Below, piece after piece: positions 1-64,000 of a DNA stretch of 64,000 bases; position 1 is the stretch's first letter; each line of letters opens with the position of its first letter. The DNA is from an uncultured bacterium. GTDB taxonomy: Bacteria; Cyanobacteriota; Vampirovibrionia; Gastranaerophilales; Gastranaerophilaceae. Location of the stretch: contig ONOE01000002.1 in assembly GCA_900319365.1 (NCBI GenBank), positions 62,001-126,000 of the forward strand. The letters run 5' to 3'. The notes beneath the pieces are model-generated. The model was not told the DNA's origin. It made no database searches and worked only from the letters and a program-made list of their open reading frames with translations. A program made the translations under genes and the position numbers.

Positions 1-1628
1 ATGTGTTTTTTGACCCCGGGGTTGAAACTTGGACATCAAGCGTTTATGTCGGGTATACCCCATCATCAAAAAATGATAATGCAGGTAAACTTGTATTGAA
101 TGCTGGTAATCTTACCTATGATGGTGGTGAGGGCTCAAGAAATCACAATCAGCCGCAATTACAGTTCAGATTTTCTCCTAATCCCTCGCAACAGGGTAAA
201 GGGGTGAATGCTGCTGATTTACTTGTACTATCAAACAATTTATTTTTCGGAACGGATCCCTCTTTGGCAAAGGGTCAACACAATACGATATACGGATTTT
301 CAAATTTGGAAAATGTTGTAAATATGAATAATGCCACGGTTTTGGGAGCTCATGCAATGAGTAAAGCGAAATTAACCCAAAGCGGAGCAAATCATCATAT
401 TATTGCAGCAGGCAGCCATGCCGGATATTACCTTGGCAAAACGGATTCATCTGATGTTGTGTCGGATACCTTTATAGGTGCGGGTGCAGGTTCAGGGAGT
501 GCTCAAGTAAAAAATGCACCCAATGCAAATATAGCTCTCGGGTATCAATCAATGTCAAAGGAAAACAACTCAGGCTCTCACAACGTTTTTGCAGGTATTC
601 AGACAGGTAACGGATTTAATAATGCAAATGCTTCTTATAATACGATTGTCGGTTCTTCGTATTACGGGAAGAATGCCGCATATAATACAATCGTCGGGTA
701 TGGAGTCTATGCTCAAGGCGATACCGATATAAAATATATGACTGCAATCGGTTACGGTGCTTGCGGTTCAATCGGCGGAAATAATACAAGCAAAATTGTA
801 TGTCTGGGGTATAATTCAGCATACACTTCAAATAATTCGCCCTCAAGAGTTACAACTGACGGCGGGGAGCATATATTTATCGGCGGAGTTCCAGATTCAA
901 CCAACACAAAAGGTTTTCCGGGGCGTGCCGTGTTAGAAGTACATAATAACGGCGACAGAGGAAATGTCGTTTTAAATTCAAACCTTGTTGTCAGAGGGAA
1001 TTATTACCCCGCAGATAACGCCGAATCTAAAATTGTATATAACACTTTAACCGATACAAAAACCATAGGCGCAGAAAATGCTTACTATCGCTGCAATGGT
1101 GATACTTTGCGTTCAATACTTTCATACAGAGGTTACGCTTGTAATCAAATGACCACATCTAATCCAAAGTCAATCAACGTTTGGCAAAAGGGAGGGGATT
1201 GTTCGTCCGATACAGAATACCCGAAAGGCAACGGATGCCCGAATATCACATCAGACAGAAGATTAAAAAATATCATAAGCGAAAATAACGACGGTCTTGA
1301 TAAGCTTGAACAGCTTGTTCCGTACAATTATGTTTACAAATCGGACAAAACAAGAACTCCTCATACGGGTGTAATTGCGCAGGATTTGCAGCAGGTATTT
1401 CCTATTTCCGTATCAAAGGACAGTAAAGGCTTTTTACAAATCCGCTGGGACGAAATGTTTTATGCGCTAATTAATTCAATAAAACAATTGAGCGCAAAAG
1501 TTGACGAATTGACAGGCAAAATTTCCGAGATGTCAAAAGATGTTTTGTCAATAAACTCAAAACAAAATGATATACAAAAAGAATTAAAAGTTCTAAATAA
1601 TAGAATAAACAAACTTGAAAGGAAGTAA
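1..1628 (+). CDS. Prepilin-type surface protein with YadA-like repeats and Peptidase S74 domain (5' truncated by window edge)
   Basis: The reading frame is open to the window edge, and the first in-frame start-like codon (GTG at 3) is probably not the true start. The opening residues match the region after the prepilin leader in the protein at 5288-7084 (a YVGYTP / YFGATP block followed by a QLQ-RF/RY block). About 50 N-terminal residues should therefore lie upstream. The middle has N-T-I-V-G type beta-roll repeats. A short stretch with several cysteines follows, then an intramolecular chaperone (Peptidase S74) domain. Its presumed self-cleavage serine is near residue 417 (TSDRRLKN), with HTGVIAQDLQQVFP and IRWDEMFYALINSIKQL downstream. 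The end is a coiled coil. The next homologue starts 6 bases later, so the two are probably co-transcribed. Function inferred: a trimeric surface fibre or adhesin. Confidence 0.8.
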   Translation, partial: VFFDPGVETWTSSVYVGYTPSSKNDNAGKLVLNAGNLTYDGGEGSRNHNQPQLQFRFSPNPSQQGKGVNAADLLVLSNNLFFGTDPSLAKGQHNTIYGFSNLENVVNMNNATVLGAHAMSKAKLTQSGANHHIIAAGSHAGYYLGKTDSSDVVSDTFIGAGAGSGSAQVKNAPNANIALGYQSMSKENNSGSHNVFAGIQTGNGFNNANASYNTIVGSSYYGKNAAYNTIVGYGVYAQGDTDIKYMTAIGYGACGSIGGNNTSKIVCLGYNSAYTSNNSPSRVTTDGGEHIFIGGVPDSTNTKGFPGRAVLEVHNNGDRGNVVLNSNLVVRGNYYPADNAESKIVYNTLTDTKTIGAENAYYRCNGDTLRSILSYRGYACNQMTTSNPKSINVWQKGGDCSSDTEYPKGNGCPNITSDRRLKNIISENNDGLDKLEQLVPYNYVYKSDKTRTPHTGVIAQDLQQVFPISVSKDSKGFLQIRWDEMFYALINSIKQLSAKVDELTGKISEMSKDVLSINSKQNDIQKELKVLNNRINKLERK

Positions 1629-1634
1629 TAACAG

Positions 1635-3755
1635 TTGAAAACAAAAGCTAAAAAATTGTATAACGCTTTTACGCTTGCGGAATTGATGGTCATAATGGCT
1701 GTTATGACGGTCGTTCTTGCTGCTGTTGCTCCTATTTTTACTTCAAGATATTCAAATGTATCTTATGATAATGTTTGGTCGCTAATCGGTGCAAGTAATA
1801 ATAACGATATCTATAATGATGCCCCCGGAAGATCTATGATGGCTGAAAGTTTAATCGGTATTACTCCTATCGATATGGAAGATGTCCGCAGAACTTATGC
1901 TCCGTATTCAAAAGTTATTATAAGATCAAGCGACAGAATAAATTCTAATAAACAACAAAGACAAATCGAATTTAAATACGGCAACAATACAACGGGTTAC
2001 TTATTTGCAGGTAACTATAACTTACTGCTTGGCGGAATGTATAATAATACCAAGTTTAATTATAATAAGATAAACCCGAACAACCCGACCGTTTTTACGG
2101 CAGATACAACTAATGCCGTCGCTAATACGGCTCTGGGGTCAAATGCTATGACAAGCCTTTCAACGGGTAAATATAATTCTGCATTCGGGTATAAAGCATT
2201 ATCTGACCTTACAACAGGTGAATATAACACCGCAGTCGGAGTTTTGGCAGGCAGTTCCGTTACGGCAGCTAAAGGCAATGTTTTAATAGGGTATCATTCT
2301 TACGATGCAGCAACGGGGGATTATAATACCGTAATCGGTCATAATAATTCATCTGTAAATAAATCCGTAGCGCATTACAATACGGCAATCGGTAATAATA
2401 TTTATGTAAAAGGAGAATATAATACCGCAATAGGCGACAGTTCAAATGCCGTCGGTAAATATAATACCGCAATCGGTTATGCATCACTAAATCAGTCAAG
2501 CCCTACAAGTTCCGGAGATAACGATTTTCAATATAATACCGCTGTAGGATATAAATCATGCTCAGGTATCGGTTCTAATTCAAAATATACAACATGTATC
2601 GGCGGAGTCGGGGTTGATTCTTCAAAAATGAGTTCAAGCGCCCAAGGCTTTTTCAACGATTCTCATTCACGAGTTTTAATCGGTTCTCCCGTTACAAAAT
2701 ACAAAAGTGCCGCAACTTTAGAAGTCCACAATTTGACTACAACTAACAGTAAATATCCTTATCCTGCAGGTGTTGCAAATTTTGAGATGGGGGATTCATC
2801 TGTTATAGTAAACGGCAATCTTATTGTAAGAGGGCAATCGTATTTCTTAGGCAAATCACCTTTTCCGATGAGTGCAACTTCACCTGGCAACAATTATGCA
2901 AATACTATGGCTTTAATGGGATTTAAATTGTTTAAAGAGGCAGTTACGACCTACAAGCCGTATATGGGATTTGACGGAAGCGAACCGACAATAAGAATTA
3001 GAGAAACTTATATGCATGAAAAATATGCGGGCAGAGAACATTGTATTTGTGCATATTCTTGTTCAAATTCATCAAAAGATTACTACAGCGCAGGTCATTA
3101 CGGACGTGATACATACGATTGGTCATATTTGAACTATCCGATTTATCATTATGTATATGAAAATCCGTTTGGCGGGTACAATTATTTCTGGGGAACAAGT
3201 GCAAACAGATGCGGGACTACATACAATGATAACAGCGATTCGTCAAATAATATTGAATTGAGCCGTTCCCACAATATTACTGACGGCGGAGAGAATTCTC
3301 CCGGGGCATTACTTTACGGCGGTTCATGCTGTCCTATTCTTAACCCAGGAGGTGTAAGATTTTCTACTAATTCCGTATCAAGCGACAGAAATCTGAAAAA
3401 TATATTTGATATTTATACCTCAGGACTTGACTCGTTATCAAAACTTAAAATATATGATTATTACTTCAATTCTGACGATTCAAAATCCATTCATACGGGT
3501 GTAATTGCGCAGGATTTAAAACGCATATTCCCGACTTCTGTTTCAAAACGTGATGACGGATATCTGAAAATACGTTGGGACGAAATGTTCTATGCGGCTA
3601 TTAATTCGGTAAAACAATTACATAAGAAAGTTATTAAACTTGCTCAAAATGCAGATAATAACATTACAAGAATAAACAAATTGAAAAAAGATAACGAAAT
3701 GTTAGAAAACAAAGTTCTTGAATTGTCAAAAGAGCTTGATAAGTTGGAAAAATAA
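1635..3755 (+). CDS. Type IV prepilin-like protein with YadA-like beta-roll repeats and C-terminal Peptidase S74 chaperone domain
   Basis: 706 residues from a TTG start preceded by AGGAAG with about 9 bases of spacing. The N-terminus is a class III prepilin leader: basic residues, then AFTLAELMV with Ala at -1, Phe at +1 (residue 12) and Glu at +5, then a hydrophobic helix. Residues ~165-330 carry many YNTAIG-type repeats spaced as in YadA-like head or tail-fibre beta-rolls. Residues ~440-570 form a Tyr- and Cys-rich variable segment. The S74 domain starts at Ser583 (SSDRNLKN) and includes HTGVIAQDLKRIFP. The last ~55 residues are a coiled coil. S74 domains in phage tail spikes trimerise the fibre and then cut themselves off; the prepilin leader suggests export by a type IV pilus or type II-like machine. 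Role inferred: surface fibre. Confidence 0.85.
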   Translation: MKTKAKKLYNAFTLAELMVIMAVMTVVLAAVAPIFTSRYSNVSYDNVWSLIGASNNNDIYNDAPGRSMMAESLIGITPIDMEDVRRTYAPYSKVIIRSSDRINSNKQQRQIEFKYGNNTTGYLFAGNYNLLLGGMYNNTKFNYNKINPNNPTVFTADTTNAVANTALGSNAMTSLSTGKYNSAFGYKALSDLTTGEYNTAVGVLAGSSVTAAKGNVLIGYHSYDAATGDYNTVIGHNNSSVNKSVAHYNTAIGNNIYVKGEYNTAIGDSSNAVGKYNTAIGYASLNQSSPTSSGDNDFQYNTAVGYKSCSGIGSNSKYTTCIGGVGVDSSKMSSSAQGFFNDSHSRVLIGSPVTKYKSAATLEVHNLTTTNSKYPYPAGVANFEMGDSSVIVNGNLIVRGQSYFLGKSPFPMSATSPGNNYANTMALMGFKLFKEAVTTYKPYMGFDGSEPTIRIRETYMHEKYAGREHCICAYSCSNSSKDYYSAGHYGRDTYDWSYLNYPIYHYVYENPFGGYNYFWGTSANRCGTTYNDNSDSSNNIELSRSHNITDGGENSPGALLYGGSCCPILNPGGVRFSTNSVSSDRNLKNIFDIYTSGLDSLSKLKIYDYYFNSDDSKSIHTGVIAQDLKRIFPTSVSKRDDGYLKIRWDEMFYAAINSVKQLHKKVIKLAQNADNNITRINKLKKDNEMLENKVLELSKELDKLEK

Positions 3756-3763
3756 TTATAAAA

Positions 3764-3809
3764 AAATAAAACCTCCGAATTGTCATTTATTTCAGAGGCT
3801 TTATTTTAT
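3764..3809. terminator. Bidirectional rho-independent terminator
   Basis: An A-run, the stem AAACCTC...GAGGCTTT with a loop of about 18 bases, and a T-rich run. It sits between the end of the prepilin/S74 gene (plus) and the end of metK (minus), so it can serve both convergent genes. Confidence 0.75.
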
Positions 3810-3830
3810 AATTTGCATTTCTTATATTAT

Positions 3831-5105
3831 TTAAGCACAACCGCATCCGCAAGCTGTTGCTGCATCTTGTAATTCTTGAGCTTTATCCGTGTGTTCCCAA
3901 GGAACGTCAATATCGGTTCTGCCCATGTGCCCGTATGCTGCTAACAATCTGTAGAATTTACCGCCGTTTTTAGCGGGTAAATTCCTTAAATCAAATTTGT
4001 TAATTATACCTGCGGGTGTTAAATCAAATGTTTTTGAAACAATGTTTGATAATTCTTCATCAGATATTTTACCTGTTCCGAATGTATCAACCATGATTGA
4101 AAGAGGCTCTGCAACACCGATTGCATAAGCGAGTTCGATTTCGCATCTTTGAGCTAAGCCTGCTGCAACAATATTTTTGGCAACATAACGTGCTGCATAA
4201 GCTGCCGATCTGTCAACTTTCGTCGGATCTTTGCCTGAAAAAGCACCGCCGCCGTGGCGAGAATAACCGCCGTATGTATCGACAATGATTTTTCTTCCCG
4301 TTAAGCCCGAATCTCCTTGAGGTCCGCCTATGACAAATCTTCCTGACGGGTTAATTAAAATAATAGTATCTTTATCGGGTTTTATATTGCAGGTTTTAAA
4401 AACATAATCAATAACAAGTCTTTTCAAATCCTGTTCAATAATTTCTTGAACTTTTTCATTATCGGAAATACCGTCAATTTCAGGATTATGCTGGGTTGAT
4501 AATAAAATTGTGTGGATTCTGTAAGGCTTGTTGTCTTTATATTCAACAGTTACCTGAGATTTTCCGTCGGGTCTTAAATAATTAACAAGACCTTCTTTTC
4601 TAACCTGCGCAAGCCTGTGAGCAAGTTTGTGAGCCAGGCTTATTGGCATAGGCATCAGTTCTGGAGTTTCGTTGCAAGCATAACCGAACATTATTCCCTG
4701 ATCTCCTGCGCCAAGCTCTTTGGTTTCGGTAGTTGAAGTGTCGGCATTATTAATGCGAGATTCAAGAGCCTTATTAACTCCGTTGCCGATATCTTTTGAT
4801 TGTTCGTCTATACTTGTTAAAACTGCGCAAGTATCAGCATCAAATCCGCCCGAACAATCTCCGCTATAGCCGATATCTCTGATTGTGTTTCTGACTACGT
4901 TTGCTATATCAACATAACAATTAGAAGTTATTTCTCCGCATATAAGAGCCATACCGGTTGTTACCGTAGTTTCAGCGGCAACTCTTGAATGCGGGTCTTT
5001 TGTTAAAAACTCATCTAAAATTGCATCAGATATCTGATCGCAAACTTTGTCGGGGTGTCCTTCGGTAACAGATTCCGAAGTGAACAAAAAATTTTTTACT
5101 GTCAT
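3831..5105 (-). CDS. metK: S-adenosylmethionine synthetase
   Basis: Makes S-adenosylmethionine from methionine and ATP in the cytoplasm. 424 residues, slightly longer than the usual 380-400. Visible motifs are GHPDK (16-20), the ATP-site hexapeptide GAGDQG (132-137) and the GGGAFSGKD loop in the second half. The start is the ATG at 5105, with AAGGAG about 9 bases upstream. The far C-terminus ends in an unusual cysteine-rich tail (ACGCGCA). The gene is monocistronic: it has its own promoter, a structured GC-rich leader and a shared bidirectional terminator. It lies between prepilin/S74 genes with no obvious functional link. Identification is secure; the role of the Cys tail is unknown. Confidence 0.97.
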
Positions 5106-5205
5106 CTTTTTTTTCTCCTTAATTTCTTTCAGCCGGTAAGGTTTTTAATTCCGACCCGGCATCTTATTACAACAACACGCCGGCATGATAATGCTGACCT
5201 GCTTT
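5106..5205 (-). promoter_or_regulatory. Structured 5' leader of metK, candidate riboswitch-like element
   Basis: About 100 bases between the predicted start of transcription and the metK ATG. It is far more GC-rich in patches than its surroundings. On the minus strand it has a GCAT-TATC-ATGC hairpin (5185-5196), GCCGGC (5179-5184), GCCGGG (5155-5160) and CCGGC (5132-5136), so GCCGG/CCGGC arms can pair in alternative ways. UCAGC near the 5' end can also pair with GCUGA after the last arm. A CCUUA (5137-5141) just before the CCGGC arm can pair with UAAGG of the Shine-Dalgarno (5117-5121). This suggests translational control. I could not match it to a known SAM-riboswitch class. Confidence 0.45.
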
Positions 5206-5210
5206 AAAAT

Positions 5211-5239
5211 AGTGTAGTTCAAACATTTTATATTATCAA
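5211..5239 (-). promoter_or_regulatory. Predicted sigma-70 promoter of metK
   Basis: TTGATA (5234-5239, read on the minus strand), a 17-base spacer, then TACACT (5211-5216). Transcription would start near 5204, exactly at the edge of the structured leader. Confidence 0.5.
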
Positions 5240-5287
5240 ATTGTTAACAAGTTTTATAAAGTAATGTTACGCTTTAAAAGGGATAAA

Positions 5288-7084
5288 TTACTTTGCATGT
5301 TTCAATGCATCAACACGATTTGATAAAATATTTATCTGTTGTTTTAAATATTGGTTGCGCTTTTCAAGTTTTGTTATCTTTTTGCCAATGCTCAAATTCT
5401 GTTTAACCAATTTTGTGATTTTTGTATTTAATTCTTTAATTGAATTTATTGCAGCATAGAACATTTCATCCCAACGGATTTTGAAATATCCGTTTTCATC
5501 CTGCGATACGGAATTGGGAAATATTTTTTGCAATTCTTGTGCTATAACACCTACATGAGGCTTTTTGTCTTTGTCGTTTTTAAATGTATAATTATAAATT
5601 TTTAACTGATTAATTTTATCAAGTCCGTCATTATTTTTGCCGACTATGGTTTTTAATCTTCTGTCGCTTGTTGCAGAAATTGACGATAACCCCGAGCAAT
5701 AGCCTGATGTAACAAACGAATAAGTTCCCTGATTTGTTGCACAAGGAGCGGTTATATTTGTGCCGTAAATCTCTTTGCCGTTCATATTAGCATAATAGAA
5801 CGGGTATAAAACATTACCGACCGTGAAAAATGCTCTGCCACGAACAATTAAGTTTCCGTTAATAATCGTAGTTGTATTTGAAATAATTGAAGGATCGTTT
5901 ATAAGGTGCGAATTGCCCGAACCAAGAGAATTATGAATTTCCATAACGGCATCTCCGCCATATAGAACAGTACCTTTGCCCCAATTACCGTCAGAATCCA
6001 TATTGGGATTGCTGCCGATATAGGTTCTGGGAGTTGTATCTGATGCATCTGTTCCAATATCTGTTTTAACGGGAGAATTAGCTGCGGGACCTGAATTGTA
6101 GCCTATACATGTTTTATAGGATTCGCCTTTAATATTTTCGCAGGCATTATATCCTATTGCAACGTTATAATGCCCTGTTGTAAGTTTATGTAAAGCGCCC
6201 GATCCGATTGCGACATTATTTTTACCGCTTGTAATACTGTTTAATGCTTTATAACCTAAAGCTACATTATATTGGAAATCATAAGAGCTTGTTGTACCGT
6301 TATCCTCGCCCTCTCTGTAATTTCCTGTATTCGCACCGATAAATGTATTGTAGTTGCCTATATTAGAAGTCGATTTGTAACCTATTAAGGTGTTTCCGTC
6401 GGTTGTTGTTTGAGCTCCCGCAAGATAACCTATCATTGTATTTCTTGAACCTGAAATATTCTTTTCTCCTGCGCCTGCTCCGATTGCGGTATTGTTTTCT
6501 CCAAAAGATACAACGCCGAGTGCATTATATCCAAACGCAGTATTTCCTTGCAAAATTTCAGCCGTATTATCTCTGTCTTGAGCCTGATTTAAGCTGTTTA
6601 CCCCGAATCCTACGTTATCAGACGGATAAGTTTTATATGATTTCAGTTCTTTTAAAGCGGGAAAAGCTCCGCCAAAGAGCATATTCCTGTTATCGGCAAC
6701 AAAAGATGCCGCAAATTGCCCGGGATCATCAAATGATGATCTGCCATATCTTAATTGCAATTGCCTTTGAATATTATTATTTGCGGTAAACCCCGAGCGA
6801 ATAGTCATTTTAGACAAAGGAAGATAAGACATTTTTATGTCATTTTCCGAATCAGGGGTAGCACCGAAATATATTCCGCCGTTATAACCGTTGCCGGGTT
6901 GATAGAAAGTATCCATGGGACCTGCAAGATAGTTTCTGCTTGCCCATAGCCATAATTCTGTTTTGCCTCTGGAACGTCTTTTTGTGATAAAAGGAGCAAA
7001 AGCCGCAAATAATATAGTCAGTACAAGCAGTACAACCATTACTTCCGCAAGCGTAAATGCATGTTTTTTTCTGTGTTTTAGCAT
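5288..7084 (-). CDS. Type IV prepilin-like protein with YadA-like repeats and Peptidase S74 domain
   Basis: Third member of the family, on the opposite strand and 182 bases upstream of metK. The chosen start is the ATG at 7084, because GGGAG lies six bases before it. An in-frame ATG at 7096 has a weaker site and would add four residues. The prepilin leader reads HAFTLAEVMVVL (Ala -1, Phe +1, Glu +5) and is followed by one transmembrane-like helix. About 15 N-T-x-I-G beta-roll units occupy residues ~150-330. A short Cys-containing segment (GYCSG) precedes the presumed S74 cleavage serine at about residue 473 (TSDRRLKT). HVGVIAQELQKIFP and an IRWDEMFYAAINSIKEL helix follow, then a long coiled coil to the end. 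Predicted role: self-trimerising surface fibre or adhesin. Confidence 0.85.
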   Translation of the reverse strand: MLKHRKKHAFTLAEVMVVLLVLTILFAAFAPFITKRRSRGKTELWLWASRNYLAGPMDTFYQPGNGYNGGIYFGATPDSENDIKMSYLPLSKMTIRSGFTANNNIQRQLQLRYGRSSFDDPGQFAASFVADNRNMLFGGAFPALKELKSYKTYPSDNVGFGVNSLNQAQDRDNTAEILQGNTAFGYNALGVVSFGENNTAIGAGAGEKNISGSRNTMIGYLAGAQTTTDGNTLIGYKSTSNIGNYNTFIGANTGNYREGEDNGTTSSYDFQYNVALGYKALNSITSGKNNVAIGSGALHKLTTGHYNVAIGYNACENIKGESYKTCIGYNSGPAANSPVKTDIGTDASDTTPRTYIGSNPNMDSDGNWGKGTVLYGGDAVMEIHNSLGSGNSHLINDPSIISNTTTIINGNLIVRGRAFFTVGNVLYPFYYANMNGKEIYGTNITAPCATNQGTYSFVTSGYCSGLSSISATSDRRLKTIVGKNNDGLDKINQLKIYNYTFKNDKDKKPHVGVIAQELQKIFPNSVSQDENGYFKIRWDEMFYAAINSIKELNTKITKLVKQNLSIGKKITKLEKRNQYLKQQINILSNRVDALKHAK

Positions 7085-7229
7085 TAATACTCCCATATCA
7101 ACTCTTTTATATAATTATAACATATTATATGAACTATTTCAATTATTTAAAATTTGCCATTAATGTGTTTTTTTGCTGCTTTTGTGGTAGCCTTTAAATA
7201 TAAATAATTTAAAATATGAGGATATAGTG

Positions 7230-9869
7230 ATGAATAACTTGAATGATTTACCTACGGTATACAACCCGAAAGAAACAGAGGATAAAATATACAAATTCTG
7301 GGAAGATAACGGATTTTTTAAAGCTGATGCAAACAGTCCAAAGCCGTCATATTCAATGGTTATTCCGCCTCCAAACGTTACGGGAGTTCTTCACATGGGG
7401 CATGCTCTTGATGAAACCTTGCAAGATATTTTAATAAGATATCACCGTATGTGCGGATATGAAACATTATGGGTTCCGGGGACAGATCATGCCGGTATCG
7501 CAACCCAAAACGTTGTTGAAAAACAGTTAAGAGCAAAATGTCTTTCGCGTTATGACTTAGGCAGAGAAAAGTTTCTTGAAAAAACCTGGGAATGGGCAAA
7601 TGCACACAAATCAAGAATTTTAGACCAATGCAAACGCTTGGGTGCATCTTTTGACCGTTCAAGAGAAAGATTTACATTTGACAAAGGCTGCAGCGATGCT
7701 GTTAAAGAAGTTTTTGTAAGGTTATACGAAAAAGGTTTAATATATAAAGGAAAATACATTGTTAACTGGTGCCCTCGCTGCAGAAGTGCTATTTCTGACG
7801 TTGAAACCGAATACGCTACAGAGCAGGGACATTTGTGGGAAATTTCTTATCCGCTTAAAAATGAATCAGGTGCAATTATAGTTGCAACAACAAGACCCGA
7901 AACAATATTTGGTGATGTTGCAATTGCTGTTCACCCTGATGATAAGAAATATTCGGAACTTGTCGGAAAAACCGTTGTAATACCTTTATCGGGCAGAGAA
8001 ATTCCGATTATCGCAGATGAATATGTAGACAGAAACTTCGGAACGGGTGCTGTTAAAATTACCCCCGCTCACGACCCTAATGATTATGAAGTAGGCAAAC
8101 GCCACGGTTTGAAACCTATCTGGGTAATTGATGAAGATGCCAAAATGATTGCTTGCGGTGATGTCCCTCAAAAATATCACGGTATGGACAGATACGAAGC
8201 CAGAAAAGCTATTGTCAAGGATTTGGAAGATCAAAAATTCTTATTAAGGGTAAAAGATCACGAGCACAATGTCGGTAAATGCCAAAGATGCGGAACTACA
8301 ATTGAACCGTTGCTTTCGGAACAATGGTTCGTTAAAATGAAACCGCTTGCGCAAGAAGCAATTGCGGCAGTAAAAGACGGAAGAATTAAATTCGTTCCCG
8401 AAAGATGGACTAAAAATTATCTTGACTGGATGGAAAATATAAGAGATTGGTGTATTTCCCGTCAATTGTGGTGGGGACATCAAATTCCCGCATACCATAA
8501 CAAGCAGACAGGTGAAATGATTGTAGCAAAAGAGAATCCTGATCCCAATGTTTGGGAACAGGAAACAGATGTACTTGATACATGGTTTTCATCAGCTCTT
8601 TGGCCGTTTGAAACAATGGGTTGGCCTAATACAGACAGTCCCGATTATAAAAAATTCTACCCGACAAATACTCTTGTAACGGGTTTTGATATTATTTTCT
8701 TCTGGGTTGCAAGAATGATTACCATGGGACTTGAATTTACGGGCAAGGCTCCGTTTAGTACCGTTTATATTCATGGTCTTGTAAGAGATGAAAAAGGTCA
8801 AAAGATGTCTAAAACAAAAGGCAACACTATTGACCCCGTTGAAATTATAGAAAAATACGGCTGTGATGCTTTGAGATTTACAATGGCATCTTTATGCACT
8901 TACGGCGGTCAGGACATCAAAATAAGCGACGAAAGATTTGAATACGGTCGTAATTTTGCAAACAAAATATGGAACGCATCAAGATTTGTTCTTATGAACC
9001 TTGACGGCATTGATAATAAAGACATTGATTTTTCAAAATTAACAATTGCCGACAAATGGATTTTGGATAAATTAAACAACGTTGCAAAAGAAGTAAATTC
9101 TGATATAAATAATTACAGAATTGGTGAAATTGCTCATATTCTGTACGATTTCTTCAGAGATTCATATTGCGACTGGTATGTTGAAATCGCTAAGATTCAA
9201 TTAAAAGATGAGGCTATCAAACTTAATACTCAAAGAGTTTTAAGATACGTTCTTGATATGTCATTGAGATTGTTACATCCTATTATGCCTCATATAACTG
9301 AAGAAGTATGGCAGTTGATACCTAAAGAAACAGATATCAAAGCAATAATGCTTGCTCCTTATCCTCAATATTGTGATAAATTGAGTTTCCCTAAAGAAGC
9401 AAAAGAAATGGCGCTTGTATTTGAAACGATTACTTCTTTAAGAAACGTAAGACAAAGTTTTAATATTCCGATGTCATTGAATTTTGATATTCAAATTCAA
9501 GCGCCGCACGATGAAAAAGCAATATTTGAAGAAATTGAAAGCTATGTAAAACGTATGGCAAGAGTTAATACGATTTCTTACATTGATGAAAATTCCGCAC
9601 CGAGCAAATCTGCTACGGCTATTGTTTCGGCATCAAAAATCTATATTCCGCTTAAAGGATTAATTGATTTTGATCAAGAAATTCAAAGACAGAATAAAAA
9701 GTTAAACAAACTCTTAACAGAAAAAAAATCACTTCAAGGAAGAATAAATAATCCCAAGTTTGTTTCTAGTGCTCCGAAAGAACTTGTTGATCAAACAAAA
9801 GGCAGGATTGAAGAAATTGAAGTTCAGGAAAATGCTATAAATTCGCTCATAAAATCTTTGCAGGATTAA
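7230..9869 (+). CDS. valS: Valyl-tRNA synthetase
   Basis: Charges tRNA-Val with valine; class Ia synthetase. The protein has the usual bacterial length (about 880 residues). HIGH-type signature HMGH is at residues 55-58 and KMSKT at about 525. The CP1 editing domain lies between them (ATTRPETIFGD, AHDPNDYEVG). The anticodon-binding domain has DFFRDSYCDWYVE, and the C-terminus is the coiled-coil arm typical of ValRS. The start is taken at ATG 7230, with GAGG eight bases upstream; a GTG directly before it (7227) is possible but poorly spaced. No T-box leader was seen. Identification is secure. Confidence 0.97.
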   Translation: MNNLNDLPTVYNPKETEDKIYKFWEDNGFFKADANSPKPSYSMVIPPPNVTGVLHMGHALDETLQDILIRYHRMCGYETLWVPGTDHAGIATQNVVEKQLRAKCLSRYDLGREKFLEKTWEWANAHKSRILDQCKRLGASFDRSRERFTFDKGCSDAVKEVFVRLYEKGLIYKGKYIVNWCPRCRSAISDVETEYATEQGHLWEISYPLKNESGAIIVATTRPETIFGDVAIAVHPDDKKYSELVGKTVVIPLSGREIPIIADEYVDRNFGTGAVKITPAHDPNDYEVGKRHGLKPIWVIDEDAKMIACGDVPQKYHGMDRYEARKAIVKDLEDQKFLLRVKDHEHNVGKCQRCGTTIEPLLSEQWFVKMKPLAQEAIAAVKDGRIKFVPERWTKNYLDWMENIRDWCISRQLWWGHQIPAYHNKQTGEMIVAKENPDPNVWEQETDVLDTWFSSALWPFETMGWPNTDSPDYKKFYPTNTLVTGFDIIFFWVARMITMGLEFTGKAPFSTVYIHGLVRDEKGQKMSKTKGNTIDPVEIIEKYGCDALRFTMASLCTYGGQDIKISDERFEYGRNFANKIWNASRFVLMNLDGIDNKDIDFSKLTIADKWILDKLNNVAKEVNSDINNYRIGEIAHILYDFFRDSYCDWYVEIAKIQLKDEAIKLNTQRVLRYVLDMSLRLLHPIMPHITEEVWQLIPKETDIKAIMLAPYPQYCDKLSFPKEAKEMALVFETITSLRNVRQSFNIPMSLNFDIQIQAPHDEKAIFEEIESYVKRMARVNTISYIDENSAPSKSATAIVSASKIYIPLKGLIDFDQEIQRQNKKLNKLLTEKKSLQGRINNPKFVSSAPKELVDQTKGRIEEIEVQENAINSLIKSLQD

Positions 9870-9928
9870 TCTATAGCAAAAATATTTATTCTCGGCTTTT
9901 ACTATAAACGGTAAATAGGAGTATAAAT

Positions 9929-10291
9929 ATGAACGCAGATACTATCGGCAGAATTTTAACGGATTCTCAAGCGCCTAAAAAGCTTGTAAAAAGGGTTTTA
10001 AAAGAAAACGATATGCAAATCGTTAAGAATTTTACGCCCGTAAATTCAGAATACAAATTGAATTTAGGCAAAGACAGGAGAGTAACTTTAGCAGTAAACG
10101 GAGATGAATTTATTCAAAAAGAAGAACGTCTTATAAATAACAAATGGCGCAAAAGTGTTGAAATGCGCTTAAAAGATACTGCTGAGAATGCAGAAAACGC
10201 CTTAATTGCAGCTATAGAACTGTTAAAATTCGAACGTGGCAAAGAAATCGGCAACAGAATTTTAAGTTCTTTCGGTATTTTCCGAAAGTAG
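9929..10291 (+). CDS. Conserved-looking hypothetical protein
   Basis: 120 residues with a TAGGAG ribosome site seven bases before the ATG. It follows valS by 59 bases and may be read through from it. The protein is charged and lysine-rich, with no signal peptide or membrane segment. A beta-rich middle (residues ~40-80) lies between an N-terminal basic helix and a C-terminal Ala/Glu-rich helix. I do not recognise a family. Codon use and the ribosome site look like a real gene. Confidence 0.6.
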   Translation: MNADTIGRILTDSQAPKKLVKRVLKENDMQIVKNFTPVNSEYKLNLGKDRRVTLAVNGDEFIQKEERLINNKWRKSVEMRLKDTAENAENALIAAIELLKFERGKEIGNRILSSFGIFRK

Positions 10292-10375
10292 CTATATTAA
10301 AAATATTAAGCATATTTTACAATACTTTACATATTATAAAAAATTTGTTAAGATTACTACATAAAATCATTTAGT

Positions 10376-10393
10376 GTCAGCTTTAAAGTTGAC
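10376..10393. promoter_or_regulatory. 18-base palindrome in the leader of the S1-like gene
   Basis: GTCAGCTTTAAAGTTGAC is a near-perfect palindrome (one G:U if RNA), ending three bases before the Shine-Dalgarno GGAG of the S1 gene. It could be a DNA operator or an RNA hairpin covering the ribosome site. Autogenous control of S1 is known in other bacteria, which makes the position suggestive. Confidence 0.35.
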
Positions 10394-10406
10394 AATGGAG
10401 TTAATT

Positions 10407-11513
10407 ATGGCTACAAAAAAGGGGAATGCGGAAGACGATTTTGAAAAACTTCTTGCACAGTATGATTACAATTTTAAAAAAGGTGATCTTGTAAAAGGAA
10501 CCGTTTGCGGTTTTGACAGTCAGGGTGTACTTGTTGATATCGGCGCTAAAACTACGGCTCTTATACCGACTTATGAGGCGGTTGATAAAGGCGAAAGACC
10601 GGAAGATAAGATTGAAAAAGGTCAGTCCGGAGAATTTCTTATTATAAGAGATGAAGATGAGGACGGAAGATTTTTACTTTCTAAGAAAAAGGTTGATTTT
10701 GCTTATGCTTGGAAAGATTTGGAAAAAGCCAAAGCAGCCGATGAAGTTATCCTCGGAACTGTTGTTGATAACGTTAAAGGCGGTGTAATTGTTGAAGTTG
10801 CGGGTGTAAGGGGATTTGTTCCTTCAAGCCAGTTAAGATTAAAAGAAGCCGAGCTTGAAAAGGGCTCAAAAATCGAATTGAAGATTTTGACACTTGACGT
10901 TCAACAAAATAACTTCATCTTATCAAATAAAAAAGTTTATGATGATTCCGTTAATGAAGTCAGAAAGAACCTGTTCTCTCAACTTGAAGTCGGGCAGGTC
11001 GTAAAAGGTGAAGTCGTCAGAATTACCGATTTCGGAGCTTTTGTTGATATCGGAGGGGTAGACGGGTTGTTGCCTTTATCTCAGCTTTCATGGCGCTGGA
11101 TTGATCATCCGACAGATATTCTTCATGTGGGCGACGAAATTGATGTTGCAGTCATTATGGTAGACCATGACAAACAAAGAGTATCGTTGAGCTTGAAACA
11201 ACTTGAGCCTGATCCTTGGATTGAAGCTCAAAAGCACCTTAAAGAAGGCGACAAGGCAGAAGGTACGGTTACAAGAATTAAATACTTTGGAGCTTTTGTC
11301 GAGGTTTATCCGGGAGTTGAAGCTTTGCTTCCTCATAACGAATTGATTGATTACCAGAATGAAAACAAGGTAATTGTTCAACCGGGAGATAAAATTCAAA
11401 CTTATATTATAAAATTTAATCCCGAGGACAGAAGAATTTCATTATCAATTCACGAAGAACCTGCGGGTGAAACTTCCTCAGATAATGAAGCGCCTAAAGA
11501 AGAAGAAAATTAG
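10407..11513 (+). CDS. rpsA: S1 RNA-binding domain protein, 30S ribosomal protein S1-like (copy 1)
   Basis: 368 residues from the ATG at 10407, chosen because GGAG lies six bases upstream; an in-frame GTG at 10374 has no good site and would run through the palindrome. Four S1 repeats can be seen, beginning near residues 20, 105, 190 and 275, each with the K-G-x-V ... GAFVDIG type core. The third is the most canonical (VVRITDFGAFVDIGGVDGLLP). The acidic tail is typical. Role: binds mRNA on the 30S subunit during initiation. A second four-repeat paralogue is encoded at 58232-59329, so one copy may be specialised. A strong terminator follows, indicating a single-gene unit. Confidence 0.85.
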   Translation: MATKKGNAEDDFEKLLAQYDYNFKKGDLVKGTVCGFDSQGVLVDIGAKTTALIPTYEAVDKGERPEDKIEKGQSGEFLIIRDEDEDGRFLLSKKKVDFAYAWKDLEKAKAADEVILGTVVDNVKGGVIVEVAGVRGFVPSSQLRLKEAELEKGSKIELKILTLDVQQNNFILSNKKVYDDSVNEVRKNLFSQLEVGQVVKGEVVRITDFGAFVDIGGVDGLLPLSQLSWRWIDHPTDILHVGDEIDVAVIMVDHDKQRVSLSLKQLEPDPWIEAQKHLKEGDKAEGTVTRIKYFGAFVEVYPGVEALLPHNELIDYQNENKVIVQPGDKIQTYIIKFNPEDRRISLSIHEEPAGETSSDNEAPKEEEN

Positions 11514-11531
11514 AATAAATAAATTTTATAA

Positions 11532-11566
11532 AAAGACCGTTCAAATTGAGCGGTCTTTTTTTTTTG
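11532..11566 (+). terminator. Rho-independent terminator after S1-like gene
   Basis: Stem AAAGACCG...CGGTCTTT with a loop of about 10 bases, then a run of more than ten T. Confidence 0.88.
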
Positions 11567-11658
11567 ACTTTTGATTTAATTTTATTAAATATATCATACA
11601 AACAGATGTTTATTACACCTCCAAAATAACTGATAATATAACAAAGAAAGTAGTAAAC

Positions 11659-12108
11659 ATGCCATTTCGATATCGATTACAGAAAGTTCTGGACTTTAGA
11701 ATTAACCAAAAAGAAGAACAAAGACAAAAGGTTCAAAAAGCTCAGATGGCTGTAAACAAAGCAGAAGATGACATAAGACGGAACAATCAATCAATCGTCG
11801 ATACAAAAAACGGCATGCGAACGGCAGACCCATCGTTATATGAGTATTATGACAATTACATAAAGCATTTGTATGAAGAAGCCGAACGGCTTGAAAAAGT
11901 GAGGCAAGATCTTCAAAAACAACTGGATATAGAACTTCAAAAAATGGTCAAATGCGAACAAAATGTCAAGGTACTTGAAAAACACAAAGAAAAGAACAGA
12001 GAGCTTTATTTGCAAGAAGAAAAATCGGCAGAGCTTAAGCAATTCTCAGAACTGGGCGTAACCCGTTTCTTCAGGCAAAAACAAGAAAAGAATCAAGAAC
12101 AAGAGTAA
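11659..12108 (+). CDS. fliJ: Flagellar export chaperone FliJ-like protein
   Basis: 149 residues, the normal FliJ length. The start FRYRLQKVLDFRINQKEE is the classic FliJ opening, and the rest is one long Gln/Glu/Lys-rich coiled coil. FliJ is the cytoplasmic stalk of the flagellar type III export ATPase (FliI/FliH) and carries chaperones to the gate. The gene begins a three-gene flagellar run (FliJ, FliK-like, hook/rod protein) with gaps of 13 and 3 bases, so one operon is likely. The ribosome site is weak. FliJ-family coiled coils are poorly conserved, but the neighbours support the call. Confidence 0.8.
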   Translation: MPFRYRLQKVLDFRINQKEEQRQKVQKAQMAVNKAEDDIRRNNQSIVDTKNGMRTADPSLYEYYDNYIKHLYEEAERLEKVRQDLQKQLDIELQKMVKCEQNVKVLEKHKEKNRELYLQEEKSAELKQFSELGVTRFFRQKQEKNQEQE

Positions 12109-12121
12109 AGGTAGAAAAATT

Positions 12122-13021
12122 ATGGGTATAGAAGCAGCTTCAGCAACATCATCGGTCAGCACAACGTCAAGTGTAAGCACTACATCTACGGCAACAAAAA
12201 CAAATTCAGATACTTCATTTAAAGATGAAATGTCCAAGGTTTCCGAAACCGAATCAAAAAGTGAAACTAAAGCAGCAGAAAAAGAATCTTCTGCAAAGAA
12301 AACCGATAAAGCCGTAAAAAGTGAGAAAAACGATAAAAAATCCGTTGATACGAAAAAGACTGAAACTAAAGAAAAAACTCAATCAAAAGACACAAAAAAA
12401 GCTAATCAAACTCAAAATAATCAGAATAATCCGCAGGGTATTAATGTTAATCCTCAATTGTCTTTTAACGATGCAAACAGAATGCTGTCAACCGATATTC
12501 GGCAAATGATTGAAAATACAGCATCTGTAAATGCACTTAACCAAAAAGGCTGGGGACTGATTACAGGAGATGAAACAAAAACAAATATTGCAATGACAGA
12601 AAGTGATGCGGATTTCTTCATCAATCTTACTCAAAATGACAACAACGTAAATATTCAAGGCATTACTTCTCAGGCACAAAATATGTTAAATAACGGCGTT
12701 GAAGCTTCACAGGTTAAACAAAACTTCCAAGTTTCTCAAACGCTTTTAAATGCACTATCAGAATCAAGACAGAATAACCAACCTGTCAGAATTGATTTTG
12801 ATCAAAACGTATCCGTTATTTTAAGAGTCGGTAAAGACGGGGCTTTATCAGCACAATTTATCCCCGGCGATAAGGCTGTTGAACAATATTTAAGACAAAA
12901 TATCGATTCTTTAAGAACAAGTTTTGATGAGCAGGATTTGCCATACAGCGATTTGTCATACTCAAACAGCAGCAAAGATCAAAATCAACGACGCAGAGAA
13001 CAACAGCGACAAGGAGAATAA
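12122..13021 (+). CDS. fliK: FliK-like flagellar hook-length control protein
   Basis: 299 residues. Residues 1-105 are a low-complexity Ser/Thr/Lys/Glu tail with no fold expected. The C-terminal third (about 205-270) has the FliK C-terminal (Flg_hook) pattern: basic and hydrophobic strands VRIDFDQNVSVILRVGKDG, then a D-L-R-x-S-F helix. It ends in a Gln/Arg-rich tail. FliK is secreted as a ruler for hook length and switches export from hook to filament. It sits between FliJ and the hook/rod gene, a usual flagellar context. Sequence similarity is only moderate; the position carries much of the call. Confidence 0.7.
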   Translation: MGIEAASATSSVSTTSSVSTTSTATKTNSDTSFKDEMSKVSETESKSETKAAEKESSAKKTDKAVKSEKNDKKSVDTKKTETKEKTQSKDTKKANQTQNNQNNPQGINVNPQLSFNDANRMLSTDIRQMIENTASVNALNQKGWGLITGDETKTNIAMTESDADFFINLTQNDNNVNIQGITSQAQNMLNNGVEASQVKQNFQVSQTLLNALSESRQNNQPVRIDFDQNVSVILRVGKDGALSAQFIPGDKAVEQYLRQNIDSLRTSFDEQDLPYSDLSYSNSSKDQNQRRREQQRQGE

Positions 13022-13024
13022 AAT

Positions 13025-13864
13025 ATGAATGATGCTTTTATTACGGCATTAAATACTCAATATGCAACGGTAAACTGGATTGATGTCATATCTGAAAATA
13101 TGACCAATTCTTATACCCCCGGATATAGAGAAAAGCAGGTTAATTTTAAGACTTTTCTAAACGGTGCAATTGTTGATGATTATGAAAAGAATAACGGACA
13201 GGGCAAATCAACTCCCGGTACTTCAAAAGATAACTTATTCCTTGAAGGGAAAGGATATTTCCTGACAAAAACCGAGGACGGCAAGAGTGTATATTCAAGG
13301 CTCGGCGAATTTTCATTTGACGGCGACGGTATATATCGTGCCAAAAACGGTAATACTGTTCAGGGTTATATCTTGAATGATAAAGGCGAAATTATGCAGG
13401 GTATAAAATCCGTAAGTTCTGATTTATACCAAAATACCGCATTAAAAGGGGGAGCACTTGATATTCCGACCACCACAATCAAAATGTGGATTGACCCCAA
13501 TAACGGTAAATATTTGGGCAAATATGACGAATTTAAAATCCAAGGTGACGGAACAATTTGCGGTATAGCAGAAAGCGGCAAGAAGGTTGTTCCTTTGTAC
13601 CGTGTTGCTATTAGAAACTTCAACAATCCGTCGGGACTTTATGAATACAAAGACGGTCAGTTCCTTGAAACAGAAGAATCAGGCAAACCTGTTTTGGGGG
13701 TCGGCGAAATCAGATCGGGGCTGTTGGAATTGTCTAATGCGGATTTGAAAACGAATATTTCTTATTATCAAATGGCTAAACAGCAAATGGAAGTTGTTAA
13801 TAAGATTATTTCTTCGAATAAAGATTTGTTGCAGCAGGCATTACAGCTTGTCAGCGGATCATAA
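13025..13864 (+). CDS. Flagellar hook/basal-body rod protein (FlgE/FlgF/FlgG family)
   Basis: 279 residues, close to FlgG/FlgF size and shorter than most hook proteins. The N-terminal helix ends in the family rod motif (ISENMTNSYTPGYRE). The centre has a GKGYFLTKTEDGKSVYSRLGEF block, as in FlgE/F/G. The C-terminal helix has the matching heptad motif (LELSNADLKTNISYYQMAKQ, then VVNKII). AAGGAG lies close before the ATG, overlapping the end of the fliK-like gene. It builds part of the rod or hook outside the inner membrane. Which of E, F or G it is cannot be decided from sequence alone. Confidence 0.82.
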   Translation: MNDAFITALNTQYATVNWIDVISENMTNSYTPGYREKQVNFKTFLNGAIVDDYEKNNGQGKSTPGTSKDNLFLEGKGYFLTKTEDGKSVYSRLGEFSFDGDGIYRAKNGNTVQGYILNDKGEIMQGIKSVSSDLYQNTALKGGALDIPTTTIKMWIDPNNGKYLGKYDEFKIQGDGTICGIAESGKKVVPLYRVAIRNFNNPSGLYEYKDGQFLETEESGKPVLGVGEIRSGLLELSNADLKTNISYYQMAKQQMEVVNKIISSNKDLLQQALQLVSGS

Positions 13865-13867
13865 ATT

Positions 13868-13966
13868 TAAGTTTATAAGTGCATAAGTTTATAAGAGTTA
13901 AAAATAATCTGTAAAATACTTATCAACTTATCACTTTATAGGTTTATAAGCCTATAAAGTGAACAC
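13868..13966. repeat. AT-rich AAGTTTATAAG-type intergenic repeats with an 11-bp inverted repeat
   Basis: Several copies of a short unit of the type AAGTTTATAAG / CTTATCAACTTAT follow one another. They end in a perfect inverted repeat, CACTTTATAGG (13932-13942) and CCTATAAAGTG (13951-13961). The same unit recurs in the atp operon at 27866-27893 and 30942-31052. Confidence 0.6.
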
Positions 13967-13985
13967 AGTATTAAACTCCATTTAC

Positions 13986-14010
13986 AAGAGGCAGAAAATG
14001 CCTCTTTTTT
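13986..14010 (+). terminator. Rho-independent terminator of the flagellar operon
   Basis: AGAGGCA, a GAAAA loop, TGCCTCT, then a T-run. Confidence 0.85.
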
Positions 14011-14020
14011 ATATTTATTG

Positions 14021-14049
14021 TTTACATTTGAACAAAAATTTAGTAAAAT
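14021..14049 (+). promoter_or_regulatory. Predicted sigma-70 promoter of rpiB
   Basis: TTTACA (14021-14026), 17-base spacer, TAAAAT (14044-14049), about 47 bases before the rpiB ATG. Confidence 0.55.
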
Positions 14050-14095
14050 AAAGATAGTAGTTCGTGTTAACAGTTTAGTTATAAGGAGTGCAATA

Positions 14096-14530
14096 ATGGA
14101 AAACTTAAAAGTAGCTATCGGTTGCGACCACGCAGGTTTGCAATACAAAGAAGCAATAATGGATTATTTAAAATTCAGAAACATTGAGTTCGAAGATTGC
14201 GGGACATATACTCCCGAATCTTGTGATTACCCTACAATAGCAAGAAAGGTTTGTGAAAAAGTTATTCACAATCAGGCAAACAGAGGTATTTTGGTTTGCG
14301 GTACGGGTATAGGAATGTCAATTGTTGCAAATAAAGTTCACGGTATCAGAGCTGCTCTTTGCGGTGATACATATTCTGCAAGAGTTTCTCGTGCTCACAA
14401 CAACGCAAATGTTTTGTGCCTCGGTTCTCGTGTAATAGGTGAACATCTTGCGCTTGATATCGTTGATGTTTGGTTAAAAACAGGCTTTGAGGGCGGCAGA
14501 CACAAAAAAAGAGTTGACATGATTGAGTAA
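14096..14530 (+). CDS. rpiB: Ribose-5-phosphate isomerase B
   Basis: Interconverts ribose 5-phosphate and ribulose 5-phosphate in the pentose phosphate pathway. 144 residues, normal for RpiB. Motifs are GCDHAGLQYKEAI near the N-terminus and the catalytic loop VCGTGIGMSIVANKV with the active-site cysteine. R-A-H-N-N-A-N-V-L follows. The start is ATG 14096, with AAGGAG seven bases upstream; a longer frame back to 14018 would run through the promoter. rsfS follows after 36 bases, so the two are probably one transcript. Confidence 0.95.
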   Translation: MENLKVAIGCDHAGLQYKEAIMDYLKFRNIEFEDCGTYTPESCDYPTIARKVCEKVIHNQANRGILVCGTGIGMSIVANKVHGIRAALCGDTYSARVSRAHNNANVLCLGSRVIGEHLALDIVDVWLKTGFEGGRHKKRVDMIE

Positions 14531-14566
14531 TACCATTTTACAGACTATTTAAAAGGAAAAAATAAA

Positions 14567-14968
14567 TTGACTGAAAAAGAATTAAATTCACATAAATTTG
14601 CATGTATTATTGCTCAGTTTTTGGATGATAAACTTGCAAAAGATATTACAATACTGAATATAAGCAACGTTTCGTCTTTAGCGGATTTCTTTGTAATAGC
14701 TTCAGGGGATTCAACAACGCAGGTAAAAGCGCTGATGGAAACCGTGAAAGAAAAAGTTAAAAATACCTTTGGAAGACTTCCGCTGCGTACGGAAAACGAT
14801 TTAAAAAACCGCTGGAATTTGCTTGATTATGGTGATGTGGTTGTTCATATTCTGCATAAACAGGAAAGAGAAAATTATGCGCTCGAAAAATTTTGGAGCC
14901 ACGCTTTCTCAATATCGGAAGATGAATGGCGCAAAGCCGCCGCAGAGTACAGCGAGTACAGCAAATAA
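14567..14968 (+). CDS. rsfS: Ribosomal silencing factor RsfS
   Basis: 133 residues from a TTG start with AAAAGGA about nine bases before it. Family features are SLADFFVIASGDSTTQVKAL and the W-x-L-L-D-Y-G-D-V-V-V-H-I block. RsfS (Iojap/YbeB) binds ribosomal protein L14 on the 50S subunit and blocks subunit joining when nutrients are short. It follows rpiB and ends in a strong terminator. Identification is secure; no nadD neighbour, common elsewhere, is present here. Confidence 0.93.
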   Translation: MTEKELNSHKFACIIAQFLDDKLAKDITILNISNVSSLADFFVIASGDSTTQVKALMETVKEKVKNTFGRLPLRTENDLKNRWNLLDYGDVVVHILHKQERENYALEKFWSHAFSISEDEWRKAAAEYSEYSK

Positions 14969-14972
14969 ATTT

Positions 14973-15012
14973 AATATCCCTTGTACAAAAGACGTACAAG
15001 GGATATTTTTTA
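14973..15012 (+). terminator. Strong rho-independent terminator after rsfS
   Basis: A 14-base perfect stem (AATATCCCTTGTAC with its complement), loop of seven, then T-run. Confidence 0.9.
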
Positions 15013-15051
15013 ATTCCAATATAATGATTTCTGTCAGGCTTTGACCGGTAA

Positions 15052-16485
15052 TTATGCTTTCAATTTTAAATATGAATCAAGGCAGTTTATCATAGCATCT
15101 TTGTATTTGTTGCATTCGGTTTCTGTTTTAGCCTCAAATCTCAAAGTAAATACGGGTTCGGTATTACTTTGTCTGATTAGCGCAAATCCGCCGTCAAATA
15201 CAATTCGCATACCGTCAATCGTAATAATATCTTTGATTTTGGCACCGAACATGTCGGGATGTTCTTCAACCTGCGATTTCATATATTCCAAAGTTTCTTT
15301 TTTTAATTCATTCGGGCAATGATAGCGAACTTCAGGACTTGAGAATACCTCATCAAACGGTTTAAGCATTTGCTCGATTTTAAAATTCGGATCTGCTTTT
15401 TTGTTTTTGGAAACAATTTCAATCATACGACAGCCTGCATAAACGGCATCATCATAGCCGTAATATCTGTCTTTAAAGAACGTATGACCGCTCATTTCGC
15501 CGCCTAAAATTGCTCCTGTTTCTTTCATTTTTTCTTTTATATAGCCGTGTCCTGTTTTGCACATTATGGCTTGAGCGCCTGTTTTATTTATTTCATCATA
15601 CAAAACCTGAGAACACTTTACTTCCGATACGACTTTCATATTTGTTCCTTTTTCTTTAATGATATCAAGAGCATATATAAGGAGCAATTTATCCCCTGTC
15701 ATAGGTCTGCCAAGAGAATCAAGTACACCTATTCTGTCTGAATCCCCGTCATACGCAATTCCTATATCAGCATGCTCGCTGACTACTTTTGCGCTGATAT
15801 CTTTCAGAGTTGAAAATGATGCGGGATTGGGGTGATGATTCGGAAATCTGCCGTCCGGTTCAGAGTACATTTCAATGACTTCACAGCCTATTTTGCGGTA
15901 AAGTTCCGGACCGACAAGACCGCCCGTACCGTTAGCGGAATCAACTACAACTTTTACTCCTTTGCCGATATGTTTGAACCTGTTTTTCATATCTTCAATG
16001 TATTCGGGTATGATTTGAGTTGAAAAATCAGGATTATCAAATTTCTCAGGCAGATTTGACCACAATTTAAAAGTTTCATCTTTTACGTCTTTAATCTGTG
16101 CTTCATTAAGAGTTTGATGATTGTATGTCATCTTCAAACCGTTGTATTCGCTCGGATTATGACTTGCTGTTATAACAAGTGCTCCGTCAAGATTGTGGGC
16201 AATTTCAGCGTAATATCCGAGCGGTGAAGGAGCGATACCATAATCTTCAATATTATTTACGCCTGCTTTTAATAAACCCGCAATAAGTGCTTGTTTTAGC
16301 AAAGGCGAATGTAGTCTTGCATCCATGCAAACTCCGATTTTTAAATCGGATAAATTCTTTCCGCTTTGTGCTGCAAGCCAATTTGAATAGCCTATACCTA
16401 CGTTATAGAACAATTCTTCCGTTATATCTTCTTTATAAATTCCTCTTATGTCGTTTTTGCCAAACGCATGTTCATATTTTTGCAT
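15052..16485 (-). CDS. Phosphomannomutase/phosphoglucomutase (alpha-D-phosphohexomutase family)
   Basis: 477 residues. All four family sites are visible: the phosphoserine loop TASHNPSEYNGLK, the metal loop YDGDSDRIG, the sugar-binding GGEMSGH and the phosphate-binding RQSNTEP. It moves phosphate between C6 and C1 of mannose or glucose, feeding sugar nucleotides for envelope polysaccharide. AAGGGGA lies six to seven bases before the ATG at 16485. Its start codon overlaps the -35 box of the divergent permease gene, so the two genes may influence each other. Which sugar is preferred (ManB, Pgm or both) cannot be told from sequence. Confidence 0.92.
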   Translation of the reverse strand: MQKYEHAFGKNDIRGIYKEDITEELFYNVGIGYSNWLAAQSGKNLSDLKIGVCMDARLHSPLLKQALIAGLLKAGVNNIEDYGIAPSPLGYYAEIAHNLDGALVITASHNPSEYNGLKMTYNHQTLNEAQIKDVKDETFKLWSNLPEKFDNPDFSTQIIPEYIEDMKNRFKHIGKGVKVVVDSANGTGGLVGPELYRKIGCEVIEMYSEPDGRFPNHHPNPASFSTLKDISAKVVSEHADIGIAYDGDSDRIGVLDSLGRPMTGDKLLLIYALDIIKEKGTNMKVVSEVKCSQVLYDEINKTGAQAIMCKTGHGYIKEKMKETGAILGGEMSGHTFFKDRYYGYDDAVYAGCRMIEIVSKNKKADPNFKIEQMLKPFDEVFSSPEVRYHCPNELKKETLEYMKSQVEEHPDMFGAKIKDIITIDGMRIVFDGGFALIRQSNTEPVFTLRFEAKTETECNKYKDAMINCLDSYLKLKA

Positions 16486-16508
16486 AATATATCCCCTTTA
16501 TTTATAAT
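16480..16508 (+). promoter_or_regulatory. Near-consensus sigma-70 promoter of the sugar permease gene, very short leader
   Basis: TTGCAT (16480-16485), exactly 17 bases, TATAAT (16503-16508). The ATG follows only 12 bases after the -10 box, so the mRNA would have about five leader bases and no room for a Shine-Dalgarno. Confidence 0.65.
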
Positions 16509-16520
16509 AGTAATTGTATC

Positions 16521-17402
16521 ATGAAAAAATCATTGAATAAATTGTTAAACAGCGAAAGTTTTATGGGGTTGGTTTTTATACTCCCCGCTTTGCTCGGAAT
16601 TTTTGTATTTATAATAATTCCGATAATTTGTTCGTTTGCCTTGAGTTTTTCAAAATGGGATTTGCTTAACCCCATCAAATTTGTCGGTCTGCAAAATTAT
16701 ATTGAATTATTTAAAGAACCTTTATTTTACAAAATTTTATTTAATACGATAGTTTATGCTTTGAGTGTGTCGGTTTTCGGAGTAATTATTCCGTTAATTC
16801 TTGCTTCCGTGTTAAATTCTAAAATCAGAGGAAGCGAGTTTTTTAAAACCGCTTATTTTCTGCCCTTTATTACGCCGATGGTTGTAATAGCTGTTGTTTG
16901 GGCGTGGATATTTGACCCTAATATAGGGTTTTTAAGTCAGGTATTAAAAATCTATATAAATTGGCTCTATGACAAAAACTATGCAATGATTGCTTTGATA
17001 ATCGTTTCGGTGTGGAAATTAATAGGTTACAATATGATAATCTTTTTATCATCAATGAGTTCAATCTCAAACAGCATATATGAAGCGGCAAAAATTGACG
17101 GAGCAGATAATTGTTCAATATTTAGAAAAATTACCATTCCAATGCTCTCGCCTACCATATTTTTTGTCGTAATAATTACCATAATAAGCTCGTTTCAGGT
17201 GTTTGATTTAATATATCTGATGACCGAAGGCGGACCGTTTGATTCAACAAATGTTTTGGTTTATGCGATTTATAAAAATGCGTTTGAATTTTTCAAAGTC
17301 GGCAAAGCAAGCGCAATTGCTTACGTTTTATTTGCCATAATATTAGTTTTAACCTTAATTCAATGGCACTTCAGAAAGAAACTTGTTTATAACGAAAAAT
17401 AA
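16521..17402 (+). CDS. Sugar ABC transporter permease (MalF/UgpA type)
   Basis: 293 residues with six predicted membrane helices, typical of carbohydrate-uptake CUT1 permeases. The EAA loop that docks on the ATPase is clear (EAAKIDGADNCSIFRKITIP). The opening (FILPALLGIFVFIIIPI ... FSKWDLLNPIKFVGLQNY) is the MalF/UgpA/LacF pattern. No Shine-Dalgarno is present, in line with a very short leader. It is an orphan: no binding protein, second permease or ATPase is in the window, so partners must be elsewhere or the gene is a remnant of a larger locus. Substrate unknown. Confidence 0.88.
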   Translation: MKKSLNKLLNSESFMGLVFILPALLGIFVFIIIPIICSFALSFSKWDLLNPIKFVGLQNYIELFKEPLFYKILFNTIVYALSVSVFGVIIPLILASVLNSKIRGSEFFKTAYFLPFITPMVVIAVVWAWIFDPNIGFLSQVLKIYINWLYDKNYAMIALIIVSVWKLIGYNMIIFLSSMSSISNSIYEAAKIDGADNCSIFRKITIPMLSPTIFFVVIITIISSFQVFDLIYLMTEGGPFDSTNVLVYAIYKNAFEFFKVGKASAIAYVLFAIILVLTLIQWHFRKKLVYNEK

Positions 17403-17469
17403 ATTAAAGTTTTACCCTTATAAAGCCGTTATATAACATGTACAAGAAATGTTGCATGGGGTATGTGTT

Positions 17470-17610
17470 ATGAATAAAGATGTATTTGATATTAAGGCAA
17501 TGAGCGAATTTGGCGAATTTTTAAAGAAAGCCGTTAAATATGAAAAAGGCTCTGATATTTATAGCGAACTTGTAAAAGAACTTATGCTAAAATCTTACTG
17601 CGCAAATTAA
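17470..17610 (+). CDS. Small hypothetical protein (46 residues)
   Basis: An ATG-to-TAA frame of 46 codons, with GGGGT about eight bases upstream, filling the gap between the permease and the flavoprotein gene. The product is amphipathic, charged and mostly helical (AMSEFGEFLKKAVKYEKG), with one cysteine near the end. There is no signal peptide. No family recognised. Codon use resembles its neighbours; it could also be chance. Confidence 0.4.
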   Translation: MNKDVFDIKAMSEFGEFLKKAVKYEKGSDIYSELVKELMLKSYCAN

Positions 17611-17662
17611 ATTAGCCTTAAAAACCGCTTAATCGGCTATTAAAACATTTGATAAAGCGTTT

Positions 17663-17668
17663 TAAATA
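17663..17668 (+). promoter_or_regulatory. Possible -10 box six bases before the CoADR-like start codon
   Basis: TAAATA, with a weak TTAAAA 17 bases upstream (17640-17645). The ATG at 17675 follows six bases after it and no ribosome site is visible, as in other genes of the leaderless set described in the findings. Confidence 0.35.
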
Positions 17669-17674
17669 ATAGCT

Positions 17675-19036
17675 ATGAAAAAAATAGTTATTATAGGCGG
17701 TGTGGCAGCAGGTGCAAAATCCGCATCAAAAATTAAAAGGCTTTTACCTGATTCTAAAGTTTCAATTTATACGGACGATACACATGTTTCTTATTCGTCG
17801 TGCGGTTTGCCGTATTATATTCAGGGAAATTTTGACGATTACAGAACCCTGCTTGTGCGATCAGTTGATGAATTTGAACAAATGGGAATTGATGTGCATT
17901 TAAAGCTGCCTGTTGTTAAAATTCTGCCCAAACAAAAAGAAATACTGGTATCAAATGATACAACGGCAGATCTTGTAAGCTATGACAAACTTATTATAGC
18001 AACGGGCGCAAGACCCGTTATACCGAACATCAAAGGTATCAATGATTTTGAAAATGTTTATACTTTGAGAAATATTGAGGACGGGATAAAAATTCGCACT
18101 CAAATGGAACGCTCTCAAAATGTCGTAATTATCGGCGGAGGGTATATCGGTATTGAACTTCTTGAAGCGTTTGTTAAAAACGGAAAACATACCGTAATGG
18201 TAGAAAATAACAGACAAATTATGCACAATCTTGATGATGAGATGTCTGATATTTTAAGACAACGCCTTGAATCAGTAGAAAATAAAAATTTTGAAATCTA
18301 TACGGGTGAAAGAGTTGAAGAAATTACGGGCAAAAATCATCTGGCGCAAAAGCTGAAAACATCAATAGGGCGTGAAATAGATTGTGATATGATAGTCGTT
18401 TGCGCAGGAGTAAGACCAAATATTGAAATTGCACGTGATGCGGGGATTGAAATCGGCGAAACAGGTGCAATTAAAGTAAATAAGCTTATGCAAACATCTG
18501 TTGAAGATATATTTGCGTGTGGAGATTGTGCTCAAAAAACTCACATGGTGTCAGGCAAACCCGTATGGATTCCGCTCGGTTCAACTGCTAATAAAGAGGG
18601 CAGATGTGCTGCAATGAATGCTGCCGGGATTTATAATGAATTTGAGGGGGTACTCGGTTCAATGGTAACAAGATGTCTTAATACAACAGTTGCAATGACG
18701 GGCTTGACCCAAAAAACCGCATCAGAAATCGGATTTAACCCTATAACAACAATTGTCAAAAAAGACGATAAAGTAGCTTTTATGCCAAATTCGGGAACGA
18801 TTACTTTAAAAGTTATAGCAGATAAAATTACGGGGCTTTTGTTAGGCGCTCAGGCAGTCGGTTCGGTAGGCGCCGACAAAAGAATAAATACGGTTGCATC
18901 GGCACTTTTGGGACATTTGACCGTTAATGAATTTGGGAATAATGATTTAACTTATTCTCCGCCTTATTCCCCTACAATTGACCCTTTGCTGAACGCTATG
19001 CAAATACTATGTACAAAAACTGCAAGAAATTGCTAA
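17675..19036 (+). CDS. CoA-disulfide reductase/NADH oxidase-type pyridine nucleotide-disulfide oxidoreductase
   Basis: 453 residues. FAD-binding GGVAAG starts at residue 8. The single redox cysteine is Cys43 in SSCGLPYY, exactly as in CoA-disulfide reductases and NADH oxidases/peroxidases. The NAD-binding GGGYIGIE lies near residue 155, and the FAD-contact FACGDCA near residue 285. There is no C-terminal rhodanese domain. Likely roles are reducing CoA or low-molecular-weight disulfides, or removing oxygen or peroxide in an anaerobe; the exact substrate is uncertain. The gene has no clear Shine-Dalgarno. It converges on the next gene with an 11-base gap. Confidence 0.85.
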   Translation: MKKIVIIGGVAAGAKSASKIKRLLPDSKVSIYTDDTHVSYSSCGLPYYIQGNFDDYRTLLVRSVDEFEQMGIDVHLKLPVVKILPKQKEILVSNDTTADLVSYDKLIIATGARPVIPNIKGINDFENVYTLRNIEDGIKIRTQMERSQNVVIIGGGYIGIELLEAFVKNGKHTVMVENNRQIMHNLDDEMSDILRQRLESVENKNFEIYTGERVEEITGKNHLAQKLKTSIGREIDCDMIVVCAGVRPNIEIARDAGIEIGETGAIKVNKLMQTSVEDIFACGDCAQKTHMVSGKPVWIPLGSTANKEGRCAAMNAAGIYNEFEGVLGSMVTRCLNTTVAMTGLTQKTASEIGFNPITTIVKKDDKVAFMPNSGTITLKVIADKITGLLLGAQAVGSVGADKRINTVASALLGHLTVNEFGNNDLTYSPPYSPTIDPLLNAMQILCTKTARNC

Positions 19037-19047
19037 ATTAATGCATT

Positions 19048-20334
19048 TTAATGCAATTTAGCGGCAACATATTTTGCAACGGCTTCCCCCATTGAAAAAC
19101 AGCTTGACTGTACACGTAATGCGCCTTGAGCGTATTCATCGGCGGATAGTGATCGCCCGATAACAAATAAATTGTCATAATCTGCCGACATTAAACTTTC
19201 TAAAGGCAATTGATATTCGCCTGTTTGCTCAAGCGTTGAGGAGTTTTTATCTCTTGAATGAATGTCAACGGGATATGATGAAATAACAGCGGGGTGTTCA
19301 AACTTTTTCCCCGATTTTAAATCATCAATCGTGTATACATATTTACCTTTTATTCTGTCTGAAGCTCTGATGCCGAGCTTATCAGCAATATGCGATACGT
19401 AAGCGTTTTCAAAGCCCTGGAAAAACTCCCTGCAAAATTCTGCCAACCTGTTAATTATTTCTTCGCCTTTGCTATAAGCGGATTTCAAGGCGTTTTCATC
19501 TGTTAAATCAATTTTATCAAGCAGACGGGGGCAGTTAAACGCAACCATATCTGGACTTCCCGCTACGCTGAATATCTGGAAATAGTTTCTGTCAGGTTCT
19601 TTCAGCGTTCCTTGCTCAACCGCTTTATCAAATAACGGCGTCAGAGCCCAATGTTTATCGGTATCCCAGGTGTAAGCCGTCGAAAAATAAAACGCATTAT
19701 CAATGTTCTCTACCGTTGTAACATCTCTATTACCATCATAAATTGCCAACCATTCACCGAACTGTTCATAATCCACTCCGCTCATTATAAATCTCAAACT
19801 TATCGGAGGAAAATCATTTTCATTTTTCAAAATTCGGCAATTAATTTTTTTAGAAAAATTTAAATTTGCAGTCGCATCTACAAAATAGTTCGCTTCGATA
19901 CATTCCGATAACATGTCAATAGATTGAAAACAGTTATCCGTATATATCGGCTCGTAATATACGGATAATATTTTTGAATTTTTAGTTTTTATCTCCAACA
20001 CATTAGAGGATAATTTTATATCAACTCCCGAATTTATTAGCATATTAAAAAGAACATCTTTTAATTTTATCGGATCGAACCAACCGGGATTGCCAAGGTA
20101 TGTGATTTGCCCTTTAACCTCTTTCATAGCTTTTATTAAATCCAGATAAAAATCGATATTTATCTGGTTCTCACCCGATTTCATGACGGGAACGACAAGC
20201 GAACCGGTCATTGTGCCGCCAAGATAATTTTCTTTTTCGATTAAAAGTGTCTTTAGCCCCGATTTTGCTGCTATATATGCGCAAGCACAACCTGAAGTTC
20301 CTCCGCCGACAATTACAATATCATATTTTTTCAT
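19048..20334 (-). CDS. FAD-dependent oxidoreductase (FAD_oxidored, PF12831-like)
   Basis: 428 residues. A Rossmann FAD site opens the protein (DIVIVGGGTSGCACAYIAA), then YLGGTMTGSLVVP. A C-terminal block with NLFVIGRSLSADEYAQGALR closes the FAD site. Members of this family often sit in carbohydrate- or sulfur-related loci, but the substrate here is unknown. The promoter is near-consensus and the start codon lies six bases after the -10 box, so the mRNA is probably leaderless. A perfect 12-base inverted repeat lies within the coding region (19934-19968). Confidence 0.75.
   Translation of the reverse strand: MKKYDIVIVGGGTSGCACAYIAAKSGLKTLLIEKENYLGGTMTGSLVVPVMKSGENQINIDFYLDLIKAMKEVKGQITYLGNPGWFDPIKLKDVLFNMLINSGVDIKLSSNVLEIKTKNSKILSVYYEPIYTDNCFQSIDMLSECIEANYFVDATANLNFSKKINCRILKNENDFPPISLRFIMSGVDYEQFGEWLAIYDGNRDVTTVENIDNAFYFSTAYTWDTDKHWALTPLFDKAVEQGTLKEPDRNYFQIFSVAGSPDMVAFNCPRLLDKIDLTDENALKSAYSKGEEIINRLAEFCREFFQGFENAYVSHIADKLGIRASDRIKGKYVYTIDDLKSGKKFEHPAVISSYPVDIHSRDKNSSTLEQTGEYQLPLESLMSADYDNLFVIGRSLSADEYAQGALRVQSSCFSMGEAVAKYVAAKLH
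19934..19968. repeat. Palindromic element inside the FAD-oxidoreductase coding region
   Basis: TTATCCGTATAT (19934-19945), an 11-base loop, then its exact complement ATATACGGATAA (19957-19968). One arm reappears as TTATCCGTATATATCG at 21280-21295 in the neighbouring gene. On the coding strand both copies encode I-Y-T-D-N. Confidence 0.6.
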
Positions 20335-20340
20335 AGCTTG

Positions 20341-20369
20341 ATTATAGGCTATCTTTACAAGTCATGCAA
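20341..20369 (-). promoter_or_regulatory. Near-consensus sigma-70 promoter with leaderless geometry
   Basis: Read on the minus strand: TTGCAT (20364-20369), 17 bases, TATAAT (20341-20346), then only six bases (CAAGCT) before the ATG at 20334. There is no space for a ribosome site. Confidence 0.7.
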
Positions 20370-20384
20370 ATTTATATACCAATG

Positions 20385-21707
20385 TTATTTATTAAAATGT
20401 TTAATATACTGCGTGGCGGATTTTTTGTTTGAATTTTGGACTTCTGTTTCACGAGCATTTATAATCGCCTCATTTTGGCTTGTTAAATTTTCATCACGAT
20501 AAAATATACCTGCCCTCGTATTTAAAAGCCCTAAATCAAATTCTGACAGGGGGTATTTTATTAAACTTTGATTTTTGGCTACAATGGTACCGTCGAATTT
20601 GTCAAAGCGTTTGTTATAATTGTATCCGATACAGAAACCTGCGCTTTTCATTGCCGATCTCACGCACGCAGAAGAAGAATAAGTCAAAAGCATTCCATCA
20701 TCTTCAAGCAAATTGAAAAGCGCTTTGAAAAAATCATAGCTCCATAAACATGGACACTTTTTAGGGGTGAAAGCATCTAAAAATATCAAATTGTATTTGT
20801 TTTTATCTCGGATAATAAAACTTCTTGCATCAGCGATTTTTGGTTTGAAAATAAAATCGCCTATTTTAAGGCTATTAGCAGCCTTTTTATAACATTTAGT
20901 TACATACAGATAATATATATTATGTAAAAACGAAAGAAAGTTCGTTTTAGGCTCAGTTACACCTGAGCAAATATTAAATTCTTTAAAACGGTCGGCAAAA
21001 TACGGTCGGTATTTTTTATCTGATAAAATACGCAAAACTTGCGAATTTTGATAAATTTCAGGGTTATTCTTCAAAATTTGGTCAAAAATTATATAATTTA
21101 TGAAATTTTCAATTTTTGGCTTATTGCTATTTTTTATTTTAAAGTATTTATTCAAATGATGTTCTGATATAATTTCAGAATCTTTTTCATAATTTTTGCA
21201 ACCTGTTTTTGCAAAAGGCGATAATCCGAATAAAATTTCATCATTATCAAGTGCGGTTACAGAAACTTTATCAAAAATATTATCCGTATATATCGTATTG
21301 ATATTTTCGTGCTTATTGAAACTTGAGTTTTTATCAGTATGTATCAATTCGATATTATATTGATGATTTTTAGGTGGTTTATTATCTGTATGTATCGTAT
21401 CGATATCTTTATTCATGTAATTATTTTTGCAAAAATTTTTTCTTACAAAGATTTTTCTCTTGTGCAAATTATTTTTATTACTGTAAATGAAATTTAGAAA
21501 AGCTTTCGTGTTGTAGCCGATGCCATGGCAAATATCAAGAATTTTTATATTGTCATGCAATAACAAAGTATCAAAATCGGCAGGGTATACGAATTTGTCA
21601 TAGGCTTCTGTCAGGGCGCCAGTTGCACTGTGGTAGATGTCGTTAAAATCCGAGTTATAAAGCCCTAAAGAACCGTCGTTTGTAAAATACGGTTGAATTT
21701 CGCTCAT
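20385..21707 (-). CDS. mnmC: MnmC-like tRNA 5-methylaminomethyl-2-thiouridine methyltransferase with an inserted repeat region
   Basis: 440 residues; the methyltransferase part alone is usually about 230-250. The N-terminus has the MnmC/DUF752 opening (PYFTNDGSLGLYNSDFNDIYHS, quoted only as a pattern: TNDG, YHS, GALTEA) and a SAM site LDICHGIGYNTKAFL. The C-terminal half has LIFLDAFTPKKCPCLWSYDF, then SSSACVRSAMKSAGF. Between them, residues ~80-230 form a low-complexity Asn/Lys-rich insertion with three 17-residue repeats (I-x-x-I-H/Y-T-D-N/K). The oxidoreductase half of bifunctional MnmC is absent. The start codon lies six bases after a TATAAT. The insertion probably loops out of the fold. 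Confidence 0.72.
   Translation of the reverse strand: MSEIQPYFTNDGSLGLYNSDFNDIYHSATGALTEAYDKFVYPADFDTLLLHDNIKILDICHGIGYNTKAFLNFIYSNKNNLHKRKIFVRKNFCKNNYMNKDIDTIHTDNKPPKNHQYNIELIHTDKNSSFNKHENINTIYTDNIFDKVSVTALDNDEILFGLSPFAKTGCKNYEKDSEIISEHHLNKYFKIKNSNKPKIENFINYIIFDQILKNNPEIYQNSQVLRILSDKKYRPYFADRFKEFNICSGVTEPKTNFLSFLHNIYYLYVTKCYKKAANSLKIGDFIFKPKIADARSFIIRDKNKYNLIFLDAFTPKKCPCLWSYDFFKALFNLLEDDGMLLTYSSSACVRSAMKSAGFCIGYNYNKRFDKFDGTIVAKNQSLIKYPLSEFDLGLLNTRAGIFYRDENLTSQNEAIINARETEVQNSNKKSATQYIKHFNK
21279..21406 (-). repeat. Three copies of a ~51-base repeat inside the mnmC-like gene
   Basis: The core TTATC-N-GTAT-R-TATC recurs at about 21280, 21331 and 21382, at a spacing of roughly 51 bases (17 codons). 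The encoded units begin I-D-T-I-H-T-D-N, I-E-L-I-H-T-D-K and I-N-T-I-Y-T-D-N. The core is related to the palindrome at 19934. Confidence 0.65.
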
Positions 21708-21713
21708 AGTCTA

Positions 21714-21719
21714 ATTATA
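21714..21719 (-). promoter_or_regulatory. -10 box six bases before the mnmC-like start codon
   Basis: TATAAT on the minus strand, then TAGACT, then ATG (21707). No Shine-Dalgarno and no good -35 were seen. Part of the leaderless set. Confidence 0.5.
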
Positions 21720-21845
21720 CGCCCAAATTTAAGGCGTGTATATTTGTAAAGTTTTGTTACTGAAAGCCCGTTATTCGTACAAAACAGGTATATTATATAT
21801 TTTTAGGGTTATAATATAAATTAATAAAAAGGATATTATAAAAAC

Positions 21846-22796
21846 ATGAAAATTAGTGTAAAAGTTCCTGCTACAACAGCAAATATAGGCCCCGGGTTTG
21901 ATTGTCTGGGAATGGCATTGCCGATTTACAACACGGTAACGATTGAAGAAACGGTTTTACCCGGAACAGGTGTTGAAATCAATGTTCTTGCCGATAGTGC
22001 ATCAATTGACGAACTTGAACTTGAACATATACCGTCAGATGAAAACAGCCTTGTATATAAAGCGGTTGAGGCTCTTTACAATTCAATCGGGCAGGTGCCG
22101 GGGGAATTAAAAATTACTGTTAAATCTTCAATCCCTGTAGCTAAAGGACTTGGCAGCAGCGCATCAGTTATAATCGGTGCACTTGTTGCGGCTAATGAAC
22201 TTCTCGGGCACCCTGCAGATGAGCCTGCATTATTATCCATCGCATGCGAACTGGAAGGACACCCTGATAATATTACACCCGCTTTAGTCGGCGGATTGGT
22301 TATTTCTTCTCAAGAGGAAGATGGTTCGGTGCTTTATCGCAAACTCGAATGGCCTCAAGAATGGGCTGTTACCGCTTGTGTCCCCGATTTTGAACTTTCA
22401 ACGGATATTGCACGCTCTGTTTTACCTAAAGAAGTTGCGCTTTCTGATGCAGTATTTAACGTTCAGAGAATGGCTATGTTTATTCAAGCTGTTCATACAA
22501 AAGATACAGAACTTATGAAATCAGCATTGCAGGACAAACTTCACCAACCGTACAGAATGAAGTTAATCCAAGGTTTTGACAAAATTTATGAAGGTTTAAG
22601 ATTTAACGAAAACGTTTTAGGCTGTGTTATTAGCGGTGCAGGATCATCAATTTTGATTATTTCATTAAGAAATGATCTTGAAAAAATCAAAGACACCGTG
22701 AAAGAGACATGGGCCGATATGAATATTAAAGCAAATATAAAAACCCTTAACGTTGAGCAAAACGGCGCATTGATAATATCTGATGATGAAGATTAA
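21846..22796 (+). CDS. thrB: Homoserine kinase
   Basis: Phosphorylates homoserine in threonine synthesis. 316 residues, a normal length. GHMP-kinase signatures are visible: KVPATTANIGPGFDCLGMAL at the start, the ATP loop PVAKGLGSSASVIIGAL, and the C-terminal glycine-rich VISGAGSSILI. thrC and a homoserine dehydrogenase gene are not in the window. It ends four bases into the stop of the convergent GIY-YIG gene (the shared TTAA forms both stops). Identification is secure. Confidence 0.94.
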   Translation: MKISVKVPATTANIGPGFDCLGMALPIYNTVTIEETVLPGTGVEINVLADSASIDELELEHIPSDENSLVYKAVEALYNSIGQVPGELKITVKSSIPVAKGLGSSASVIIGALVAANELLGHPADEPALLSIACELEGHPDNITPALVGGLVISSQEEDGSVLYRKLEWPQEWAVTACVPDFELSTDIARSVLPKEVALSDAVFNVQRMAMFIQAVHTKDTELMKSALQDKLHQPYRMKLIQGFDKIYEGLRFNENVLGCVISGAGSSILIISLRNDLEKIKDTVKETWADMNIKANIKTLNVEQNGALIISDDED

Positions 22797-23059
22797 GCTT
22801 TTATGGCTGTTTGATTTATCAATTCAAGCTTTTCTTTGCGAGTTAGCTTATGTTTTATTCTATACTCCTCTTTAAGAGCTTCTGATTTAGTCTGAAATTC
22901 TTTGGTATACAAGATTTTTACGGGTTTATTTGCTTTCGTGTATTTTGCCCCCGTTCCGTTGATATGTTTTTCAAACCTTTGTTCGACATCATTTGTATAC
23001 CCGCAATATAGCGTGTTATTTTCGGTTAAAAGAATATAAACATAATATTTTGTACTCAT
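22793..23059 (-). CDS. GIY-YIG nuclease-domain protein (UPF0213/YhbQ type)
   Basis: 88 residues. The GIY-YIG core is YYVYILLTENNTLYCGYTND (Y-V-Y ... Y-C-G), then RFEKHINGTGAKYT and a glutamate in ALKEEYRIKH. This small single-domain family may act in DNA repair or be structure-specific; its role is not settled. It is divergent from nadK, with 47 bases between them, and convergent with thrB. Confidence 0.88.
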   Translation of the reverse strand: MSTKYYVYILLTENNTLYCGYTNDVEQRFEKHINGTGAKYTKANKPVKILYTKEFQTKSEALKEEYRIKHKLTRKEKLELINQTAIKA

Positions 23060-23089
23060 ATTATTATAATATTACTATTTTTGCATATT

Positions 23090-23098
23090 TGGTATAAA
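23090..23098 (+). promoter_or_regulatory. Extended -10 box directly before nadK
   Basis: TGG-TATAAA, an extended -10 (TGn). The nadK ATG at 23107 follows eight bases later, so a nearly leaderless mRNA is expected. Confidence 0.5.
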
Positions 23099-23106
23099 CT
23101 GAATGT

Positions 23107-23895
23107 ATGATAAATCGTTATGCAATTTGTTATAACCCTGTATTATCGTATTCAAAAGAAGCCGTAAATAAGCTTCAATCGCTGCTTGACAAAAGCAAAG
23201 TTGAATATGACACATTCAGTCTTGATGATATGAAAAGCGGATATGACTTTATATTTGTAATCGGCGGGGACGGTACGATATTAAAAACGGCAAGGTTTTA
23301 TTCAAAACTTGATATCCCCGTGTTTGGTATAAATATGGGGCATTTAGGCTTTTTATCACAAGCCTGCGAAGATGATTTAACAAATGCGGTTGAACAGATT
23401 TTAAAAGGAAATTACAAAATCGAAAAAAGATTAATGCTTAAATGCGGATCAACAAGCGCTTTAAATGATTTTGTAATAAAAGGTGCGGATTCATCAAGAG
23501 CTTTTAAATGTTCGCTTGAAATTGATTCAAAATTTGTGTGCGAATATTTTTCAGATGGGTTGATTATTTCGACCCCGACAGGTTCAACGGCTTACGGAAT
23601 GTCTGCGGGAGGTCCTGTTTTAGCACCGGAACTTCAAAACCTTGAGATTGTTCCTATCTGTCCGCACACGTTCTCCGCAAGACCGCTTGTAATCTCTTCT
23701 GATTCTGTATTAAAAATTACCGTACCTGATGAACAAAAATATTATGTATGTGCTGATGGGCAGGATACATTTGAATTTCACAAAAGCATTACGATTTCAA
23801 AAGAAAATTATTGCGCAAAGCTTGCCCTTTTAAAAAATAATGATTTTTACAAAGTTTTGAGAAATAAGCTACATTGGGGAATTACTCCGTGCTAG
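23107..23895 (+). CDS. nadK: NAD kinase
   Basis: Makes NADP from NAD and ATP. 262 residues. The signature GGDGTILKTARFYSK is near residue 54, then FGINMGHLGFLSQ. The second conserved block has STPTGSTAYGMSAGGP. The only nearby start is ATG 23107, which has no Shine-Dalgarno but has an extended -10 just ahead. A GNAT gene with a good ribosome site follows after 25 bases, probably on the same transcript. Confidence 0.95.
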   Translation: MINRYAICYNPVLSYSKEAVNKLQSLLDKSKVEYDTFSLDDMKSGYDFIFVIGGDGTILKTARFYSKLDIPVFGINMGHLGFLSQACEDDLTNAVEQILKGNYKIEKRLMLKCGSTSALNDFVIKGADSSRAFKCSLEIDSKFVCEYFSDGLIISTPTGSTAYGMSAGGPVLAPELQNLEIVPICPHTFSARPLVISSDSVLKITVPDEQKYYVCADGQDTFEFHKSITISKENYCAKLALLKNNDFYKVLRNKLHWGITPC

Positions 23896-23920
23896 TCATT
23901 TTATAAGGAGATTTTAAAAG

Positions 23921-24406
23921 ATGATTAAATATGAAAAAGCCGTCAATATAAGCAAACTCGTTGCACTTTCATCTTTGATATGGCACGAATACTGGAAAGA
24001 TTACTTGTCTGAAGAACAAATAGAATATATGGTAGACAAGTTCCAATCCGAAAAAGCCATTCAACATCAAATCCAATATGAACACTACACTTACTTCTAT
24101 ATTTATTATAATCGTGAATTGATAGGCTATATCGGGCTTGCGCTCAAAGATGATTCGATTTTCTTATCAAAATTCTACATTAAAAAAGATTTCAGGCATA
24201 AGGGAATAGGCACAAAAACATTTGAATTTATAAAAGAAGCCGCAAAACAGCAGCGCCGAGATAAAATTACGCTTACAGTCAACAAGCACAATACAAACAG
24301 CATTAATGCATACAAAAAATGGGGATTTAAAACGGTTGATGCTGTTGTAACAGATATCGGCGGCGGATTTGTCATGGACGATTATATTATGGAATATAAA
24401 TTATAG
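23921..24406 (+). CDS. GNAT family N-acetyltransferase
   Basis: 161 residues with AAGGAG ten bases before the ATG. The acetyl-CoA site is visible as FYIKKDFRHKGIGTKTFEFI (R-x-x-G-I-G), followed by LTVNKHNTNSINAYKKWGF, the usual N-A-x-x-x-Y-x-x-x-G-F motif. The opening (SLIWHEYWKDYLSEEQIEYM) resembles the GNATs that act on small molecules or peptides, but the substrate is unknown. It lies between nadK and ftsZ. Confidence 0.87.
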   Translation: MIKYEKAVNISKLVALSSLIWHEYWKDYLSEEQIEYMVDKFQSEKAIQHQIQYEHYTYFYIYYNRELIGYIGLALKDDSIFLSKFYIKKDFRHKGIGTKTFEFIKEAAKQQRRDKITLTVNKHNTNSINAYKKWGFKTVDAVVTDIGGGFVMDDYIMEYKL

Positions 24407-24525
24407 TATATATTAATTTTTGTTCATAATTAGTGTAAATTTTCTTGTACTTTTGCCCTTTTTAACTTAGTATATTGTTATAATTACACTATTGTAGTAT
24501 TAAAATCTTATAAGAGGTAAATAAC

Positions 24526-25719
24526 GTGGAAAATATCGTAGCAGACTTGTTCGCAAAAAAAGAAACACCATCAACCAATGAAAATTTTCGTTCAAATATC
24601 AATCCGACCAAAATTAAAGTTGTCGGCGTAGGCGGAGGCGGCGGAAACGCAGTTAACCGTATGATCAGATCAGGTTTAACCGGAGTAGAATTTTGGTTAA
24701 TGAATACTGATATGCAGGCGCTTTCTACAGGTCAAACGAAAAACAGAATACAGTTAGGTTCTCTTTCAACTCACGGTTTGGGTGCAGGAAATGACCCGAC
24801 TGTAGGCGAAAAAGCTGCAGAAGAAGCCCATCAGGAAATCACACAAGCTCTTGACGGCTCTGATATGGTATTTATTACAGCAGGTATGGGCGGCGGAACA
24901 GGTACAGGCGCTGCTCCCGTTGTTGCAAAAGTCGCTAAAGAACTCGGTATTTTAACTGTCGGCGTTGTAACAAAACCTTTCAGTTGGGAAGGTAAGAAAA
25001 GAATGAATCAGGCTAATGCAGGGCTTGATAAATTAAAAGAATATGTTGATGCCGTAATTGTTGTACCTAACGATAAGTTACTTCAAGTTGTCGGCAGAGA
25101 ATACGGACTTCTTGATTCATTCGGAGTTGTTGATGAAGTCTTATTAAGAGGTGTTCAAGGTTTAACAGATATCATTACGGTTCCGGGAATTATCAACGTC
25201 GACTTTGCAGATGTTAAATCTGTTATGCAAAATTCAGGTTCGGCTTTGATGGGTATCGGTAAGGCTCAAGGGGAAGGGCGTGCTGTTAAAGCGGCTCAAC
25301 AGGCTATCAATTCTCAATTGCTTGAAGCTTCAATCAATGGTGCATCAGGTGTTATTGTTAACATCACGGGCGGTCCCGATATGGGTATTCACGAAGTCAG
25401 CGATGCGGCATCAATTATCCACGATGCTGTATTAGATGATGCTACCGTAATTGTCGGAACAACCGTAAACGATGCTATCAAAGACGGTTCTATTTCAATC
25501 ACGGTTATTGCTACAGGTTTTGAATTGAGAAATTCATCTCCAGTTAATTCATTCAACAGCGCAAGCTCTGATTTATCAAAATTAAACGCAGCTGATTACT
25601 TCTCAGGTGCATTTGATACTCAGCCTAAATCTGTTATGAATAATAACAATGCAACCAAAGATCGTGAAGCTTCAAGAAACTTCAATAATATTGAAATCCC
25701 TGATTTCTTGAAAAGATAA
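24526..25719 (+). CDS. ftsZ: Cell division protein FtsZ
   Basis: Tubulin-like GTPase that forms the division ring. 397 residues from a GTG start with AGAGG eight bases upstream. The GTP-binding tubulin signature is [19 protein letters not shown]. The N-terminus has [16 protein letters not shown] and the T7 loop region includes [11 protein letters not shown] flexible Asn/Ser-rich linker leads to a C-terminal FtsA/SepF-binding peptide ending IEIPDFLKR. It stands alone, with its own terminator, not in a mur/fts cluster. Identification is secure. Confidence 0.98.
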
Positions 25720-25744
25720 ATAACGATTAATAATTGAATATAAT

Positions 25745-25777
25745 AAAAAAGAGCCTTTTCAAAAAGGTTCTTTTTTT
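25745..25777 (+). terminator. Rho-independent terminator after ftsZ
   Basis: AGAGCCTTTT and AAAAGGTTCT form a stem with one G:U pair, then a T-run. The A-run ahead lets it also serve the convergent lipoprotein gene. Confidence 0.85.
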
Positions 25778-25780
25778 GTT

Positions 25781-26569
25781 TTATTCACTCATTATCGATA
25801 AATTCATCATCTCTATATCGTCATAGTCTAAGTGGGTTGAATATGTATTGTGCCCGGTTTTGATGGTGATTTGGTTTGCGCTGTCAGCTTTTATCAATGA
25901 TGATGGGATTTTTATTCTTTGACCGTCGCCGTTGATTTTTATTTCGCCAATTTTACTGTTATTAAAAAACACTTCTGTCGGGGTGGAATATGCTTGTGTG
26001 CGAATTTTATTTTGCCCCATTTGTTTTGCAAGCTTTGTATCAAGCCCGCAAATGGAGCCTATAACCAGATAATTTGTGCATTTTTTAGCATTTTGGGTCA
26101 TTATAAAACTTTTGCTGTAACTCGGGCCGCTTGATTTAAGGCGAAATTGGTTAGCATTTGCCGAATTTTTTGAAAAGCTGTTATCACCTAAGTGAATAAT
26201 ATCGGTATCAAGCGAGATATCCATGGGTTCGCTTTTTGCTATTTGAATATTTATAGGGGTATTGAGGCTTTTGTTATTATTAATCGTCAAAGAAAATGGT
26301 CGATAGCCCTCTTTTTCGACATTCATAATTGTAGGTGATGTAATTTTAATATCAGGCAATTCAAAATTACCGTTTGTATCGGTATAAGTTCGGAAATTCT
26401 TTTGAGGAATGGTTATTTTGGCAAGGTCAATAGGCTTTTTGGTTTTAGAATCAATAATTTTGTTTTTATTTTGAAGTCCGGATTTCGCAACTCCGCCCGT
26501 ATAAGTTGTTGCACAAGCCGGCAGAACGGACAGAATAATTAAAAGAAGTATGTATTTTATATTTTTCAT
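25781..26569 (-). CDS. Lipoprotein with a carboxypeptidase-regulatory-like beta domain
   Basis: 262 residues from the ATG at 26569; an in-frame TTG at 26587 is less likely. A short lipoprotein signal ends in LSVLPAC, so Cys is the lipidated residue after cleavage. Residues ~30-110 resemble a CarboxypepD_reg/PEGA-like fold (YTDTNGNFELPDI, then VEKEGYRPFSLTINN). The C-terminal half has FFNNSKIGEIKINGDGQRIKIP, also PEGA-like. It probably sits at the outer surface of a membrane. Function unknown. It converges with ftsZ. Confidence 0.7.
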   Translation of the reverse strand: MKNIKYILLLIILSVLPACATTYTGGVAKSGLQNKNKIIDSKTKKPIDLAKITIPQKNFRTYTDTNGNFELPDIKITSPTIMNVEKEGYRPFSLTINNNKSLNTPINIQIAKSEPMDISLDTDIIHLGDNSFSKNSANANQFRLKSSGPSYSKSFIMTQNAKKCTNYLVIGSICGLDTKLAKQMGQNKIRTQAYSTPTEVFFNNSKIGEIKINGDGQRIKIPSSLIKADSANQITIKTGHNTYSTHLDYDDIEMMNLSIMSE

Positions 26570-26695
26570 ACAGATATTAATTCTCAATTTTTGATAAAAT
26601 TAATTCTATATGTGTATAAATAGAATGTTTAATAATATTTGTAGTTGAAATATAATATTTTTTTGATAGAATAATTATATACACACCAAAAGTAT

Positions 26696-26781
26696 GCCGG
26701 TGTGATGGAATTGGTAGACGTGCCGGACTCAAAATCCGGTGGGAGTCAAATCCCGTGTCGGTTCGACCCCGACCACCGGCA
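26696..26781 (+). tRNA. tRNA-Leu (anticodon CAA)
   Basis: Acceptor GCCGGTG pairs with CACCGGC. The anticodon stem CCGGA/TCCGG encloses CTCAAAA (anticodon CAA), there is a long variable arm (GGGAGTC..ATCCC), and the T loop is GGTTCGACCCC. 86 bases including the discriminator A; CCA is not encoded. Confidence 0.96.
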
Positions 26782-26784
26782 TAT

Positions 26785-26820
26785 AAAAAATAGGATAACT
26801 TCAGTTATCCTATTTTTTAT
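26785..26820. terminator. Bidirectional terminator between tRNA-Leu and the atp operon
   Basis: AAAAAATAGGATAACT and its near-complement ending in TTTTTT form a long stem with a tiny loop. It can end both the tRNA (plus) and atpG (minus) transcripts. Confidence 0.85.
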
Positions 26821-26874
26821 AGTTTCATGTCGGCATACAATGCCGAACATCCTTTATATTCCTAACTTCTATAA

Positions 26875-27807
26875 TTAACCTGCTTGAGAATTAGCACCGT
26901 TAATTACTTCAATAATTTCATTGGTAATTGCAGATTGACGCAATTTGTTATACTGAATAGACAAGTCATGTATAATTTTTTCGGCATTAGTCGTTGCAGC
27001 GGACATTGCTGTCATACGTGAGGCAAGTTCGCTTGCTTTAGCCTCTAACAACGCCTGATAAAAAGTGTTTGTGATAAACATCGGAACTATCTTTTGTAAA
27101 ATATGATGCATATCCGGAATAAATTCCATAAGCGGCTCTATTTCGTTATCATTAATTTTTTCATGATTATCTTTAACACCCTCAATAGGCATTACAGACC
27201 ATCTTACGACTTTATAGCTTACCATATTTTTAAATCTTGTAGTTATAATTTCGATTTTATCAATTGAACCGTTTACGTAATATTCTGCTAAATCTTCAGC
27301 AATATCACGAGCTTCCATTGCATTCGGAGTTTCAACAGCGCTGAAATATTTCTTTTCAATACTTACGCCCAGAGCTTCAAGTTTTTTGCGCATAATAGAA
27401 ACTCCTTTTTGCCCTGCAACAAAGACCTTAACCCCTATGCCTTGGGACTTATATTCTTTTATTGCAGTTAAAGCAGCCTTTACGACGTTAGCGCTATATG
27501 CTCCCGCAAGCCCTTTGTTTGAAGTAATTACAAACAAGCCGACATTTTTAATATCACGCTTCTCCAAAAGTTTCGGGTAATTATCAACGGCTTTTTTGAT
27601 TTTCAACGATTCTGTGCTAAATTCACCAACCGAATTTAACAGCTTTTGAAACATGTGATAAAGCTCCAATGAGTAAGGGCGGGAAGCCTTGACGGCAGTT
27701 TCCGAACTCCTAACCTTTGCAGAGGCAACCATTTTCATTGCCCTTGTAATTTTTTTAGTGCTTTCAACACTATTTATTCGCTTTTTTATTGTTTTTAAAT
27801 TAGCCAT
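26875..27807 (-). CDS. atpG: ATP synthase gamma subunit
   Basis: Central rotor shaft of F1. 310 residues from the ATG at 27807. The frame extends upstream to a TTG at 27843, but that stretch is the hairpin element between atpA and atpG. Family features are the N-terminal KTIKKRINSVESTKKITRAMKMVA and the C-terminal helix ELASRMTAMSAATTNAEKII. Last gene of the operon; beta (atpD) and epsilon (atpC) do not follow and are not in the window, as in cyanobacteria. Whether the regulatory insert of photosynthetic cyanobacteria is present was not resolved. Confidence 0.95.
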   Translation of the reverse strand: MANLKTIKKRINSVESTKKITRAMKMVASAKVRSSETAVKASRPYSLELYHMFQKLLNSVGEFSTESLKIKKAVDNYPKLLEKRDIKNVGLFVITSNKGLAGAYSANVVKAALTAIKEYKSQGIGVKVFVAGQKGVSIMRKKLEALGVSIEKKYFSAVETPNAMEARDIAEDLAEYYVNGSIDKIEIITTRFKNMVSYKVVRWSVMPIEGVKDNHEKINDNEIEPLMEFIPDMHHILQKIVPMFITNTFYQALLEAKASELASRMTAMSAATTNAEKIIHDLSIQYNKLRQSAITNEIIEVINGANSQAG

Positions 27808-27828
27808 GGTTTTATTTTTACCCTGTTT

Positions 27829-27893
27829 TTGTCTGGATAGCAATCCAGACCTACTTTGTATTTTGAAGTCTATAAACTTATCAACTTATAAAC
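27829..27893. repeat. Intergenic hairpin plus AT-rich repeat between atpA and atpG
   Basis: GTCTGGAT (27831-27838), loop AGCA, ATCCAGAC (27843-27850), then an AT-rich unit with CTATAAACTTATCAACTTATAAAC. The layout and loop match the element at 30906, with a paired base change in the stem (T:A to G:C). Confidence 0.6.
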
Positions 27894-27899
27894 TCAATT

Positions 27900-29960
<2,061 letters not shown>

Positions 29961-29961
<1 letters not shown>

Positions 29962-30470
29962 TACAATTCCGCCTTATCAAGTTTGTCCAAGCCGTCTTGT
30001 ATAAATTTGTTATGCAAGTCGGGATTTGACTTTAACATTTCAATTATGTTATTTCTTGCTTGTTCTATTGATTTTTCAATAGTTTCGTTCATAACTTCTT
30101 TTGAAATGTTCTTTTCTTCTATTTTTATTGATTTCTCAATATTATTTTCGATTTTATCAATCGTTTTTTGGGTTGAAATTTCAAGTTGTTTTTTAAATAA
30201 CTCGATTTTGTCATTATTAAACTTTTCAATTTCTTTTATTTCGTCAGGCAATTTGTTCAATGTTTCCAAAGCTTTGTTCATAGAAATGTTTGAGCTTTCT
30301 TTTTCGCTTTCAGACTTTTGGATTTTATCTTTAACTGCTTGGACAACATTATTCATCAGTTTTTTGATGTCGATTTTGTCAAAAACCCACCAAAAAAACC
30401 ATACCATAAGCGCAAAGTTTACGATATTTGTATCTATTAAGTATTTGATTATGTCTATGATTTTATCCAT
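29961..30470 (-). CDS. atpF: ATP synthase subunit b
   Basis: 169 residues. One membrane helix near the N-terminus (FALMVWFFWWVF) is followed by a long charged coiled coil, as expected for the peripheral stalk. It has unusually many Lys, Asn and Ile codons and low similarity to textbook b subunits, but its place between b-prime and delta fixes the identity. Starts four bases after atpF-prime ends. Confidence 0.9.
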
Positions 30471-30474
30471 AATT

Positions 30475-30885
30475 TTATCCCAGTAGTTTTGAAGTTATAG
30501 CAGAAGAAATTTCGTCTTTATTAATGCTGTTTTTCAAGTTTTCTTTGTCATTATTAAGGACTTCTTTTTGCTGCTGAATCTTAAATTTAGAATTTTCTTT
30601 TTCCTGACGAATTTTTTCAAATGATGATTTTTGAATTGCGTCCAAATCATGTGCCGATTTTACCCTGCCGTCCTCTTTGGCTTTAGCAAGTCCGTCTTTG
30701 TATTGTCCTGTATATTCATCGGCCTTTGATGATAATTCTTTCGCCTCATTATAGTTTGAATTGATATATTCGTCCCTTTTTTTCATCATTTTGAGCATAG
30801 GACGATAGAATATGGCATTCATAATTAACATGAATACTATAAAACTTATCATACATACTAAAAATGTTGCGTTAATTTCAATCAT
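30475..30885 (-). CDS. atpF': ATP synthase subunit b' (second b-type subunit)
   Basis: 136 residues. An N-terminal membrane helix (FLVCMISFIVFMLIMNAIFYRP) leads into RPMLKMMKKRDEYI, the conserved junction of b-type subunits, then a coiled coil. Having two b-type genes in tandem (b-prime then b) is typical of cyanobacteria, plastids and some photosynthetic proteobacteria; most other bacteria have one. A 169-base spacer with hairpin and AT repeats separates it from atpE. Confidence 0.9.
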   Translation of the reverse strand: MIEINATFLVCMISFIVFMLIMNAIFYRPMLKMMKKRDEYINSNYNEAKELSSKADEYTGQYKDGLAKAKEDGRVKSAHDLDAIQKSSFEKIRQEKENSKFKIQQQKEVLNNDKENLKNSINKDEISSAITSKLLG

Positions 30886-30905
30886 TTGAATCAGTCATTT
30901 CCTTG

Positions 30906-31052
30906 CTTTTGTCGGGGTAACAATCCCGATCTGCTTATTTGTTTAAGTTTTTAAGATGATAGGTTTATAAATAATTATTAATTTAACTATTTTTCAATGC
31001 GAAATGCTAAATAAAGAACTTATAAACTTATTCACCTATGAACTTATAAACT
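30906..31052. repeat. Intergenic hairpin plus AT-rich repeats between atpE and atpF'
   Basis: GTCGGGGT (30911-30918), loop AACA, ATCCCGAT (30923-30930), then AAGTTTTTAAG and GGTTTATAAATA. A second block has AACTTATAAACTTATTCACCTATGAACTTATAAAC ending next to the atpE stop. This is the same architecture as 27829-27893. Confidence 0.6.
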
Positions 31053-31054
31053 TT

Positions 31055-31291
31055 TTATTTAAGTACCAACGTAATTGCGATAAACAAAGCATAAATTGCT
31101 GTTGCTTCTGCTAAACCTGCACCGATGATGAAATCTTTGAAAGCTTCATCTTTCATTTCGGGCTGACGAGAAATTGCATCCAAAACGCCTTTTGTTGCAA
31201 TACCTAAACCAAGACCTCCGCCGATAGCACCAAAACCGATTGCTATACCTGCGCCGAGTTTTGCTAAGTCTAATGCTTGTTCAATTGCCAT
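31055..31291 (-). CDS. atpE: ATP synthase subunit c
   Basis: 78 residues forming a two-helix hairpin of the rotor ring. The ion-binding carboxylate is Glu62 (GLAEATAIYALF), and the polar loop is SRQPE. The residues that mark sodium-binding rings (Gln in helix 1 and Ser after the Glu) are Leu29 and Ala63 here, so a proton is the more likely coupling ion. The short, glycine-rich helix 1 (GFGAIGGGLGLG) packs the ring. A ribosome site AAGGAG precedes the ATG. Confidence 0.96.
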   Translation of the reverse strand: MAIEQALDLAKLGAGIAIGFGAIGGGLGLGIATKGVLDAISRQPEMKDEAFKDFIIGAGLAEATAIYALFIAITLVLK

Positions 31292-31348
31292 AATTTTCTC
31301 CTTTTCTTTTATTAATATTATTAATTATTCTCTTATATTTTCTCTTAT

Positions 31349-32038
31349 TTATTCCTTTTGAATTGCCATTGTAATATACGTCATTGATAACAGCGTAAAT
31401 ACTAACGCCTGAATTACCGCAACAAATATTTCAAATAGCATAAACGGTAAAGGAAGTAATACCCCGACCAAGCCTAACATTGTCGTTACCAGAATTTCAC
31501 CTGCCAAGATGTTGGCAAAAAGTCGGAGTGCCAATGAAAACGGTCTTATAAACAATTCCATGGTATCAACAAAAGTGATAATCAAACCCTCAATGCTGAA
31601 TCCTTTAAAGAAGAATTTAAATTTGTTCTGCTTAACTCCGTAATAAACATAATAAATTAATACAACAATTGCCATTGCTGCCGTCATATTGATATCATTA
31701 TCAGGAGAGGCAAATTCCCCCGTATGAAGATGAATAATCTTTAACGGTAACTGCCCGAACAAATTCGCCGTCAAAATGAACATAAACAATGTTAATACAA
31801 TTGCAATATGTTTCTGAGCATTATCATCACCCATGCTGGCTTTTGTGATGTCATTAAAATATTTAATAATTCCTTCACTTATAGCCTGCAATTTTGTCGG
31901 AACCATTCCCATGTTTCTTGTCGCAAAGAGAGCAAAAACAATCAACAATGCCATGGTAATCCACATTGTAATAATTGTATCCATGTTAAAATTCAAAGTT
32001 TTGCCAAATAGTGTGGCAGTATAAACCCAACGTTCCAT
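31349..32038 (-). CDS. atpB: ATP synthase subunit a
   Basis: 229 residues from the ATG at 32038, which has GAAGGGAG seven bases upstream; the frame reaches back to 32071 without a ribosome site. It is a membrane protein with five or six helices. The essential arginine is in PFSLALRLFANILAGEIL, and the C-terminal helix has FVAVIQALVFTLLSMTYI. First gene of the operon; no atpI is seen upstream, where the divergent birA operon starts. Confidence 0.95.
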   Translation of the reverse strand: MERWVYTATLFGKTLNFNMDTIITMWITMALLIVFALFATRNMGMVPTKLQAISEGIIKYFNDITKASMGDDNAQKHIAIVLTLFMFILTANLFGQLPLKIIHLHTGEFASPDNDINMTAAMAIVVLIYYVYYGVKQNKFKFFFKGFSIEGLIITFVDTMELFIRPFSLALRLFANILAGEILVTTMLGLVGVLLPLPFMLFEIFVAVIQALVFTLLSMTYITMAIQKE

Positions 32039-32195
32039 GTTTCTCCCTTCTGAACTTTTACATATTAACATAAATATTAAATCAAAGGGAATTGTTAAGT
32101 TTTTTTAAGATAATTTTGTGCGAAATAAAATTGTGTACTTGAAATTTGTTTGTTGTATAATAAATTTAATTAGAAATTTTTGATTAGAGGATTAT

Positions 32196-32921
32196 ATGAA
32201 TATAATTACGCTAGGAGAGATTGATTCTACAAACACTTACGCCAAGAATAACATTGATACCCTGAAAGACAGGGATGTTGTGCATGCCCTCAGACAAACT
32301 GCGGGCAGAGGCAGATTGAACCGTTCGTTTGTTGATTTGGGCGAAAATAATTTATTCTTTTCTATCGTATTGAAACCCTCACAGGATTTTAGGAGCGTTT
32401 ATGCAAATATTACACAGTATTCATGCCTTATTTTGTGCAAGATTTTTGAAAATTACGGGTTAAATGCTAAAATCAAGTGGCCGAATGACGTTATGATTGA
32501 CGGCAAAAGAAAAATCTCGGGGATTTTGTCTGAAACCGTTATGGAAAACAATAAATTAAAAGGCTTAATTATCGGAATCGGTGTAAATTTAAACGCAGAT
32601 AAAGTTTCTGTTGAAGCAATCCAAGGCAGAGTCGTAACGGCATTGAACCTTGAAATCGGCAGAGCAGTCAATCCCGATTCTTTCTTAAACGAATTTTTCG
32701 AAATGTTTTTCAAAGATTACGACAAACTTTTAAAATGTGGCTTTGAATTAATAAAATCCGATTATGTTTCAAGAAACTGTTTTCTTAACAAGGATTTAAG
32801 CGTGCAGGTTCTTGACAGCGTAAAAGCAGGTTATGCAAAAGATATAAATAACACGGGTGAACTTGTTTTAGTAACCCCCGAAAATAAAGAATTAGTATTG
32901 AATATAGGAGATATTTTATGA
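32196..32921 (+). CDS. birA: Biotin--[biotin carboxyl-carrier protein] ligase
   Basis: 241 residues, catalytic type without the N-terminal helix-turn-helix repressor domain. Signatures are STNTYAKNN, the biotinyl-AMP loop TAGRGRLNRSF, IKWPNDVMIDGKRKISGIL and the C-terminal SH3-like part. It attaches biotin to the carrier lysine of biotin enzymes. Its stop overlaps the oadG start (ATGA), so it is coupled to the decarboxylase genes, whose OadA subunit carries the only biotin site in the window (Lys564). Confidence 0.95.
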   Translation: MNIITLGEIDSTNTYAKNNIDTLKDRDVVHALRQTAGRGRLNRSFVDLGENNLFFSIVLKPSQDFRSVYANITQYSCLILCKIFENYGLNAKIKWPNDVMIDGKRKISGILSETVMENNKLKGLIIGIGVNLNADKVSVEAIQGRVVTALNLEIGRAVNPDSFLNEFFEMFFKDYDKLLKCGFELIKSDYVSRNCFLNKDLSVQVLDSVKAGYAKDINNTGELVLVTPENKELVLNIGDIL

Positions 32922-33154
32922 ACAATTTAGAAATTGGAATGGCTCTGATGATTATCGGAATGGGATTTGTTCTTGCTTTTCTATGGCTTATGATTATTTT
33001 CATGGGCTGGATGTCAAAAGCTGTTGCTTATTTGAACAAAATCTTTCCCGAACCGGTAGAAGAAGTCAAAAAAGCGGTCAAGAAAACTTCTGACAACGTA
33101 GAAGCAGCTATCGCATTAGCTATCGCAGCTATCAGAGCAAAAAGACATCAGTAG
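32918..33154 (+). CDS. oadG: Sodium-pump decarboxylase gamma subunit (OadG-like)
   Basis: 78 residues. One N-terminal membrane helix (ALMIIGMGFVLAFLWLMIIFM) is followed by a charged tail with an Ala-rich end (AAIALAIAAIRAKRHQ), which fits the OadG family in the oadG-oadA-oadB order. OadG anchors the carboxyltransferase to the membrane pump. Small subunits like this are poorly conserved and the call leans on its place between birA and oadA. Confidence 0.82.
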   Translation: MNNLEIGMALMIIGMGFVLAFLWLMIIFMGWMSKAVAYLNKIFPEPVEEVKKAVKKTSDNVEAAIALAIAAIRAKRHQ

Positions 33155-33192
33155 GAAAAAGTTTTGTACAGTTATAATGAAAGGATATAAAT

Positions 33193-34989
33193 ATGAGTAA
33201 AAAACCAATTAAAGTTATGGATACGTCTTTCAGGGACGGTTTCCAATCGGTTTACGGGGCAAGAGTATTTGTAGATGATTTTATTCCTGCCTTGCAATCT
33301 GCAGTAAAAGCAGGTATCAGACATTTTGAAACAGCAGGCGGGGCAAGATTTCAATCTCCGATTTTCTATTGCAACGAAAACGCTTTTGAAACAATGGACA
33401 AAATCAGAGCAGCAGTTGATGAAGTTGCTCCCGGTGTTAATTTACAATCTCTTTCAAGAGGTGTAAATGTTGTAGGTCTTGATTCTCAGCCCAGAGATGT
33501 AATTGATTTACACGCAAAAATGTTCAAAAAACACGGTGTTACAACCGTTCGTAACTTTGATGCATTGAATGATGTTAACAACTTGATTTATTCAAGTCAA
33601 TGCATTAAAAAACACGGTTTAAAGCATGAAGTTACCATTACAATGATGGAATTGCCCATCGGATGTACGGGTGCTCATGATGTTGCTTTCTATGAAAGAG
33701 TTTTAAGATCAATCCTTGACTCGGGCATTGAATTTGATTCTTTGGCATTTAAAGATGCTTCAGGTACTTCAGCACCAAGAAAAGTTTATGAAACAGTTAA
33801 AAGAACAAGAGAAATCTTAGGACCTGATGTTGATATCAGATTCCACTCTCACGAAACTGCAGGAACCGGCTTAGCTGCATACTTAGCAGCATTAGACGGC
33901 GGTGCTAATTGCATTGACCTTTCTATGAAACCTGTATCAGGCGGCACAGCACAGCCTGACATCGTTTCTATGTGGCATGCATTGAAATATACTGATTATG
34001 ATTTAGGTATTAATGTTGAAAAAATTCTTGAAACAGAAGAAATCTTCAAAGAATGTATGAAAGATTACTTCTTACCTCCCGAAGCTATGTCAACTAACCC
34101 GATGATTATTCAATCACCACTTCCGGGCGGCGCTTTGACAGCTAATACTCAAATGTTAAGAGACAACAATTTAATGGATAAATATCCCGAAATAGTTACC
34201 GCAATGAAAGAAGTTGTTGAAAAAGGCGGTTTCGGTACATCAGTTACACCCGTTTCTCAATTCTACTTCCAGCAGGCATTTAACAACGTTATGTTCGGTA
34301 AATGGAAGAAAATTGCTGAGGGCTACGGCAAAATGGTTCTTGGCTATTTCGGACATACTCCTTGCCAACCTGATGCAGAAGTTATTAAAATTGCTGAAGA
34401 ACAGCTTGGTTTACAGCCTACAACAGAACATGTTGTTGACTTAAATGACAAAGACCCGAACAAAGGTCTTGCTGTTGCCAAGAAAAGACTTGAAGACGCT
34501 AATTTACCTGTTACGGATGAAAACTTATTCATCTCTGCAGCTTGCAAAGAAAAAGGCATCTTGTTCTTGCAAGGTAAAGGAACAATCGGTGTTCGCAAAA
34601 AGAGCGTTGCTGATTCTGAACCTAAAGCAGAAGGCAATAATACAAACGGTTATACCGTTACCGTTAACGGTAAGAAATATGCTGTTGCACTTGAAGGCGA
34701 TAAAGCTACGGTTAACGGCAAATTGTATGATTTCAGTATTAAAGACGGTATTGAAGCAAAAGCTGTATCAGGCAGCGGAACTCCCGTTAAAGCAGCTTTG
34801 CCCGGTAACGTTTTGAAAGTTTTGGTTTCTGAAGGGGATTCAATTGCTGAAGGCGATGTAATTGCCGTAATTGAAGCTATGAAAATGGAAACCGAAATCA
34901 AATCGCCGGTAGGCGGTACGGTTAAATCCGTAGATATTGAAGTCGGTAATAAAGTCCAAACAGGACAAGTATTGGTAACAATAGGTTAG
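33193..34989 (+). CDS. oadA: Biotin-dependent carboxyltransferase, oxaloacetate decarboxylase alpha-like
   Basis: 598 residues. The N-terminal carboxyltransferase barrel has the metal site Asp10 ([11 protein letters not shown]) and HSHET, with the catalytic lysine in [13 protein letters not shown] linker leads to a biotinyl domain with the carrier Lys564 (IEAMKMETE). It moves CO2 from the substrate to biotin, for release by the membrane beta subunit with Na+ export. The N-terminal pattern (FRDGFQS, then AGGARFQSP) differs from the usual oxaloacetate decarboxylase (RDAHQS, WGGATF), so the substrate may be another keto or acyl acid. OadA and OadB genes are eleven bases apart. Confidence 0.88.
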
Positions 34990-34999
34990 GAGGCCGCAA

Positions 35000-36214
35000 A
35001 TGGATATTACAGATGGTTTATATAATCTGTGGCAAAATACCGGTATCTACAACCTTATCTTGTCACCCGATCCGAAATTGCACGGAGTTGCACAATTCCT
35101 GCATGTATTCGGACACCCTATAATGCTTGTCATTTGCTTATTCCTGTTATGGTTAGGTATTAAAAAGCAGTATGAACCTTTGCTTATGGTTCCTATCGCT
35201 TTCGGCGGCATTTTATCAAACATTGCGTTCTTGGATCCTGCTGATGCAATCGCAGGTCCGAACGGATTTTTGGGAATTATATTTAATTTTGGTATTAACA
35301 AAGGTATATTCCCGTTAGTAATCTTTATGGGTGTAGGTGCAATGACTGACTTCGGTCCGTTGATTGCTAACCCTAAAACAGCGTTATTAGGCGGTGCGGC
35401 TCAGTTCGGTATTTTCGGCGCATTGCTTTTAGCTTTATGCTGTTTCGGATTTACCTTACCTCAAGCGGGCGCTATCGGTATCATCGGTGGTGCTGACGGC
35501 CCGACATCAATCTATGTAACAAGAGCTTTGGCTCCCGAATTGTTAGGTGCAATTGCCGTTGCGGCTTATTCATATATGGCATTGGTACCCGTTATTCAAC
35601 CGCCTATTATGAAGTTGTTCACTTCAAAAGAAGACAGAATTATTCAGATGGAACAGTTAAGACCTGTTTCTAAAAGAGAAAAAATCACTTTCCCTCTTGT
35701 AATTCTGTTTATGTGTATAATTTTGTTACCGTCTGCATGTCCTTTAGTCGGTTCATTCACATTCGGTAACTTATGTAAAGAATGCGGAGTAGTTGAAAGA
35801 TTATCAGATACAATGCAAAACTCTTTAATCAACATCGTTACAATCTTCTTAGGTTTAACCGTTGGTTCAAAGTTATCCGCAGATCATTTCTTAACGGTTC
35901 AAACATTATTCATCTTAATACTCGGTATCATTGCATTCTCATTTGCAACAGGTACAGGTGTTATTATGGCTAAGATAATGAACTGGTTTGAAAAGATTGC
36001 AGCAAAAATACAGCATAGAGAACCTAAACTTATCAACCCGTTAATCGGTTCGGCAGGTGTATCTGCTGTTCCTATGGCAGCCAGAGTATCAAACAAAGTA
36101 GGTTTGGAATATAACAACCAAAACTACTTATTGATGCACGCTATGGGACCGAATGTTTCAGGTGTAATCGGTTCAGCGGTTGCTGCAGGTATCTTACTTG
36201 CTTTATGCAAATAA
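35000..36214 (+). CDS. oadB: Sodium ion-translocating decarboxylase beta subunit
   Basis: 404 residues with about ten membrane helices. This is the pump that couples decarboxylation of carboxybiotin to Na+ export. Family signatures are [21 protein letters not shown], the ion-site stretch [15 protein letters not shown] (with the conserved Asp), and [18 protein letters not shown] near the C-terminus. AGGAGG-like sequence precedes the ATG. Last gene of the birA-oadG-oadA-oadB unit, ended by a strong terminator. Confidence 0.96.
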
Positions 36215-36235
36215 GTATAATTATTTATAATATTT

Positions 36236-36274
36236 TAAAACAACCGTCTCAAAATCTGCGGCGGTTGTTTTTTA
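36236..36274 (+). terminator. Rho-independent terminator of the decarboxylase operon
   Basis: AAAACAACCG and CGGTTGTTTT form a stem with a loop of about 15 bases, followed by T. Confidence 0.85.
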
Positions 36275-36288
36275 TAGTAATTTTATTG

Positions 36289-36294
36289 TAAAAT
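36289..36294 (+). promoter_or_regulatory. -10 box six bases before the formyltransferase-like start codon
   Basis: TAAAAT, with TTGTTT 18 bases upstream (36265-36270, inside the preceding terminator stem). ATG at 36301 follows after six bases. No ribosome site. Confidence 0.4.
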
Positions 36295-36300
36295 TATTAT

Positions 36301-36780
36301 ATGAAAAAGATTGCGCTTTATAATACAGAATTGATTAAACCGTTCAAACAGTATTTTGCCTCTAACGATGTCGAGGTTAAAGAAATCTCATCTTTAGGCA
36401 ATACTGATGATTTTGATATGGTTATCACATATAATTGTCCTGATTTTGTTACAAAAAATTCAATAAATATTCACCCTGCTTTGCTGCCTGCCTATAAAGG
36501 CGTTTTGAATCCGATAATTGAGGCTTTTAATGACGGTGTCAAAGTAAGCGGCATTACGGTTCATAAAGGCGATAAAATCTTGGCACAGTATCCTGTTTTA
36601 TTATCAACCGATACTCATTTTGATGAATTTGAGCAAGATATGCAAAATGTTCAAAATAAACTTGTGCCTGTTGTTGTTGATTGTTTACTTCAAGATAAAG
36701 TATTTGATTTTCAGGATTTATTCAAAAGCCCGTGCGTGACATCATTAAATTGCAAAGGTTGCGGGGCATGTCATAAATAA
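36301..36780 (+). CDS. Formyltransferase-fold protein with a C-terminal cysteine cluster; catalytic Asp missing
   Basis: 159 residues, shorter than PurN (about 200). The middle matches the formyltransferase core: INIHPALLPAYKG with Asn56 and His58, then GVKVSGITVHKGD. At the place of the catalytic Asp of PurN (D-x-G-P) it has Ala95 (ILAQYPV), so classical formyl transfer is doubtful. The C-terminus adds Cys145, Cys151, Cys154 and Cys157 (CKGCGACHK), possibly a metal site. Most of the N-terminal Rossmann part is shortened. It may be a degenerate or repurposed relative. No ribosome site; a leaderless mRNA is likely. Confidence 0.6.
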   Translation: MKKIALYNTELIKPFKQYFASNDVEVKEISSLGNTDDFDMVITYNCPDFVTKNSINIHPALLPAYKGVLNPIIEAFNDGVKVSGITVHKGDKILAQYPVLLSTDTHFDEFEQDMQNVQNKLVPVVVDCLLQDKVFDFQDLFKSPCVTSLNCKGCGACHK

Positions 36781-36828
36781 AATATAAGTGAAGTAGCAAA
36801 TTTTGATATTACGGATTTTAGGAATAGT

Positions 36829-37950
36829 ATGAATATTACCCCAATTACAAATAATTATTATACAAATTACAGTAAAACAGGCTACAGATATGCTCAAAAT
36901 AATACCCTAAAGCCGCAAACACCGACGTTTCAAGGCGGAGGGATAAATGCATTCAGCGAAAAGAAATTTCATAAGTTTGAGTATTTTTTGCGTGTAATTT
37001 CAAACAGATTTTTAGACAGGGTCGAAAGCCAAACATCAAAGCAAATTACAAAAAATATTGCGCAAATAGAACCGACTTCAAGCAAGAAGTATTTAAATCA
37101 ACTTGATGCGATTAGCCGTTACTATGCAAGCAATAAAACTATAGATGTAAATATTGAAGATAAAATACTTGAGAAAGTCGCAAAAGGCGACAAATCGGTA
37201 ATTTTTATAATGAATCATTCAAATCAACGACAAGATCCGTCTATGCTTGCCGTTTTAAACAGCTTGCTTGTTGAAGCTTATGAAAAATCAGGCAAAGAAA
37301 ATAATTTTCCGATTCCCAAAATTATTTTAAACAAAGATATTTTGACTTCAATGAATCCGACAAAACGTAAGGCGTTTGAAGCATTCGGCGCTGTCGGAGT
37401 CGATGCTAACATTCATAATGCTGATAAAAGATATAATGCAAGGGCATTTTTGCCGATAATTAAAGATTTTATAAAAGACAAATGTAATATTTTTATATTT
37501 CCTGAGGGCAAACTCGCCGTAAGAAAAGAAATGAGCTTTGATTCAAGGTTTCAAACAGGTATTGCGGAACTGATAAATAAAGCCCTTGCAATTAAAAAAG
37601 AAGTTACCGTTGTTCCGGTCGGTTTTTCTTACGGAAAAGGCAAAAATAAGACCTTGAACGGTATGCAAATAGGTGAACCGGTTGTATTTAAAAGAGATAA
37701 AGATGTTACAACCGTAAGCCACGGCTCTGTTTTAAAATCAGAGTTTGGCGATAAAAGCCTCAAAGATTTCTTCTCAAAACATAAAGACGAAAATGATGTT
37801 GTAATCACATCAGGCGGTATTCCCGTTAGAAATAAAGAGGCAACCGATTATATCAAAGGAATTTTGTCAGACAACCTTGAAATCTGTGCGAAAGAAGCAA
37901 ATAAAAAGCTTAAAACTCCGTTAAATGACAACACCCCTGAAATAGTTTAA
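36829..37950 (+). CDS. Acyltransferase of the PlsC/GPAT family (putative)
   Basis: 373 residues. Residues ~120-300 look like a glycerolipid acyltransferase: MNHSNQRQDPS gives His130 and Asp136 (spacing H-x5-D, one more than the usual H-x4-D), and FIFPEGK gives the FPEG motif at 224-227. VTVVPVGFSYG follows. There is no clear membrane segment. The N-terminus has a short Asn/Tyr-rich tail ending PTFQGGG, similar in style to the tail of the protein at 48855 (VSFSGK). Probably acylates lysophosphatidate or a related acceptor; the substrate is uncertain. Confidence 0.75.
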   Translation: MNITPITNNYYTNYSKTGYRYAQNNTLKPQTPTFQGGGINAFSEKKFHKFEYFLRVISNRFLDRVESQTSKQITKNIAQIEPTSSKKYLNQLDAISRYYASNKTIDVNIEDKILEKVAKGDKSVIFIMNHSNQRQDPSMLAVLNSLLVEAYEKSGKENNFPIPKIILNKDILTSMNPTKRKAFEAFGAVGVDANIHNADKRYNARAFLPIIKDFIKDKCNIFIFPEGKLAVRKEMSFDSRFQTGIAELINKALAIKKEVTVVPVGFSYGKGKNKTLNGMQIGEPVVFKRDKDVTTVSHGSVLKSEFGDKSLKDFFSKHKDENDVVITSGGIPVRNKEATDYIKGILSDNLEICAKEANKKLKTPLNDNTPEIV

Positions 37951-37976
37951 CAGCAGATTATAAAAATAATCTGCTG
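37951..37976. terminator. Inverted repeat between convergent genes, possible terminator
   Basis: CAGCAGATTAT, loop AAAA, ATAATCTGCTG: a perfect 11-base stem directly after the acyltransferase stop. It lacks a T-run, so termination is only likely. Confidence 0.5.
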
Positions 37977-38007
37977 CATTAAATTATAAATAATTTGTAA
38001 GTTTTCT

Positions 38008-38268
38008 TTACTTATAATTACGTTTCCCGCCATTAATCCAAGGGGCAGCTTCCAAATCATCAATGTTATACTTCAAGATATAATCATTACCTGATGATTT
38101 TTTATACACCTTTGAATTTTTTTCGGCATATTGAACCTGTTTACCTTGTATAATATTGCCCTGATTGAAATAAGGCGTATAGTAATTAACTTTTTGTTGA
38201 TTTTCATCCGCATTAGCTGCAAGCGGAGCAATCATAAGTAATGCCAAAATAAAAACTGCTTTTTTCAT
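38008..38268 (-). CDS. Small secreted hypothetical protein
   Basis: 86 residues with an AGGAG ribosome site. A Sec signal peptide (KKAVFILALLMIAPLAANA, cleaved after ANA) is followed by a Tyr-, Gln- and Asn-rich mature part of about 65 residues with no cysteine. It ends in a basic GGKRNYK. No family recognised. It probably acts in the periplasm or outside the cell. Confidence 0.6.
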   Translation of the reverse strand: MKKAVFILALLMIAPLAANADENQQKVNYYTPYFNQGNIIQGKQVQYAEKNSKVYKKSSGNDYILKYNIDDLEAAPWINGGKRNYK

Positions 38269-38295
38269 TTTATATTATCTCCTGATTAATTGTTG

Positions 38296-38829
38296 TTAAT
38301 ATTTTAGCATAGAAATTATTTTCCCGCAATCATGTAATTTTTCACGCCCCTGCAAACTGTCTAATTCGATTAAGAATGCAAAGCCGACGATATCGGCATT
38401 GAGTTTGCTTACTAAATTATATGCAGCTCTAGCAGTTCCGCCTGTTGCAAGTAAATCATCCACTATAAGAACTCTTTTGCCCGGTTCTATTGAATCTTTA
38501 TGAATTTCAATGGTATCTTTTCCGTATTCAAGTCCGTAAGATTCTGAAATTGTTTCTGCGGGAAGTTTGTTGGGTTTTCTTATAGGAACAAATCCGCAGC
38601 TCATTTTGTATGCCATAGGCATTCCGAATATAAATCCTCGGCTTTCAATCCCTGCAATATAATCGATTTTATCATCTTTAAATTTATCGCAAAGATAATC
38701 AATCATAGCATGCAGAGTTTGAGCATCTTTAATTCCCGTTGTGATATCTCTGAATATTATTCCCTTTTTAGGAAAATCGGGCACAGCCCTAATCTTTTTC
38801 TTAACATCTTCTATTGACATTGTAGTCAT
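38296..38829 (-). CDS. apt: Adenine phosphoribosyltransferase
   Basis: Salvages adenine to AMP with PRPP. 177 residues from the ATG at 38829 (AAAGGAG upstream); ATG at 38820 is also possible. Family features are IRAVPDFPKKGIIFRDITTG at the start and the PRPP loop VLIVDDLLATGGTARAA. The GT2 gene ends 35 bases upstream on the same strand and may be co-transcribed. Identification is secure. Confidence 0.95.
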   Translation of the reverse strand: MTTMSIEDVKKKIRAVPDFPKKGIIFRDITTGIKDAQTLHAMIDYLCDKFKDDKIDYIAGIESRGFIFGMPMAYKMSCGFVPIRKPNKLPAETISESYGLEYGKDTIEIHKDSIEPGKRVLIVDDLLATGGTARAAYNLVSKLNADIVGFAFLIELDSLQGREKLHDCGKIISMLKY

Positions 38830-38864
38830 TTTTTTATTTCTCCTTTATTAAGTTTTTAAGATTC

Positions 38865-40232
38865 TTACATTTTCAGAAGTTTTCTCAATTCTTCTTTTGC
38901 CTGTCTGATTTTATCTTTTGCCTTTTGAATTGCACGTTCATGCATTACAAGTCCGTGAGCAGTTTTGCCCCATTCCAAATCTTTTTTCTTGAACAGAATT
39001 TTAGCACCGATAAAGATTACAAGCGGGAACCATATAATAAAGACATAAGCCGATGTAATGACAGACTGAGTGAAAGCGTCGATTCTGCTGAGATTATCGT
39101 ATTTGCGCAAAGCGTAGCGGAATGAGAGCATAAATGCTATACCGATTATAATGCCCATAATAACAGAGGACATTAAAACAGTCGGCGGTGCACCTTTTAC
39201 AAAAATCTTTAATATCAATAAAAATATTTCAATAATGAACCATGTCGGCAATATAAATTCTGAAATATAAGCAATGGTATCAAGACGAACCCTCAACGAC
39301 ATTTTATTTGATGTCATGATTCCGCCGAAATATTCAAGATATCTTCTTATTGTCCCTTCAAGCCATCTTCTTCTTTGTCTGTACAAAGGCCAAAGATACA
39401 TTATACCTTCTTCATAAACAATTGTATCTTTGCAAAATCTGACGTCCCAGCCTTTTATATGAAGTCTTGTAGATAAATCCAAATCGTCTGTTATAGTATA
39501 ATTGTTCCACCCGCCGACATCTTCTAATGCTTTGCGTTTAATAAGTTCGCCGTTACCTCTCAATTCAACAGCGCCTTTAACCGCATCACGACTGACCTGA
39601 CATGAAGTGTCCATTGTCATTTCATTATTCTGACATTTGGTTAGCAGGTTGATATCTTTATTTCTTATGACTTTTCTTGCCTGAACAGCACCGACATCAT
39701 CAGGTTCAAGCTCATATACAAGATTTGTCAAAAAATCTTTATCCATTCTTGCATCCGCATCAAAAACCAAAACCGCTTCGCCTTTTGCAATTTTTAAGGC
39801 ATTATTTAAAACGGCAGATTTGCCGGGGAACGCATTTTTATCTCTTACTAAAACTTTAAATCTTTCGCCATATACGGGCTCTAAGGATTTTAAAACCTGC
39901 GCCGTATTATCCGTACTTCTGTCATCGATTGCTATAACTTCATAATTCGGGTAGTCCATTTTGAAAACGGCTTCCACAGTTGCAGCGATGACAGAATCTT
40001 CATTGTGTGCGGGAATCATAACCGACACAAACGGTTTATAATTTTCGTTTTTAACTTTCGGGTGCTTTAATTCTTGCCTTGAATGTACTTTAGTTGCCAG
40101 AGTAGCGACTATAAAATATAGCGCCATAAGAGCAACAAGTATTCCAAGCCCCCAATCGGTGTAATTTTGGAAGATTATTATGAAAGCAGTAATGACTGCT
40201 ATAAATATAAAAAGTAAGATTCTTTCTTTCAT
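38865..40232 (-). CDS. Membrane glycosyltransferase family 2 (polysaccharide synthase type)
   Basis: 455 residues. Two N-terminal membrane helices, a cytoplasmic GT2 domain and two or three C-terminal helices. Processive-synthase motifs are present: VMIPAHNEDSVI, DDRSTDNT, DADARM, TDDLDLSTR and the QRRRWLEG motif. This layout is found in hyaluronan, chitin, cellulose and PNAG synthases. It probably makes an extracellular or envelope polysaccharide from a sugar nucleotide. Ends in a basic coiled tail. Product unknown. Confidence 0.85.
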   Translation of the reverse strand: MKERILLFIFIAVITAFIIIFQNYTDWGLGILVALMALYFIVATLATKVHSRQELKHPKVKNENYKPFVSVMIPAHNEDSVIAATVEAVFKMDYPNYEVIAIDDRSTDNTAQVLKSLEPVYGERFKVLVRDKNAFPGKSAVLNNALKIAKGEAVLVFDADARMDKDFLTNLVYELEPDDVGAVQARKVIRNKDINLLTKCQNNEMTMDTSCQVSRDAVKGAVELRGNGELIKRKALEDVGGWNNYTITDDLDLSTRLHIKGWDVRFCKDTIVYEEGIMYLWPLYRQRRRWLEGTIRRYLEYFGGIMTSNKMSLRVRLDTIAYISEFILPTWFIIEIFLLILKIFVKGAPPTVLMSSVIMGIIIGIAFMLSFRYALRKYDNLSRIDAFTQSVITSAYVFIIWFPLVIFIGAKILFKKKDLEWGKTAHGLVMHERAIQKAKDKIRQAKEELRKLLKM

Positions 40233-40361
40233 ATCTTAAATCCCAATAATTATATTGTAGCAAAAATAAAAAAAATTTGCCTTAAAATTGAAAAATTTAT
40301 TATCAACAAGCCTGAAATAAGCTCTATTATTGTAACGAAGTGTTAAAATTCGTAAATATAC

Positions 40362-40389
40362 TTGCATTATGGGAAAAAATCCATATAAT
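40362..40389 (+). promoter_or_regulatory. Predicted sigma-70 promoter of the HU gene
   Basis: TTGCAT (40362-40367), 16 bases, TATAAT (40384-40389), about 30 bases before the HU start codon. This argues that in-frame ATG codons further upstream are not used. Confidence 0.75.
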
Positions 40390-40419
40390 AGTATGGTACA
40401 CAAGAAAAGGAGTTTAATT

Positions 40420-40698
40420 ATGAACAAAGAAGAATTAGTACAAGAAATTTCAAAAAAAGCAAATGTTAGCCAAAAAGAAGCTGCATTAGTTTTATCATCA
40501 TTGGTTGATACTATTCAAAATACTGTTAAAAAAGGACACAAAGTAACTTTGGTTGGTTTTGGTACATTTGAATCACGTAAGAGAGCGGCAAGAACAGGCA
40601 GAAACCCTCAAACAGGCAAAGAATTAAAAATCCCTGCTAAAACTGTTCCTGCTTTCTCTGCAGGTAAAAAATTCAAAGTTGCCGTTAACGGTAAGTAA
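40420..40698 (+). CDS. HU family DNA-binding protein
   Basis: 92 residues, the standard length. ATG 40420 has AAAAGGAG seven bases upstream. Features are the N-terminal helices (MNKEELVQEISKKANVSQKE), the GFGTFE strand and the DNA-minor-groove arm RTGRNPQTGKELKIPA. This nucleoid protein bends and compacts DNA. It is a single gene with its own promoter and terminator. Whether it acts alone or has paralogues elsewhere is unknown. Confidence 0.96.
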   Translation: MNKEELVQEISKKANVSQKEAALVLSSLVDTIQNTVKKGHKVTLVGFGTFESRKRAARTGRNPQTGKELKIPAKTVPAFSAGKKFKVAVNGK

Positions 40699-40723
40699 TC
40701 AGCTAACAAAAAATTAACAAAAA

Positions 40724-40768
40724 AGAAGTATCCTATTTGTGTTATACAGATGGGATACTTTTTTTTTA
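40724..40768 (+). terminator. Rho-independent terminator after HU
   Basis: AAGTATCC and GGATACTT with an internal paired stretch, then nine T. Confidence 0.85.
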
Positions 40769-40817
40769 AGCATATTCCTGATATATTTAGATAGTTATAA
40801 GGAAAGAAGATTTTAGC

Positions 40818-41441
40818 ATGCTTAGCGCATTATTTTCAACATTTATCGGTTGGCTTGAACATATTATATCAAACTGGGGCGCATGGGGTATTTCGGGTAT
40901 AATGATGCTTGAATCATGCAACATTCCTATCCCGAGCGAAGCAACCCTGCCGTTTGCAGGCTATCTTGTGTCTAAAGGTGAATTAAACTTTCATCTTGTC
41001 GCATGGGCAGGAGCTATAGGGTGCTTACTGGGATCTATTCCGTCGTACTATCTGGGATATTTCGGCGGAAGAAAGTTTATTGAAAAATACGGGAAATATT
41101 TTCTTGTTTCTCAAAAAGACCTTGATGATGCTGATAAATGGGTTGAAAAATACGGCGATTGGTCATTTTTCTTATGCCGAATGCTGCCGATTGTTCGAAC
41201 ATTTATATCTTTGCCCGCAGGGATATTAAGAGCTAAGAAAAGATTTTTCTTTACTATGACATTTTTAGGATCGCTAATCTGGTGTTATGTCCTTGTATAT
41301 GCGGGAATGGAACTTGGTGAAAATATCGAAAAAATTAAACCGCTATGGCACAAGTTTGATGAGCTCATTCTTTCAATATGCCTTGTACTGGGCTTATATT
41401 ACATTTACAGACACGTTAGAAATTTCAAAAAGCATTCTTAA
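40818..41441 (+). CDS. DedA family membrane protein
   Basis: 207 residues with four to five membrane helices. Family features are the re-entrant start ESCNIPIPSEATLPFAGYL and the GRMLP-like FLCRMLPIVRTFISLPAGI. DedA/VTT proteins flip lipids such as undecaprenyl phosphate and support envelope stability. A ribosome site AAGGAAAG lies about 12 bases before the ATG. Convergent with murI. Confidence 0.9.
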   Translation: MLSALFSTFIGWLEHIISNWGAWGISGIMMLESCNIPIPSEATLPFAGYLVSKGELNFHLVAWAGAIGCLLGSIPSYYLGYFGGRKFIEKYGKYFLVSQKDLDDADKWVEKYGDWSFFLCRMLPIVRTFISLPAGILRAKKRFFFTMTFLGSLIWCYVLVYAGMELGENIEKIKPLWHKFDELILSICLVLGLYYIYRHVRNFKKHS

Positions 41442-41462
41442 AATTGCTTTCGGACTTATGTT

Positions 41463-42266
41463 CTAAAACCGGAGCAATCGAACTTCTTTATCTATCGGAT
41501 AAAACATTTTTGCAGCTTTTTTAAACTGTTGAGGATTTGAACTCACGTAAAATTCCTCATTGCCCGATTTTGTTGAAGTGCTGAGTAATTTACTGCTTTT
41601 CAAATCATCTGCAATGTATTTTGCAAAAGGTTTTGCAGGGTCAATAAATAAATTCTCGGGCGCAAATTCAGACAATACAGGCAGCAAATACGGATAATGA
41701 GTACAGCCTAATACTATTTTATCAGGTTTATTTTTGAGCATTTTGTCTAAATCCGATTTAATAACCTCAATACTTTGGGGTTCATTTATAATATTTTTTT
41801 CTACAAAGCCGGCCCAATCTGGGCAATATTGACCGTAAACTTTGATTTTTGAATTGAATTTTGAAATTTCATTCGGGTAAGCATGTGAATTTATGGTAGA
41901 TTTTGTGGCAAATATCCCGAGGCGCTCAACATCAAGTAAAGATAAGACCTTTGCTACAGATTGAACAATCGGATACAATTTAAATCCATACAAATTTTTT
42001 ATATCATTGTATACTGTTGAAGATGTAGTATTGCAAGCCATAACAACCGCTTTGCACCCGTTTTGGTAAAAGAATTTAAGAATATTTTTTGAATATGAAA
42101 TAAGCTGTTCTTTTGTTTTTTCACCATAAGGAACATGAACGGTATCGCCGTAATAAAGATAATTTTCATTAGGCAAAAGTTTTTTAACTTCTTTTAAAAC
42201 CGATAATCCGCCTACACCCGAATCAAAAAAACCGATTGGCGCATTATTTTCTTCTGAAGTAGTCAT
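41463..42266 (-). CDS. murI: Glutamate racemase
   Basis: Makes D-glutamate for peptidoglycan. 267 residues. The two catalytic cysteines are visible in MACNTTSSTVY and VLGCTHYPYLLPVL, and the start has FFDSGVGGLSVLKEV. AGAGGG lies before the ATG, and the start codon overlaps the end of the amidase gene by 23 bases, which indicates coupling of two wall genes. Identification is secure. Confidence 0.96.
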   Translation of the reverse strand: MTTSEENNAPIGFFDSGVGGLSVLKEVKKLLPNENYLYYGDTVHVPYGEKTKEQLISYSKNILKFFYQNGCKAVVMACNTTSSTVYNDIKNLYGFKLYPIVQSVAKVLSLLDVERLGIFATKSTINSHAYPNEISKFNSKIKVYGQYCPDWAGFVEKNIINEPQSIEVIKSDLDKMLKNKPDKIVLGCTHYPYLLPVLSEFAPENLFIDPAKPFAKYIADDLKSSKLLSTSTKSGNEEFYVSSNPQQFKKAAKMFYPIDKEVRLLRF

Positions 42267-44118
42267 CTATACCCTCTACTATAGCTTTTGCGGTTGCATT
42301 TTTACGGGCTTCCGTAACAAGCTGACCTCTTTCCCATGCGTTGGAAATAAAGCCTATTTCGGCTAATACTGCCGGCGCTGTAGTATGATTTATAACATAA
42401 AATCTTGATTTAAACAAGCCGCGGTCTTTAGATTTCACATTATTAAGCATTGCGGCATGAATACATTTTGCAAGCAACAGACTGTTGTCTTTGTAATAGT
42501 GAGTTTCAAGCCCGGTCGGAGAATCGCTGTTGCTTGAATTTACATGTATACTTACAAAGATATCGGGATTAACCCTTTCGCTTATTGCAACTCTGTCTTT
42601 TAATGATACATAAGTATCGTTTGTTCTGGTCATTGAAACCACATACCCTTTGTTTCTTAACATCTTTTCAACACGTTTTGAAACATCAAGGGTTATATCT
42701 TTTTCATTTATACCGTTTCTTAAAGCTCCGTAATCCGTTCCGCCATGACCTGCATCAATTACGACATAGCGCTTTCCGTCATGCTTTCTTTTTGTAACAG
42801 CAGGCAAAGTTACGGGCGTTACCTTTATTTCTTGCTCGACATTTTCAACTACGGGTTTATATTCGCTTGGAATATGGAGTTTAATTCTTAAAGTCTTGCC
42901 GTTGCTGCCTAAATATACATCAGCTTCATACCCGCTTTTTACAGGCAAAGAGAACTTTGCACCTCCGTTTTTTATATCGGTCATTTCAAGCGTTTCAAAC
43001 GGAGTTTTGCGGAGCTCTGATTTTATCGCACCGCTGTAATAGTTATCGACATTGTATAAATACAATTCGAATTTATCGCTTGTTCTGCTTACCCCGAATA
43101 TCAACGGATTAGAAAAAGCCAGTTTCATGGAATAATTAAATTTATCGCCTTTTTCAGACGTTACTCCAATCATATTAACGGTTGAAAAATATAGATTAAG
43201 GGGACTTGTCGTTTTTGTATTAAGAATGGCAAGCTTTTGGGTATCATCGTAAATTACGGGAATATATTTTTCTGGGTTTGGAGTTTTTATGACAATTCTT
43301 GCCGTGCTGCTGTTAAATTGACCGATTCTTAAAACATCTGTTCCCAAGGCTATATCTTTGTTTCTCAAAACAGGGTTTACAACCGCATTATTAATATCAA
43401 GAACAAGCCTTGAGGGGTTAGCAAGATGTACGGGCTTTGCAAGCGTATACGTTCCGATTCCGTGAATAATCGGCGTTGTTCCTTTCAAGGTAACACTATC
43501 GATATAATATTTTGATCTTAGCATTAAAGCTTTGGTTGCAAGTATATTTTGCGAATTTTGGTTCGCATTTGAAACAAATGCCGAATTTATTTCACCTATT
43601 GTGTTTTTTGATTGATAAAGTTTTCGGTGAATATTTATATTCTCATACAGAGGATTTGTGCCGGACTCTTTGTAAACCTCTTGGAAATAGTAATTTGTCG
43701 GTTTTGGTCTTTCAAAAGTAACAAAAAGCGTATTATTTAACTTTTTTAACCCTATATCAGAAGGCGAAAAATTATCCGAATAATTGAGCGAAACACGCAC
43801 AATATCAGGCATTCTTGAAATTTGTGTTACATGAACTTCTATAATATTGTCGCTATCAATAACATAATCTTTTGCCGAACCGTTTATTAAAGCAGGCTGC
43901 AAGTCAAAATACGCAATTTTATTCACCTCATCAACGGTAAGCTGAGGTTTGGGCGAAAATGCGGTATCGAAATTATCAAAAGTATTTAATGCAAGAAATG
44001 ATGCCGAATCGTCAAATACAACGGAAGTAATATTCATCGATTGAGCGTAACATTGCATAAAGAACAAATTCAGGATAAATATAAATACTAAAAATAATTT
44101 TGAAATAATACGTTTCAT
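42244..44118 (-). CDS. N-acetylmuramoyl-L-alanine amidase with AMIN-type domains
   Basis: 624 residues from the ATG at 44118 (AGGGA five bases upstream). A signal peptide is followed by two AMIN-like beta regions, one near the start and one around residues 215-300 (YTLAKPVHLANPSRLVLDI, FNSSTARIVI). A further all-beta part precedes a C-terminal Amidase_3 domain: VVIDAGHGGTDYG, then a conserved glutamate in LDVSKRVEKML, VSIHVNSSNS and LAEIGFISN. It cuts stem peptides from peptidoglycan at the septum; AMIN domains direct it there. Overlaps murI. Confidence 0.92.
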   Translation of the reverse strand: MKRIISKLFLVFIFILNLFFMQCYAQSMNITSVVFDDSASFLALNTFDNFDTAFSPKPQLTVDEVNKIAYFDLQPALINGSAKDYVIDSDNIIEVHVTQISRMPDIVRVSLNYSDNFSPSDIGLKKLNNTLFVTFERPKPTNYYFQEVYKESGTNPLYENINIHRKLYQSKNTIGEINSAFVSNANQNSQNILATKALMLRSKYYIDSVTLKGTTPIIHGIGTYTLAKPVHLANPSRLVLDINNAVVNPVLRNKDIALGTDVLRIGQFNSSTARIVIKTPNPEKYIPVIYDDTQKLAILNTKTTSPLNLYFSTVNMIGVTSEKGDKFNYSMKLAFSNPLIFGVSRTSDKFELYLYNVDNYYSGAIKSELRKTPFETLEMTDIKNGGAKFSLPVKSGYEADVYLGSNGKTLRIKLHIPSEYKPVVENVEQEIKVTPVTLPAVTKRKHDGKRYVVIDAGHGGTDYGALRNGINEKDITLDVSKRVEKMLRNKGYVVSMTRTNDTYVSLKDRVAISERVNPDIFVSIHVNSSNSDSPTGLETHYYKDNSLLLAKCIHAAMLNNVKSKDRGLFKSRFYVINHTTAPAVLAEIGFISNAWERGQLVTEARKNATAKAIVEGIDDYFRRK

Positions 44119-44247
44119 GATATTCCCTATAATAATTATAAATAACAATACGATAATGGCAAATATGTTACGCCAAAAAGATTTTTACTTGAAAAAATAA
44201 AATGTTTTGAGTAAAATAAAGGTGTTGAAAGTTTAAATATAACTTAT

Positions 44248-44321
<74 letters not shown>

Positions 44322-44327
44322 AGTTTT

Positions 44328-44356
44328 AAAAGATAAGGTCTGAAACCTTATCTTTT
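44328..44356. terminator. Terminator after tRNA-Arg
   Basis: AAAAGATAAGGT, five-base loop, ACCTTATCTTTT: a near-symmetric stem that can work in both directions and lies between tRNA-Arg and the convergent L,D-transpeptidase. Confidence 0.8.
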
Positions 44357-44387
44357 TACATATTGTATATCTTTAATTTCTATTTAC

Positions 44388-45002
44388 TTATTTTACCAAA
44401 ACGAAATCGCCCGAATGCACAATTTCAGAAAGAGCCGCAGCAACATCATTATCTAATCTCATGCATCCATGAGAAACTTTTTGCCCAATAGATTCGGGGT
44501 TATTATTTCCGTGGATATATTCTCCGTTATCCCCTCTTGCACCTGTATCAGGATCAACCGTGTATAAATGAAGAATATTCGGACCGAAAGAATCGGGATA
44601 TTTTCTGCGTTTTGTCCATCTGCCCGCATTCTCATAAGGATATGTTTCAATATAGCCTACAACTCTTATTCCTCTATGCGTCGGAGTGGATTCTTTTCCC
44701 GTTGCAACCGAAAACGCATTTACAGCCTTGCCATTGTTATTATACAGGTAGAGAATATTATTATTTATATCAACAACTATTTTGGCTTTTTGCGCAACAC
44801 CCCTAATTTTTATGTCAGGAGAAGGAGCAAACGCCAAAATTGTAGAATCAGAAACACCTTGAGGGGATACCCCAGTTTTTACAAATGTATCTTGAGGTGG
44901 TTGACTTTGCGCCATAGATTTACTCGGGGCAGAAAATACCAAAACACCAGTCAAAGCTGTTGCGCCAAGGGTATATTTTATTGCGGGGAAATTTATATTC
45001 AT
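44388..45002 (-). CDS. L,D-transpeptidase (YkuD domain)
   Basis: 204 residues. A signal-like N-terminal helix (LGATALTGVLVFSAPS) is followed by a short linker and a YkuD domain. Conserved residues are His164-Gly165 (EYIHGN) and the catalytic Cys180 in SHGCMRL. It makes 3-3 cross-links in peptidoglycan or attaches proteins to it, outside the cytoplasmic membrane. No LysM or peptidoglycan-binding domain is attached. Stands alone between tRNA-Arg and nifJ. Confidence 0.92.
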   Translation of the reverse strand: MNINFPAIKYTLGATALTGVLVFSAPSKSMAQSQPPQDTFVKTGVSPQGVSDSTILAFAPSPDIKIRGVAQKAKIVVDINNNILYLYNNNGKAVNAFSVATGKESTPTHRGIRVVGYIETYPYENAGRWTKRRKYPDSFGPNILHLYTVDPDTGARGDNGEYIHGNNNPESIGQKVSHGCMRLDNDVAAALSEIVHSGDFVLVK

Positions 45003-45035
45003 ATCTTTTTTAAATATGGTAAAAATATTTTTTGC

Positions 45036-45083
45036 TAAAAAAAAACGGAACAGCTAAATATTAAGTTGTTCCGCTTTTCTTTT
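45036..45083 (-). terminator. Rho-independent terminator after nifJ
   Basis: Read on the minus strand: GCGGAACA, 14-base loop, TGTTCCG, then a run of nine or more T. Confidence 0.82.
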
Positions 45084-45101
45084 ATGATTTGTAATTATAA
45101 A

Positions 45102-48100
45102 TTACTTAATCAATTCGCCGACAGCTTTAAGAACTTGCATTCTTGTTGCAGCATCTTTTTCTGCTTCTGTATACAATTCTTCAGCGTGTTCAGGATTTGT
45201 CTTAGTAAGAGATTTATATCTTCTCTCACTTCTGATAAAGTCTTGATAGCTGCCTTTCGGATCTTTTGCATCCCAAGTGAACGGATGTTCAGATTCGGGG
45301 TTATATCTGTACAAAGGATAATAACCTGCCTCAACTGCACGTTTTTCTTCGGTTTGAGTCTTAGACATATCAATACCGTGTGCAATACAAGGTGCATAAG
45401 CAAAGATGATTGACGGTCCGTCATAAGCTTCAGCTTCTTGGAATGCTTTAAGAGTTTGTGCTCTGTCTGCTCCCAATGCTACTGATGCAACATATACATA
45501 ACCGTATGACATGCACATCAAGCCCATATTCTTTTTGTATGTTTTCTTACCGCCTGTAGCGAATTTAGCAACTGCAGCAGTCGGAGTTGATTTTGATGCC
45601 TGACCGCCTGTATTTGAATATACTTCGGTATCAAGAACCAAAATGTTAACGTTCTTATTCTGTGCAACTACGTGGTCAATTCCACCGTAACCGATATCAT
45701 TTGCCCAACCGTCACCACCGATAATCCAGATTGATTTATCAGTAAAGTAATCTTCAAGTTCTTTAATCTTAGCGCATGTCGGACACATATCATCTGCATG
45801 TTTTTCGAGAACTTCTTTTACTTTGTTTTGAGCTGCTACAGCTTCGGGAGTTTTTGAATTATCCCAATACTGCATAGCGTTTTCCAAAGCTTCTTTTACG
45901 TCAGGTTTTGCATTCGGATTTGCGATAACTTTTTCAACGTTTTCTTTCAAAAGTTCTCTGTTAGAATCAACAGCCAATCTCATACCAAAACCGAATTCGG
46001 CGTTATCTTCAAATAATGAGTTAGCCCAAGCCGGACCTCTGCCTTCTTTAGTCTTTGTATAAGGGATTGTCGGGAATGTGCCCGAGTAAATTGAAGAACA
46101 ACCTGTTGCGTTTGCTACGATAGCATTTTCACCGAACAATTGAGAAACCAATTTAACATAAGGAGTTTCACCACAACCTGCGCAAGCTCCCGAAAATTCA
46201 AATAACGGTTTTCTGAGCATTGCACCTTTGATTGTCTTAGTTGTATTTTTGCCCATTACGTTATCAGGTAATTCATCAAAGAATTTTTCGTTTTCCTTTT
46301 CGCCTGCTGCAACTTCTTCTTCAATGGTTGACCATCTGAAAGCTTGTTTTTCAGGTGCCATTTTCATTGTAGGACATTGATCGGCACAAACGCCGCAACC
46401 CGTACAATCTTCGCAGTAAACCTGAACTTTGAACTGTTCGCCGTTTGCATTAGGTCTTGCATCAACCGTCTTGAATGTTGCAGGTGCATTTTTCAAGCTG
46501 TCTTTTTCAGCAAGTTTTGTTCTGACTGCAGCATGAGGGCATGCGGATGCACAAATACCACATTGCAAGCAGTTTTCAGAAATCCAATGAGGAACACGAG
46601 GAGCAATACCACGTTTTTCTAAGCAAGCTGTGCCTGTCGGGATTACACCGTCAACACTCATTGCTGAAACAGGGATATCATCACCTTTTTGTCTCATTGA
46701 TGGTTCAATTACGTCTTTAGCGAATTTATCAGCATCTTTTGAAATCATTTCAACGTGTTCAGCGTGAGCTACACCGTCTAATGATTTAGGAACAACAACT
46801 TCTTCGGTTGCATCAACAGCTGCATCAATCAATGCTAAGTTCATATTAACAACATCGTCGCCTTTTTTCTTGAAAGTCTTGGTTGTCATAGATCTCATAC
46901 CTTCATAAGCCTGTTCGAACGGAATAATTCCCGAAACTTTGAAGTATGCAACCATCATAACCGTATTAGCACCTTTACCTCTTAAACCGGGTTGTTGCTT
47001 AATAAGTTTTTCGGCATCAACGTTATAGAATTTGATATGTTTGTTGATGATAGTTTCTTGCATATCTCTTGTTAAGTGAGAGAATGCTTCCTCTTTAGAC
47101 CACGGAGAGTTAAGTAAGAACGTACCGCCCTCTTTGATGCCTTTTAACAAATCATATCTGCCGATATAAGCATGAGCAGAACATGAAACAAAATCAGGCG
47201 CCGTGATAAGGTATGTAGATTTAATCGGTTTGTCCCCGAATCTCAAGTGAGAAACAGTAACACCGAATGATTTCTTAGAGTCATAAGCAAAGTATGCTTG
47301 AGCATCTTTGTTTGTATATTGACCGATAATTTTGATTGAGTTTTTGTTAGCACCTACGGTACCATCAGAACCTAAGCCCCAGAACATGCAGTTTGTAGTT
47401 CCTTCGGGTTCGGTAACGATGTGTTCTTCAATAGGTAATGATCTGTGAGTAACATCATCATTGATACCTACGGTAAAGCCGTGGAAACCATTCTTTTCAG
47501 AATGTTTGTAAATTGCAAGAACCATTGACGGCGTAAATTCTTTAGATGCTAAACCGTATCTGCCGCCGATTACCCTGATATTCTTGCCTGCTAAAGCAGC
47601 TGTTACATCTAAGAATAAAGGTTCACCGATAGCTCCTGGTTCTTTTGTTCTGTCTAAAGCAACAACTCTTTTTACAGAGGCAGGTAAAGCTTCATTAAAT
47701 CTCTTAACGTCAAACGGTCTGTATAATCTTACTTTAACCAAACCGTATTTAGTGCCTCTTTTTGCATTCAAGTAATCAATTGTTTCTTCAATTGTTTCGC
47801 AGCCTGAGCCCATTGCAACGATAACGTCAGTTGCATCCGGTGCTCCGACATAATCGAACGGATGATACTGTCTGCCTGTTACTTTTGCAACTTTGTCCAT
47901 ATATTCTTGAACGATATCAGGAACGGCATCATAGTATTTGTTAGATGTTTCTCTGCCTTGGAAGTATACATCACCGTTTTGAGCACCGACCTTTGAAACA
48001 GGGTTTTCGGGTCTTAATGCTCTCTGTCTGAATTCTTCAATATATTTAGGTTCAACAAGTGATCTTATATCATCATAAGAAATTTCTTCGATTTTGTGAA

Positions 48101-48635
48101 TTTCGTGAGAAGTTCTGAAACCATCAAAGAATTGCAAGAACGGAACTTTAGCTTTGTAAGTAGATAAGTGAGCTACAAGAGCCAAATCCATTTCTTCTTG
48201 AACGCTGTTAGCGGCTAACATTGCATAGCCTGTATCTCTGCAAGCCATAACATCGGAATGATCTCCGAAAATCGCTAATGATTGAGCAGCCAATGCTCTT
48301 GCCGCAACGTGAATAACATGCGGAAGCATTTCACCTGCAACTTTATGCATAACAGGAATCATCAAAAGTAAACCTTGAGATGCGGTGTAAGTAGAAGTCA
48401 AAGCACCTGCTGCTAAAGAACCGTGAACGGCTCCGGCTGCGCCTGCTTCTGATTGCATCTCAGCAACTTTTACTTCTTTGCCCCAGATGTTTTCTTTATG
48501 TTGTGATGACCATTCGTCAACCCATTCACCCATTGTTGATGAAGGTGTGATGGGATAAATTGCCGATACTTCGCTCAATGCATAAGCAATATGCGCTGCT
48601 GCGTAGTTACCGTCAACAGTAATTGTTTTTGCCAT
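45102..48635 (-). CDS. nifJ: Pyruvate:ferredoxin (flavodoxin) oxidoreductase
   Basis: Converts pyruvate and CoA to acetyl-CoA, CO2 and reduced ferredoxin. 1177 residues, the single-chain form. Domains in order: pyruvate/TPP-binding (YPITPSSTMGEWVDEW at the start), gamma-type domain (ATGCSSIYSG is later, in the TPP part), and a two-cluster ferredoxin domain with CLQCGICASACPHA and CTGCGVCADQCP. The C-terminal TPP domain has GDGWANDIGYGG and NTGGQASKSTPTAA. An extra Cys pair ACAGCGE binds the third cluster. A strong AAGGAGG precedes the ATG. Central to fermentation in an anaerobe. Identification is secure. Confidence 0.97.
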   Translation of the reverse strand: MAKTITVDGNYAAAHIAYALSEVSAIYPITPSSTMGEWVDEWSSQHKENIWGKEVKVAEMQSEAGAAGAVHGSLAAGALTSTYTASQGLLLMIPVMHKVAGEMLPHVIHVAARALAAQSLAIFGDHSDVMACRDTGYAMLAANSVQEEMDLALVAHLSTYKAKVPFLQFFDGFRTSHEIHKIEEISYDDIRSLVEPKYIEEFRQRALRPENPVSKVGAQNGDVYFQGRETSNKYYDAVPDIVQEYMDKVAKVTGRQYHPFDYVGAPDATDVIVAMGSGCETIEETIDYLNAKRGTKYGLVKVRLYRPFDVKRFNEALPASVKRVVALDRTKEPGAIGEPLFLDVTAALAGKNIRVIGGRYGLASKEFTPSMVLAIYKHSEKNGFHGFTVGINDDVTHRSLPIEEHIVTEPEGTTNCMFWGLGSDGTVGANKNSIKIIGQYTNKDAQAYFAYDSKKSFGVTVSHLRFGDKPIKSTYLITAPDFVSCSAHAYIGRYDLLKGIKEGGTFLLNSPWSKEEAFSHLTRDMQETIINKHIKFYNVDAEKLIKQQPGLRGKGANTVMMVAYFKVSGIIPFEQAYEGMRSMTTKTFKKKGDDVVNMNLALIDAAVDATEEVVVPKSLDGVAHAEHVEMISKDADKFAKDVIEPSMRQKGDDIPVSAMSVDGVIPTGTACLEKRGIAPRVPHWISENCLQCGICASACPHAAVRTKLAEKDSLKNAPATFKTVDARPNANGEQFKVQVYCEDCTGCGVCADQCPTMKMAPEKQAFRWSTIEEEVAAGEKENEKFFDELPDNVMGKNTTKTIKGAMLRKPLFEFSGACAGCGETPYVKLVSQLFGENAIVANATGCSSIYSGTFPTIPYTKTKEGRGPAWANSLFEDNAEFGFGMRLAVDSNRELLKENVEKVIANPNAKPDVKEALENAMQYWDNSKTPEAVAAQNKVKEVLEKHADDMCPTCAKIKELEDYFTDKSIWIIGGDGWANDIGYGGIDHVVAQNKNVNILVLDTEVYSNTGGQASKSTPTAAVAKFATGGKKTYKKNMGLMCMSYGYVYVASVALGADRAQTLKAFQEAEAYDGPSIIFAYAPCIAHGIDMSKTQTEEKRAVEAGYYPLYRYNPESEHPFTWDAKDPKGSYQDFIRSERRYKSLTKTNPEHAEELYTEAEKDAATRMQVLKAVGELIK

Positions 48636-48854
48636 AGTATAATAACCTCCTTATTTAACTATATACATAATATCCACAACTATTTAAGTATATGATAATA
48701 CAAACATATTTTTATTACAAAATATATTGTCGGTTTTTTGTGTTTTATTTAAAATAATGTTAAATATTGTAAAAATTGTAAACATAAAATTCGAGATTTA
48801 AGCAATTTTAAATCTTTACGAAATTTAATGCGTTTGAAATAAGGACTTTTATAT

Positions 48855-50120
48855 ATGTTAATTACCCCGTTAAAATTAAATTTATCTACCCCTCAAAATG
48901 TTAAACACGAAAATAATTATCCTCAAAACAGAATAAATTATTTCCACTCACAACCCGCAAAAGATGAAGTATCATTCAGCGGTAAGCTTCCGAAAGTCGA
49001 TAATACTTTCTTTAGTGAAGCGCTCGGAAGAAGTTATGATGCAGGAAAACCAAAATTCATTGCAATTGCAAGAGAATTTCATGCCTCATTAAAAAGAGTT
49101 GCAGCAAAACTTCAGGCATACGGATTTACTTATGATGATGCATACAATACTGCACACCCCGTTAAAACCAAAGCATCATTTCTTGATAAATCTAAAAGAC
49201 AAGGCAGCGTTCAGGATATAATCAGGGGAACAGTTTACTGGCAGGATCAGCAGGATATTCCCGCATTCAAAAAATTTCTTGAAGAAATGAAAAAAGAAGG
49301 TTGGGAAATTGCACCTTTGCGTAAACGTGATCCAAATACCGACGGATTTGTTAAAAATAAAAGAGGTTCTATTATAAAATTCCCCGATTTAGAAATAAGA
49401 CAAAACGGCATAACGGAAGAATCTCTTGCACCTTTAGGCGAATTTTTACAAAGAGCGGAAATTTCTAAACCCCGTTCATCAACTTATGCCGATTGGCAGA
49501 TGCGTTTCATTTCAACCAAAGAAAAAGGCATGCGTGAAGGACGTCAGGATTGCGAAGTAATTTTCTTATACGGTCCTCATTATAAAGATGCAAAAGAAAT
49601 TGAACATACTTATGTATTTGAGCCTTGGAGAAAATTAAGAGAACTCCATGTTGATATGAATCCGACAAATCATCAAAAAAATTCAAGCGGATTTACGATT
49701 GCAGAAAACGTATCGGAAATCCACAAAAGACTTGTTCAATTCGTTTCTCACCCGTTATTTACAAACGCATACAATGCAGATTTAAAAAACAAAAATGCAA
49801 TTAAATTACCCGTAGAAATAAGTAATTCATATTGCAATTTGATTATGAACTATGCAAAATCAATTGAAAAAGCACTTAAACCCTATTACAAAGAAAAAGC
49901 CGGTTTAATTGCAAAAGATGAACAGGTTGCCGAATTGATTAAACAATCACCCGCATATCTTATTCGTGAAGATAAAAATATTTCAGCAAAAGAAATTAAA
50001 GATAAACGTGCAGAATTAAAAGAATATCTTGATAAATGCCAGCAGGACGATATTGCTCTTGTCAGAGAAGTACGTGCAATGCTGCAAAAAACAATTGATA
50101 AATTCGGGCTTAAAGACTAA
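48855..50120 (+). CDS. Putative RelA/SpoT-fold protein, highly divergent
   Basis: 421 residues, no signal or membrane segment. An N-terminal tail (ITPLKLNL ... VSFSGK) resembles the tail of the acyltransferase at 36829. Residues ~100-160 (FLDKSKRQGSVQDIIRGTVYW) recall the RelA/SpoT nucleotidyltransferase opening K-x-S-x-x-D-K ... D-I-x-G-x-R-V. Residues ~215-275 (WQMRF, CEVIFLYG, IEHTYVFEPWRK) recall its G-Y-x-x-x-Q-L-x-F ... V-E-I-Q ... H-x-x-Y-E-x-x-R pattern. C-terminal part is charged helices. This is pattern matching by eye; alternatives are an unrelated fold. Ribosome site AAGGA is 10 bases before the ATG. Confidence 0.5.
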   Translation: MLITPLKLNLSTPQNVKHENNYPQNRINYFHSQPAKDEVSFSGKLPKVDNTFFSEALGRSYDAGKPKFIAIAREFHASLKRVAAKLQAYGFTYDDAYNTAHPVKTKASFLDKSKRQGSVQDIIRGTVYWQDQQDIPAFKKFLEEMKKEGWEIAPLRKRDPNTDGFVKNKRGSIIKFPDLEIRQNGITEESLAPLGEFLQRAEISKPRSSTYADWQMRFISTKEKGMREGRQDCEVIFLYGPHYKDAKEIEHTYVFEPWRKLRELHVDMNPTNHQKNSSGFTIAENVSEIHKRLVQFVSHPLFTNAYNADLKNKNAIKLPVEISNSYCNLIMNYAKSIEKALKPYYKEKAGLIAKDEQVAELIKQSPAYLIREDKNISAKEIKDKRAELKEYLDKCQQDDIALVREVRAMLQKTIDKFGLKD

Positions 50121-51472
50121 ACGTTTATTATTGCGACATTTTCAATATGATAGGTATGACAGAACATATCAAACGGCTGTACCGATTCGACTTTTGCACC
50201 TTTTTGACACAGATATTTTAAATCCCTTGCAAGGGTAGACGGATTGCATGATACATATATAATTTTACCTTTGGACAGGTCATAAGCCCTATCTAAAGAT
50301 TTTTCGCTGCAGCCTTTTCTCGGGGGATCTAGAATAACAGCATTAAATTTGCGCTTTTCATTGTCTAAATATTCGCCCGCATCGCCGCAATGAATTTCAA
50401 TATTTGAAATATTATTTAACTTGGAACTCAAGATTGCAAGTTCAACGGATTTTTTATTTTCTTCAATTGTAACAACCTGCTTTGCTTCGTCGCTGAGGCA
50501 AATTCCGAATGCACTTATTCCTGCATAGGCATCAAGGATTGAGGCGTTTTTAAAATTATTTATAATGTATTCTTTTACATATTTGAAAATATTTTCTGCG
50601 CTTTTGGGGTTAACCTGAAAGAAAGTTTGCGCAGTAATCCTGAATGTTTTATCAAGGATTTTTTCTTCAATATAATCTTTCCCGCAAACGCATTTTGTAA
50701 AGTCCCCTAAAATTACGTTTGATTTTTTCGGATTGAAATTAACACACACTCCCGTTACTTTGTCGAATTTGTTATATATAGCATTACAAAAATCAATTAC
50801 GTTATTTGATATATTTGAGCCGTCAGAATTTAAGACAAGCGCTACAAGGTTATTGCCATTGTATGCGGAATTTCGTATTACAATATGCCTTAAATCGCCT
50901 TTGTGAGATTTTTCACGGTATCCGCTTATATTAAATTTCGGCGCCGTTTCTTTGATATATTCAATTATTTCATCGCAAATTTCAGGCTGAATAGGACAAT
51001 ATTTTATATTTACGATTTCATGGGTTTTATTTTTATAATATCCCGCAATTATCCTTTTTGAATTTTTGGTTTCGGTAATGGGATATTGAATTTTATGTCT
51101 GTAATTTTTAATTTGAGGACTTGGAACAGGCATGGGTACATCTATATCAAGAGCGCCGATTTTTTTAAGAGTTTCTTTTACAACTTGTCTTTTAATTTCA
51201 AGCTGATAATCATAATCAATAAATTGCAATTGACATGCCCCGCAAACTTTTTGCATCGGGCAAAACGGCTTCAACCTGTAAGGAGAGGACTCAAGAAGTT
51301 CAACCACCTTTGCCCTTGCATAATTTTTAGTAAGTTTTGTTATTTCGATTTTAACCTTATCCAAAGGACAAACATCATCAACCATTACCAAAAAATCGTT
51401 GATTTTTGCAAGTCCTACACACAAATTGCCAAGTTTATCTATTGTTACAATATAATTATCGCCGATATTCAT
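50117..51472 (-). CDS. 23S rRNA (uracil-5-)-methyltransferase (RumA/RlmD family)
   Basis: 451 residues. An N-terminal TRAM-like beta domain (residues 1-60) is followed by cysteines for a 4Fe-4S cluster (CPMQKVCGACQLQF, with a further Cys), then the SAM site ILDAYAGISAFGI. DPPRKGCSEKSLD and the catalytic motif IYVSCNPSTLARDL end the domain. It methylates a uracil in rRNA or tRNA; RlmC, RlmD and TrmA cannot be told apart here. The stop overlaps the convergent gene by four bases. An extended -10 (TGT-TAAAAT) lies six bases before the ATG. Confidence 0.9.
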   Translation of the reverse strand: MNIGDNYIVTIDKLGNLCVGLAKINDFLVMVDDVCPLDKVKIEITKLTKNYARAKVVELLESSPYRLKPFCPMQKVCGACQLQFIDYDYQLEIKRQVVKETLKKIGALDIDVPMPVPSPQIKNYRHKIQYPITETKNSKRIIAGYYKNKTHEIVNIKYCPIQPEICDEIIEYIKETAPKFNISGYREKSHKGDLRHIVIRNSAYNGNNLVALVLNSDGSNISNNVIDFCNAIYNKFDKVTGVCVNFNPKKSNVILGDFTKCVCGKDYIEEKILDKTFRITAQTFFQVNPKSAENIFKYVKEYIINNFKNASILDAYAGISAFGICLSDEAKQVVTIEENKKSVELAILSSKLNNISNIEIHCGDAGEYLDNEKRKFNAVILDPPRKGCSEKSLDRAYDLSKGKIIYVSCNPSTLARDLKYLCQKGAKVESVQPFDMFCHTYHIENVAIINV

Positions 51473-51478
51473 AACTGA

Positions 51479-51487
51479 ATTTTAACA
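51479..51487 (-). promoter_or_regulatory. Extended -10 box directly before the rRNA methyltransferase
   Basis: TGT-TAAAAT on the minus strand, six bases before the ATG at 51472, no ribosome site. Leaderless set. Confidence 0.5.
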
Positions 51488-51551
51488 CGAATATATTAAC
51501 AAATTTTTATATGTATGATATTATTGAAATATAGTCTTATAAGGGGTCTTT

Positions 51552-52427
51552 ATGAAAAAAACATTTATTACGCTGTTATTTTTAATTCCGTTTTTAACAG
51601 GCTGCGCAAGTGTAAACACAAATTTAACCATAAATAAAAACAAATCAGCCGTTGTTACGGTAAATCTTAAAACTGATAAAAAAGCATCATCAAAAGATTT
51701 ATCAACAATAAAATCAAATTATAAAAAATTTCTTGATAAGAATTACAAAATTACAAACAATTCAACAAAGAAAACTTTCAAATATAAAGCCGTAAAAACG
51801 GTTAAAAATTTGAAAAAAGAAGATATAAACCTTTCCTCTCTCGGTTTTAATACGAAATTGAAATCAGGAAGATATGTTGATATCAAACATAATTTCTTTG
51901 TAACTTCATACAATATTAACATGGTTTATGATCTTAGAGCACAGGTTACTAAGATTAAAAAAGCTAAGAAAAATGCCAAAACTTCTAATGCAGGGTTAAC
52001 ACCCGAATATTTTCAAAAATATGCGGATAAAGATTTGGTCGTCGATAACAGCATAAACCAAAGAGCTGATATTGCGGAAAACTTTGAAAGTAATGTTATA
52101 TCTCAAAAAGAGGCATCAGAAGATGCCGATAACGCTCAAGCCGATAAAAAAGTCCAAAAGCCGCACGATAATTTAAGCGATTTTGGAGCAAAGTTTTCCG
52201 TAACCCTGCCTATGCCCGCATCTTATAATAATGCTGACGATTCAAAAGATAATACATATTATTGGAATATTAAAAAAGATGAGCCTACGGAAATTAAGCT
52301 GCAATATGTGGTTTACGGCGGATTTGCGATAACATTTATTTTGCTTGTCGGCGTGCTGCTTTTGGTTTACCTTGCAAGAAGAATCTGGCGCCACGACACC
52401 CTTAAAAGAATCGGAAATAATAATTAA
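51552..52427 (+). CDS. Predicted lipoprotein with a C-terminal membrane helix
   Basis: 291 residues. Signal peptide with lipobox FLTGC, so a lipid anchor at the N-terminus. A lysine-rich beta region follows (VVTVNLKTDKKA), then a variable linker of acidic and polar residues. A single helix near the end (FAITFILLVGVLLLVYLARR) points its short basic tail to the cytoplasm. This double anchor resembles cyanobacterial DUF3153 proteins, which is a weak guess. Function unknown. Confidence 0.65.
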   Translation: MKKTFITLLFLIPFLTGCASVNTNLTINKNKSAVVTVNLKTDKKASSKDLSTIKSNYKKFLDKNYKITNNSTKKTFKYKAVKTVKNLKKEDINLSSLGFNTKLKSGRYVDIKHNFFVTSYNINMVYDLRAQVTKIKKAKKNAKTSNAGLTPEYFQKYADKDLVVDNSINQRADIAENFESNVISQKEASEDADNAQADKKVQKPHDNLSDFGAKFSVTLPMPASYNNADDSKDNTYYWNIKKDEPTEIKLQYVVYGGFAITFILLVGVLLLVYLARRIWRHDTLKRIGNNN

Positions 52428-52497
52428 AAAACGGCTTTCAACACAAAAAATGAGAATAAATTACGCCTTACTTTACCATTTTATTTAAATTAAGCAC

Positions 52498-52522
52498 AAA
52501 AAAAGAGCCTATCGGCTCTTTT
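52498..52522. terminator. Bidirectional terminator between lipoprotein gene and tRNA-Val
   Basis: AAAAGAGCC, TATC, GGCTCTTTT, flanked by A-run and T-run. Serves both sides. The 313-base stretch 52428-52740 holds only this, the tRNA and the upstream region of the sigma gene. Confidence 0.85.
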
Positions 52523-52530
52523 CAAAATGG

Positions 52531-52603
52531 TGGGCGTTGTAGGACTCGAACCTACGACCCTCTCCTTGTAAGGGAGACGCTCTACCAGCTGAGCTAAACG
52601 CCC
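52531..52603 (-). tRNA. tRNA-Val (anticodon TAC)
   Basis: Acceptor GGGCGTT with its complement AACGCCC, anticodon stem TCTCC/GGAGA around CTTACAA (anticodon TAC), T arm GTAGGTTCGAGTCCTAC. 73 bases including discriminator A, no CCA encoded. Confidence 0.96.
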
Positions 52604-52740
52604 TCATTTCATTTGGTTTGCACTCAGCAAAAATATATTACCAAGAACAAAATTTACTGTCAAGAGTTTTGGAACTTTTTATTTATTTTTTCGTCAAATG
52701 TTATGTAATTGATTTTTAGATGATATATTGAGGAGATAGC

Positions 52741-53643
52741 ATGGATAGTGATGTAATTTCGTATGAGAAATTGGATTTGGGAGAAAATTATAAATCTTTT
52801 GACAATGTTGTAAGAGAAGATGATATATTACAAGACTACCTGAAAGAAATAAGCAAATATAAACTGTTGAAACCTAAACAAGAAAAAGAGTTGGGGCGTT
52901 TAATAAAAGAGCAAAAAGACAATATCGCAATCAGAAAACTTGTTCAGTCCAATCTGCGCCTTGTTGTAAATATTGCAAAAAGATACACGGGGCGTGGAGT
53001 TCTTTTTATGGATCTTGTGCAGGAGGGTTCTATCGGGCTTATGAGGGCAGCTGAGAAATTTGATTATCGCAAGAATTTTAAGTTTTCAACCTATGCGACA
53101 TGGTGGATTAAGCAGGCTATCGCAAGAGCAGTTGCGAATAACGCAAAAACTATCCGCATTCCTGTTCACATGTTAGATAAGATTAAGAAATTTAAAAAAG
53201 CTCTTGCGCATTTAAATGATGTATTCGGACGGACTCCGACAGATGAAGAAATTTGCAGCGAGATGAGAATAACAGAAAAACAACTTGCAAAAATTAAGCA
53301 TTCAATTATTCTTGACCCTTTGAGCATTGAAACACCAGTAACAGACGACCTCAATTTGGGCGACTTTATAGAAGATAAAATTACGCATTCACCAGATAAC
53401 ACCTTGAGGCAAAAGCAGATTGAAGAATCAATTCCCGAGCTTTTAAAGAGTTTAACAGCAAAAGAACGTCAAGTAATCTTGCAAAGGTTCGGAATTAATT
53501 CTACAGCGCAAAAAACATTACTTGAAGTCGGAGAAAATCTCGGATATTCAAAAGAAAGAATACGGCAACTCGAAGTGCAAGCACTCAGAAAAATGAGCAC
53601 AAACCCGAAAAGCAAGCATTTTAAAGATTTGATAGAAAGTTAA
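52741..53643 (+). CDS. RNA polymerase sigma factor, RpoD/SigA family
   Basis: 300 residues, without region 1.1. Region 1.2 and 2 are clear ([64 protein letters not shown]), and region 4.2 ends in [18 protein letters not shown]. Region 2.4 matches factors that read TATAAT. Size and the missing 1.1 suggest a group 2 (non-essential, stress or alternative) factor rather than the primary sigma, but the short form could also be primary in this lineage. Ribosome site GAGGAG precedes the ATG. Confidence 0.9.
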
Positions 53644-53726
53644 AATTTCGCTAAGAAATTATTGTCGAATTTTGCTATGGCGGTAAACTTTTATTGTGCC
53701 GTAACATTGTAGATTAACTTCTAAAA

Positions 53727-55379
53727 TTATTTTGCAAGCAGAGATTTAGCAAATTCAATAGAACGGTCATTTATGTCGCCGCCTGCGAGTTCGGCAAGCG
53801 CTTTAATTCTGTTCTCGCCTTGCAAAACATAGACTTCAACTTTAGTTTCATCTTCTTGCGATTTGCGCACATAAAAATGCTTATCGGCCTTTGATGCAAT
53901 GATAGGCTGATGAGTAATCACAATGACCTGATGAGATTTGCTTAAATTTTCGATTTCGTCTGCAACGCTTTGTGCAGCGTGTCCTGAAATTCCCGTATCA
54001 ATTTCATCAAAAATAACCGTATCTATATCGTCCGTATTTGCAAAAATCGATTTTATGGCAAGCATTACTCTGGAAATTTCTCCGCCTGATGCTACTTTAG
54101 CAAGAGGTTTTAAATCCTCGGAAACATTTGTTGATATCATAAATTCGACATTATCAATGCCGTCAGGCAAAAGGTCATCTTTTGGCGTAATTCGAATTTC
54201 AAATCTTGATTTCGGAAGTTCAAGAACCTCCAGTTTATCCTGAATTAAAACAGACAGAACCTTAGCATAATCACTTCTGCTTTTGCTTATTAGCTGTGCA
54301 AGCTGCATAAGTTCATCTTTTAAAGTATTTATTTTTGAGGTTAATTCTTCTATATTTTTTGTCGAAAATTCAATTTTTGAAAGTTCTTCGCTTGCATCAT
54401 TATAAGTTTTTTGAACGGCTTCAAGGCTTCCGCCGTATTTCCTTTTCAATTTATCCAGTACAAACAGTCTTTCTTGAATATCATTTAATCTTTGCTCATC
54501 GCTATTGAGATTTTGCGAATAATCTCTCAAATAAGATGCAATGTCCCTCAAAGACTCATTGACCGCAATAAAATCATTATTTATATCTTCAAGTTTCGGG
54601 TCATAACCTGCAGCTTTTGACAAATCATTTTTTATTTTTGACAAAGTTTCAATAATTGATTCATCATCGCCGTTTATTGTCCAATAAGCACTTCCGGTCA
54701 ACTCTTTTAACTTTTCAGCATTATTTAAGACCTCAAGTTCGTTTTCAAGTTCGGTATCTTCATTAGCCGATGTGATTTGCGCATCTTCGATTTCATTTAT
54801 TTCAAATTTGAGGAAATCAATTTGAGATTGAGCAGCATTTGCCGTTCCTTGGGCTTCAGATAATTGTTTTTGCAAATTGGAATACTCTTTATAAAGCTTT
54901 TTATATTTTGCTAATGTTTCACCATAAAAATCCTTTGCATAAGCATCAAGCAAAGTAATATGATATTGCGGCTGCAAAAAAGTATAGGTTTGGTGCTGAG
55001 AATGAATATCAACAAAAAGAGTCCTCAGCCTTTTTAAAAGTTCCTGATTAACCATTGTGCCGTTAATTCTTGAACGCACGCTGTTTTGAGTAATCTCTTT
55101 TGAAATGGTAATTTCTTCTCCGCAATCATCTATCCCGTTTTGTTCAAAAATTTCAGAAACGTCATGATGATTTTCAAGAATAATCTCAATCAAAGCTTTG
55201 TCGCAGCCCGTTTTTATAACATCTTTTGAAACCCTGTTAGAAAAAACAAGATCAATAGCGTTAAGCAATATACTTTTACCTGCGCCCGTTTCGCCCGTAA
55301 TAACATTTAAGCCTTTGTCAAAATTGGCACAGAGTTCATCTATAAGTATATAATTTTTTAGCTTTAACTGTTTAATCAT
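53727..55379 (-). CDS. recN: DNA repair protein RecN
   Basis: 550 residues, normal. SMC-like ATPase. Walker A is GETGAGKSILLNAIDL. Coiled coils occupy the middle. The C-terminal half has VASGGEISRVMLAIK (signature), DTVIFDEIDTGISG (Walker B) and VITHQPIIASKAD. It acts early in double-strand break repair. The ribosome site is weak. Identification is secure. Confidence 0.95.
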   Translation of the reverse strand: MIKQLKLKNYILIDELCANFDKGLNVITGETGAGKSILLNAIDLVFSNRVSKDVIKTGCDKALIEIILENHHDVSEIFEQNGIDDCGEEITISKEITQNSVRSRINGTMVNQELLKRLRTLFVDIHSQHQTYTFLQPQYHITLLDAYAKDFYGETLAKYKKLYKEYSNLQKQLSEAQGTANAAQSQIDFLKFEINEIEDAQITSANEDTELENELEVLNNAEKLKELTGSAYWTINGDDESIIETLSKIKNDLSKAAGYDPKLEDINNDFIAVNESLRDIASYLRDYSQNLNSDEQRLNDIQERLFVLDKLKRKYGGSLEAVQKTYNDASEELSKIEFSTKNIEELTSKINTLKDELMQLAQLISKSRSDYAKVLSVLIQDKLEVLELPKSRFEIRITPKDDLLPDGIDNVEFMISTNVSEDLKPLAKVASGGEISRVMLAIKSIFANTDDIDTVIFDEIDTGISGHAAQSVADEIENLSKSHQVIVITHQPIIASKADKHFYVRKSQEDETKVEVYVLQGENRIKALAELAGGDINDRSIEFAKSLLAK

Positions 55380-55409
55380 AATCTTACGCTATTTTTAATT
55401 TTTGGGAAA

Positions 55410-56702
55410 TTATAAATTTTTGCCGCAGCATTTTTTGAATTTTTTACCGCTGCCGCATGGACAAGGGTCATTTCTGCCGATTTTTTTAGACAAATCAATC
55501 TGAGGTTTTTCTTCGTTTTCTTCAATAATACCGAGCGTCTTTGAAAAGGCATTTGATCTGTACAAAACCGTTGTTGATGACATGATTTTGTTATTCAAAT
55601 ATTTTCTTTTGTATTTTTGAAGTAATTCATCTAAAGTATAATTTTTGCCTAATACTTTGTTTACGATTTCCATAAAATTCGGGTGTTTTTCAGCCACCGT
55701 TCTAATTATGTTTGCGCCGAATTTATCATTTTGCAGGAAGTATTTTATACATTCAGCATAACCTGAGATCTTTGTATAATCATCTGCTTCAAAGATTTTG
55801 TTAAACGTTCCGAAAAAAGGAACGGCATACATACCCAAATCCTTATCGTAGATAATAGCAACATCATATTCTTCGTTGTGAGAAGAAAATCCGCCAAGAG
55901 AATTTTCAAGGAAATTATCATAAGAATTGTTAAATTCGGGGATTGAATAGAACTTGTATTCTTTCGGTTCTTGAATTAAAGACGAATAATCATCTTTCTT
56001 GCCGCATTCGGCAAAATCATTAAATTTCCCGATAAGTTCATCAGCTTTTTTATTTGTAGTAATGACAACGGGCGTTCCGAAGTAATCCATGAATTTTTTA
56101 TAAATATCAGCAACATCCTGTTCGATTTCTTTTTGCTTTTCGGGATTGTCCAGATAAACAAGCTCGGGATTTTCAATAATTTTAGCAACAGCAAATCTGT
56201 ATGCATCCGATTTTCTTGAAGAGGGTAATACGCCTGATATTTCAAGAAGATAATAAATTCCGTCAATTTTTACAATTCTTGCGATGATAAACTCTCCGCA
56301 CCCTAACCCTCTGAATGCCGTCATTTTCATAAGAGATGTAACTTGATAGACTTTCTCGTTGACGATATTCAAGAAGTCAAAACCTGATTTATTAATTCTT
56401 TTGATTTCAAAAACAGAAGATATAGAGTCTTGCATTGCTTCTACAATTTTCTTTTCATCTTCGGATAAATCAGGATTATTTTCTATATAGAGTTCTGGAA
56501 CACTTTTATAATCTTCGCCGATATTACGTTCAAGAATATATGTAAAACAAGCGGATTGAAACGAAACCCTGTTATTTGCGTTTGCTCCGATTGTTCTTAA
56601 ATATTCATTAAAGTCATCTTTTATATCCTGATGAACCTGAATGAAATTTGCAATATTTTTTATAACGTTATTTATTTGCTCCATGCGTGATTGTAAATTC
56701 AT
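55410..56702 (-). CDS. SEC-C motif protein of unknown function
   Basis: 430 residues from ATG 56702 (AGAGGG six bases upstream); an in-frame ATG at 56738 has no good site. The last 22 residues carry a SEC-C zinc motif: [19 protein letters not shown], as at the end of SecA and many others. The rest is helical and mixed alpha/beta, with no recognised domain. The SEC-C motif binds zinc and often docks on ribosomes or the Sec system; the function here is unknown. It follows recN with a 30-base gap, so they may share a transcript. Confidence 0.75.
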
Positions 56703-56828
56703 TTTTATCCCTCTTATTTTTAAAGTATTCAATGTCAAGATTACTATTAATTCAGTTAAAACACAAATATATTAAGCTTATGTATAATTTGTGTCAATTA
56801 GTCCGTAATTTATTTTTAAAGATATAAC

Positions 56829-57326
56829 TTAATCAACAAGTTTGAAATCACCGTTCTTTTTGATATGTTCAACCAGACCGCCATCATTTAAAAGCTTTAT
56901 CATAACGGACGGCAAAGGTTCTATTTGAATAACCGCTCCGTTTGTAAGGTCTGTTATTACACCCTTTTTTATATCAATATCAAGTTCATCACCGTCATCA
57001 ATCGCATCGGTATCGCATTCAATTGCAAGCAAACCGATATTTATGGCGTTTCTGTAAAAAATTCTTGCAAACGATTTCGCAAGTACAGCGCCTACTCCCG
57101 CAATTTTCATAATTCTCGGAGCATGTTCTCTTGATGAGCCTAAACCAAAATTATGTCCTGCAACAACAAAATCACCTTTCTTAACCCGAGATGCAAAAGT
57201 TTCATCAGCATCTTCCAATACATGTTTTGCAAACTCGTTTAAATTTGAACGCAAATGGTATAATCTTCCGGGGGCAATGTGATCTGTTGATATGTTATCT
57301 CCGAATTTGAAAGCTTTTCCTTTCAT
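56829..57326 (-). CDS. leuD: 3-isopropylmalate dehydratase small subunit
   Basis: 165 residues, the short archaeal/bacterial LeuD-HacB type. The start is ATG 57326, with AAGGAG six bases upstream. Features are FGDNISTDHIAPGR at the start and the swivel-domain loop NFGLGSSREHAPRIMKIAG. It works with LeuC to isomerise isopropylmalate in leucine synthesis; homoaconitate or citramalate forms are also possible. No leuC is in the window, so the large subunit must be elsewhere. Confidence 0.9.
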   Translation of the reverse strand: MKGKAFKFGDNISTDHIAPGRLYHLRSNLNEFAKHVLEDADETFASRVKKGDFVVAGHNFGLGSSREHAPRIMKIAGVGAVLAKSFARIFYRNAINIGLLAIECDTDAIDDGDELDIDIKKGVITDLTNGAVIQIEPLPSVMIKLLNDGGLVEHIKKNGDFKLVD

Positions 57327-57459
57327 AATATACTCCTTTTTATACATCGGCATAAATAAACCGAAACAAACGCTTATTTTATAATTATATTACAAAATAA
57401 CAAAGACTTCACCTTTGTAATATTTATCAATGTAGGATAAATACAAAATTCTTCCCGCT

Positions 57460-57487
57460 ACCATAAAAACAAAAACTATGGTATAAT
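57460..57487 (+). promoter_or_regulatory. -10 box with an overlapping inverted repeat upstream of the phosphatase-like gene
   Basis: ACCATA (57460-57465) and TATGGT (57477-57482) form an inverted repeat whose last base is the first T of TATAAT (57482-57487). It could be a repressor site. No clear -35 was seen. Confidence 0.35.
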
Positions 57488-57509
57488 CATTTAAAAGAGG
57501 TAAAGTTAT

Positions 57510-58133
57510 ATGTATTTTAAAAGAAGATGTAAAATAACGTTTTTATGCCACGGAGCAACCATATATTCAGAAGAAGGCAGATTTTCCGATGCTTTAAATT
57601 ATCCGCCGTTATCTGATTTAGGGGTGGAAGAAACAGAAAATATTGTTAAATATTTAAGAGACAGAGCAATAAAAAATGATGCGATATATTCATCACCCGC
57701 CTTGCGAACCAAGCAATCGGCAGATATGATTGCGGGATTTTTCAAGCAGGATTATGAAGTAGTTGATGAATTAACCCCCAGAAAATGCGGTTCATGGAAC
57801 GGCAAGACTTATGAACAAATCCTTGCAAAATTTCCTGACGGCTTAACCGATGCTCTGATAAATCCGGATGAGGAAAAAGCTCTCGGCGGAGAAACAAATC
57901 AGGATTTCATAAAAAGAATTAAAACCGTTATAGACGGGCTTGTTGAACGTAACATAGGTAATAGGATTATCATTGTAACACATCCTGACGTTATTCAGGC
58001 TGCAATATGCGGAGCGCTTGAAATCCCGGGAGATAAGCTTTTCAAAATCTATGTAAGAACAGGTAGCGCAACACAAATAAGCTATTTTGAGAAATGGTCA
58101 AGTCTTGTATACTGCGACCACGTTCCGCTGTAA
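57510..58133 (+). CDS. Histidine phosphatase superfamily protein with an altered RHG motif
   Basis: 207 residues. The fold's opening motif RHG is here CHG (Cys13-His14-Gly15 in FLCHGATIYS), so the first phosphate-binding arginine is lost. Other catalytic residues appear present: Arg66 (SSPALRTKQSA), Glu87 (DELTPRKCGSWNG) and His158 (IIVTHPDVI). Family members are phosphoglycerate mutases, alpha-ribazole phosphatases and regulators. Loss of the Arg may reduce or change activity. AGAGG lies seven to nine bases before the ATG. Ends in a good terminator. Confidence 0.82.
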   Translation: MYFKRRCKITFLCHGATIYSEEGRFSDALNYPPLSDLGVEETENIVKYLRDRAIKNDAIYSSPALRTKQSADMIAGFFKQDYEVVDELTPRKCGSWNGKTYEQILAKFPDGLTDALINPDEEKALGGETNQDFIKRIKTVIDGLVERNIGNRIIIVTHPDVIQAAICGALEIPGDKLFKIYVRTGSATQISYFEKWSSLVYCDHVPL

Positions 58134-58169
58134 AATGCCTCTGCGAACCTGACAGATTTAACAACTATA

Positions 58170-58207
58170 AAAAGAGGGTATCATAATTAAATGATACCCT
58201 CTTTTTT
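58170..58207 (+). terminator. Rho-independent terminator after the phosphatase-like gene
   Basis: AAAGAGGGTATCAT, loop AATTAA, ATGATACCCTCTTT, T-run. Near-symmetric, so it can also end the convergent S1 transcript. Confidence 0.9.
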
Positions 58208-58231
58208 AGTTTGAAAACCAATTATTTTAAA

Positions 58232-59329
58232 TTAGTCATTATTTTCAGAAGTTTTTTCAGCTGAAGCACCGTCTTTATTGATATCTTTTATGCTCAATGC
58301 GATTCTATGTTCTTGCGGAGTGAATTTCTTAATAAGAACTTCGACATTGTCGCCGACTTTGAATCTGTTAAACGGATTAACATTTTCTTCTGCCATTTCA
58401 GAAACAGGAAGCAATGCCTCTACTCCGGGGAAGATATTAATAAATGCGCCGAAACCTGTTACTTTGTTAACTGTTCCGTTGATAATTTGTCCTTCTTTGA
58501 ACTGACCCTCAATTTGCTGCCAAGGATCTTCACCCATTCTCTTTAATGACAAAGAAATTCTTTTCAATTCGTTATCAATTTTGATAATTTTAACTTCCAA
58601 TTCCTGACCTAAAGAAATTACGTCTGACGGATGTTTAATTCTTGACCAAGAAATTTCAGAGATAGGAAGTAAACCGTCAATTCCGTTGATATCAATGAAT
58701 GCGCCGAAATCAGCAATTCTTACTACCTGACCTTTAACAACATGTCCTTCTTCAAGTGATGCAAGAATATTATCAACAACCTGATCTCTCTGTTCGGCAA
58801 TAGCTTGTCTTTGAGATAAGATAAGTTTATTTTTCTTAGGATCAGCTTCCAAAACTTTGACTTCAATTTTTTGATCCAAAAGACCTTCAAAAGGTGTGCC
58901 TGTTCTCAATTGAGAAGAAGGAATGAAACCTTTCAAACCAGCAACGTCAACCAATACACCGCCTTTAACGACTTTTTCGACCTTAGCCAAAATGATGTCG
59001 CCTTGAACTTTTGCATCGTTTAATTGTGCCCAAGCTTGAGCAAATGCCAATCTCTTTAATGATAAAAGCATACCGTCATCATCTGTTTCTTCTTTTAATA
59101 CGTAAAATTCTTTAGTATCGCCGATTTCAAGTTCGGGAGTTTCCTCAGAAGAAGAGGCAATTTCTCTGTCAGGCAAAAATGCTTCTGTCTTTGTTCCGTG
59201 AACGCTTACCAAATAACCGTCTTTTTCTCTTTTTAAAATTGTTCCCTCAACGATATCTGCTACCGAGTTGGTTTTTGAAAAACTTTCGTCCAATAATTTT
59301 TCAAAATTATCTAATGTTGCTTGTGCCAT
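58232..59329 (-). CDS. rpsA: 30S ribosomal protein S1 (copy 2)
   Basis: 365 residues with four S1 repeats (starting near 25, 108, 195 and 280); VVRIADFGAFIDINGIDGLLP is the clearest. AAGGAG precedes the ATG. Flanked upstream by ispH on the same strand with 24 bases between stop and start. In several bacterial groups ispH and rpsA are adjacent or fused, which supports this copy as the canonical S1. The other copy is at 10407. Confidence 0.88.
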   Translation of the reverse strand: MAQATLDNFEKLLDESFSKTNSVADIVEGTILKREKDGYLVSVHGTKTEAFLPDREIASSSEETPELEIGDTKEFYVLKEETDDDGMLLSLKRLAFAQAWAQLNDAKVQGDIILAKVEKVVKGGVLVDVAGLKGFIPSSQLRTGTPFEGLLDQKIEVKVLEADPKKNKLILSQRQAIAEQRDQVVDNILASLEEGHVVKGQVVRIADFGAFIDINGIDGLLPISEISWSRIKHPSDVISLGQELEVKIIKIDNELKRISLSLKRMGEDPWQQIEGQFKEGQIINGTVNKVTGFGAFINIFPGVEALLPVSEMAEENVNPFNRFKVGDNVEVLIKKFTPQEHRIALSIKDINKDGASAEKTSENND

Positions 59330-59353
59330 TTTGTTTTTCTCCTTTTCTTTTGT

Positions 59354-60289
59354 TTATTTAAACATTAGTATTTGTTTTTCTACGTCATCAATTATGTTTT
59401 GCGGAGTTGATGCACCCGCTGTAATGCCTATATTTAAAGCATTTTCTATATCATTTTTATACGGTTCAAGATCTTGGGATTTTTCTATATGAATCGTATT
59501 CGTAATTTTTTTTGAAATATCTGCAAGATGAGTGGTATTTGCACTTTTTTTTGAACCAACAACCACCATCAAATCCGATTCCTGCGCAAGTGAACCCGCC
59601 TCGGTTTGGCGCATGCGGGTGCTCGGGCAAATAGTATTTGAAATATGCAGTTCCTTTGCAATAGTCGTTAAATATTCTATAATCGGCAAAAGCGTTGAAT
59701 AAGTTTGAGTTGTTTGAACAACCACACCGATTTTTTTATTGTTTTTTAATTCCTGTTCGTGCGCTTTTAATTCATCAACACTTGCAGCAACAATGACATT
59801 ATCGCCAAATTGCTGCGCATTACCTTTTATGCCGATAACTTCAGGATGCTGCGCCTTGCCGACAATTACAAGAAAATACCCCTGTTTAACAAGTTCAACC
59901 GCTTTATCTTGAACGGCTTTCACATAAGGACAGGTTAAATCATAAGGTTCAAAGCCTGCATTTTTGATTTGTTCGATAACTTCAGGGCTTTCACCATGTG
60001 TGCGAATAATACAAATTCCATCGCCTTTGTCAGGCAGAGTTGTTAAAGTTTTTATACCAAAATTGCTCAAATCATCAATGACTTGAGAATTGTGGATAAG
60101 CTCGCCTAAAATGTATACGTTATTATCAGGATTATGCGCTTTTATATCTTTTGCTGTTTCAACGGCTCTTTTTACACCGTAACAGAAACCTGCATTTTTT
60201 GCTATTTTAATATTTTTATTATTCGGCAATTTAAAATTGTCTTCTTTCAAATGGACTCGGAAGTAAAGATTTACTTCCTGTAAACCCAT
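59354..60289 (-). CDS. ispH: 4-hydroxy-3-methylbut-2-enyl diphosphate reductase
   Basis: Last enzyme of the MEP isoprenoid pathway, a 4Fe-4S reductase. The cluster cysteines are visible in NAGFCYGVKRAVE, LTCPYVKAVQ and NTICPSTRMRQ. The start is uncertain. The ATG at 60289 would add a ~25-residue stretch before the usual beginning, and its DNA contains a perfect 9-bp hairpin (60260-60279), so a TTG inside the frame is possible. Co-directional with rpsA copy 2. Confidence 0.93.
   Translation of the reverse strand: MGLQEVNLYFRVHLKEDNFKLPNNKNIKIAKNAGFCYGVKRAVETAKDIKAHNPDNNVYILGELIHNSQVIDDLSNFGIKTLTTLPDKGDGICIIRTHGESPEVIEQIKNAGFEPYDLTCPYVKAVQDKAVELVKQGYFLVIVGKAQHPEVIGIKGNAQQFGDNVIVAASVDELKAHEQELKNNKKIGVVVQTTQTYSTLLPIIEYLTTIAKELHISNTICPSTRMRQTEAGSLAQESDLMVVVGSKKSANTTHLADISKKITNTIHIEKSQDLEPYKNDIENALNIGITAGASTPQNIIDDVEKQILMFK
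60260..60279. promoter_or_regulatory. Perfect hairpin at the 5' end of the ispH frame
   Basis: GGAAGTAAA, GA, TTTACTTCC: nine paired bases with a two-base loop. Stable and unusual in coding DNA; may be a leader element or attenuator. Confidence 0.4.
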
Positions 60290-60319
60290 TACAACATAAA
60301 AAACATATTAAATCAAGCA

Positions 60320-63300
60320 CTAAACCCAATAAGATTTAAATTTTTCGCTGCGCTGTTTCCAGTTAGGTAATATATTTGAATTTAAACCGATATTTGATTC
60401 AAAATCGTCAGGCTCATTATTGTTGTTCGTTGCAACATAATTTGAAGCTTTAGCCTGTCCCTGGATGCGGCGCATCCAGTTATCCCCGCCCGGCATATCA
60501 GACGGATTTGTAATCGGCTGCGGGTTTATCATTTGCAAATCCGCAACATCCATATACTGCTGAGCATCGCCGCCCAAGATGTTATAAAACTCTTTTAAAC
60601 TAGCCGTGTTACCTGTTTTTCTCAAATCTGCAAACATTGTAGATAATTGACGGGCATCAGCATATCTTATAATATCTTTTTTCTCAATATTTAAACTTGC
60701 AAGAGTGCTTGCAGGCAATGATTTAATCAATGCGGGATTAAGTTTTACCAAATAACGGATTAAAGGAATGTTTTGACCGACAGAACTTATAAATCCGATA
60801 ATTGTTGCCGTATCTTTTGTCGAAAGAACCTGAATAAATTTTTGTTGATATTCGGCACTAATTGTACCGAGTTCATTGTATACCGTGCCTAATTGACCAT
60901 TTTGAGCAGCAGTTTTAATTTTTTCGATTTTCTCAGCAGGAATTGAAACGCCTTGAGTTTGAACTTCTCTTACGGTTTCATTTGCTACTTTTGCAACATC
61001 TTCTTTTTGCTGTTGTTCGGTTTTTTCGCTTGCTTCTTTTCTTGCGCTGTCAACTTTTTTTGCAGCGGCAACTTCTTCTTTAGCTTTTTGGGTATTTTGC
61101 TTTTCTGTCCAAGCTTCGACTTCTTTTTGAATTTTTTCTGTTGTAGCTTTTGCAGCCAAAGCAGCGGCATCTCGTTTAGCTTCAGAGTCAGCAACAAGCA
61201 TTTGATTTATTGCAGCCTGATATTTCTTTTGAGTGTCGGTTGAAACGTAAGTAAATGCTTTTTGAGTCGTTTGAGTTGACGATGTCGTACGTTCTGTTCT
61301 GTCTGCTTTAGAAGAGCTCGAAGAATTTGACGAGGAAGTAGATGATTGACTTTCTTGGGTTCTGTCTGATGATGAAGATTGAGCGACTTCTCTTTCGTAA
61401 GAAGTTTGCCCCGTTTGACGAGCCTTGTTTATAGAACTGATTTGTTCTTGAGAGTAACCGTTGTTGCGAATTGCATTATCAACATAGCTGCTGTATTGAG
61501 ATTTAACGCTTGAATCAACGTATTTTTCAGCCGCAGCTAATCCCTCGGTTACAGATGCATCACTAATTGTCGAATAGTATTTTGCATCATTTAACTGTTG
61601 CTCAGGGCTGCCTGTTTTTATAAAGAATTTTGTTGATAAAGATTTCTTTGCGGAAGAAATATCGGCACTCGTTGCCATATAATTTCTGTATTCCGTTCTG
61701 TCAGCTGTATTATAATAGGTATTAATACTGTTTGTTCTTGCTTCACCAAATAAAGCATACGCTTCATCGCTTTGAGCATGAGCAAGTTGTTTCATTTGGT
61801 TTAAATCAAAAAATTGTGCAGTCTTTTTCTCAAGAGAATTGATTTTATTTAACTGCGCTGTTGACATGAAATTTACATTTTCTTTACGACAAGCAGCTAT
61901 ACCATTTTCTATGTGAGAGAATGTATTTACATCACCGTTTGCCATAGACTGTGCCATAAACAAATCAGCTTTATCAGGAAACATATGTGCAATCTGCCTA
62001 TTAGCTTCTTCAACAGTAAAATGTTTCTCATCTATTAAGAACTTATGCAACATTTTTATTTCTACATCTGAGCTGAAAGAATTTCTAAAGTAGGTATCAT
62101 TTAATTCTTGTATAAGTTCTTTACGCTCTTTACCCGCAAATTTGGTTTTCATATATTCTTCGGGAGTTTTATTGACAAGCATACTTTTATTAACCAAACT
62201 GCCCATATTTGCTTCTTGATTTAATACTTCTGCCGAACCTGTTTTTTCAAGTTTAATATAATATTGATACAACTCTTTGAGTTCGGGAGTATTAAGCTCA
62301 CCGTTTTTATTCATTAGTTTTAATTTATTTGCAATATCACGTTCGGTAATTGTGCCTTCTTTGTCTATACTTAAATAGACTTTCGCTTTCGTTTGAAACG
62401 TTTTCATTGTTTCCTTAACTTTTGGATTGTTTGTCTTGATTTCATCAAGATTAATGTTATCCGCAAGTTTTGCAATAAATTTCTGTTGTTCTTTGGTATC
62501 AGTTACAAGCTTTGATACATCAAGATTTTTATCTTTCTTTATCTGATCAAAAGCTGCCAAAATCAATTTATTAAAAGTTTCTTTATCTTCTTTTAATACT
62601 TTGGGATCAATACCAAAGATTTTTTGACCGTAAGTTTCTATTTTACTTTCTATATATGCTTGTTTTTCATTAAGCGATTTCAACTCTCTATATTTTGGAT
62701 CATTCTGAGTCAAAACAGTATCCATAATTTCGTTTAATTGCTGAGCTGATGACTTCTTCGGGTCATTGAGAATTTTTTCAAAAACCTTATTTAATTTGTG
62801 CATAGGTAAATTATCAACTCTGTTATTTAATTCGGTTTTATCCAAATTTATCTCGATTTTATTATTTTTTGTAGAGTTGATTTTGTCGCCTTTAACACCT
62901 GCATCAGTTATAAATTCTGCAAGCTCATTAAACATGACCTCTCTTTGTGCTGAAGTCATGTCTTTTTTTAAATTTCTTTTATCCCTAAAAGAGGATATAA
63001 GCCCATCACGATATTTTTGTTTATCTTTTTCGCTTTTTAATGCCGAATAATTTGAATCATTTTCGTTTAAATACTTATCTATAACTCTTGAAGTTTTTTC
63101 ATAAGCGGTTCCGCTTTTCGAATACACCTCTTTATATTCTGACATCTTGCTTTCTGCAGCCTGCTCTTTTAAAGTCTTTGGCTTTGCTTTTGTGTCATCA
63201 GGGGAAATGGTTTCTTTATTTTCTGTTTTAGGATTTTTTCCAGCCTGTTCTGTTTCATAAGCTTTTAATAAATTCTGAACTTCTTTATCATCAGTTTGAG

Positions 63301-63610
63301 ATTTTTGCAAGAAATTAAGTAATTGTTCAGGGGTTGTAATGCCCAATTCTGCATACTTTGCTTTATTTTTTTCAAGTTCTTGCTCTAATACCGTAGATTT
63401 TATTTGCTGTGTATCGGCACTCTTTACAGGCTGTTGAGATTTAGCAGCTGATAATCTCCCTGAGGCATCAGAAACTTCTGATTTTTGTTTGTTTTTGTTA
63501 ACTAATGGAATAGGAGCAGATTTTTTTGCAGCAGGAGCAGCTGAAACAGTCGGCTGAGATGCCGTTGTTACAGTAACTGCTTTTTGAATTTTCATTTCAT
63601 CTGTTGCCAA
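60320..63610 (-). CDS. Very large low-complexity/helical protein of unknown function
   Basis: 1096 residues from a TTG start with AAGGAG nine bases upstream; no signal peptide and no membrane helix. Lys/Glu/Gln/Ser-rich throughout. Residues ~1-100 are Ala/Ser/Lys-rich and disordered. The bulk to ~690 is helical with no known motif. A Ser/Thr-rich stretch follows at ~730-780 and a long charged coiled coil at ~790-880. The last 200 residues are a helical domain ending WKQRSEKFKSYWV. The C-terminus is conserved-looking, unlike the linkers. I recognise no family. It could be a scaffold or a cytoskeletal-like protein. It sits 31 bases upstream of ispH and may share its transcript. Confidence 0.6.
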   Translation of the reverse strand: MATDEMKIQKAVTVTTASQPTVSAAPAAKKSAPIPLVNKNKQKSEVSDASGRLSAAKSQQPVKSADTQQIKSTVLEQELEKNKAKYAELGITTPEQLLNFLQKSQTDDKEVQNLLKAYETEQAGKNPKTENKETISPDDTKAKPKTLKEQAAESKMSEYKEVYSKSGTAYEKTSRVIDKYLNENDSNYSALKSEKDKQKYRDGLISSFRDKRNLKKDMTSAQREVMFNELAEFITDAGVKGDKINSTKNNKIEINLDKTELNNRVDNLPMHKLNKVFEKILNDPKKSSAQQLNEIMDTVLTQNDPKYRELKSLNEKQAYIESKIETYGQKIFGIDPKVLKEDKETFNKLILAAFDQIKKDKNLDVSKLVTDTKEQQKFIAKLADNINLDEIKTNNPKVKETMKTFQTKAKVYLSIDKEGTITERDIANKLKLMNKNGELNTPELKELYQYYIKLEKTGSAEVLNQEANMGSLVNKSMLVNKTPEEYMKTKFAGKERKELIQELNDTYFRNSFSSDVEIKMLHKFLIDEKHFTVEEANRQIAHMFPDKADLFMAQSMANGDVNTFSHIENGIAACRKENVNFMSTAQLNKINSLEKKTAQFFDLNQMKQLAHAQSDEAYALFGEARTNSINTYYNTADRTEYRNYMATSADISSAKKSLSTKFFIKTGSPEQQLNDAKYYSTISDASVTEGLAAAEKYVDSSVKSQYSSYVDNAIRNNGYSQEQISSINKARQTGQTSYEREVAQSSSSDRTQESQSSTSSSNSSSSSKADRTERTTSSTQTTQKAFTYVSTDTQKKYQAAINQMLVADSEAKRDAAALAAKATTEKIQKEVEAWTEKQNTQKAKEEVAAAKKVDSARKEASEKTEQQQKEDVAKVANETVREVQTQGVSIPAEKIEKIKTAAQNGQLGTVYNELGTISAEYQQKFIQVLSTKDTATIIGFISSVGQNIPLIRYLVKLNPALIKSLPASTLASLNIEKKDIIRYADARQLSTMFADLRKTGNTASLKEFYNILGGDAQQYMDVADLQMINPQPITNPSDMPGGDNWMRRIQGQAKASNYVATNNNNEPDDFESNIGLNSNILPNWKQRSEKFKSYWV

Positions 63611-63723
63611 AATTCAATTCTCCTTGCACATAGCATTATCACTTACTATATATTCAAAAACATGCAAAATGACTGATATTCAGGTTTTAGGCATATTGTT
63701 ACAATAGTTAACATTATATATTA

Positions 63724-64000
63724 TTAAAAGAATTTTTCATATCTTTCATTCTTACGATCCATACAATGAGGAGATGAAGTTTCTGAATAAGTTATTTTTG
63801 TTTCATTATTCAAATTAGTTGAATTATTTAAGAAATTAACAAGTCTATCGGCAGTATCAATATCAATAGGTTCTTCATCAGTATAAACACCAATGTTATT
63901 ACCTTTACTGTCAATCATCGGACCAAAAACCTTGACTGCATAAAAATCATTATCATCTCCGGTATTATGATAAACCAATTCTCGAACTTCTTCAGGTTTA
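63724..64000 (-). CDS. Hypothetical protein, 5' end beyond the window
   Basis: The frame is open to the window edge on the minus strand, so at least 91 residues of the C-terminus are visible. They include an acidic stretch (YTDEEPIDIDTADRLVNFLN) and a final HCMDRKNERYEKFF. No family recognised. The gap to the 1096-residue protein gene is 113 bases. Confidence 0.45.
   Translation of the reverse strand, partial: KPEEVRELVYHNTGDDNDFYAVKVFGPMIDSKGNNIGVYTDEEPIDIDTADRLVNFLNNSTNLNNETKITYSETSSPHCMDRKNERYEKFF

Follow-up and report, generated by a model that had tools for sequence, protein, structure and literature searches.

Does the leader of metK in an uncultured bacterium of the family Gastranaerophilaceae carry a regulatory RNA, and if so, what does that RNA sense? 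In the window, the whole 64,000-nucleotide stretch analysed here (contig ONOE01000002.1), the initial annotation had placed a TTGATA-17-TACACT promoter before metK, followed by a leader with alternative GCCGG/CCGGC pairings and a CCUUA able to pair with the ribosome site. The promoter is present on the minus strand, and the locus has the following parts:

3831–5105, minus strand: metK, S-adenosylmethionine (SAM) synthetase, ATG at 5105, three Pfam S-AdoMet_synt domains.
5211–5239, minus strand: sigma-70-like promoter, TTGATA at 5239–5234, TACACT at 5216–5211, with a counterpart in 91 of 93 relatives.
5174–5203, minus strand: extra upstream hairpin outside the conserved element, recognised from predicted fold and spacing, in a stretch absent in most relatives.

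Upstream of metK, the minus-strand ORF 5288–7096 has both a type IV pilin-like N-methylation motif and a Peptidase_S74 chaperone domain; ORFs 3–1628 and 1635–3755 resemble it by eye.

In the source genome alone, promoter-like sites are at background level (8 vs 8.3 expected) and the fold of the metK leader has a z of −1.44. Since the features of one genome are statistically unremarkable, the leader was compared with those of relatives. MetK turned up in 141 of the 146 source-family genomes. These genomes and 10 contig records together supplied 140 leaders, and 137 were usable automatically; L096, L116 and L120 fell outside this number on account of orientation, and the leaders of their genomes were inspected separately. 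A 23-nt core, GGGUYGGAAUUAAAAAMCUUACC, was found with at most 4 edits in 93 of the 137 leaders. At the genome level the motif stands before metK in 95 of the 141 family genomes that have the gene, and the leader with its anti-Shine-Dalgarno is kept in 26 of 41 genera, mostly on an all-or-none basis within a genus. Of the 46 genomes not scored as motif-bearing, some make up the entire sample of 15 genera, and a few are cases at a contig edge. The metK leaders L193, L198, L201 and L203, from a single genus (g18), lack the motif and share, in their last 75 nt, a hairpin-like stretch CTCGACGG...GACGGGTTTG that matched no Rfam family and is possibly a different metK leader RNA.

The conserved element lies between the promoter and metK and has the consensus GCCGG-GUYGGAAUUAAAAA-MCUUA-CCGGC-linker-AAUUAAGGAG-AUG. 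Its parts in the source genome are:

5114–5161, minus strand (read 5161–5114): whole metK-leader RNA element, 48 nt; covariance model R1 matches at G000:C18:67114-67161 with E 3.1e-13 and 70.8 bits.
5156–5160, minus strand: P1 5′ arm GCCGG, pairing with 5136–5132.
5142–5155, minus strand: loop L1, GUCGGAAUUAAAAA, near-invariant columns; GUYGG fixed, A-rich part 9 nt (4 nt in three variants).
5137–5141, minus strand: putative pseudoknot 5′ strand CCUUA (anti-Shine-Dalgarno), complementary to UAAGG at 5121–5117.
5132–5136, minus strand: P1 3′ arm CCGGC, from alignment A1, RNAalifold and covariation.
5122–5131, minus strand: linker L3, 8 nt minimum among relatives.
5117–5121, minus strand: putative pseudoknot 3′ strand UAAGG, complementary to loop CCUUA.
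5115–5120, minus strand: Shine-Dalgarno AAGGAG, within AATTAAGGAG in 92 of 93 motif leaders and TATTAAGGAG in 1.

Pairing in the leader was analysed in alignment A1, which holds 64 of the 93 sequences after removal of identical rows and of linkers longer than 25 nt. RNAalifold returned the 5-bp stem P1 with double-sided changes at three of its five pairs in some sequences, and four of six P1 stem pairs tested vary on both sides yet remain paired. The covariation score over P1 (6 pairs) and the pseudoknot (5 pairs) was 0.120, a score that no slid version and not one of 500 shuffles attained; P1 is the source of the entire signal. The covariation among homologous leaders whose absence the initial annotation had named as grounds for rejection is therefore present. 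One of its GCCGG/CCGGC pairings, 5160–5156 with 5136–5132, is this covarying stem. The alternatives with the upstream GCCGGC fared otherwise: they fall in an unconserved stretch, apparently specific to the source genome, where about 35 extra bases containing this GCCGGC (about 5184–5179) lie between the −10 element and P1. The upstream hairpin at 5174–5203, which includes the GCCGGC, could compete for a P1 arm in the source genome.

A riboswitch is generally expected to be a structured, conserved RNA that precedes a metabolic gene in its 5′ leader; such an RNA, associated with metK, is found here. It is almost certainly a cis-regulatory element. Most positions of its core carry about 2 bits of information, compared with mostly 0.1–0.7 bits in the region 10–60 nt upstream; because this holds for most unpaired loop bases as well, with low flanks, a binding pocket is indicated.

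The position of the promoter relative to the element is also regular. A TTGNNN-16..18-TANNNT pair lies 5′ of the motif in those 91 of 93 leaders; mononucleotide shuffles gave a mean of 26.5 and a maximum of 34 of 93. Of the 91, 78 have a 17-nt spacer, and the distance from the end of the −10 element to P1 has its mode at 15 nt (32 leaders). From this distance, the metK mRNA probably starts about 8 nt 5′ of P1, so that the motif would be nearly the whole leader. Distances of 40–49 nt occur in only 4 of the 91, the source genome (49 nt) among them.

All 96 motif leaders (the 93 and three with a short loop) have a UUAAGG ribosome site that is pairable with loop CUUA, compared with none of 40 motif-less leaders, a count from which L157 with its 3-nt leader was excluded. 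The sequence AATTAAGG occurs at the ribosome site of 96 of 96 motif leaders (in one as TATTAAGG) vs 0 of 40 (Fisher 2e-35, ignoring relatedness), and the arrangement AATTAAGGAG-N5-11-ATG occurs 6 times in the whole source genome. Linker L3 is at least 8 nt in all leaders, as an H-type pseudoknot requires. In 15 of the 93 relatives, 40–87 nt, often hairpin-like, separate the core from the ribosome site. Seven of these 15 long inserts (L099, L100, L101, L107, L113, L141 and L153) are hairpins, placed 3′ of P1 and 5′ of the ribosome site, that carry a further UAAGG, a possible decoy or alternative partner of loop CUUA.

The four CUUA:UAAG pairs do not vary in any of the 64 sequences; at the fifth, 40 have C-G and 24 have A/G. 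Because the pairs are near-invariant, covariation neither proves nor disproves the pseudoknot, and its 3′ strand is conserved regardless, as ribosome site. The complementarity that the initial annotation had pointed out, constant among the relatives, nevertheless makes a ribosome-site pseudoknot very probable. The duplex alone is computed at −4.8 kcal/mol, weakening to −2.0 when position 21 is A, against −8.2 for a generic duplex of Shine-Dalgarno and anti-Shine-Dalgarno (with the 16S end as generally known). By itself it is weak and would therefore need support against the competing ribosome; a stabilising ligand would turn metK translation off.

Loop deletions of 5 or 6 nt are present in three leaders, L127, L013 and L204. 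These are independent, and each leaves a spacing of exactly 4 nt from GG to C(C/U). In L204, G7.A25 is replaced by A7.G25, a joint change that is as expected for a non-canonical pair atop P1. Columns 9 and 21 of A1 (Y9 and M21) are associated (C/C in 49, U/A in 32, C/A in 6 and U/C in 6 of 93) but make no obvious pair; the association may be due to kinship or to a base triple.

Across the phylum (386 genomes), model R1 matched at E≤0.01 in 134 genomes, and all the matches listed lay in the source family (24 of 142 genera). Among the matches listed for 382 genomes of the class, those outside the family had E 0.135 or weaker, and in 35 metK loci of other families, orders and cyanobacteria none reached E 0.4. 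Two motif patterns gave 0 matches each in viral contigs, the motif had no match in plasmids, and phages gave only matches of E 0.9 within lysin genes. Weak R1 matches outside metK leaders (per-genome E 8e-4 to 0.5), mostly coding or loop-less, were inspected individually and judged to be due to chance.

One genome (G132) has another intact copy at L251:640-703, minus strand, before an excisionase-like gene (L251:419-646) that belongs to an integrated element. It has one core mismatch, UAAGG directly before the start codon, and a wholly different yet paired stem, CGUGG/CCACG, which lends further support to P1 pairing. The gene encodes a 75-aa excisionase-like ORF, HTH_17-like below the Pfam cut-off, that has no known or obvious tie to SAM and is followed by an integrase-like ORF with Arm-DNA-bind_4. 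This copy is independent evidence for a portable RNA unit. Homologues of the excisionase-like protein are present in 20 of 383 genomes; across the 22 loci (21 places) searched, a convincing motif stands only at the original copy, and the protein has no relative in viral contigs. A metabolite switch before a mobile-element excisionase would be unusual. In another genome (G255), a degenerate copy at L360:2041-2082 with a weakened stem and a promoter remnant has no in-frame gene and no metK; it is probably what remains of a metK leader.

The initial annotation had recognised no known SAM class before metK, and Rfam bears this out. At gathering score the whole window yielded tRNAs only; at E≤10, the region 5000–5330 gave only chance matches, with no SAM, SAH or preQ1-I family. 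Twenty further motif-bearing leader loci had no match at E≤1, and 20 motif-less loci had only tRNAs at gathering score. No earlier description of the motif was found in the open-licence literature. The structured metK leader is thus real and, as far as searched, undescribed.

We consider that this leader is probably a small cis-acting translational OFF riboswitch for SAM, of a class absent from Rfam. We infer SAM as its ligand, the pseudoknot as its OFF state and the inner GG:CY pairing as the alternative. The mRNA would start a few nucleotides 5′ of the 5-bp P1, in whose loop GUYGG is followed by an A-rich stretch and then (C/A)CUUA. At low SAM, the loop would be weakly self-closed (GG with CC or CU) or open, leaving AAGGAG free and metK translated. 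At high SAM, the ligand would sit in a pocket that GUYGG makes up together with the G.A pair atop P1 and the junction of P1 and pseudoknot, and would stabilise the weak helix (C)CUUA:UAAG(G), so that the ribosome site would be covered. Loop residues C22 and U23 could pair with G10 and G11 or with the ribosome site, never with both, and the four nucleotides kept between GG and C(C/U) in the short-loop variants may reflect the need of a small closed stem.

The same nucleotides could instead be read as a hairpin for a protein, with MetK or another RNA-binding protein blocking translation by recognising P1, a GUY/UUA internal loop with the G.A pair, a short GG:CY stem and the A-rich loop. The predicted minimum-energy fold of the leader, a P1 hairpin with inner GG:CC pairs and a free Shine-Dalgarno, is exactly such a hairpin, the 4 nt left by each of the three independent deletions look like a tetraloop-like cap, and the exchange of G7.A25 for A7.G25 in L204 also speaks for it. 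Left unexplained is why the fixed Shine-Dalgarno context AAUUAAGG should accompany the motif; furthermore, we know of no candidate protein, and we regard this reading as unlikely. A riboswitch built the same way and likewise acting on translation may instead respond to SAH, methionine, a nucleoside or some other metabolite, given that the structural evidence is ligand-blind and that the copy at the excisionase-like gene lacks an obvious SAM link. To our knowledge, the metK-leader riboswitches described so far bind SAM or SAH, and metK is downstream of every intact copy identified but one, both of which make a different ligand rather improbable.

That the CCGG...CCGG inverted repeat is a DNA operator bound by a regulator of methionine-gene transcription is suggested by its being short and next to a promoter. 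The repeat, however, is downstream of the predicted start, and its arms change letters yet stay complementary, whereas an operator would have to keep its sequence. Its conserved loop is asymmetric, and this reading gives no reason for the link to the ribosome site; an operator is thus very improbable. As for a functionless chance GC-rich hairpin or terminator, the single-genome z and the background promoter count are what it would predict, but it is refuted by conservation: the motif recurs in 95 of 141 genomes, the stem covaries, and no terminator-like site was found at the metK leader, so that the trivial terminator envisaged by the initial annotation can be set aside as well. We give a chance origin practically no weight. 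A leader peptide, NTG-CCG-GGT-YGG-AAT-TAA, which is a mini-ORF in the source genome, was also considered and rejected, an in-frame NTG preceding CCG in only 32 of 93 leaders.

If it binds SAM, the metK element would be one more SAM riboswitch class and one of the smallest; it would also account for the control of SAM synthesis in a little-studied gut lineage. A fuller proposal is tentative and may well not hold: a further SAM class, about 48 nt long and limited to gut bacteria of the Gastranaerophilales type, whose ON hairpin (GG:CY) and OFF pseudoknot share a 4–5-nt loop segment, and whose capture by a mobile element before an excisionase would tie excision to the SAM level of the host. Eight SAM riboswitch classes are listed in one account, which presents SAM-VI as a translational OFF switch (PMC13314739). 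At 48 nt, the consensus lends itself to direct synthesis and, from there, to in-line probing and crystallography.

Several known RNAs resemble the element in part. The preQ1-I riboswitch is a tiny H-type pseudoknot near the ribosome site, as is predicted here, but it gave no match at E≤10 and no queuosine gene is downstream here. SAM-III (the SMK box) and SAM-VI exert translational control of SAM-synthetase genes, as proposed here; unlike these multi-stem aptamers, which had no match, the metK element has one stem and a predicted pseudoknot. SAM-V forms an H-type pseudoknot. With SAM-II and SAM-V the element would share this fold, a conserved L1 facing the pseudoknot helix and U/A residues of the helix at the core, features that PMC11508383 describes for these classes. 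It differs from both in sequence and loop lengths, has no match to their covariance models, and is found almost exclusively at metK. The SAM-Chlorobi motif (RF01724) is, similarly, a metK-associated structured leader of one phylum only, but gave no match. In the preliminary in-line probing reported in PMC2864571, SAM-Chlorobi RNAs, which stand before metK and ahcY, did not bind SAM or SAH; association with metK is therefore no guarantee of SAM binding.

Closest in design is the SAM/SAH riboswitch (RF01727) of Rhodobacterales. According to PMC2864571, SAM/SAH riboswitches were predicted from their exclusive association with metK in one order and validated later. The metK element has no match to the RF01727 covariance model, has another loop sequence, belongs to another phylum, outside Rhodobacterales, and has its pseudoknot 5′ strand abutting the P1 3′ arm. 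Like RF01727, it is very small, directly 5′ of metK and limited to one lineage (PMC2864571). The crystal structure described in PMC7367207 is an H-type pseudoknot that occludes the ribosome site and has AUU just before the 3′ strand; a pseudoknot with the ribosome site as its 3′ strand is likewise predicted here from constant complementarity, its invariant pairs giving no covariation. The same source describes P1 as extended by non-canonical pairs, like the G.A pair proposed atop P1 here, and places A43 U44 U45 followed by G46 in RF01727 where the metK element has AAUU followed by AAGG (PMC7367207).
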